Origin: Sedimentisphaerales bacterium
GTDB taxonomy: Bacteria; Planctomycetota; Phycisphaerae; Sedimentisphaerales; SM23-30
Direction: 5' to 3'
DNA: 32,332 bases
NCBI GenBank assembly: GCA_016930295.1
Contig: JAFGHE010000092.1
Span: 1 to 32,332 of the forward strand
The notes beneath the pieces were generated by a model that searched no databases, had not been told where the DNA came from, and saw only the letters and a program-made list of their open reading frames with translations. Both the position numbers and the translations under genes were made by a program. The stretch's first letter is position 1; each line of letters starts with the position of its first letter. This document shows, in pieces, positions 1-32,332 of this stretch.

Positions 1-338
1 ATTGCCCGGACATGGCCCGGCGTAGCCAGCCCGACCCGGTCCCCGGCGCCAAAGGAAGCCTTTAATCCGGCATACGTGGGTTTAAGCCACGTGAACACAT
101 TTCGTAACGCCTTGGCATTGGCCCAGGTCAGGGCATAAAGACTAATCCCGGCAACGTCCCTGCCATCCTGAAACATCTTACCTGCCGGGCCGTTTACAAA
201 AAGAAATTTCTCCCCTTGCCTGCCCCGCACCAGCGCAAACACAGAATCATCCATTGTCTGAATCGAACTCTCATAAACGCTATATCCACTTGGCAGAAAA
301 CTCTGGATTCTTTCAGGCAATAGGGTTCTCCTGTTCAT
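1..338 (-). CDS. uxaE: tagaturonate epimerase (UxaE-like), N-terminal part, runs off the left edge
   Basis: The reverse strand is open from an ATG at 336-338 to the window edge, giving about 112 residues with no stop. An AAAGG sequence lies about 6 bases before the ATG. The translation begins MNRRTLLPERIQSF and reaches SFGAGDRVGLATPGHVRA, which I recognise as the conserved N-terminal block of the tagaturonate epimerase family. That family interconverts D-tagaturonate and D-fructuronate, linking galacturonate and glucuronate catabolism in the cytoplasm. No signal peptide is visible, as expected. The gene lies 56 bases downstream of the GH26 gene on the same strand and is probably co-transcribed with it, so released uronic acids may enter this route. 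Identification rests on one motif block recalled from memory; the catalytic part is outside the window. Confidence 0.62.
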   Translation of the reverse strand, partial: MNRRTLLPERIQSFLPSGYSVYESSIQTMDDSVFALVRGRQGEKFLFVNGPAGKMFQDGRDVAGISLYALTWANAKALRNVFTWLKPTYAGLKASFGAGDRVGLATPGHVRA

Positions 339-347
339 GGTAACCTT

Positions 348-380
348 TATCCGGATATCTCGAATACTTTTCCGGATAAA
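348..380. promoter_or_regulatory. two TCCGGATA sites in the GH26-uxaE gap
   Basis: A perfect palindrome TATCCGGATA is at 349-358 and a second half-related site, TTTTCCGGATAAAA, surrounds 371-378. They are about two helical turns apart, in the 56-base gap between the GH26 stop and the uxaE start. This arrangement suits a dimeric regulator site controlling uxaE. It is inference from symmetry only; no regulator gene is seen nearby. Confidence 0.25.
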
Positions 381-394
381 AGAAACGGTACACA

Positions 395-1531
395 CTATTT
401 TATAATGGGATAATGTATTTTTGGTTCTTTGACCGTCACCCAGGGTAAATCTTTGAGGGTCAAAACCTGTTCGCTTTCGTAACAGCTCATGAACGTATCA
501 CGGCTGCGCCACATACTGGCCGCCGGGTCGCCCCAGTTCATAAACCAGACCCAGCGCGGCTGCTCCTTCAACTTCTCCACCGAGGGCAGCCGTCCCACTT
601 CACCCAGGGCAATCGGTTTATCCCCGGCCAGGGCCAGAAGCTGATCGTAGTTTTCCTGATTATACTCTTGGGAATACACATCCGTAGCGATAATATCCAC
701 CACATCGTGACCCGGAAAGTACATTTCGTGAGGATCGACTTTTTCCTTAAATTCATTGGTATTGTAAACCCAGATCAGGTTATTGAGCCCGTGAAAATTC
801 ACCAGCCGATCATACATCATGCGCCACAACTTTTTATATCCGTCCTCGCCGGGCCGTTTACCCCACCAGAACCAGGCGCCGTTCATTTCATGATACGGGC
901 GCCACAACACCGGCACGCCCGCGTCCCGAAGCTGCTTGAGAAACCAGGCAATCACATCGACCTGAGACTTCCACCGCTCATGGATCGCCGTGCCCGGCGT
1001 GATCAGGTCCTGCCATTCCTGGTCGGTCAGATGACTCTGTATCGATTCCCGAAACTCCACCGGCTCATCCTGGGTCGGAGGCACCGCATGCCACATAAAA
1101 GTAAGGATAAATCCCTCCTCATGACGCACAATCGCTTCGTCTATCATACGCTGGCGATAGTTAATCCCGTCCCAGTACCCCGGATAACTGAATCCGAAAT
1201 CCTGACCATATAGCGCCGGATAATGCTTCGTATAACGATGCAGCACCGAAAGGATCGACGTGCCCGGCAGCGGCGCACAATGCTGGCCCGCCAGCGTATG
1301 ATTGCCTGATATACTGTAAAGATACTCCAATAACTCCACCGCCTCCTTCGAAGCATCAGGTGTCACCGGCCGGGCCGGCTGCAGCGCAGCAATGGGAGCC
1401 AACACCTTAACTGCCTCCGGCGCAGTTTTGGGCGCCTCCGGCTCAACGGCACTCTCAGCAGCCCAAACCGACAAAGCACCTGCAAACATAATTCCCGCCA
1501 TTATCCAAAAATACATCTTCCTGTCTGTCAT
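395..1531 (-). CDS. GH26 endo-beta-1,4-mannanase, secreted
   Basis: The 378-residue product is a glycoside hydrolase family 26 enzyme, which cleaves internal beta-1,4-mannosidic bonds in mannan, glucomannan or galactomannan. Residues 1-25 form a signal peptide ending near SVWAAES, followed by an Ala/Pro/Glu-rich linker to about residue 60. The catalytic barrel shows the family hallmarks: RPYHEMNGAWFWWG with acid/base Glu215, and IALGEVGRLPS with nucleophile Glu311. Upstream aromatic motifs LYGQDFGFSYPG (107-118) and TFMWHAVPP (144-152) are also typical. A GGAAGGAG sequence precedes the ATG at 1529-1531. No carbohydrate-binding module is seen, and length is normal for a single-domain enzyme. 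It acts outside the cytoplasm. The gene follows the GH2 gene on the same strand, separated by a hairpin-bearing gap. Substrate within the family (mannan versus related glucans) is inferred. Confidence 0.9.
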   Translation of the reverse strand: MTDRKMYFWIMAGIMFAGALSVWAAESAVEPEAPKTAPEAVKVLAPIAALQPARPVTPDASKEAVELLEYLYSISGNHTLAGQHCAPLPGTSILSVLHRYTKHYPALYGQDFGFSYPGYWDGINYRQRMIDEAIVRHEEGFILTFMWHAVPPTQDEPVEFRESIQSHLTDQEWQDLITPGTAIHERWKSQVDVIAWFLKQLRDAGVPVLWRPYHEMNGAWFWWGKRPGEDGYKKLWRMMYDRLVNFHGLNNLIWVYNTNEFKEKVDPHEMYFPGHDVVDIIATDVYSQEYNQENYDQLLALAGDKPIALGEVGRLPSVEKLKEQPRWVWFMNWGDPAASMWRSRDTFMSCYESEQVLTLKDLPWVTVKEPKIHYPIIK

Positions 1532-1574
1532 GGTCCTAAGCTCCTTCCTTAATAAATAATCAAATCCAGGGTGG

Positions 1575-1624
1575 CATGCTTACGCGCAATATTGTCACCC
1601 CTGTGAAGACAGGAGTTAAGCATG
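1575..1624. repeat. nested hairpin repeat with CATGCTTA/TAAGCATG arms
   Basis: The outer arms are CATGCTTA (1575-1582) and TAAGCATG (1617-1624). Inside is a second perfect stem, CCTGT-GAAG-ACAGG (1600-1613). It lies between the GH2 stop and the GH26 start, so it could stabilise the GH2 transcript end or attenuate readthrough. The outer arm sequence is close to that of the hairpin at 19951-19985, suggesting a REP-like family. Confidence 0.6.
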
Positions 1625-1708
1625 CTGATTCACCGGCACTCAGGCTTTTAAAATCAATTAGTAACATTAAAGCAATCATACAAATTTATTTCCAAAATCA
1701 TCTGTTTC

Positions 1709-4534
1709 CTATTCTACCCCATCCGGCAGAGCGCTGCCAAAATAAAATAACACCGTCGCTTCATACCATCCCCCCAGTCGGGGCGCCTGATGCACCTGTC
1801 CTGCCGGACCGTGTGCCGATGCCGGATGAAACTTCGTCCCTATCGGGGCAATGCCGTCCAGCAAAGAGATATCCCCGGCCGGAAAATCAACATGCGTGGT
1901 TCGCGGATCAAAAGCATCACCTGCCGGCTCGCTCGGTGTAAACACTCGCAAAAACAGGTCATCGCCGGCAAACACCATGGTGATGGGCGACTCTTTCGTC
2001 TCCAGAACAGCCCAGTACATATCGGCGTGAAAACCTTTAAACTCGGGATACTCCCAAACGACGCCGGTAATAGCATCATTATAATCCTTATGCCAGACAT
2101 CAAACTCAGCTCCTTTCATCCGGTTCTTCCATACCCGGTAAGGCCCTTTACCCAGCCAGCGCAGGCCGGTTACCGCCTCTTCCGGATAATCAAAGGTCAC
2201 TCCCAGGTAATCAAGCTCCGTCTGACCCGGGAATTGATACGCATAATTTAACCGTAACCAACCATTCGCAAACATGCGCCAATGGATCTTTCTGAGGTTC
2301 TTATCGAAATTCGCCTCCACCACATAATCATTTCCATCTGCCTTATGGTTTATCTCCTTAACCACTGCCTCACCCCGGACCAGGCGCGGCCCGTTCGTCA
2401 GCGAAATCGTCGTACCCTTATAACGTACGCTGCACAGCCGACCCGTTGCGGCGTCAATCCCCACTTCCGTTTCATTTGCCTCCATGGTGATAATTCCATC
2501 CTGCTCGTTTCCCTTCACCTGCCCGGCACCTTTTTGCACCAGCCGACCGGCCATCTCGTCCGGCTCAGGAATCATCCAGGTCCAGGTGTAAACCTCCCGG
2601 CCGTGGGGATCGGTGGCCGTCAGATAAAACGCATCGTGCTCACGCCAGTCGCCCGGCAGGTCGATAGAAAGAGTTCCACTCTCACGAGGCGCCACCGCCG
2701 GAGAAACAACGTCACCTTGCGCGGCCGTACTATGCCCATTTGCATCGGCTCCGGGCAACGGAAAATCAACCAACTTCCAGGTAAACCGTACCTGATTTAA
2801 ATTAGTGAAATCATATCGGTTATGAACCCGCAGCGCGCCGGTAAATGTCGGCGCAAGATTGTCCTGCTCACTCCATTCAAAATACACCGGCGACCACACT
2901 TCCCTGATCGTATAGAAACTCCCTTCCTTTTGGCGATACGGCCCCAGGATGCCGTCCGGCGCACTGTTCCCGGCTACATCGATCCGCCCGCCCTGATCCA
3001 TACGCACAATCCCCTCATCCGCAAACACCCAAAGGAACCCGCCGACGGCCAGGGGATTTCCCAGCATCAGATTCCACCAGTCGTCCAGCCCAGCGCCGTG
3101 CCCGCCGTCGTAAAGACCGTGCAGAAACTCGGTCGGCATAAACAGGTCATCACCATGAAAAAACGATCCCGAACAGCAGTCATACACCTCATAATGAGCG
3201 GTATTAATCCCGTTAAAGTTAAGCCACGGGTGGATCACCGTCCGCTGCTGTGGATCCCATTGGGAATAATCATCCACCAGATCATAATTAAAGCCGCCCT
3301 CATTCCCGTTAGCCCACAAAATCACACTGGGATGGTTCACATCACGGAGTACCATCTCGCGCACCAGTCTGGAGCCGACCTCGGTATCGTACGCGTCCTG
3401 CCAGCCCGTCAGTTCGTCGATAACAAAAAGACCCAGCTCATCCGCCACGTCCAGAAAATGCTCGTCCGGCGGATAGTGCGACATGCGCACCGCGTTCATA
3501 TTCATATCCTTCATGAGATTCACATCCAGTTTACTGATCACCCGACTGGTCGTGCGACCCGACGTCGGCCAGCACGAATGCCGGTTCACACCTTTAAGAC
3601 GAACCTTCACTCCATTGATATAAAGACCGTCACGGACGCGGACTTCAATCGTACGAAAACCAAACTGTTCTGTGACCTCATGCCGTGTTATATCTTTTTC
3701 TTTGAGTTTAACTTCTACCCGGTACAGGTTCGGCCACTCCGGAGACCACGGCTTCACACCTTCCACTTTCGTGCGCAGCGTTACTTTCTCCCGGCCCCCT
3801 GTAACAGCCGCCCAAAACTCCGGCCCTGCCGGCGTACCGTCAAGCTGATAAATCCGGGCCGTGACCCGATCCGCCGTAGAAACGCCCTCTAAAAAAACAT
3901 CCAGGGAAAACTCACCCGTATGCCGGCCGTCAAGGGCCATACGGATGATATGCTCGGCAGGAAACGCCTCCAGCCAGACCGGCCGATAGATGCCGCTGAA
4001 AAGCCAGAAGTCCGCACGCCGCTCCGCCAGATTGACCGACTCATTATCAGAATACCTTTTTACCGTAACCTCCAGCAGATTCTCCTTTTCATAGTTTAAC
4101 AGACCCGTGACATCGTAACGAAATTCGTAAAATCCACCCTGATGCACCGGCCCGACCGACCGGCCGTTGATTATAACTTCCGTATCCGTCATCACCCCGC
4201 CAAAAACAATATCCACCTTCCTGCCCCGCCAGTCCTCCGGCACTGTAAATCCATACCGGTAATACCCCACCCGATCCGGCGCCGGATCACCCGACCAGTC
4301 ATTCCAATAACGATACGTACCAAAACCCTGCATCTCCCAGTTGGAAGGGACTGGAATCATACCCCACCGCCCGCTCCGCCGTCCGCCACTAACCTTAAAC
4401 TCCCAATCCACCGTATTCTCGTTATCCATCCCCGAAAGATACTGCACCTGCGTCTTCTGCGCCCCAGCCGTCCCGGTAAAAAATACCACCAGCAGCACAG
4501 CCGACACCCCGGTCAAAGCGACTGACAACTTCAT
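1709..4534 (-). CDS. GH2 beta-galactosidase-like glycosidase, secreted
   Basis: I start this at the ATG at 4532-4534 (941 residues). It has TTTTGGAG 8 bases upstream, whereas an upstream TTG at 4576 has no ribosome site. The N terminus is a signal peptide (MKLSVALTGVSAVLLVVFF, ending at TGTAGAQ). It is followed by the GH2 jelly-roll sugar-binding domain, an immunoglobulin-like domain and the TIM barrel. The acid/base is Glu412 in WANGNEGG and the nucleophile is Glu469 in MPTEFLHG. The motif LKGVNRHS and NAVRMSHYPPDEHF are typical of the family. The C-terminal third resembles the beta-galactosidase small-chain domain (LGKGPYRVWKNRMKG). It probably removes beta-galactosyl or related side groups from oligosaccharides in the periplasm or outside. 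The exact sugar cannot be decided because GH2 also includes mannosidases and glucuronidases. Confidence 0.88.
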   Translation of the reverse strand: MKLSVALTGVSAVLLVVFFTGTAGAQKTQVQYLSGMDNENTVDWEFKVSGGRRSGRWGMIPVPSNWEMQGFGTYRYWNDWSGDPAPDRVGYYRYGFTVPEDWRGRKVDIVFGGVMTDTEVIINGRSVGPVHQGGFYEFRYDVTGLLNYEKENLLEVTVKRYSDNESVNLAERRADFWLFSGIYRPVWLEAFPAEHIIRMALDGRHTGEFSLDVFLEGVSTADRVTARIYQLDGTPAGPEFWAAVTGGREKVTLRTKVEGVKPWSPEWPNLYRVEVKLKEKDITRHEVTEQFGFRTIEVRVRDGLYINGVKVRLKGVNRHSCWPTSGRTTSRVISKLDVNLMKDMNMNAVRMSHYPPDEHFLDVADELGLFVIDELTGWQDAYDTEVGSRLVREMVLRDVNHPSVILWANGNEGGFNYDLVDDYSQWDPQQRTVIHPWLNFNGINTAHYEVYDCCSGSFFHGDDLFMPTEFLHGLYDGGHGAGLDDWWNLMLGNPLAVGGFLWVFADEGIVRMDQGGRIDVAGNSAPDGILGPYRQKEGSFYTIREVWSPVYFEWSEQDNLAPTFTGALRVHNRYDFTNLNQVRFTWKLVDFPLPGADANGHSTAAQGDVVSPAVAPRESGTLSIDLPGDWREHDAFYLTATDPHGREVYTWTWMIPEPDEMAGRLVQKGAGQVKGNEQDGIITMEANETEVGIDAATGRLCSVRYKGTTISLTNGPRLVRGEAVVKEINHKADGNDYVVEANFDKNLRKIHWRMFANGWLRLNYAYQFPGQTELDYLGVTFDYPEEAVTGLRWLGKGPYRVWKNRMKGAEFDVWHKDYNDAITGVVWEYPEFKGFHADMYWAVLETKESPITMVFAGDDLFLRVFTPSEPAGDAFDPRTTHVDFPAGDISLLDGIAPIGTKFHPASAHGPAGQVHQAPRLGGWYEATVLFYFGSALPDGVE

Positions 4535-4587
4535 TCTGAATACTCCAAAACTAAGAGGGATTTCAAAGAGGCTCAAATGACGCCGGC

Positions 4588-4658
4588 GTCAAAAGTATGG
4601 CGAACGGTTGTTTCTGGATTAAAAACAGCGATTTTAATTACCAATATCCACTTTGGAC
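4588..4658 (-). repeat. 71-bp dispersed element, copy A
   Basis: The ends are GTCAAAAGT (4588-4596) and ACTTTGGAC (4650-4658), near-perfect terminal inverted repeats. By eye about 64 of 71 positions match copy B at 32257-32327 in the opposite orientation. The inner part contains TGTTT/AAACA arms able to form a small stem. Strand is given relative to copy B. No coding sequence is carried, so it resembles a very small non-autonomous element or a REP-like repeat. Confidence 0.8.
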
Positions 4659-4757
4659 GGAACCATCTAAAATAAGAGGCTTCCTCATAAAACTCATACA
4701 TTCCATACACCCGACATCCTACCTTAAAATCGCCCCCCTGTCAATCCTGTCAAAAAA

Positions 4758-4829
4758 CTCTGTGCCCTCAGTGTCCTCGGTGGTTCAAAAAATTATTATT
4801 AACCACAGGGCCCACCGAGAAACACAGAG
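4758..4829. repeat. palindromic CTCTGTG repeat, fullest copy
   Basis: The left arm (4758-4785) starts CTCTGTGCCCTCAG and ends CGGTGGTT. The right arm (4801-4829) starts AACCACAGGG and ends ACACAGAG. The arms form an imperfect inverted repeat around an AT-rich loop. Partial copies with the same AAAACTCTGTG or ACCTCTGTG core occur at 9594-9615, 11256-11283 and 16848-16876. The flanking text CCTGTCAATCCTGTCAAAAA is also shared with the 16830-16855 copy. Confidence 0.7.
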
Positions 4830-4942
4830 AATAATATAAAAATATCGCGTCTTCATGATGATCAATTATTAATACCCAGAAGCTGATTATTGATAGTTGA
4901 AGACCTGACCCTATTATCCCCCCTATTATCCCCTTCCTCCCA

Positions 4943-5416
4943 TCAAGGTAAATGTTTACAAAATATATTGATTTCTAAGTTTTTATCTGTCTTATTTTGT
5001 TCTTTGATGTCGTCTTTTTCAATATTAATCGGTATTCCATTGTGATAGGGTGCGTACAAGAAAGACTTCAAAACTGGTAAGGGATTATTTATTATTTTAT
5101 AATTACATTTAAAAGGTAAAACATTATGAAAATCGGATATTAAATTAAATCTTAGCTGACATGCCTGCTCATCAAACCACAAATAAAATAACATCCCATG
5201 ATTCTTGTTTGAGAATATTATCTGGTTTTTACGATTTTCAATTATATTCTCAATAGATTCTAAAAGGATATCTTCTGATATCAATTTTTGTTGCTCAGTG
5301 GTAATTTGTATATGCCACATGTTATTTTTCATTTCTTCATTTAAATCATTCTCTGATTCACCTATAAATAGTTCATCATTAATAATTGTCTCAACGATTT
5401 CAAAGAACTTTGTCAT
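4943..5416 (-). CDS. AT-rich hypothetical protein (157 aa)
   Basis: I do not recognise this protein. The ATG at 5414-5416 is preceded by a good GAGGGG ribosome site, which argues that it is a real gene. It is rich in Asn, Ile, Lys and Glu and visibly poorer in G+C than every neighbour. It has no signal peptide and no membrane segment; a hydrophobic beta-strand-like patch (MLFYLWFDEQACQLRFNLI, about residues 75-93) sits in the middle. It lies between the creatininase-family gene and the repeat-filled gap, same strand. Base composition and the adjacent repeats suggest recent acquisition. Size and composition would suit an immunity-type protein of a contact or toxin system, but no toxin gene is nearby and this remains a guess. 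Confidence 0.6.
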   Translation of the reverse strand: MTKFFEIVETIINDELFIGESENDLNEEMKNNMWHIQITTEQQKLISEDILLESIENIIENRKNQIIFSNKNHGMLFYLWFDEQACQLRFNLISDFHNVLPFKCNYKIINNPLPVLKSFLYAPYHNGIPINIEKDDIKEQNKTDKNLEINIFCKHLP

Positions 5417-5479
5417 GCTATCCCCTCAATCTAAATTTTTGCGCTTTTTGAGCTTTTTTGTGGCTATTAAAAAAATCCG

Positions 5480-6181
5480 CTACTCCGCCAGACATCCACG
5501 CACCCACTCCAACGCATTCTCCTTCATCAACTCCACAATCCGCCGGCCCTTCTCCTTAGTGGCATAGGAAGGATATCCTTCACACCCCGGCGAGCCTGTG
5601 ATAGGATCCGTATTTTCATGAAACAGGCTTTCTTTAAACACCTCCTCCGGCGTCTCAAAATCCTCAATCCGGTTGGTGCGCACCCGCTCCGGAAACAGAT
5701 ACATCATTACCGATGTCTCACCCTCATCGGCATGCTTGACATGCGTCTGCTTTTCCAGGATATCCTTCACATCCAGCGCGAAAAGCTCTAAAACATAAAC
5801 TCCCTCATGCTCGATATCTCGCAACGCCTGCAAATGGATAGGGTCGCCGTGCGCCGACATCAGCAAAAACTTCTTGAATCCCTGCCCCGCCCATACGCTG
5901 ATTAACGAAGACACCGTATTGCGCAAATCGTCATAGCTGATACTGGTGGTGCCGGCAAAAAACCGGTCGCACGGCGTGCCCACGCCATAATGGAACGTTG
6001 GCGCCACCAATACTCCCGTCGCCCCCGCCACATACCCGGCCATATATTCCGCCATCAGCGTATCCGTAGCCAATGGCAGATGCCGAGAATGCTGCTCACA
6101 TATCCCCATCGGAATAATCAAACCATCCTTCCCCGTCAAATAATCCCTGACCTCCTCCCAAGTTAAATCGTTTAAATACAT
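5480..6181 (-). CDS. creatininase-family amidohydrolase
   Basis: The 233-residue cytosolic product belongs to the creatininase / creatinine amidohydrolase family, metal-dependent enzymes that open cyclic amides or cleave formamide-type bonds. The metal motif GICEQHSRHLPLATDT gives Glu29, His31 and Asp40, and MSAHGDPIH (His111) stands where NGHGGN usually occurs. HADEGETSVMMYLFPE supplies Glu155. Family length is about 240-260, so it is complete. AAAGGAG precedes the ATG at 6179-6181. The gap to the upstream glycosidase-like gene is only 10 bases, so the two are co-transcribed. Creatinine itself is an unlikely substrate in this setting. Related proteins occur in cofactor and nucleoside pathways, and here the enzyme probably acts on a product made by the same gene cluster; which one is unknown. 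Confidence 0.82.
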   Translation of the reverse strand: MYLNDLTWEEVRDYLTGKDGLIIPMGICEQHSRHLPLATDTLMAEYMAGYVAGATGVLVAPTFHYGVGTPCDRFFAGTTSISYDDLRNTVSSLISVWAGQGFKKFLLMSAHGDPIHLQALRDIEHEGVYVLELFALDVKDILEKQTHVKHADEGETSVMMYLFPERVRTNRIEDFETPEEVFKESLFHENTDPITGSPGCEGYPSYATKEKGRRIVELMKENALEWVRGCLAE

Positions 6182-6191
6182 CTTTACTCCT

Positions 6192-8462
6192 TTATGGTAA
6201 TCGACTCAATCCTTCCCATTTAACCTCCCAGTTACCATTCTGCGGGAACCCGGGCGCATGGATACCCACGCATCCGTCCCATCCGGCCGCCATCATGGCC
6301 ACGGCCGTTAACAGCCCGCCGTTGCCCGGCAGGTAAAGTGTTAGCCTCTCATCCTGATAATTATGCCCGTTATTCAGGTAGGTGTTTTTGGGAACATCCA
6401 TCAGCAGCGCGTCGATAGCCAGGTCGCCCCGGCCCACGCGCGCCGCGGTCATGGCCACCAGCGGATAATCCCAGCCCCAGGTATGCTGCCAGTCCCAGGT
6501 CTGCATCACCTTTGCCAGGGTATCACGCATCCTGTCCGTATCAACACCTTCGCCGGGCAGCATGCCGCAGGAAGCTAACAGGGTGGGATGATCCCTGCGA
6601 TTTGATTCTCTCTCAAACGTATCCAGTGCCGTTTCCGTATTCTGATACAATCCGTTATGAGCCGGCAATTCCGAAAGGTGTTCAATAACGTGGTCCCATT
6701 TTTCCACGCGCGCCAGGCCCAGGCGCTCCCGCCAGATTTGCGCGGTTTTTAATCCAAACGCCCAATACGACAATTCAAATCCGGGATTCATGGTTTCCGC
6801 CGGTTTATAGATTTCCTGTGCCGGTATCAAAGGCGGACCCAGCACATAGCGCCCGCTCGCCTCATCCCAGTGGGCATAAGACGCCATAAACTCCGCCGTG
6901 GCAAAAACGATTTCTTGATAACGGTCCAAAACGCTCTGCTCCGGGCACGCGCGATAAAGCACTTCCGCATAATAAATCGGATGAGGCTGCTGCCAGATCA
7001 GGAACACACCTACAGTCGAAGGACTCTCCCGCCCATCATATCCCACCATCTTGGGCCACCGACACCCCGCATATCCCTGGCGCTTGGCCTTCGCCCGCGC
7101 CATAGGCAAAATCCTTTCATACCATGACAGGCTCTTTTCAAATAACTCCTTTTGGCCCCACAATACAAAATGCACCCCATGCCACCAGTGCATCTCCAGG
7201 TGAAACTTGCCGTACCAGCTGTTACACGTCAGCCCTGTCTCCGCCGGCGGCATGGACCCCGCGCACTGCACCGCCGTTAAATATCGCGACAACACAATCC
7301 GCCGTTCCAGTTCCCCCCATCTGTGATCTCTGCTGCCGGATAAATCCACCGCGCCGCCGGTTGTCCAGAACTCCTGCCAGTGCGACTTTGACGCCGCGAA
7401 CGTCTCTTCCGCGTCCGGCGTTCGCCGACTATCTGACTCGGGCAAAAACCGACACGTAAATTTAAATTCCCTGCCGCCCTGCACTGCCAGCACAAACGCA
7501 TGGTCACCCCTGCGCTTAAATTCAGCGGCGCCCTGCCAGTTAATCTCCACAAAATAGGTGTCCGCATCCAGCTTCCGTTCGATCACCACCCAACTCTCCC
7601 CGGTCGAATGAATTCTTGAGGTATGTTTGTCAGGACTGTCCCAGTCCGTGGATTGTTTACCCCAGGATAACGAGCCGTAGGGAAAATCAAACGTAATACC
7701 AAGGCGGCCTCCGGCTAACAGTTCCGACTTCATCCGTACCCCCACCTGATCGAATTGCGGATGACAACCCGTCTCCACCTGCATCGCCATATCTTCAATG
7801 GTAAACGAACTCTTTATGATTCCTTCCCAGATGTCCGCGCTCTGCCGGATATCGGTTATATCAGACAGTTGCATTTTGCCTCCATCCTCTTTGGTGATAT
7901 CTAACCCGATTTTGCCCAGATGCAGACGGTGCGGATTGGCGCGCAGCCACTGGCCCGCGTCGCTGTGCTGCCGGCCGGCATATGATACCTGGCGCCCGTA
8001 CGTATCATAATAATCAAACGTATCATCCAGGCTATAGTTATGCTCTGACGGGATAGTATGCCAGCCCCACTGCGCGTGCGTACCCAACGGAATGCCGCTC
8101 TCATAATATTGATCAAACGTCTGCAATCCCGTAACATCCACGGTAAAGGCAAATTCACCATTGCCTACCGTAAACGGCGAGAGCCCCTCCGCCTTCTCCA
8201 CACGCGGGATATGACGATGAACCCACCCGTAACGATCAATCGCCGTACCACTATCCCAACATCCGCCCATAAACATGATTAGCCCTGAAAGAGCCAGCCC
8301 CAGGCTTGACCAGGGGGCGACAGTGCTGAGCCGAGCAGCGTAAGCCCTTCTTGGGTGGCAGCGTTTGTCGCGCAGCGACAAGCGATGGGTAAAATAACTC
8401 TTAACCTTATAAAACCTCAACCTTCCACCTGCCCAAATAGTAATTCTCCTAACCTCATTCAT
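6192..8462 (-). CDS. large alpha/alpha-barrel glycosidase-like lipoprotein (GH65/GH95-like)
   Basis: This 756-residue protein starts at an ATG overlapping the end of the URO-D-like gene (TATGAATGA). A probable lipobox, MFMGGC (Cys68), follows the hydrophobic run SSLGLALSGLI, so it is exported. The N-terminal domain carries LSPFTVGNGEFAFTVDVTGLQTF (about 94-116). A helical second half has DWQHTWGWDYPLVAMTAARVGR and LTLYLPGNGGLLTAVAMMAAGWDG, the pattern of six-hairpin barrels of the GH65/GH95 type. I recognise the family as unnamed glycosidase-like proteins of glycan-degrading bacteria, but cannot fix the substrate or the catalytic residue. Residues 22-52 are odd: basic, low-hydrophobicity, and encoded by a repeat-like hairpin sequence. 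The nearest later ATG (8274-8276) would remove the signal peptide. Confidence 0.68.
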   Translation of the reverse strand: MNEVRRITIWAGGRLRFYKVKSYFTHRLSLRDKRCHPRRAYAARLSTVAPWSSLGLALSGLIMFMGGCWDSGTAIDRYGWVHRHIPRVEKAEGLSPFTVGNGEFAFTVDVTGLQTFDQYYESGIPLGTHAQWGWHTIPSEHNYSLDDTFDYYDTYGRQVSYAGRQHSDAGQWLRANPHRLHLGKIGLDITKEDGGKMQLSDITDIRQSADIWEGIIKSSFTIEDMAMQVETGCHPQFDQVGVRMKSELLAGGRLGITFDFPYGSLSWGKQSTDWDSPDKHTSRIHSTGESWVVIERKLDADTYFVEINWQGAAEFKRRGDHAFVLAVQGGREFKFTCRFLPESDSRRTPDAEETFAASKSHWQEFWTTGGAVDLSGSRDHRWGELERRIVLSRYLTAVQCAGSMPPAETGLTCNSWYGKFHLEMHWWHGVHFVLWGQKELFEKSLSWYERILPMARAKAKRQGYAGCRWPKMVGYDGRESPSTVGVFLIWQQPHPIYYAEVLYRACPEQSVLDRYQEIVFATAEFMASYAHWDEASGRYVLGPPLIPAQEIYKPAETMNPGFELSYWAFGLKTAQIWRERLGLARVEKWDHVIEHLSELPAHNGLYQNTETALDTFERESNRRDHPTLLASCGMLPGEGVDTDRMRDTLAKVMQTWDWQHTWGWDYPLVAMTAARVGRGDLAIDALLMDVPKNTYLNNGHNYQDERLTLYLPGNGGLLTAVAMMAAGWDGCVGIHAPGFPQNGNWEVKWEGLSRLP
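8300..8400. repeat. hairpin repeat-like insert inside the 5' end of the glycosidase gene
   Basis: The segment contains a strong hairpin, with GCGTTTGTCGC (8361-8371) and GCGACAAGCGA (8375-8385) around a GCA loop. It also has TGCCACCC...GCTCAGCAC on the reverse strand, resembling the TTGCCACCC...GCTCAGGAC seen at 16927-16953. Its composition differs from the coding DNA on either side, and it supplies in-frame codons for the basic stretch before the signal hydrophobic core. Confidence 0.4.
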
Positions 8463-9531
8463 AGGAACCCGCCTTCTTCACCAGTTCAATAATATCTCGA
8501 AACGTCGCCAGGCTGACCGAATCCGGAATCGAATGATCCGACGAAAACATATAACCGCCCGACTCCTTCAATAAGGGCACCTTGGATTCTATCTCGGCCC
8601 GGAGCACCTCTGGATTATCCCAGTTTACTGAATTGATCCCGCCATGCAGGACTAACTGATCGCCATATTTTTTCTTCAGAGCCAGCGGATCCATACCGGC
8701 TTTCACCTCCAGCGGGTTCAGTCCGTCCAGCCCCATCCCCACCAGCTCCGGAATAAACGGGCTGATATCCCCGCACGAATGTAAATGCGCCTTAATCCCC
8801 TTGGCATGCGCCCAGTCAATGGCCCGCTGATGAACCGGCTGCAATAACTGCCGGTACGTCTTCAAAGAAAAAAACTGGTTCTTCTTATACCCCATATCAT
8901 CATACCAGAAAACACTGTCAAAGGTATAACCAGCCTCCCACACTTGCTCTATTAGCGCTAAATTCACATCCAGAAAATGATTAAACATATCGATACACCA
9001 CTGGGGCTCGGTAATCAGCGCCATTAAAAGCCGCTCCGTACCCACCGCCCAGGAATGCGTTACATCAAAGCCAAACCATAACAACGCGTCAATCCAGCAC
9101 CCTCGCTCCCGCCATATCGGATAATGCCTGCGCAGATAATCCCAGTCGATCCGGTCTTCGGATGGGACCATCCGCTTTTTCACCTTCTGCCACTGATCCT
9201 TGTCCGTTATGGTAAAATCCACGTAATCCGGGGTGCTCGTCGCGTGTTTTAATACCTTCATCGTCACACCCCACTTCGTGGTATAAACCGTGTAATCCGG
9301 ATTGTCTTCGATCACCACCTCCAGAAACCGCGGACTGTTATCCACCGTTATCCGGCCAATAAAATCCAGATCAAAATAATCCACATAACTCATATTGAAC
9401 GGCATCCCCTCCCTGTACCACCGCCCCAAAGTCGCCGGCCACGGCTCGTCCCAGATCGGAATCCGGTCCGCCTCCTCATGGGCAAACATCCGTTCAATCC
9501 GCTCCCTGCTGGTCATACATCCATTTTTCAT
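8455..9531 (-). CDS. URO-D/MtaA-like decarboxylase or methyltransferase-fold protein
   Basis: The 358-residue cytosolic protein has the uroporphyrinogen decarboxylase fold. It starts TSRERIERMFAHEEADRIP, typical of the family, and contains HLHSCGD (about 257-263), LVLHGGIN and FSSDHSIPDSVS near the C terminus. In corrinoid-dependent methyltransferases of this superfamily (MtaA, CmuA) the His and Cys of HSC-type motifs bind zinc. The true heme enzyme lacks that arrangement, and the gene context here has no heme genes. Methyl or carboxyl transfer on a sugar-cluster metabolite is therefore more likely, but the substrate is unknown. The ATG at 9529-9531 has a weak ribosome site; an ATG five codons later (9514-9516) is equally possible. 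The stop overlaps the start of the glycosidase-like gene, implying translational coupling. Confidence 0.8.
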   Translation of the reverse strand: MKNGCMTSRERIERMFAHEEADRIPIWDEPWPATLGRWYREGMPFNMSYVDYFDLDFIGRITVDNSPRFLEVVIEDNPDYTVYTTKWGVTMKVLKHATSTPDYVDFTITDKDQWQKVKKRMVPSEDRIDWDYLRRHYPIWRERGCWIDALLWFGFDVTHSWAVGTERLLMALITEPQWCIDMFNHFLDVNLALIEQVWEAGYTFDSVFWYDDMGYKKNQFFSLKTYRQLLQPVHQRAIDWAHAKGIKAHLHSCGDISPFIPELVGMGLDGLNPLEVKAGMDPLALKKKYGDQLVLHGGINSVNWDNPEVLRAEIESKVPLLKESGGYMFSSDHSIPDSVSLATFRDIIELVKKAGSYE

Positions 9532-9546
9532 AATTTAGTTTTCTTT

Positions 9547-9586
9547 AAAAAAAATCTCAAATAATTCAGCAGCGGCTCCGGCCGCT
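9547..9586 (-). terminator. hairpin with T-run after the nucleoside-hydrolase-like gene
   Basis: Read on the minus strand, a perfect stem AGCGGC/GCCGCT (9571-9586) is followed after about 16 bases by eight consecutive T. The distance is longer than in a classical intrinsic terminator, so it may only reduce readthrough into the URO-D-like gene. Confidence 0.4.
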
Positions 9587-9593
9587 TCTGAGA

Positions 9594-9615
9594 CCTCTGT
9601 GTCCTGCGGTAAAAA
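9594..9615. repeat. CTCTGTG-type repeat, partial copy
   Basis: ACCTCTGTGTCCTGCGGTAAAAA matches the left arm of the palindromic repeat at 4758-4785, without the right arm. It abuts the stop codon of the nucleoside-hydrolase-like gene. Confidence 0.45.
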
Positions 9616-10611
9616 CTAAAACTTGTTAAGCATAATGGACTCAATCAACTGCGCCATCACTTCCGGCTCCTCAATAAGTTTAAGATAGGCATGGTTGGTG
9701 ACTGCTCCCTCCACCCATCGATTATCACCGTTATCATCCACCTGGCAGTAGCCGCCTTCTATCTTATCCCAATATCTGCCCACACCCCCGCGCACCGCAT
9801 ACAAAACCGCGGTCTGGTCAAACGTTGAATTATCCACCAGCCGCCCCTCATAAGGCGGCATCCAACTGGCATGCTGACAAAAATGCAGATATCCCACGTA
9901 AAGAGGGGTGTTCTTGTCAATATCATTAAACACCTCACCCGTGCGGATGGCCCGGCCGATCTCAAATCCGCTGAACACCACCGGCGCCTCCAGATGCTCC
10001 AGGACAAACTTAGTCACACCCGGCATCTGCCCGCTGAAATTCCATTCTCCCTTACCGCCGGGGAAATGACCACCCATCATAACCACATTTCTGACCTTGC
10101 GCGATATCAACTCCCCGCCGGTCAAATCCGATACCGAATCCGGTTGCGACTGGATCAGCCGCTGGATATTCAACAATGGCCCCACCGTCACCAGCACCAC
10201 AGACCCATCGGCCTGCTGCGACAAAATCTTCCGGTATAACGTGGTGGTATCCGGCACATCCTTGTAGGTCAGCTTATGCTCAAAATGGTCGGCTATGGGC
10301 TTGTTGTATAACCGCTCCTCATTAAAAATATTATCCTTGCGCCCGCCAATCGGAATATCCGGATGATGATAATACCGGTTGATTGCGTCAATCGCCGCCA
10401 CCGCATACTCATCATGGGCCCAACTCATCACCGCCAGTAATTTACACTCCCCTTTATCCACAAAATTATGCAGCATCACCAGCGCGCCCAGATCGTCCGC
10501 ATCCCCGCCGATATCCGTATCAAAAATTATCTTAACCGGCGCCTTCGGCTCCACCGATGAACAGCCAACACATACCAACGCCATCACACATAGAAACAGG
10601 TATATCTTCAT
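9616..10611 (-). CDS. inosine-uridine nucleoside hydrolase-like lipoprotein
   Basis: The 331-residue protein is of the IUNH superfamily, calcium enzymes that hydrolyse N-ribosidic bonds. The lipobox LVCVGC puts the lipidated Cys at 17. The signature DTDIGGDADDLGAL (31-44) supplies the aspartates that bind calcium and ribose, and STFDQTAVLYA carries the late conserved Asp. Length matches the family (about 310-340). GAGGTGA lies just before the ATG at 10609-10611. An exported form is unusual for simple nucleoside salvage, which is cytosolic. In PVC and Bacteroidetes glycan clusters, exported relatives are common and their substrate is unclear. It lies between a PH-like membrane protein gene and the URO-D-like gene on the same strand; a hairpin follows it. 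Ribosidase activity on an external nucleoside or N-glycoside is inferred. Confidence 0.83.
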   Translation of the reverse strand: MKIYLFLCVMALVCVGCSSVEPKAPVKIIFDTDIGGDADDLGALVMLHNFVDKGECKLLAVMSWAHDEYAVAAIDAINRYYHHPDIPIGGRKDNIFNEERLYNKPIADHFEHKLTYKDVPDTTTLYRKILSQQADGSVVLVTVGPLLNIQRLIQSQPDSVSDLTGGELISRKVRNVVMMGGHFPGGKGEWNFSGQMPGVTKFVLEHLEAPVVFSGFEIGRAIRTGEVFNDIDKNTPLYVGYLHFCQHASWMPPYEGRLVDNSTFDQTAVLYAVRGGVGRYWDKIEGGYCQVDDNGDNRWVEGAVTNHAYLKLIEEPEVMAQLIESIMLNKF

Positions 10612-10664
10612 AATATCACCTCAAAAAATAGCTTTATATTTATCCTGACGAAATCGCAGACGCT

Positions 10665-11183
10665 TTAATCCATCTCTTCAAGGGGCTGACCCATGGACTG
10701 CTGCCTATATTCAAGTAAATACTCATTAAGCAAAGAAGCAAGTTCCTCAGCCTTGAAGCCGTAGGTGTCTGGCAACCCGCCTTCACACCCGGCCAAGGCA
10801 GTTGATAATTTCCTGCTTAATTTTGAACGATCATACTCAGGAACAAAATTAATTCCCACCATCTTATTTACAGTCATTCCTCTATGCGATACGCTGTAAA
10901 CGCAGAATTCAGAAATGTCATCCCATAAAATCGTGGTTTTACGGAATAATGAGCAGAATTCGATGCCCTCATCTTTGATTTTCAGATAGGCACTTCCGGG
11001 TAATAACTGTATGATGGAAGCGGCACAACCAGTACCAAAAAAAATAGCACACAGATAACCTCCGAAAGGCTCGTCTTTAATCATCCAAATCCCACCTATA
11101 GTAAATAAAAGGCAAACCGCTAACAATAATAGTAGACGTGATTTCTTAGGATAGTAAGTTTTCTTCCTGGTTAAGTGTTCCAT
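10665..11183 (-). CDS. two-TM membrane protein with PH-like domain (STM3941-like)
   Basis: The 172-residue protein has two membrane segments (about residues 17-35 and 42-60) with a short Gly-rich turn. After these comes a beta-rich domain beginning AYLKIKDEGIEFCSLFRKTTILWDDISEF. The layout and the W-x-DI motif are those of STM3941-family or bacterial PH-domain membrane proteins, whose function is unknown. The C terminus is a helix rich in Leu and Glu. AGAGGAA lies about 10 bases before the ATG. It sits inside the glycan cluster, 99 bases after the CE2 esterase gene and 53 before the nucleoside-hydrolase-like gene, but nothing ties it to sugar metabolism. Confidence 0.55.
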   Translation of the reverse strand: MEHLTRKKTYYPKKSRLLLLLAVCLLFTIGGIWMIKDEPFGGYLCAIFFGTGCAASIIQLLPGSAYLKIKDEGIEFCSLFRKTTILWDDISEFCVYSVSHRGMTVNKMVGINFVPEYDRSKLSRKLSTALAGCEGGLPDTYGFKAEELASLLNEYLLEYRQQSMGQPLEEMD

Positions 11184-11255
11184 TAATAAATTTCCTCTAA
11201 AACCCTATGCTTCCAGTTAATTAATATTCTTATGTTAAGATTCTCTTCTCTTATA

Positions 11256-11283
11256 AAACTCTGTGCCTGTGTGCCTGTGTGCC
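11256..11283. repeat. CTCTGTG-type repeat with tandem TGTGCCTG units
   Basis: AAAACTCTGTG, the core of the palindromic repeat family, runs into about 2.75 tandem copies of the 8-mer TGTGCCTG (11262-11283). The last unit overlaps the stop codon of the CE2 esterase gene. It looks like a decayed repeat extended by slippage. Confidence 0.5.
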
Positions 11284-12401
11284 TACTCCAATCCCATCAC
11301 TCCCTTATAAAACGGCAGCAGTTCCTGCGCCATTTGCGCATGTTCTTCTTCGTTGGGATGACCGGACCCACCGTGGTTGTACACCCGCGAAAAAGCAAAC
11401 ATATGAATCTTGTCTTCTTTATCTACCCGACGCAGGTGTTCGATAATCTCCGTTAAATACTCCTTCAACCTGGCATCCTTCTCACCCGAGAGCATCGGAC
11501 TGGTCAGCAGACATATAGGGACATTAGGGTAGCGCCCGCGCATATGCCGGATAAACTGAATATAATTCTTTATAAATTCAGCCTCGTTCAAAGGCTGTCG
11601 CTCGTACGTGCCGTCCCCATCGGAAAAATCATTGGTCCCCAGACAGATAGATATCAAATCCGGCACAAAAATCTCCGCCTCCCACGGCCGGGACGACGTC
11701 GTATTCAGATATAATTTGTCATACACCTTCGCCATGACCGGCCCGTCACTGTTCCAGTTCCGCGCTATCCCGATCCCCGACACGCTCGACAAAAGCCAGT
11801 CCGCATTCAACGCCCGCGCCACCAGCGGCCCGTACGCCAGATATGCATTATGCTGATCATACCACTCGCCCGATCCATACGGCAACCCCGTCGCATCCAA
11901 ACCCGTCCCGCACGTTATCGAATCCCCGATAAACTCAATCTTCCGCGTCTGAGTCTTTTTAAACGGCGCCAACTCATCGCACCACAACCCGGCAAAATCA
12001 ATAGTTCCGTTTTGCGCCTCTGTGGCCTTACATACCAGCAATGTATGCTCCGTATCCGCCAGATTCTCCGCCAACCCGTATTGCTTCTGATCGATACTCA
12101 CTTTGGTCCGACCCAGGTAGTTCCCGTCAATCACCGTAGCAATATAATTATGATTCGTACCATACAAATGCTCATCTTCCAGTAGAATATCACACGTACT
12201 GCCCCGGAATTTCACCTCCAGGTAAGAACCCGCACCGCCAAGCCTGGGTTTGAGGGGATCAGCAAACCCAATCCGCCCTGTATAATGTATATTCGCATCA
12301 TCCGGCAAAAAAAGAACCGGGCCCTCGCAACATTTCGGCGCACAGCCAGAAAACAACAGCCCCAGCATACCCAGAGTAATTATCAGTGCCAATCGCTTCA
12401 T
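11283..12401 (-). CDS. CE2-type acetyl-carbohydrate esterase lipoprotein
   Basis: The 372-residue protein has a lipobox LFSGC (Cys20). An N-terminal beta-sandwich (about 30-150) is followed by an SGNH hydrolase domain, the arrangement of carbohydrate esterase family 2. Ser161 is in IEFIGDSITCGTG, the GTND block is in ICLGTNDFSDG (252-262), and the catalytic His348 is in GHPNEEEHAQ. CE2 enzymes remove 6-O- or other acetyl groups from xylan or mannan oligosaccharides. The usual Asp three residues before the His is absent (Gly345), so it would rely on a Ser-His dyad, as described for the Clostridium thermocellum CE2 enzyme. AAGGAGATA precedes the ATG. Together with the GH26 mannanase this points to acetylated mannan. 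It is the first sizeable gene of the minus-strand run. Confidence 0.85.
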   Translation of the reverse strand: MKRLALIITLGMLGLLFSGCAPKCCEGPVLFLPDDANIHYTGRIGFADPLKPRLGGAGSYLEVKFRGSTCDILLEDEHLYGTNHNYIATVIDGNYLGRTKVSIDQKQYGLAENLADTEHTLLVCKATEAQNGTIDFAGLWCDELAPFKKTQTRKIEFIGDSITCGTGLDATGLPYGSGEWYDQHNAYLAYGPLVARALNADWLLSSVSGIGIARNWNSDGPVMAKVYDKLYLNTTSSRPWEAEIFVPDLISICLGTNDFSDGDGTYERQPLNEAEFIKNYIQFIRHMRGRYPNVPICLLTSPMLSGEKDARLKEYLTEIIEHLRRVDKEDKIHMFAFSRVYNHGGSGHPNEEEHAQMAQELLPFYKGVMGLE

Positions 12402-12405
12402 ACCA

Positions 12406-12519
12406 TTATCTCCTTGTTATCTTCCATAGGACAGGGGATGGTCCATCCATATCTTTAGTCATTACCGAACAGCCACTCAGCACCCACATCAACACAATAA
12501 TTGTTCCTGTCATTTTCAT
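12406..12519 (-). CDS. 37-residue lipoprotein leader peptide or truncated lipoprotein
   Basis: An ATG at 12517-12519 follows AAGGAG at ideal spacing. It encodes MKMTGTIIVLMWVLSGC, a textbook lipoprotein signal with lipobox VLSGC, then only 20 residues (SVMTKDMDGPSPVLWKITRR) before TAA. The stop overlaps the ribosome site of the CE2 gene, which starts 4 bases later, so the two are translationally linked. It is either a genuine small lipoprotein or what remains of a larger one after a deletion. The longer frame that extends it upstream to 12774 has no ribosome site and is not preferred. Confidence 0.55.
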   Translation of the reverse strand: MKMTGTIIVLMWVLSGCSVMTKDMDGPSPVLWKITRR

Positions 12520-12789
12520 ACTTCTACTCCTTGCCGCGTAACAGCATATACGGATACACTGCCATAGCGGCGCCTGCTTATTTAAAATATCCTGCATACG
12601 CGTTACTGCCCTGTATCCCTTTAATAATAAAGTATTTATAATCTCACGCCTCACATCAACACCTGGCCTGAATATAATAAAATAGTGTATCGCAATCAAT
12701 TTCGAACCGCAACCTCTATGTACACAATTTAAACCCCGACCCAGGGATAAGAAATAAAAGAACTGTTCTGTCAAAGGATGAAACTCTTG
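12520..12789. other. upstream region of the minus-strand glycan cluster
   Basis: About 270 bases with no convincing gene. It must contain the promoter of the CE2-led run, or one further up; the reverse strand has AT-rich candidates near 12620-12690 but none I can place with confidence. It may also be the scar left by deletion of the rest of the Sde182-type gene on its right. Confidence 0.3.
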
Positions 12790-13011
12790 CTAATCCATGC
12801 CGGGCAGAACCAGCAGATTATCGTCCGTCCGCAATATAACCTCCTGCGCATGATTGGTTTTGTTATAATCACAGGTATAAAGCAGAAATCGTACAAAAGA
12901 ACTTTTATCATCAATCTCACCGTCCGTAGTGACAATCAGCCGGGGTCTGGATTCATTCGCGAACAATGGCACTGTTGATAACAACATTAATGTTACTATT
13001 AGTCTTCTCAA
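12790..13011 (-). pseudogene. truncated Sde182-type (DUF1593) cellulose-binding nucleoside-hydrolase-like gene
   Basis: After a short signal peptide (MLLSTVPLFANES) the frame reads RPRLIVTTDGEIDDKSSFVRFLLYTCDYN, the well-conserved opening of the DUF1593/Sde182 family. That family is a nucleoside-hydrolase-like fold found in secreted plant-polymer-degrading proteins of 400 or more residues. The match then stops: the next 23 residues are unrelated and end at a stop, so only about 50 genuine residues remain. The start is a TTG at 13009-13011 with AGGATGAG just before it; an in-frame ATG is at 12985-12987. I find no continuation of the family downstream in the other frames, so this is a deletion remnant rather than a simple frameshift. 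Confidence 0.6.
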
Positions 13012-13355
13012 CTCATCCTGGTCCCTGCCGGCTATCTATGTTCAATTTTCTAAAAAACCAGCATGAAATAGGCTTAAATAATAAACCATCAAATTAAAAT
13101 ACAAAATGAAAGGCATTAACCACTATATTTAGTATTGTTTCATATTTCTTTACACAAAATGTATTTGACTTGTCCGAAACATAATTTATCATTACTTTAT
13201 TCAACATAAAAACTTATGATAAAAAATCAAGAGAAACTTGCCCCCAGACCGATATAAAACTATAATTCAGATTACCCAAATTATCAAGATAGGTATCCAG
13301 CTTATGCGGGCCTGCCTTATACCATGGGCAGTTATCTGCAGGGAAGCATTAAGAT
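13012..13355. other. AT-rich divergent intergenic region
   Basis: This 344-base stretch separates the minus-strand cluster from the plus-strand signalling cassette. It is markedly AT-rich. It contains one plausible plus-strand promoter (13165-13192) and, just before the next gene, a ribosome site AGGGAAG and a small GC-rich inverted sequence around 13306-13332. No gene is visible. Confidence 0.4.
13165..13192 (+). promoter_or_regulatory. candidate sigma-70 type promoter
   Basis: TTGACT (13165-13170) and TATCAT (13187-13192) are separated by 16 bases. This is the best housekeeping-type match in the gap and would give a leader of about 155 bases before the amidase-fold gene. Confidence 0.35.
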
Positions 13356-13877
13356 ATGGTTAATCAAGGAAGATTAATAAAAGTCGTTTTCTTACTCATG
13401 GCTGCCATGACGACCGGGGCCTTAATTCTATTAGCTTTCGAGGGAAAACCCATTAAACCCATGGCCTTCAGTTTGTCCAGCCAGACTCCCTTGAAATCCG
13501 TTCATTCCGTCTTAGGTACCCAAGCCGGGATTGAACTGGGACACTGGCAGCAGATTGAAGTCTCCTATGAATCCAATCAGGGTCGCTTATCAGCCGGTAA
13601 CGGACCCACCGGCTCGCTGACTATGGCCTATCATTTCATCATCAGTAATCACGCCACGGGTATGGATGGCCAGATTTTTGCCACCTACCGTTGGGCCAGA
13701 CAACTGGAATGTATCAATCTGAAAAATTCTTCTAATTTCCCCCGAATCATCAGAATTTGCCTGATTGTTGAACCAGATGATGACCTGATTACACCACAAC
13801 AATCCCGACAGATTGAAAAGCTTGTCTCCAGCCTGAAAAAATACTGCCAGATCAGTTCACCCGTCGTCTGGAAATAA
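13356..13877 (+). CDS. membrane-anchored degenerate PGRP/N-acetylmuramoyl-alanine amidase-fold protein
   Basis: The 173-residue protein has one N-terminal membrane segment (about 8-27). A periplasmic domain then follows the order of a PGRP-type amidase. W64-QQIEVSYES aligns with the WxxIVIHHSAT strand, YHFIISNHATGMDGQI (92-106) with the YHFVIGNGTGSGDGQI core, and IIRICLIVEPDD with GIGICLVGDF. The final helix PQQSRQIEKLVSSLKKYCQI matches the family end. However, the zinc-binding His pair is replaced by Ser70-Tyr71, the second His is missing near LECINLK, and the chain ends before the GHRD site. It should therefore bind rather than cut, perhaps sensing peptidoglycan. AGGGAAG precedes the ATG. 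It lies upstream of a kinase-phosphatase pair on the same strand. Confidence 0.65.
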   Translation: MVNQGRLIKVVFLLMAAMTTGALILLAFEGKPIKPMAFSLSSQTPLKSVHSVLGTQAGIELGHWQQIEVSYESNQGRLSAGNGPTGSLTMAYHFIISNHATGMDGQIFATYRWARQLECINLKNSSNFPRIIRICLIVEPDDDLITPQQSRQIEKLVSSLKKYCQISSPVVWK

Positions 13878-13962
13878 TCCTCTCTGTATATACAATTCCA
13901 TATATACCCATAAACCTTTTTTTTATAAACATTTACAATGAAACAATCCTTTTAATGCCCAC

Positions 13963-14033
13963 TCCAAAAGTAGATATTTTCACTTAACACCGTTGATTTA
14001 ACCCGGAATCAATGCTTCTAAATTCTTTCACCC
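13963..14033 (+). repeat. 71-bp dispersed element, copy C (degenerate)
   Basis: Aligned without gaps to copy B from TCCAAAAGT (13963-13971), it shares the blocks AAAAGT-GATATT, CACTTAA/CATTTTAAG, TTTAACCCGGAATCAA and the upstream ATGCCC. Roughly two thirds of positions match by eye. The far inverted repeat is eroded. It has the same orientation as copy B. Confidence 0.5.
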
Positions 14034-14367
14034 AAGCGTTTTTTTTGCGTTTATATCTGCACTTTGACATATTTCTGCTTGAAAAAATAAAAAAAATACA
14101 ATAAAATTTTGAAATACATTATAATATAATACTACTTAACTATATAAATTAGGATAAAAACAAAGCAAAAGCCGGCAGCAAATGACGCCCGCAGGGCTGG
14201 TTGTTCTGGTGAGTGAGTAGACATTCTTTAAGCTATTATATTTTATATACTTATATTTATTTTACCCCCTATTTATCTCACCCGCCTAAACGTAATAACC
14301 GCTAAAGCCGCTTTCCATAATGTCCCGGCAGTAAGAAAACAGGGTAATTGAACGGCTCAATATATAT

Positions 14368-14380
14368 TTGGTCGTACCAA
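14368..14380. promoter_or_regulatory. imperfect palindrome upstream of the kinase gene
   Basis: TTGGT-CGT-ACCAA has 5-base arms and sits about 105 bases before the kinase start, beside AT-rich promoter-like DNA. It is a possible operator, on symmetry alone. Confidence 0.2.
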
Positions 14381-14485
14381 TTACCGATATAATTATTGCG
14401 CTAATAATGACATATAATTTTAGTGGGTACTATTATACTACTATTATATAGTATATGGCCAACCTTGATAGGAGTTGATTAAACA

Positions 14486-15388
14486 GTGCCGGAATTGACT
14501 CGATTAAAAACGCATCGACTGTCATTGTCTGAAGCCGAAACTCCGGTCTTTGAGGGGTACGAAGTTATTCGTCGGTTAGGAGTCGGTGCAGGTAGTGTCA
14601 TCTACTATGTCAAAAAAGAAGGGACCGACCAGGGTTTCGCCCTCAAACATGTCATTCGACAGAATGGCCAGGATAAACGCATGATCGTCCAGGTCGAAAA
14701 CGAATTCCGAATGGCTAAAATGGTTAATCATCCCTATGTACGAAATGTCATCGAGATACGACGCATTAAAAAACGCCTGCAAACCCGCGAAGTATATATG
14801 TTGATGGAATTTTGCCCGGGCATAAGTCTGGAACAAAGCCCCAGTCGGTCCGTGCTGGATCTGCTCCTGATCTTTAGAATGGTGGCCGACGGCATTAATG
14901 GCATGCACAACAGTGGCTTGCTCCATTGTGACATGAAACCAAACAATATTATCATCGCCGAGGACGGCAGTATCCGTATTATCGACCTGGGACAAAGCTG
15001 TTTTATCGGCACGATCAAGCCGCGTATCCAGGGTACCCCGGACTATATCGCCCCGGAACAGGTTAAGCGTAAACCGCTGAGCAAACAAACAGATGTATTC
15101 AATCTGGGTGCCACCCTGTACTGGGCTTTTACCGGCAGACATGTTCCTACGTTAATACCTAAAAAAACGGATCGGGTCGAACTGGCCGAGGCCAGTACTG
15201 TGGGACCACCGCCCACTCCCCACCAATTAAAACCTAAAATACCTCTGGGTGTTTCAAATCTTATCATGGATTGTGTTGCTAAAGAGCCCAAGGACCGGCC
15301 GGCTGATATGCTGGCCCTGATATCACGCCTGGATTTACTGATCCATATGATTGCCGGAGGCAAGCCCACCGCTAATGGGGGATCATGA
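14486..15388 (+). CDS. cytosolic Hanks-type Ser/Thr protein kinase
   Basis: The 300-residue protein is essentially one kinase domain. It shows the glycine loop LGVGAGSV (31-38), Lys54 in FALKH, Glu71 or Glu73 in the C-helix and a catalytic loop HCDMKPNN (147-154; Asp149, Asn154). The DFG site is IDLG (Asp167), the activation segment is GTPDYIAPEQ (183-192), and DVFNLGATLYW is the F-helix. HCD in place of HRD suggests it does not need activation-loop phosphorylation. There is no membrane segment or PASTA repeat, unlike PknB. The start is GTG with AGGAG 11 bases upstream; no ATG occurs before residue 66. The stop overlaps the next start as ATGA, coupling it to a phosphatase. Substrates are unknown; the neighbouring membrane amidase-fold protein is a candidate partner. 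Confidence 0.88.
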   Translation: MPELTRLKTHRLSLSEAETPVFEGYEVIRRLGVGAGSVIYYVKKEGTDQGFALKHVIRQNGQDKRMIVQVENEFRMAKMVNHPYVRNVIEIRRIKKRLQTREVYMLMEFCPGISLEQSPSRSVLDLLLIFRMVADGINGMHNSGLLHCDMKPNNIIIAEDGSIRIIDLGQSCFIGTIKPRIQGTPDYIAPEQVKRKPLSKQTDVFNLGATLYWAFTGRHVPTLIPKKTDRVELAEASTVGPPPTPHQLKPKIPLGVSNLIMDCVAKEPKDRPADMLALISRLDLLIHMIAGGKPTANGGS

Positions 15389-16236
15389 CCAGTAAAGAAA
15401 TCATCGCTGCTTTTGAACAGGGCGCCAAATCCAATCGTCAGGATCGATGGCGCGCTGGAAATGTCATACGCCTGGAAGGTCCCGGAGAAGTCGTTATGAC
15501 CGGGGACCTGCACGGCCATGAACGTAACTTCTATAAGCTCGTTCGATTCTCAAACCTGATGGCCAATCCCAACCGCCATCTGATTATCCATGAACTCATT
15601 CACTGCTCCAAAACCGACCAGACCGGCCAATGTCACTCCTATAATCTCGTGGCCCAGGCCGCCCTGCTCAAAGCCGACTTTCCCGACCAGGTCCATTATC
15701 TCCTCGGCAACCATGCTATGGCCCAGATAACCAACGATGAAGTGATCAAAAGCGGACAACCCATGGTCCGGGCTCTTAACGCCGGGCTGGAAGCTTCCTT
15801 TGGTTCCAATGCCCCGCTGGTCTCTCAAGCACTCAATGACTTTTTACTATCACTGCCCATCGCCGCCGTAACTGACAATCATATCTGGATGTCACACTCC
15901 CTGCCCTCACTGAAAAATCTGGAAAAGTTCGACAATAATATCTTTGACGATGAGCTTACCATGAACGACATGCGATCAAACGATTCCTTAAGAGCCCTGA
16001 TTTGGGATCGCCTTCATAATGAAGAATGCCTGGACAGGCTCTCCGAGATGTGGGATTCAAATATGTTTATTGTGGGCCATCAACCCCAGGGACAGGGCCA
16101 CTCTCGCAGCTATGGCCGGCTGATCATCCTGGCCTGCGATCATAATCACGGCTGTTTTCTGCCTTTTGAACTGAAAAGAAAATACAAGTCGGATGAACTA
16201 TTTCAATGTATCAAGCCCCTGGCCGGCGTTGAGTAA
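15385..16236 (+). CDS. PPP-like metallophosphoesterase paired with the kinase
   Basis: This 283-residue cytosolic protein has the calcineurin-like phosphoesterase layout of Ser/Thr phosphatases: GDLHGH (Asp41, His43), LLGNHA (Asn109, His110), WMSHSLPS (His171) and FIVGHQP (His232). The second metal motif, normally GDxVDRG, reads HELIHCS. The bridging Asp would therefore be Glu70, and the Asp and Arg of DRG are lost. GNHE is GNHA. I believe these changes are shared by a planctomycete subfamily rather than being decay, since the rest is well preserved, but could not check. The ATG overlaps the kinase stop by 4 bases, so the two are made together, suggesting reversible phosphorylation of a common target. 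Confidence 0.82.
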   Translation: MTSKEIIAAFEQGAKSNRQDRWRAGNVIRLEGPGEVVMTGDLHGHERNFYKLVRFSNLMANPNRHLIIHELIHCSKTDQTGQCHSYNLVAQAALLKADFPDQVHYLLGNHAMAQITNDEVIKSGQPMVRALNAGLEASFGSNAPLVSQALNDFLLSLPIAAVTDNHIWMSHSLPSLKNLEKFDNNIFDDELTMNDMRSNDSLRALIWDRLHNEECLDRLSEMWDSNMFIVGHQPQGQGHSRSYGRLIILACDHNHGCFLPFELKRKYKSDELFQCIKPLAGVE

Positions 16237-16352
16237 AAAATTTTTAGTGAAATCCCCATCAGAATCTGCTACAATTATAACCTGCCTGGTTTAATTTTAA
16301 AAAAACCAATTAAAATAGCGCCCTCCTGAAAAATTATTAAGGAAAAGAAACG

Positions 16353-16706
16353 ATGCGTAATAGATTTTTTCTTGTAAGTCTTTATTTTATAATAGGTTGC
16401 TGTTTAGCAGGGCTTGTTTCCTGCAAAAAAGAATCCGGTTCCACAATATCAGAGAATTTCGATGCGAGCCTTGATGGCATTGCCGTGCGGCCCCTGCCGG
16501 AGATGGATCTGCAACTGGCCGAGCGGATTGAAAAAGAAGATCGAGCTATCACTTCCCTTGACGATGTGACCACCGAAGATAGTGTGCCTGATGAAGGTAT
16601 CACCGAATCAGAGGCCCCCAGCAAAGGAACAGATGAGGATTTCGATATATTTGGCACAGAAGAAGATGTGTCCGGCATGGGATCGGATGAACCTAATAGT
16701 TACTAA
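16353..16706 (+). CDS. small acidic lipoprotein
   Basis: The 117-residue product has a signal peptide with lipobox LVSC (Cys24), followed by a short conserved-looking part (VRPLPEMDLQLAERIEKED). After this comes a strongly acidic, low-complexity tail rich in Glu, Asp, Ser and Thr. AAGGAAAAG precedes the ATG. I do not recognise a family. The tail is probably disordered. It lies 116 bases after the phosphatase on the same strand and may belong to the same transcript; an ATTATAAC box in that gap could also give it its own promoter. A role at the envelope linked with the kinase cassette is possible from position only. Confidence 0.65.
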   Translation: MRNRFFLVSLYFIIGCCLAGLVSCKKESGSTISENFDASLDGIAVRPLPEMDLQLAERIEKEDRAITSLDDVTTEDSVPDEGITESEAPSKGTDEDFDIFGTEEDVSGMGSDEPNSY

Positions 16707-16734
16707 GGTATATCCGTTTGGGTATGACGCCATA

Positions 16735-16765
16735 AACCCTTTATTTGCAATAAATAAAGTGGGTT
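16735..16765. terminator. hairpin between convergent genes
   Basis: AACCC-TTTATTT and AAATAAA-GT-GGGTT form a stem of about 11 pairs around a short loop with a small bulge, 29 bases after the acidic lipoprotein stop. There is no immediate T-run on the plus strand, but TTTTTT follows about 20 bases on. It is a likely transcription end for the plus-strand cassette. Confidence 0.45.
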
Positions 16766-16829
16766 CATGCCCTCAAACTTACCGCTTTTTTCGTGGCCAA
16801 TCGCGTTAATTAGCGGTTTATATCCTGTC

Positions 16830-16953
16830 TAACCTGTAAAGTCTGTCAAAAACTCTTTGCGGGCTTTGTGACCTGGCGCAATACAATCTTCAAGTTAACT
16901 GGTGAAATTTTTAGTACGATACGCCTGTCCTGAGCGAAGTCGAAGGGTGGCAA
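16830..16953. repeat. repeat remnants between convergent genes
   Basis: A partial CTCTGTG-family copy lies at 16848-16876 (AAAACTCTTTGCGGGCTTTGTG), preceded by CCTGTCTAACCTGT as in the 4740-4760 copy. CCTGAGCGAAGTCGAAGGG (about 16930-16948) is a widely dispersed bacterial intergenic repeat sequence. No gene lies in 16707-16966. Confidence 0.5.
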
Positions 16954-16966
16954 GAAATCCTGGACT

Positions 16967-17662
16967 TTACCTGTTTGTCATTTTCTTTTCCCGATGTTCG
17001 TAGAAGCAGGGGGCCAGTTCGCCGGCCAGGAGTTGGCTTAGCTGGAGGACCTGTTCATTTTCCAGGTCGGAATCCTGGCCGATGGTGGTTGGAGCGGTGA
17101 TATGGAACGAGCGGTAGGTCTGGTCCGTGGGCCAGAGGCGCTTGCCCGTAGCCACATCCACTACCTTGCAATAGCCGCCCAGACTGGCCTGATAATAGCC
17201 GTAGTCGACCTCCTGCTGACGCAACTGGAAATCATTGACCAGGATATAGAACACCTGCTCGACCGGCGGACCCGGCATAGCGGCGCCCAACTGCTGGATG
17301 GTCAAAGAAGCCAGGTCGGGATGTTGATGACGAAAACTCACCATGGTTTCATAATCCACCAGCGAACCAACCGCATAATTCTGACGCAGTTCTTCCTGTA
17401 TCCGATAAGTCAGCTCGCGGCGGAGATTGGGCGCGAGCAATTGGCCGTCCCCCGAGCGCGGGGACTCGGTTACACTTTCGGTCCGTTCAACCCAGACCAG
17501 AACATGTTTGTCGCTCATATCGTGTTCTGCGGGAATGAGCGGGGCCGGGATGAGCGGATCGATAAACAAGGCATAAAACGGGCCGCAGCCGGAGATAAAA
17601 AGGACCAGGCCGGTAACTATACCAAAAAAACCTATAGGATGTGCCATTTTATATTTCGTCAT
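16967..17662 (-). CDS. lipoprotein of unknown function, pair member 1
   Basis: The 231-residue protein has a lipobox LFISGC (Cys26). The mature part begins with a Pro-rich segment (FIDPLIPAPLIPAEHD) followed by an alpha/beta domain with KHVLVWVERT, a helix LRRELTYRIQEELRQNY and FYILVNDFQLRQQEVDYGYYQASLGGYCKVVDVATGKRLWP. Such alternation, with a final 'variable attached to activity' strand pair, recalls GNA1162/LpoB-like outer-membrane lipoproteins, but no diagnostic motif is present. AGGTAA precedes the ATG. It starts 6 bases after the stop of pair member 2, with which it shares size and general plan. The two may form a complex on the outer membrane; function is unknown. Confidence 0.65.
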   Translation of the reverse strand: MTKYKMAHPIGFFGIVTGLVLFISGCGPFYALFIDPLIPAPLIPAEHDMSDKHVLVWVERTESVTESPRSGDGQLLAPNLRRELTYRIQEELRQNYAVGSLVDYETMVSFRHQHPDLASLTIQQLGAAMPGPPVEQVFYILVNDFQLRQQEVDYGYYQASLGGYCKVVDVATGKRLWPTDQTYRSFHITAPTTIGQDSDLENEQVLQLSQLLAGELAPCFYEHREKKMTNR

Positions 17663-17668
17663 CTTACG

Positions 17669-18316
17669 TTACCTGAGTGCTACTTTATGGTCGTAAAATT
17701 TTAATGCTGTTTTCTGGGCAAATTCAGCGATACTCTTGTTTTCAACGTCCTGTGCGGCGGCCTGACTGGCAGGGATAGGGGCATGTTCCGGATAAAGAAC
17801 CGTGATTTCGGTACTGTACGCCGGGCGGTTGGGACTGACGCCATCGGCTTCATAGATCCACAGCGCAGCCCGAATATTGCCACGCAACAGATGGAGGCTG
17901 TTCTCCTCCTGCATGGTGAACTGGTAAAGATCCAGATAGATCAGGCGGGTAGCGGAAAATTTTTGGGCGATATCGGTCATAGGCAGAGTGGCCCAGTTAA
18001 GATTTTCCATCTGAAACCGCTCCACATCCTGCTGATCGACAAAGGTAATGTCCTTCACATGTGACTTGATGGCCGCAGCCAGGGCCAGGGCAATATTGGT
18101 GCGTGCCTCCGGATAATCAAAATCAACGCCCGGCTCCGTGGCGATAATGATGGCCGCCGGCCGGCCGCCGGCCAGGCCTTCATACTCGGCCTGTACCTTT
18201 TCAGTCTTCTGCCCGAAAAGCACATAAACCGGCCACTCCAGCAGGTTACAGCCGGTGGCGCCTGTTAAAAGAATGAGACTGATGACAAATGAGATTGTCC
18301 TTTTTTTCATTGTCAT
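17669..18316 (-). CDS. lipoprotein of unknown function, pair member 2
   Basis: The 215-residue protein carries a lipobox GATGC (Cys23) and a mature alpha/beta domain: RPAAIIIATEPGVDFDYPEARTNIALALAAAIK, then DITFVDQQDVERFQ, DIAQKFSATRLIYLDLYQF and NIRAALWIYEADG. The helix-strand order is much like pair member 1, suggesting that they are distant paralogues or partners. AAGGA is too close to the first ATG (18314-18316) and well placed for the second (18308-18310), so the true product may be two residues shorter. It starts 5 bases after the DUF2752 gene stop, so all three minus-strand genes are one operon. I do not recognise a named family. Confidence 0.65.
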   Translation of the reverse strand: MTMKKRTISFVISLILLTGATGCNLLEWPVYVLFGQKTEKVQAEYEGLAGGRPAAIIIATEPGVDFDYPEARTNIALALAAAIKSHVKDITFVDQQDVERFQMENLNWATLPMTDIAQKFSATRLIYLDLYQFTMQEENSLHLLRGNIRAALWIYEADGVSPNRPAYSTEITVLYPEHAPIPASQAAAQDVENKSIAEFAQKTALKFYDHKVALR

Positions 18317-18321
18317 GTTCC

Positions 18322-18816
18322 TTATGAGTTTAGTATTTTAATCCTGATACAGGTCCATGCCCAGGATAATAATACCACGGATGTAATCAGTAACACAAAT
18401 CTTAACCAGTATAAATCGAACATTGTCATAACACGATCATAGCGCCGGCCGGTGAGTGCACCGTAAATAGCGGCGAAGGCCAGTACTGCACAAGCCAGCG
18501 CCGCCAAAGCGCCGGCCGGCTGGGTAATGAAACTTTTTATCACATGGCCGTGTGCCATATAGACAAACGCCGTGGTCATGCCGCAGGTGGGGCAGGGATA
18601 ACCGGTCCGTTCATACATTCCGCAGCCCGGCATATGAAGCTGCTGGTGCGTACCCACGCCGCTCGGCGCAGGCTTTAAAAACCAGGCCGTCACTAGAACG
18701 CCAAAACAACCCAATGCCAGGGCCGCCATCCATAACCGATAAACCACAGAACCACTCGCACAAGCCCGGGACATCATTTCTTCACTTTGAGATGTATTAC
18801 TATCATCGCAGGACAT
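18322..18816 (-). CDS. DUF2752 membrane protein
   Basis: The 164-residue protein has membrane segments at about 27-46, 100-120 and 138-158. The DUF2752 signature is MPGCGMYERTGYPCPTCGMTTAF (about 62-84), where Cys65, Cys75 and Cys78 are conserved. It ends AHGHVIKSFITQPAGAL, with the family's His and following Asn/Gln-Pro. Function is unknown; the paired Cys suggest metal binding or redox sensing at the membrane. The first ATG (18814-18816) has no ribosome site but lies 8 bases after a perfect TATAAT on the same strand, fitting a leaderless transcript. A second start, ATG at residue 14 or 15, has GTGAAGAA upstream. It is the first gene of the three-gene minus-strand operon. Confidence 0.75.
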   Translation of the reverse strand: MSCDDSNTSQSEEMMSRACASGSVVYRLWMAALALGCFGVLVTAWFLKPAPSGVGTHQQLHMPGCGMYERTGYPCPTCGMTTAFVYMAHGHVIKSFITQPAGALAALACAVLAFAAIYGALTGRRYDRVMTMFDLYWLRFVLLITSVVLLSWAWTCIRIKILNS

Positions 18817-18824
18817 AATAGTGT

Positions 18825-18830
18825 ATTATA
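18825..18830 (-). promoter_or_regulatory. -10 box immediately before the DUF2752 start
   Basis: The reverse strand reads TATAAT-ACACTATT-ATG. A transcript begun about 7 bases after the -10 box would start at or next to the ATG. No good -35 hexamer is visible at 16-18 bases. Confidence 0.35.
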
Positions 18831-18932
18831 ACCGCCGGCCCCTTATCAGGCCAGAGAAAGCTGACAACGGATGGACATCCATATTTTAAGCTTATTACAG
18901 TGAAGGATTTATATAACGGAGCGACTCAATTG

Positions 18933-19937
18933 ATGAAAGCGATGGTTTTACACGAAGCCGGGCCCGTAGCGGACAATCGGTTAATCCTCGAGGAGCGCAC
19001 CCCCGCAGAACTGGAATCAGACCAGGTGCGAATCAAGGTGGAGGCCTGCGCGCTGTGCCACACAGACCTGCATACAATCGAAGGCGAACTGTATCTGCCC
19101 AGGCTGCCGCTGGTGCCGGGCCATCAGGTAATAGGGCGGGTACAGGATGTGGGCCCGGCAGTCAACCAGATTAAACCAGGTCAGCGAGTGGGCATGGCCT
19201 GGCTGGGCCGGACCTGTGGGCAATGCCGGTTCTGTAAGTCACAAAAGGAAAATTTATGTGAGCAGGCCCAATTCACCGGCCTGGATTTTGACGGCGGTTA
19301 CGCAGAGTCTGCAGTCGCTTGGGCTGATTTTGTTTACCCGGTTCCCGAGAATATCCCGGCTGTGGCCGCGGCGCCACTTTTGTGTGCGGGCATCATCGGC
19401 TATCGGGCCCTGCGCTTAAGCGGCATCCGGAAGGGCCAGCGCCTGGGGCTTTACGGGTTTGGGGCATCCGCTCATATCGCCATCCAAATAGCCCGCTATT
19501 GGGATTGCCGGGTGTATGTGTTTTCCCGCGGTGATAAACATCGGCAACTGGCAGAGCAACTGGGTGCTGACTGGACCGGCAGAATCGAGGAACCGGTCCC
19601 GGAAAAACTGGATGCCGGAATCATCTTCGCCCCGGCCGGAGAACTGGTGCCCCCGGCCCTGGCTCACCTGGAAAAGGGTGCTACGATGGCGCTGGCCGGC
19701 ATCTATATGTCGGATATCCCTTTTTTAAACTACGACAAACACCTCTATCATGAAAAAAATCTGCGCAGCGTGGCCAACAGTACCCGACGGGACGGATTTG
19801 AACTGATGCAACTGGCCGGCGAAATCGGGATCCAAACCACCACTCAGGAATTTGCCCTGGAAGAGGTCAATCATGCCCTGCAACTCCTCAAGGCCGGCAA
19901 AGTAAACGGGGCGGCTGTATTGAAAATCAGTGATTGA
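18933..19937 (+). CDS. zinc-dependent alcohol dehydrogenase (adh_fam_2 type)
   Basis: I start this at the ATG at 18933 (334 residues, MKAMVLHEAG), with GGAG 11 bases upstream; an earlier GTG at 18900 has no ribosome site. It is a medium-chain dehydrogenase. Catalytic zinc ligands are Cys42 (ACALCHTDLH) and His64 (VPGHQVIGRV), and the structural zinc site is Cys95, Cys98, Cys101 and Cys109 (CGQCRFCKSQKENLC). The nucleotide fold is GLYGFGASAHIAIQIARYW, followed by VYVFSRGDKH, where Arg after the second strand suggests NADP preference. GLDFDGGYAES is typical of the group. It oxidises or reduces small alcohols or aldehydes in the cytoplasm. It is divergent from the DUF2752 operon and convergent with the radical SAM gene; neither suggests a specific substrate. 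Confidence 0.87.
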   Translation: MKAMVLHEAGPVADNRLILEERTPAELESDQVRIKVEACALCHTDLHTIEGELYLPRLPLVPGHQVIGRVQDVGPAVNQIKPGQRVGMAWLGRTCGQCRFCKSQKENLCEQAQFTGLDFDGGYAESAVAWADFVYPVPENIPAVAAAPLLCAGIIGYRALRLSGIRKGQRLGLYGFGASAHIAIQIARYWDCRVYVFSRGDKHRQLAEQLGADWTGRIEEPVPEKLDAGIIFAPAGELVPPALAHLEKGATMALAGIYMSDIPFLNYDKHLYHEKNLRSVANSTRRDGFELMQLAGEIGIQTTTQEFALEEVNHALQLLKAGKVNGAAVLKISD

Positions 19938-19950
19938 ATATGACGAATCC

Positions 19951-19985
19951 CATGCTCAAATCCGCCTGCGGCGGACGTGAGCATG
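19951..19985. terminator. strong bidirectional hairpin between convergent genes
   Basis: CATGCTCA-AAT-CCGCC-TGC-GGCGG-ACG-TGAGCATG is a perfect two-step stem with symmetric internal loops. It lies 14 bases after the alcohol dehydrogenase stop and 20 bases before the radical SAM stop, so it can end or protect both transcripts. The outer arms resemble those of the 1575-1624 hairpin. Confidence 0.65.
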
Positions 19986-20005
19986 CAATCCAGTCTTATT
20001 TATAC

Positions 20006-21640
20006 TTACGTGGTATGCAAATTTAACAAAGGTTCGGGGACGGGTTGTTTGGGTAGGTTGTAGACGGTTTTTTCCGGATGGGCGTAGATGAGCAGGGCGT
20101 GGTCGCGGAATAGGCCCAGGGCCCGGCTGTAGGTGCTGAAATATCCGAAGAAGTTGGCGCTGAAATAGGCCATGACCTTTTTGGCCTGGTCCGTGGTCAG
20201 TCCCTGCGAGACCTCATAGGACAGGGAGGCGTTGTCGTCGGCATTTTCATGGATTTGGGTAATCCTGTATTTTTCGGGATCGCGCGTTATAAGGGTATCG
20301 GGCCGGAGTACAAAATAGCTGCGACAGACCTGATGGATGCTCTCACGGTTTTCATATAGAAACTGTAACGTTTCGTACATTTCTTCCGTGGTTTCCGAGG
20401 GGAAACCCACGATGATATACACATGGTTTTTAATCCCGGCCGCTGCAGCCTCTTGTAAGACGACGGCTATATCCTCGATGTTGGTTCCCTTGTCCATCAA
20501 ATCGAGAATCCGCCGGCAGCCGCTCTCGACGCCCCACATGATATATTTACACCCGGAATGGGCCATTAATTCAAAGGTTTTGGGTGTGAATTCACTGGTC
20601 GGCCGGGCCAAAGCCAGATACGCCATGTCCAGGCCCCGGAACAAAATCTCCCGACCGAGCTGCCGGAAACGCTCGGCCGGTATCATCTCATCCACGAAGT
20701 AAAAATTCCGACTGCCATGACGAGCCATTTGAAATTCCATTTCATCGACCACCCGTTTCACTGACGGCGTTCTATACTGTCGGGCATAGATGGAATGATG
20801 GTCGCAAAACGTACAGCGACGCCAGAAACAACCGCGCGAGGTCAGAATCGGGATTATCGGCTCCGGCGAAAAATATACCCCAAAATCAAAATCAGAAAAA
20901 TCGGCAAAAGGCACTGCGTCAAGGTCCGGGACCGGCACAGGCTCCGATACGATGGTCTGCCCCTGTTGTTGATAAATAAGATTGGGTACCTGGTCCAGAC
21001 TGATTTCACCCTGTAACGCGCGCAACAGTGCCGGGAACGCCTGTTCCCCTTCATAGCAGATAATAAAATCGAGCCAATCCTGCGCCAGCAGGTTCCGGGG
21101 GTCGAGACAGTGACAGATATTGCCCCCAAAAACAATTTTAATTTCCGGGCAGGCCTGTTTAATCTCTCGGGCCAGCAGGGCCGAGAAGCAAAACTGTTTA
21201 TTAAACGTTAGGGAGAAACCAATGACATCCGGGGCATTTTCCAGCAGATGATCGGCATATTTATGAATATACCAGGGTACCTCTCCGCGCTGGTGAAAGG
21301 CCTGTTCACATTGGCGGGCAAAGGTATCGTTGAGCATCTCAAAATCTTCGTGGAAGGCCAGGGCCAGACGGTCGTATTGGGCCTGATTATAAAAATTGGC
21401 ACCGCCTTTCTGGAACATTTCGACTGCACCCAGGAATGCCAGTTGATCTTTGAGTGGGATATTTGTTTTTCCCTGCCTTACCGTATCCACAAGGAGGTTC
21501 TGCCACTGGGCGTTCAGGTCGAAACATGTAACCTGAAAATCGCTGTTCTGGGATGCAGCAGCCTTAATTATGGCGATCCCCAGCGGCAAAGCCGGCAGTG
21601 TAAAAGGACAAAAAACAAGATTGGCCTGAATTATTTTCAT
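20006..21640 (-). CDS. B12-binding-type radical SAM protein
   Basis: The 544-residue protein has an N-terminal cobalamin-binding-like Rossmann domain (about 1-240). It includes DVIGFSLTFNKQF and KIVFGGNICHCLD, where the classic DxHxxG cobalamin motif is not evident. The radical SAM barrel has cluster cysteines in SRGCFWRRCTFCD (Cys271, Cys276, Cys279), a CX4CX2C spacing used by a subgroup of these proteins rather than the textbook CX3CX2C. MWGVESG (368-374) is the SAM ribose-binding block and HVYIIVGFPSETTEEM follows. The C-terminal 80 residues are unassigned. Such enzymes methylate, rearrange or cyclise natural products or RiPPs, but no precursor peptide gene is seen beside it. It is divergent from the first TonB-dependent receptor gene and shares its promoter region. 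Confidence 0.8.
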   Translation of the reverse strand: MKIIQANLVFCPFTLPALPLGIAIIKAAASQNSDFQVTCFDLNAQWQNLLVDTVRQGKTNIPLKDQLAFLGAVEMFQKGGANFYNQAQYDRLALAFHEDFEMLNDTFARQCEQAFHQRGEVPWYIHKYADHLLENAPDVIGFSLTFNKQFCFSALLAREIKQACPEIKIVFGGNICHCLDPRNLLAQDWLDFIICYEGEQAFPALLRALQGEISLDQVPNLIYQQQGQTIVSEPVPVPDLDAVPFADFSDFDFGVYFSPEPIIPILTSRGCFWRRCTFCDHHSIYARQYRTPSVKRVVDEMEFQMARHGSRNFYFVDEMIPAERFRQLGREILFRGLDMAYLALARPTSEFTPKTFELMAHSGCKYIMWGVESGCRRILDLMDKGTNIEDIAVVLQEAAAAGIKNHVYIIVGFPSETTEEMYETLQFLYENRESIHQVCRSYFVLRPDTLITRDPEKYRITQIHENADDNASLSYEVSQGLTTDQAKKVMAYFSANFFGYFSTYSRALGLFRDHALLIYAHPEKTVYNLPKQPVPEPLLNLHTT

Positions 21641-21772
21641 TATCAGCCAGAATTTTGATACTAATCTGTGAAATATACGAGTGGAACTACTACCATAAAA
21701 AACAGCGTCTTACACTTAAATCGCTCGATTTTATAAAATTATCGTCATATTTTAAACCTCGCTGTTGATATT

Positions 21773-21800
21773 TTGCATTTGTATGAGAATTTGTTAAAAT
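21773..21800 (+). promoter_or_regulatory. candidate sigma-70 type promoter of the receptor operon
   Basis: TTGCAT (21773-21778) and TAAAAT (21795-21800) are 16 bases apart, about 65 bases before the first receptor ATG. The rest of the divergent gap (21641-21867) is AT-rich without recognisable riboswitch features. Confidence 0.35.
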
Positions 21801-21867
21801 ACGAAATCAATAATATGTATCTAATACATATCTATATTTTTCACCTGAAATAACAGGAGTCAGGTTT

Positions 21868-23832
21868 ATGGGCAGATTAAATACTATAATGTCTGTGTGT
21901 ATGCTGACGATAGTATTTGGTATGACCAAGTCGCTCCATGCCGAGGAACATGAGGACCTGGGCCTGTTTGGTCTGCCCTTTGAACAGGTAATGGATATGG
22001 AAGTTATTTCTGTCACTCGTTGCAAAGGACAGGATGTATTCAGCTCTCCGGCATCGATATATGTAATAACTCAGGAGGATATCCGCCGGAGCGGGCTGGG
22101 TAGTCTGCCGGAGCTATTGCGTCTGGTGCCGGGGATTCATGTGGCACGCTCAAACGCCAGTCTATGGGCTATTTCCTCCCGGGGCTTTACCTCTCGTTAT
22201 GGGCGAATGCTGCTTGTGCAACTGGATGGTCGAATCATTTACAATCCCATGACCAGCGGGGTGCGATGGGAAATGCAGGATGTGGTACTGGAAGATATCG
22301 AACGGATCGAGGTGATTCGCGGACCCGGAGCCACATTGTGGGGCTCCAACGCGGTTAACGGTATAATCAATATTGTCACCAAGAACGCCAAAGATACCCA
22401 GGGTACCCTGCTGTCAGGTGGTTTTGGTAGTGAACTGCGCGGATTTAGTACAATCCGATACGGGGACAAACTGAATGAGAACACGTACTATCGGGTCTAT
22501 GGCAAGTACACCCGGCATGATGATTTTCCGCCGGTGAGGGACAAAGACTTCACTGATGACTGGTGGCGCGGCCAATCAGGAATCCGGTTCGATTGGACTG
22601 ACAAGGTGGATGATGAGTTTAATCTTATGGCAGATATATTTGAGGGCCGCCGAGGCAATGCGTATGCGAATATGGATATCGGGGCCGGAAGTAATTTTAC
22701 TACCAACAATGACGCCATTATGCGGGAATGGAATATTTTTGGGCGATGGAATCATACCTATTCCGAAACCAGCCGCACACAACTGCAGATGTATTATACC
22801 TGGAATCGGGCTTCGTTTCCGGACCCGGCGATAAGGCTTCGTGACGATATGCATCTATTTGATCTGGATTTCCAGCATAATCTTACGGGGGACGGATATA
22901 ACCTGGTGTGGGGCGTGGGATATCGGATGGTGCACGGCCGTCATAAGAATGCCGAGGATGTGATTATCGATCCAGTCACCCGTACCGTGGATGTGTTTAG
23001 CGGTTTTATTCAGGACTCGATCGACCTGATTGAAGATGAGCTTACGTTCAGTGTGGGTAGTAAATTGGAGTATAACGATTTTACGGGATTTGAATGTCAG
23101 CCCAGCGTCAGGCTCGCCTGGATACCGAACGAGCATCATTGTCTCTGGGGCGCGGTGTCCCGTGCGGTGCGGGTTCCCGGCAGCCAGGAAGAAGATATGT
23201 CTCTGGCCGTTACAGCCGTACAACCTGATATGGCGGTATGGATAGTCGGCAGCCAAAAGCTAAAAAGTGATACGGTCATTGCCTATGAAATGGGTTATCG
23301 CGTCCGGCCGTCATCGACCTTATTTTTTGATGTTACAGCGTTCTTCAATGATTACGACCATCTCCGTGCCGTGGCGGTTGATCCGGATAATCCGCTTATT
23401 CAGCGACTCAATTATGATCAAACCGGCCAAACCTATGGCCTGGAATGGGCGGCCAACTGGAACGTGTGTGAGAATTTGCTGATCCAGGCCAACTATACCT
23501 GGCTGGATGTCGAGTTGCATGGTGACAAGGAAACCCTCGAGCGCGCCACCCCCCAAAATATGGCGGGTATTCATTCATTCTATGATATTACGAAGGATTT
23601 GGAATTGAACACCCTGGCTTATTATAATGACCAAGCTTCGGCCGCATTAGCCGGCTCGTATATTCGTATGGACGTCGGGCTGAACTGGCACGTATCGGAG
23701 CAGATGGAGATCGGGGTATGGGGCCAAAATTTACTGGATAACACCCATCCGGAATATAAGGAAGATGTACTGAGTTCTGATTATACCGAGGTGCCACGAA
23801 GTTACTATGTTCAGATGACGTACCGGTTTTGA
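21868..23832 (+). CDS. TonB-dependent outer-membrane receptor, paralogue 1
   Basis: The 654-residue protein has a signal peptide ending near KSLHAEE. The short LFGLPFEQVMDMEVISVTR segment is the usual TonB-box-like lead-in of this subgroup. A plug domain runs to about residue 170, with SSPASIYVITQEDIRRSG, LRLVPGIHVAR and IERIEVIRGPGATLWGSNAVNGIINIVTKNA. The beta-barrel ends SYYVQMTYRF, with the terminal aromatic needed for outer-membrane assembly. AGGAG lies 10 bases before the ATG. Such receptors import siderophores, cobalamin or oligosaccharides using TonB energy. There is no SusD partner, so a glycan role is less certain. It heads an operon with a second receptor, a YfiR protein and a histidine kinase, which suggests that it delivers or senses a signal. 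Confidence 0.88.
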   Translation: MGRLNTIMSVCMLTIVFGMTKSLHAEEHEDLGLFGLPFEQVMDMEVISVTRCKGQDVFSSPASIYVITQEDIRRSGLGSLPELLRLVPGIHVARSNASLWAISSRGFTSRYGRMLLVQLDGRIIYNPMTSGVRWEMQDVVLEDIERIEVIRGPGATLWGSNAVNGIINIVTKNAKDTQGTLLSGGFGSELRGFSTIRYGDKLNENTYYRVYGKYTRHDDFPPVRDKDFTDDWWRGQSGIRFDWTDKVDDEFNLMADIFEGRRGNAYANMDIGAGSNFTTNNDAIMREWNIFGRWNHTYSETSRTQLQMYYTWNRASFPDPAIRLRDDMHLFDLDFQHNLTGDGYNLVWGVGYRMVHGRHKNAEDVIIDPVTRTVDVFSGFIQDSIDLIEDELTFSVGSKLEYNDFTGFECQPSVRLAWIPNEHHCLWGAVSRAVRVPGSQEEDMSLAVTAVQPDMAVWIVGSQKLKSDTVIAYEMGYRVRPSSTLFFDVTAFFNDYDHLRAVAVDPDNPLIQRLNYDQTGQTYGLEWAANWNVCENLLIQANYTWLDVELHGDKETLERATPQNMAGIHSFYDITKDLELNTLAYYNDQASAALAGSYIRMDVGLNWHVSEQMEIGVWGQNLLDNTHPEYKEDVLSSDYTEVPRSYYVQMTYRF

Positions 23833-23941
23833 TGATAAAAATTTATAACCTTTTATAGTAAAGGACCAGATTGCTGAAAAATCATAAAATAGTCATGGGC
23901 GACAACTCTAACACGGTTTGTTTTTGCAGGGAACCGGAAAC

Positions 23942-25921
23942 ATGACACGGTTTAATAGAGTAAAGGGTGGCAGACAAGTACTATTGTTTTTGATAGCCGT
24001 CCTGATAGTCGAGTCCGAAAGTAACGGTAATGTGCCTTCGGAAGAAGATATCAGTATGTTCGCCCTGCCGCTGGAGCAGGTAATGGACATAGAGGTTATA
24101 TCCGCATCCCGAACCCAGGGTCAGGATGTATTCAGCTCTCCGGCAGCTATCTATGTTATCACCCAGGAGGATATTCGGCGCAGCGGTCATCGTTCGCTGG
24201 CGGAATTGCTTCGGATGGTTCCGGGTCTATATGTAGCGCGTTCTGACGGTAACAAATGGAATGTGTCATCCCGTGGGATAACCGAACGATTTTACCGAAT
24301 GATGCTGGTCCAGATCGACGGGCGCACGGCCTACAGCCCGATGTTTGCCGGCGTGACCTGGGAATCCTTCGATGTGATGCTGGAAGATATCGAACGGATC
24401 GAAATTATCCGCGGACCGGGAGCGACCTTGTGGGGCGCCAATGCGGTCAACGGCATCGTCAATATCATAACCAAAAACGCCCGCAATACACAGGGAGGAT
24501 TACTCTCCGGCGGCGCAGGAACGGAAGAACGAGGTTTTGGCGCCATCCGTTACGGAGGGAAACTGGACCAGAACACCTTTTATCGGGTTTATGGCAAGTA
24601 TTCTGAACAGGATAAAACGGCCACTTACGGGGTAGCCCCCTGGACAGATGACCGGGGGATAGGACAAACAGGTTTTCGTATTGACCGGAAAATGGAAGAT
24701 GATCAGACCTTTACGCTCCAAGGCGATTTTTATGATGCCCGTATCAGCGATCTTTCACTCAGCGCCGATGTGGCAGGCGGTGATAATCCCATTGAGATTT
24801 ATGATAGTACTAACCGGGGCTGGAACATATCAGGTCACTGGAAGAAACAGTTAAGTGATACTTCCGGAGTTCAGTTCCAAATATATTACGACCGCACTCA
24901 AAAGCATGTTCCTCTTTCCGTCTCTTATTGGCAGGAGAATAACGGGATACTGGATTACGATTTTCAGCATGATTTCTGTCTGGTGGATGGTCACAAATTT
25001 GTTTGGGGTGTTGGTTATCGCCGGCATGACATGAAAACACATAATGTTGAAAAGCTCACTTATTTGCCGGATAACACGACTCTTCATACCTATAGCGGTT
25101 TTATACAGGATACTATCGAGGTACTACCTGATTTAAATGTGATTTTGGGCACTAAATTAGAACTTAACGACCACACGGGTTTTGAATACCAGCCTAACGC
25201 CCGCATAATCTGGACTCCTAACGAAAATCATGCCGTCTGGAGTTCGATCTCCCGGGCGGTTAGAGTGCCAAGCCTGGCCAATTATAACGGAAATTTTATT
25301 TTGACAGTTCTCGATACCAATATGCCGTATAGAATTATAAACAATACCAGAATGCAATCAGAGAAGATCCTGGCCTATGAACTAGGGTATCGCATACGAC
25401 CGGCCGATGCCTTTTCTTTGGACATCGCCACGTTTTATCATGAGTATGAAGATCTGGAATCTGCCAGCCAGGTCGATCCCGTTACCTTACAGTGGGACAA
25501 CGACCAACACGGTCATGCCCACGGTGTGGAAGTGGCCGCCAACTGGCAGTTGTCGACTTCATGGAAGCTCTTAACCGGTTATACCTGGCTTAAAATGGAT
25601 TTGAGTGGAGGTGATGAATCGGTAGAAGATAATACTCCCGAACATCAATTCCAGGTGAGATCGTATCTTGATATTACGGCAAACCTTGAACTAAACTCTG
25701 CTCTTTATTTTTACGATAACGTTCCGGCCGGAGGGATATCCGATTATACCAGGCTGGACGTAGGCCTGACCTGGCGACCCACCAACCGGTTGGAACTTAG
25801 CCTCTGGGGTCAAAATCTGCTAGACAGTCAGCACCCGGAATATACTCCTGATATATTCTTTGCCGGCGGCGGCGGTGAAATCCAAAAAGGTTTATATGGC
25901 GCGGTAAAATTATTATTTTGA
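23942..25921 (+). CDS. TonB-dependent outer-membrane receptor, paralogue 2
   Basis: I start this at the ATG at 23942 (659 residues), with CAGGGA upstream, instead of a TTG at 23918. The signal peptide is RQVLLFLIAVLIVESESNG. The plug shares long identical blocks with paralogue 1 (QDVFSSPA, IYVITQEDIRRSG, IERIEIIRGPGATLWGANAVNGI), and the barrel is also similar, so the pair arose by tandem duplication. The barrel differs in several loop segments, implying a changed ligand. The last residue is Phe (GAVKLLF), as needed for barrel assembly. The gap from paralogue 1 is about 110 bases without a clear terminator. Its stop is only 13 bases before the proposed start of the YfiR gene. Confidence 0.88.
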   Translation: MTRFNRVKGGRQVLLFLIAVLIVESESNGNVPSEEDISMFALPLEQVMDIEVISASRTQGQDVFSSPAAIYVITQEDIRRSGHRSLAELLRMVPGLYVARSDGNKWNVSSRGITERFYRMMLVQIDGRTAYSPMFAGVTWESFDVMLEDIERIEIIRGPGATLWGANAVNGIVNIITKNARNTQGGLLSGGAGTEERGFGAIRYGGKLDQNTFYRVYGKYSEQDKTATYGVAPWTDDRGIGQTGFRIDRKMEDDQTFTLQGDFYDARISDLSLSADVAGGDNPIEIYDSTNRGWNISGHWKKQLSDTSGVQFQIYYDRTQKHVPLSVSYWQENNGILDYDFQHDFCLVDGHKFVWGVGYRRHDMKTHNVEKLTYLPDNTTLHTYSGFIQDTIEVLPDLNVILGTKLELNDHTGFEYQPNARIIWTPNENHAVWSSISRAVRVPSLANYNGNFILTVLDTNMPYRIINNTRMQSEKILAYELGYRIRPADAFSLDIATFYHEYEDLESASQVDPVTLQWDNDQHGHAHGVEVAANWQLSTSWKLLTGYTWLKMDLSGGDESVEDNTPEHQFQVRSYLDITANLELNSALYFYDNVPAGGISDYTRLDVGLTWRPTNRLELSLWGQNLLDSQHPEYTPDIFFAGGGGEIQKGLYGAVKLLF

Positions 25922-26027
25922 TTGGAATCATAACATTATCACGAAAAGAAAAAACACGTTCAGCCGATTACGATGTTGGAATAGAATAACCCACCGTGGA
26001 TGGACCCTGGTCCTGCTGGCCGGACTA

Positions 26028-26741
26028 ATGCTTTCGGCAGGTGAACTACCCATCGGCAGGGCTCAAGAAAACAATACGGCTACCCCTGAGCAGCGTCAGG
26101 CCATGGAATACGAGATTAAGGCGGTTTATTTGTATAACTTTTTGCAATTTGCCGCCTGGCCGGAAGCCGAGAAAGATACCGGTACCAAACCAGATGCCGC
26201 GCAGAACCCGGCCCCCGATTCCGAAAAGAAAGAAAAGGATACCGACGCTTTAAAGAAAAATACGATCTGTATCGGTATTCTGGGCCAGGATCTGTTTGGT
26301 GAGAGTTTTAACGAGGTGGAGGAAAAGGTTATTCCCTCTTTAAAGAAAAAACTGGTGATAAAACGGTTCGGTCCTTATGACTCAAAGGTGGATATTACCC
26401 GATGTCATCTTTTGTTTATCAGTTCGTCCGAAGAGAAAAATCTGAAACCTATCCTGGCACAGGTCAAAGACGCCCCGATTCTTACGGTGGCGGATACAGC
26501 CGGATTTATCGAAACGGGCGGTATGATCAACCTGATTATGAAAAAAAACAAAGTCCGCTGGGAAATCAATCTGACCCCGGTCCGCCGCGCAGGCTTGCGC
26601 CTTGATTCACAACTGATCCGTAATGCCGTGCGTGTGGTGGAAATTCCCGAACTGTCGGACAAGGAGACATCTCAGGGGCCGGCCCATCATTATAGTAAAG
26701 ACAATCGCGTTACGGTTGTTTCGGTAAGGGGAGGACCATAA
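26028..26741 (+). CDS. YfiR-family (DUF4154) periplasmic protein; true start probably upstream
   Basis: From the first ATG this gives 237 residues. EIKAVYLYNFLQFAAWPE, CIGILGQDLFGESF, CHLLFISSSEEKNL, PILTVADTAGFIETGGMINLIMKKNKVRWEINL and LDSQLIRNAVRVV are the ordered YfiR/DUF4154 blocks. An acidic Lys/Glu-rich insert (about 47-75) is an extra loop. The frame stays open upstream and encodes a basic stretch followed by WTLVLLAGLMLSA, a signal peptide that the ATG at 26028 would cut in half. No ATG, GTG or TTG exists in that frame; an ATT at 25935-25937 with GGAA before it would give 268 residues. YfiR proteins are periplasmic and inhibit a CHASE8 membrane partner, which is encoded 1 base downstream. 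Confidence 0.85.
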   Translation: MLSAGELPIGRAQENNTATPEQRQAMEYEIKAVYLYNFLQFAAWPEAEKDTGTKPDAAQNPAPDSEKKEKDTDALKKNTICIGILGQDLFGESFNEVEEKVIPSLKKKLVIKRFGPYDSKVDITRCHLLFISSSEEKNLKPILAQVKDAPILTVADTAGFIETGGMINLIMKKNKVRWEINLTPVRRAGLRLDSQLIRNAVRVVEIPELSDKETSQGPAHHYSKDNRVTVVSVRGGP

Positions 26742-26742
26742 A

Positions 26743-28557
26743 ATGATCGCTCTGCATAAAATGACCATCCGGAAAAAAATGACGCTTATCATGATGCTCA
26801 CCAGTATGATCGCCGTTTTCCTGGCGGGCGTCATTTTCATTATTTTTTCCTATTACACCCACCAGCGGGCATCGGTGCGGGATCTGACGGGGCTGGCGGA
26901 GGTGCTGGGTCGGAATTGCCAGGTGGCCCTGTCATTTGATATCCCTGAAGATGCGGAAAAGATGCTTTCCGCGCTGGAGGCCCGGCCTTCGGTCGTGTAT
27001 GCCTGCATCTACCGGAAGAATCATGAGGTCTTTGCTGTTTATAATCCCGGTCGCTCCCAGACAGACTCACTGCCGCCCAAAGTGCCGGAAGCCGGGGGGT
27101 ATTTTTTCCGGGAAGGATTTCTGGACATTTTCCAAACGGTCTATATGGGGAAATCTGAGATCGGCACCGTCTATCTTCGAGACGATATGCGTGATATCCA
27201 ACGTGCCATGCAGGATGACCTGCTGACTCTGCTGGTTGTGATTCTGGTGGTCATGGCTTCCACGTTTCTGCTCGCGGCCGCTCTGCAGCGTCTGATATCT
27301 CGACCGATTCTGTCTCTGGCCCGGACGGCCGGTAAGGTAACCGACGAAAAAGACTACTCGGTCCGCGCCGTCAAGCAGAGCCAGGACGAGGTGGGTTACC
27401 TGATTGACGCCTTCAATGAAATGCTCAGCCAGATACAACAACGCGATAACAACCTGCAGGAAAGCGAAGAAAGGTTCCGTTCCCTGGTGGAGGCCTCATC
27501 AGACTGGATCTGGCAGGTGGACAAAGACAGCGTCTATACCTATTCCAGTCCCAAAATAAAAGACATACTGGGATACGAGCCGGAAGAGATACTTGGTAAA
27601 ATGCCTTTTGATCTAATGCCATCCGATGAAGCCCAATGCATCAGGGAATGCCTTAAAGAAGCGGTTGATTCACACAAACCGATTGTGGGACTGGTGCATA
27701 TAAATCTGCATAAAAACGGGCGACCCGTCGTATTGGAAACCAATGCCGTCCCGTTCTTTAATGAAAATAATACCCTGCTGGGCTATCAGGGTATCAATCG
27801 CGACATCACCGAACGTAAACGTGCCGAGCAGGAGCGGGAAAAACTGATTAAGGAACTGGAAGATCAGAATGCAGAGCTGGAACGCTTTACTTATACAGTG
27901 TCCCATGATCTTAAGAGCCCGCTGATCACAATTAAGGGTTTTCTGGGTCTGATCGAACAGGATATCGCCGACCAGGACCAGGAACAGGCTCTGAAAGATA
28001 TGAAAACCATCAGTAAGGCGGTGGATACCATGCACAACCTGTTGAATGAGATGCTGGAGTTGTCCCGGATAGGACGCCTGGTAAATCCGCCGGAAGAAAT
28101 ATCCCTGAGTGATCTGGCCCGGGAAGTTGTCGATTTATTCGGAGCTCAATTATCTGAAAGTAATATCAAGGTCAAGATCATGGATGACCTGCCTGTGGTT
28201 TACGGGGATAAGCCCCGGCTGTTTGAGGTTATCCAGAATCTCATGGAAAACGCTATAAAATACCTGGGTGACCAGCCGGAGCCTGCTATAGAAATTGGCA
28301 TGCGGCATGAGGGTGATGAAGAAATTATCTATGTTAAAGACAATGGTATGGGTATTGATCCGAAGTACCATGAACGGGTTTTTGGCCTGTTCAACCAACT
28401 GGACCCCAGTCATGAGGGCACGGGAGTGGGACTGGCGATCGTAAAGCGGATTATCGAGGTCCATGAGGGTAAAATCTGGGTGGAGTCCGAAGGACCCGGC
28501 CGCGGCAGCATCTTCTGCTTCAGCCTGCCCCGCAAAAAGGCGGTAGCCGTCCATTAA
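26743..28557 (+). CDS. CHASE8-HAMP-PAS hybrid-free sensor histidine kinase
   Basis: The 604-residue protein starts with a membrane segment (about 14-36), then a CHASE8-type periplasmic domain (37-155, ASVRDLTGLAEVLGRNCQVALSF). A second membrane segment (160-180) and HAMP (181-232) follow, then PAS (242-355, ending GINRDITERKR) and a short coiled coil. The HisKA domain has His388 in FTYTVSHDLKSPL, and the ATPase domain has NLMENAIKY, DNGMGIDP, GTGVGLAIVKRII. CHASE8 is the sensor of YfiN, whose output is a c-di-GMP cyclase and whose activity YfiR represses. Here the output is a histidine kinase instead. GGGGAGG precedes the ATG, 1 base after the YfiR stop. No response regulator follows it, so its partner is elsewhere or is the NtrC-type protein encoded convergently next door. 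Confidence 0.9.
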   Translation: MIALHKMTIRKKMTLIMMLTSMIAVFLAGVIFIIFSYYTHQRASVRDLTGLAEVLGRNCQVALSFDIPEDAEKMLSALEARPSVVYACIYRKNHEVFAVYNPGRSQTDSLPPKVPEAGGYFFREGFLDIFQTVYMGKSEIGTVYLRDDMRDIQRAMQDDLLTLLVVILVVMASTFLLAAALQRLISRPILSLARTAGKVTDEKDYSVRAVKQSQDEVGYLIDAFNEMLSQIQQRDNNLQESEERFRSLVEASSDWIWQVDKDSVYTYSSPKIKDILGYEPEEILGKMPFDLMPSDEAQCIRECLKEAVDSHKPIVGLVHINLHKNGRPVVLETNAVPFFNENNTLLGYQGINRDITERKRAEQEREKLIKELEDQNAELERFTYTVSHDLKSPLITIKGFLGLIEQDIADQDQEQALKDMKTISKAVDTMHNLLNEMLELSRIGRLVNPPEEISLSDLAREVVDLFGAQLSESNIKVKIMDDLPVVYGDKPRLFEVIQNLMENAIKYLGDQPEPAIEIGMRHEGDEEIIYVKDNGMGIDPKYHERVFGLFNQLDPSHEGTGVGLAIVKRIIEVHEGKIWVESEGPGRGSIFCFSLPRKKAVAVH

Positions 28558-28642
28558 TCCAGGCAACGCCAAGAGCCAACCCATAATTCATCCGGATAAA
28601 AAAGAGCAATGACGCGTTTGATTCGTTGCGGTGACGGGGAAG

Positions 28643-30064
28643 CTAAAAGGCAGTCGGTTCACGTCCGGCCGCGATATCTTTGATACGGAGGCCGTGCTTC
28701 CTGAGCAACGATTGAAAATTGGGTCGCTGCATGCCGGTCTGTTGGGCGGCATTACTGACATTATAATCATTTCTGCGCAGGGCTTCCAGAAGAAACGCTT
28801 TCTCAATCTCGTTAACCGCCTGCTCGCGCAGTTTCTTTTTTGTCTCGTGCAACTGAGCCGCGGTTTGAGGAACCGACGAAAAGGAGGTTGAAATCGCCAC
28901 GGATTGATGCAGATGTGCCAGACCCAGACGCGTATCATTACAGAGTATAACAAGACGTTCGACGACGTTAGACAACTCTCTGACATTGCCGGGCCATTCG
29001 TACTGCATGAGAAAATTGACCGCCTCCGGCGTAAAATCCTCGATCCGTTTATGCATTCTGGCCGAGAACATGGCCAGAAACTGGCGCGCCAGGAAAGGGA
29101 TATCTTCGCTTCGTTCGCGCAGCGGAACAAGCCGGATAGGAAATACATTGAGGCGATAAAAAAGATCCTCTCTAAAGCGGCCTTCCTGTACCAGCATCTG
29201 GAGATCGACATTGGTCGCGGCGATAAATCGGACATCGATCTTAACGGACTCGGAGGTTCCGACCGGTCGTATTTCCCTGTTTTCGATTACCCGGAGCAAA
29301 TGTGCCTGTAAATCCAGAGCCAGGTTACCTATTTCGTCAAGAAAAAGTGTACCGCCTTCGGCAGCCTGGATCAGACCCTGCCGGCCGACCGATGCTCCGG
29401 TGAAGGCTCCCTCAATATGACCAAAGAGTTCACTGGCCATGAGACCGGGTGCAATGGCGCCGCAATCCACGGCCACAAACCGAGCATCTTTTCGGAGACC
29501 GGAAAAGTGAATGGCGCGTGCGACCAGCTCTTTACCGGTGCCACTTTCTCCAGTGATCAAAACCGTACTGTCTGTCTTGGCGCTCTGCATAATAAGAGAA
29601 AAAACCCGTTTCATGGCCGGACTTTCCCCGATCAGACGAGAGACCTGGTAACGATCCCGGAGATTTTCTCTTAAAGCACGATAATCGGTCAGGAGATGTC
29701 GCTGACGGAGTGCCTTTTCGATGGTTACCTCCAGTTCATCCGGACTAAAGGGTTTGCCCAGATAATCGAATGCCCCCATTTTGATGGCCTCCACCGTACT
29801 TTTGATACTGGGATAGCCTGTGATAACAATAATGGGAATATCAGGGAATCGATCCGGCGCCTGGCGCAGGATATCCATACCATTCATATCCGGAAGCTTC
29901 AAATCCAGTAGGGCCAGATGGAACGACTGGGAGGCCAGAGCGGCCAGGCCCAGGTGTCCATTTTCGGCCACATGTATCTCATAGTCTTCTGCGAGTATTC
30001 GTTCGCAACTTTGCTGAACTATAGGATCGTCATCAATGACTAAAATCCGAGCTTTTTTGCTCAT
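28643..30064 (-). CDS. NtrC-family sigma-54-dependent response regulator
   Basis: The 473-residue protein has a receiver domain (1-120) with phospho-acceptor Asp54 in LALLDLKLPDMNG. The AAA+ domain (about 145-375) has Walker A GESGTGKE (172-179), the sigma-54 contact loop GAFTGA (219-224) and Walker B LFLDEIG (240-246). The C-terminal helix-turn-helix is Fis-like (EIEKAFLLEALRRNDYNVSNAAQQTG, then QRPNFQSLLRKHG). It therefore activates RpoN-dependent promoters after phosphorylation. GGGGAGT precedes the ATG, 15 bases after the histidine kinase stop, so the cognate kinase is the Cache-type one upstream. A strong sigma-54 promoter at 32208-32223 is the obvious target. It is convergent with the CHASE8 kinase; the 85-base gap has no clear terminator. 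Confidence 0.93.
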   Translation of the reverse strand: MSKKARILVIDDDPIVQQSCERILAEDYEIHVAENGHLGLAALASQSFHLALLDLKLPDMNGMDILRQAPDRFPDIPIIVITGYPSIKSTVEAIKMGAFDYLGKPFSPDELEVTIEKALRQRHLLTDYRALRENLRDRYQVSRLIGESPAMKRVFSLIMQSAKTDSTVLITGESGTGKELVARAIHFSGLRKDARFVAVDCGAIAPGLMASELFGHIEGAFTGASVGRQGLIQAAEGGTLFLDEIGNLALDLQAHLLRVIENREIRPVGTSESVKIDVRFIAATNVDLQMLVQEGRFREDLFYRLNVFPIRLVPLRERSEDIPFLARQFLAMFSARMHKRIEDFTPEAVNFLMQYEWPGNVRELSNVVERLVILCNDTRLGLAHLHQSVAISTSFSSVPQTAAQLHETKKKLREQAVNEIEKAFLLEALRRNDYNVSNAAQQTGMQRPNFQSLLRKHGLRIKDIAAGREPTAF

Positions 30065-30079
30065 TTTTTACTCCCCGGA

Positions 30080-31990
30080 TCATACCGGCAATTGTACGGT
30101 TACTGTTGTGCCTTGATCGATCTGGCTTTCGATGCTGACCCGGCCGCCATGTTTTGCCACGATGCCATAACTGACGGCCAGGCCCAGGCCGGTCCCTTTG
30201 CCTTCCTGTTTCGTGGTGTAGAAGGGATCAAATATTCGTTCTATGTTCTCGGCGGGGATCCCGCAGCCGGTATCCGATATTTTAAATTCCGCCCAGGGCA
30301 TACCCTTGTCCTCAAAAGCACGGCTATGCACCGCCAATTCACCGCCGTCCGGCATGGCATCTATCGCGTTCACCATGAGATTCACTGCAACCTCCTGAAT
30401 CTGATTCGGATCCAGGAGTATACCCGGCAGGTCGGGGTCTAGTTCCTTTACCACACGGATACGATTCATTCCCGCCGGATTACGAACCAGGTTCAAGGCC
30501 TGGTCCAGAAGGTGATTAAGATCAGAGACATTTTTCCGGGGTTCATTTTGCCGGGAAAAGTTCAAAAGACCCTGAACAATTTCTTTGCATCGAGTGGTGG
30601 CCGCTATGATTGTTTCAATGTCTTTTCTTTCCTGAGAATGTTCCGGTGCATTTTTCAGCAGCATATGGGCAAATGTCAGCACACCGGTGAGGGGGTTGTT
30701 TATCTCGTGAGCAACTCCTGCAGCCAGACGGCCGATCGAAGCCAGATGTTCCGAACGTGAAAGCTGCAAATGAGTAAGTTCCTTCAGTTTTTCATCACGT
30801 TCCCGGAGCGACCGGGCCATACTGTTAAAGCTTCTGGTCAAAGAACCAATTTCATCCGCTGAACGACCGGTGTCAATGGTATGGGAAAAATCTCCCTGAG
30901 CAATAGCCGATGAAGCCGTGACCAGATTCGTTACCGGATGAGAGATACTGTCCGCCAGTTTCCAGGACACCACGACAGTGACTAACAGCCCTACAAAGGT
31001 CAATACACCAAACAGGGTAAAGGTGTTCAGGGCGGCCTCTCTGAACTTACCTGCCAACACGCCGACGTAGAGCATACCAATGATATTATTATCGATATCT
31101 CTAATCGGTGTATAGGCGGCAATATACCAGTCATTAACCACCCAGGCCCGGTTGACCCATGTTTTTCCCTGCTGTAAAACATAATCATAAACTTCGCGGC
31201 TGACCCGGGAACCCTGGGCACGTGCCCCGTCATCGTTTAAAACGTTTGTGGATATACGTACATCATTCTGGAAAATAGTCGCCGTACCCAGTTGCTTCCC
31301 TTTATACTGTTCACCGTGGAATACCGTATTCTGGACCTGATCCACAATGTCAAAATTCTGATTGAGTAATATGCCTGCTCTTAGTATTCCGGCCAGATGG
31401 CCCTGGGAATCCCACAGGGGGGCCGCGGAGCATAACATCATGCCGGCCTCCAATTGGGTGATATCTGATGGAACCGCCCGGGGAGAAGGTAATATTTTTA
31501 TTCCTGCTCTCTCGGCCAGAGAAGGTGATTCTTTTTCCAAATCGCCAAGAGGAATAAGAATCGTACCCGAGAGAGCTTCTTTGTGGTTCAGCACAAAGTT
31601 AACCAAGGGGTCTTCGTTTAAAGAATCGCCGAAAAGACCGGATTGGTGTGCCCGGTAAATGACGCGCCCGGCATTATCCGTAACACAGAGAATATCGAAA
31701 TTCCCGCTCTGGCGAACCTTATTAAGACGAACAGATATATAATTGATATCTTTTCCCGTAACGGCCTGAGTAAATCGTTCTCCCAGGCAGGTATAGAAGA
31801 GGGCGTTTTCCATGGCCGCCAGGCGCTGCTGATAAAATTCGCCGGCGGCATTTAATTCCTGGCGGACACGATTGCGGGCCTCCCGGCTCAGATGCCAATG
31901 GAGCAGATACCCTCCAATAACGGCCGAGACACCCCCTGAAATAGCAACCACGGCTATTAAACTAATTACAATTCGACCTCTAAGGGTCAT
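30080..31990 (-). CDS. Cache-domain sensor histidine kinase, partner of the NtrC-type regulator
   Basis: The 636-residue protein has a first membrane segment (about 9-30) and a large extracytoplasmic double-Cache region (35-315). Its PLWDSQGHLAGILRAGILLNQNFDIVDQVQ and YIAAYTPIRDIDNNIIGMLYVGV blocks are typical of the single-ligand sensors. A second membrane segment (322-343), HAMP (344-398), HisKA with His428 in GVAHEINNPL and an ATPase domain (NLMVNAIDAM, DTGCGIP, GKGTGLGLAVSYGI) follow. This is the NtrB/AtoS-like class that usually signals to NtrC-type regulators, and the regulator gene follows directly. AGAGGTGA lies before the ATG at 31988-31990. The ligand is unknown; Cache sensors bind small acids, amines or similar metabolites. 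Confidence 0.92.
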   Translation of the reverse strand: MTLRGRIVISLIAVVAISGGVSAVIGGYLLHWHLSREARNRVRQELNAAGEFYQQRLAAMENALFYTCLGERFTQAVTGKDINYISVRLNKVRQSGNFDILCVTDNAGRVIYRAHQSGLFGDSLNEDPLVNFVLNHKEALSGTILIPLGDLEKESPSLAERAGIKILPSPRAVPSDITQLEAGMMLCSAAPLWDSQGHLAGILRAGILLNQNFDIVDQVQNTVFHGEQYKGKQLGTATIFQNDVRISTNVLNDDGARAQGSRVSREVYDYVLQQGKTWVNRAWVVNDWYIAAYTPIRDIDNNIIGMLYVGVLAGKFREAALNTFTLFGVLTFVGLLVTVVVSWKLADSISHPVTNLVTASSAIAQGDFSHTIDTGRSADEIGSLTRSFNSMARSLRERDEKLKELTHLQLSRSEHLASIGRLAAGVAHEINNPLTGVLTFAHMLLKNAPEHSQERKDIETIIAATTRCKEIVQGLLNFSRQNEPRKNVSDLNHLLDQALNLVRNPAGMNRIRVVKELDPDLPGILLDPNQIQEVAVNLMVNAIDAMPDGGELAVHSRAFEDKGMPWAEFKISDTGCGIPAENIERIFDPFYTTKQEGKGTGLGLAVSYGIVAKHGGRVSIESQIDQGTTVTVQLPV

Positions 31991-32067
31991 GGATCACCTC
32001 TCAAGACATATATTAACTGAGACTCAGTAACGGGATTACATACGGCATACATGTATATATATTATAT

Positions 32068-32096
32068 ACAATAGTATTTTATCAGCATACAATCAA
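32068..32096 (-). promoter_or_regulatory. candidate sigma-70 promoter of the Cache kinase operon
   Basis: On the minus strand TTGATT (32091-32096) and TATTGT (32068-32073) are 17 bases apart, about 80 bases before the kinase ATG. Another TATAAT-like string follows a few bases on, so the exact -10 is uncertain. A perfect ATACATGTAT palindrome lies at 32047-32056 in the leader. Confidence 0.35.
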
Positions 32097-32207
32097 GCTA
32101 TAAATTTAGTTTTTTGCTATAATCACCAAATATCGGACTTTCCCTATCTTACTTAATATCAATTACTTATAAATATATCAGGTATATTTACATAAAAATT
32201 GTGTTCA

Positions 32208-32223
32208 TGGCATATCTCTTGCA
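32208..32223 (+). promoter_or_regulatory. sigma-54 (RpoN) promoter reading out of the right edge
   Basis: TGGCA (32208-32212), six bases TATCTC, then TTGCA (32219-32223) match the full sigma-54 consensus TGGCAYRNNNNTTGCW at every defined position. Transcription would start near 32234 and run rightward out of the window, passing through copy B of the 71-bp element. The AT-rich 200 bases upstream, including the palindrome at 32047-32056, could bind the NtrC-type activator encoded next door. Confidence 0.7.
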
Positions 32224-32256
32224 AATCTTTTTTATTAGAACTTTATTGATGCCACC

Positions 32257-32327
32257 GTCAAAAGTGGATATTGGCATTTTAAGTCGCTGTTTTTAATCCA
32301 GAAACAACCGTTCGAAATACTTTTGAC
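32257..32327 (+). repeat. 71-bp dispersed element, copy B
   Basis: The ends are perfect 9-base inverted repeats, GTCAAAAGT (32257-32265) and ACTTTTGAC (32319-32327). It matches copy A (inverted) at about 90% and copy C at about two thirds. It begins roughly 23 bases after the expected start of the sigma-54 transcript, so it would form part of that 5' leader. The rest of 31991-32332 holds no gene. Confidence 0.8.
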
Positions 32328-32332
32328 GCTAG

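Follow-up and report, generated by a model that had tools for sequence, protein, structure and literature searches.

The short repeat that occurs three times in the window, i.e., in the whole stretch of 32,332 bp analyzed here, is an 89-bp MITE, a known kind of element with a new sequence, and is a member of an IS1182-like group. Most probably (we put the probability at about 0.88), it is mobilized in trans by an IS1182-like DDE transposase. The window is an entire contig (G000:C171) of a draft genome of 4.23 Mb (329 contigs, 88.6% complete). The unit of the element, GATGCCACCGTCAAAAGT ... ACTTTTGACGCYRGCGTC, is bounded by 6-bp target-site duplications and is not 71 bases long, as was claimed in the initial annotation: according to the alignment of the flanks of the copies, conservation extends 9 bp beyond the 71-mer on both sides, and just outside the 89-bp unit there is a 6-bp direct repeat, the sequence of which varies between copies. 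Both ends are 18-bp terminal inverted repeats, the left one being GATGCCACCGTCAAAAGT and the right one (inverted) GACGCYRGCGTCAAAAGT, and some of the mismatches between them are constant across the copies. The right end is almost perfectly palindromic in its outer 12 bp, unlike the left end. The length was exactly 89 bp in 47 of 54 full-length copies from the window's genome. A 92-bp subfamily with an internal CCCGGCGAAACACCGGG hairpin was also observed there (C59, 11373-11464; C61, 25526-25601).

All three copies reported in the window were recovered with a profile HMM at scores (29.2-93.2 bits) above the top score of 7.9 bits found among 60 dinucleotide-shuffled windows. Copy A, a full-length element, occupies positions 4579-4667 of the minus strand (84.5 bits, E = 1.3e-25), with a right-type terminal inverted repeat, GACGCCGGCGTCAAAAGT, at 4579-4596 (plus strand), the outer 12 bp of which are nearly palindromic, and a left-type one, GATGGTTCCGTCCAAAGT, at 4650-4667 (minus strand). 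One of its termini is altered (GTCCAAAGT), and its flanks, TCAAAT and TAAAAT, match at four of six positions, with no exact 6-bp duplication. Copy B (32248-32332, plus strand; 93.2 bits, E = 2.6e-28) starts with the left-type repeat GATGCCACCGTCAAAAGT (32248-32265, plus strand) and comprises 85 of the 89 bp, the final 4 bp being absent because the window, a whole contig, stops there. Copies A and B are mutually inverted, as had been noticed, and are 86% alike across 87 nt; the 71-bp core of copy B is identical in three further copies in the genome (on C287, C98 and C5). Copy C (13955-14038, plus strand), previously regarded as old, is indeed a decayed yet significant member of the family (29.2 bits, E = 2.4e-8), in which the ends GTCAAAAGT/ACTTTTGAC, assumed to be shared by all three copies, are not kept: it reads TCCAAAAGT, and ACTTTTGAC is absent. 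Among the neighboring genes, a GH2 beta-galactosidase-like one has copy A 44 bp upstream of its likely ATG (4534, minus strand), and a Cache/HAMP sensor histidine kinase ORF (30080-31990, minus strand) has copy B upstream of it at a distance of approximately 260 bp; copy C is located between an ORF at 13356-13877 and a protein-kinase ORF at 14486-15388.

The forecast that the element would be present in hundreds of copies in the genome agrees with our counts. The terminal repeat gave 443 matches in the window's genome versus three for the reversed control pattern, while the query with the 71-mer returned at least 40 copies at ≥92% identity and 218 first-look candidates. By pairing of ends, 54 full-length copies were delimited in a sample of 678 kb, of which 430 kb was unselected; the unselected part contained 18 full-length copies, which corresponds to about 177 per genome, and profile matches including decayed and contig-end copies amount to up to about 270 per genome. 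The genome total of the element is about 180-270 copies, mostly intergenic: just four of the 54 copies were located inside open frames, though these make up about 85% of the DNA. Several of the genome copies share identical cores. Target-site duplications, suggested earlier as a check, were found as exact 6-bp repeats at 26 of 52 sampled copies, against 0.16 expected from shuffled flank pairings; exact duplication at other lengths was seen in 10 of 53 copies for 5 bp, in one for 7 bp, and in none for 8 bp or more. Flanked in this way, the copies evidently arrived by insertion. Approximately six of 40 sampled contigs (C4, C5, C15, C21, C34 and C44), as well as the window at position 32332, stop inside the element, so the repeat helps to break assemblies of such genomes.

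The repeat is widespread among relatives of the organism. Within the same family, terminal-repeat matches with at most two mismatches numbered 290 in G004, 131 in G007, 105 in G008, 54 in G001 and 12 in G012, the reversed pattern giving 0-2 matches in these genomes, and there were no such matches in G006 (99% complete). Five other genera of the family (G004, G007, G008, G009 and G012) possess elements of 85-92 bp that share the ends and the 6-bp duplications but have strongly diverged cores, and a few 106-115-bp variants occur among them; a window copy and the elements of G004 and G007 are still alignable, at about 73% identity. Two 112-bp variants with an internal insertion of approximately 23 bp were noted in G008 (L155, 4799-4910; L156, 1916-2027), one of them with an exact 6-bp duplication. 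Elements of 92-99 bp with the same ends were revealed in another family of the order (G332). The end-pattern scan of the contig collection detected the element mainly in related planctomycete contigs, along with scattered 18-mer matches in other phyla.

Elsewhere in the order, outside the window's family, the terminal repeat occurs approximately 100 bp from contig ends, a placement typical of a longer element with many copies. An insertion sequence of about 1.9 kb with the same terminal repeat is present in the window's family and in sister families, the DDE transposase behind these ends being legible only in the latter. A complete insertion sequence (G022, contig C10, 17700-19594; ends GATGCTGGCGTCAAAAGT / GATGCCTGCGTCAAAAGT) encodes a 576-aa transposase with a DDE_Tnp_1_6 domain (51.7 bits at a cut-off of 25.1). 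With the IS1182 model (NCBIfam NF033551), E values of 2.8e-38 (the G022 protein) and 2.6e-44 were obtained, so that the enzyme behind these ends is clearly, if distantly, related to the IS1182 family; the scores of 132 and 152 bits do not reach the equivalog cut-off of 270, and therefore we use the name 'IS1182-like' only. A search for solved structures for the transposase returned none. The terminal repeat also stands approximately 140-150 bp upstream of the starts of homologous transposases in G457, G407, G430 and G048, with a weaker match in G288. In G001, which belongs to the window's family, the insertion sequence is known from its ends: at least 26 of its 3' ends were detected, at contig ends where the lengths are known. 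Among 140 pairings of its 5' and 3' flanks, four matched at exactly 6 bp (AAGCTT, TATCTA, TTTTTA and AACCTT), and none matched at 5, 7 or 8 bp or in offset controls. One further clear non-palindromic flank match each was found in G389 (CCTTTT) and G048 (TTAGTT). Unlike IS1272, a member of the IS1182 family that replaces palindromes without duplication (PMC5678879), the elements of this IS1182-like group thus duplicate 6 bp.

The matching ends and the 6-bp duplication of the 1.9-kb insertion sequence identify the 89-bp repeat as a MITE of that group. The MITE core and the interior of the insertion sequence are dissimilar, and the two elements are linked only by their terminal repeat and by the length of the duplication. 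The proposal that the repeat is MITE-like and moved in trans is thereby supported both by its target duplications and by the insertion sequence of the relatives. According to the proposed mechanism, a DDE transposase encoded elsewhere would bind the element at its two 18-bp terminal repeats, excise or copy it, and insert it at cuts staggered by 6 bp, mostly in intergenic DNA, whereby each new copy would become flanked by a 6-bp target duplication. This transposase would come from the IS1182-like group with its insertion sequences of approximately 1.9 kb, the same terminal repeats and the 6-bp duplication. We infer that the 89-bp element owes its movement to an IS1182-like transposase and that the window's organism has, or until recently had, such a helper.

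A transposase with matching ends, the search for which had been advised, was thus found in relatives, with the same duplication length, but not in the window's own draft genome, where the search for the end motifs of the insertion sequence was also negative. This absence is weak evidence, because insertion sequences with many copies are collapsed by short-read assembly, which G001 demonstrates. The only DDE_Tnp_1_6 match in the own genome, a truncated frame of 247 aa (C214, 7054-7344), was rejected as the helper, since matching ends are absent; it is possibly a remnant of another insertion sequence. An insertion sequence of the IS1634 family with a 609-aa transposase (C18, 5238-7248; ends TTCGCACTTGGCGGTCAAAAA) is located within one of the 89-bp copies. 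Its presence in the same genome raises the question of whether the MITE could be moved by a different enzyme, such as this one, the more so as the ends of the C18 element (TTCGCACTTGGCGGTCAAAAAGTGGA) have GTCAAAA(A)GTGGA in common with the 89-bp element. We consider this improbable: the outer 11 bp are different, whereas in the IS1182-like elements the match covers almost the full 18-bp terminal repeat and the target duplication is 6 bp, and G008, G001 and G012 carry the repeat ends yet have no IS1634 homologues. As it sits within one 89-bp copy, the C18 element was read as a later insertion and was rejected as the helper, as was a second IS1634-like element (on C102), which has no matching ends.

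The initial annotation had allowed for an RNA or protein-binding site. A cis-acting repeat of this kind, selected at gene starts, for instance as a leader hairpin, would agree with the position of copies A and B upstream of genes and with a single-strand fold better than that of shuffled sequences (z of about -3.4 to -5.5 in the window species). The fold, however, is explained by the inverted repeats: in an alignment of 43 copies, just one of the 31 pairs of the single-sequence fold displayed two-sided compensatory change, and among the pairs predicted for the consensus fold none kept such a change, so that the conserved pairing between copies looked for did not appear beyond the terminal repeats. 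Moreover, the window had no match in Rfam, the gene context of the copies did not differ from background (27 tandem, 8 divergent and 6 convergent), and the target duplications mark the copies as having come in by insertion; this alternative is therefore very improbable. The GACGCYRGCGTC palindrome at the right end resembles CGTC-tagged REP sequences, palindromic repeats of no known transposase, and CGTC or GTAG REPs have been reported in Planctomycetes as hairpins of 20-40 bp, the stems being 8-9 bp and the loops 4-5 nt long, mostly with a CCA tail (PMC3733652). Like them, the 89-bp element is high-copy, intergenic and palindromic and contains CGTC; in contrast to such short hairpins, it has a unit of 89 bp and 18-bp terminal repeats with 6-bp target duplications, which leaves this assignment virtually no probability.

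As a MITE, the element is comparable to Chunjie of Geobacter uraniireducens, Nezha of cyanobacteria and MITEAba12 of Acinetobacter, a comparison made by description only (review PMC10969869 and background knowledge). All of these are short and gene-less, possess terminal inverted repeats and target duplications, occur in many mostly intergenic copies and are thought to be moved in trans. The 89-bp element differs from them in sequence, host and helper group, and is shorter and unusually uniform in length.

Judging by their location, copies A and B may have altered the leaders of the GH2 glycosidase and sensor kinase genes. A dense repeat of an uncultured planctomycete lineage is hereby accounted for and linked to a transposase group. 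A less likely possibility is that transposition requires the whole 89-bp unit, and not its ends alone, as a substrate with a fixed geometry. If so, the end spacing or helical phase would be selected by the transposase, in line with a length that stays within 85-92 bp across five further genera of the family while the core diverges strongly; such near-constant length combined with a diverging core would offer a simple test for selection on MITE geometry.
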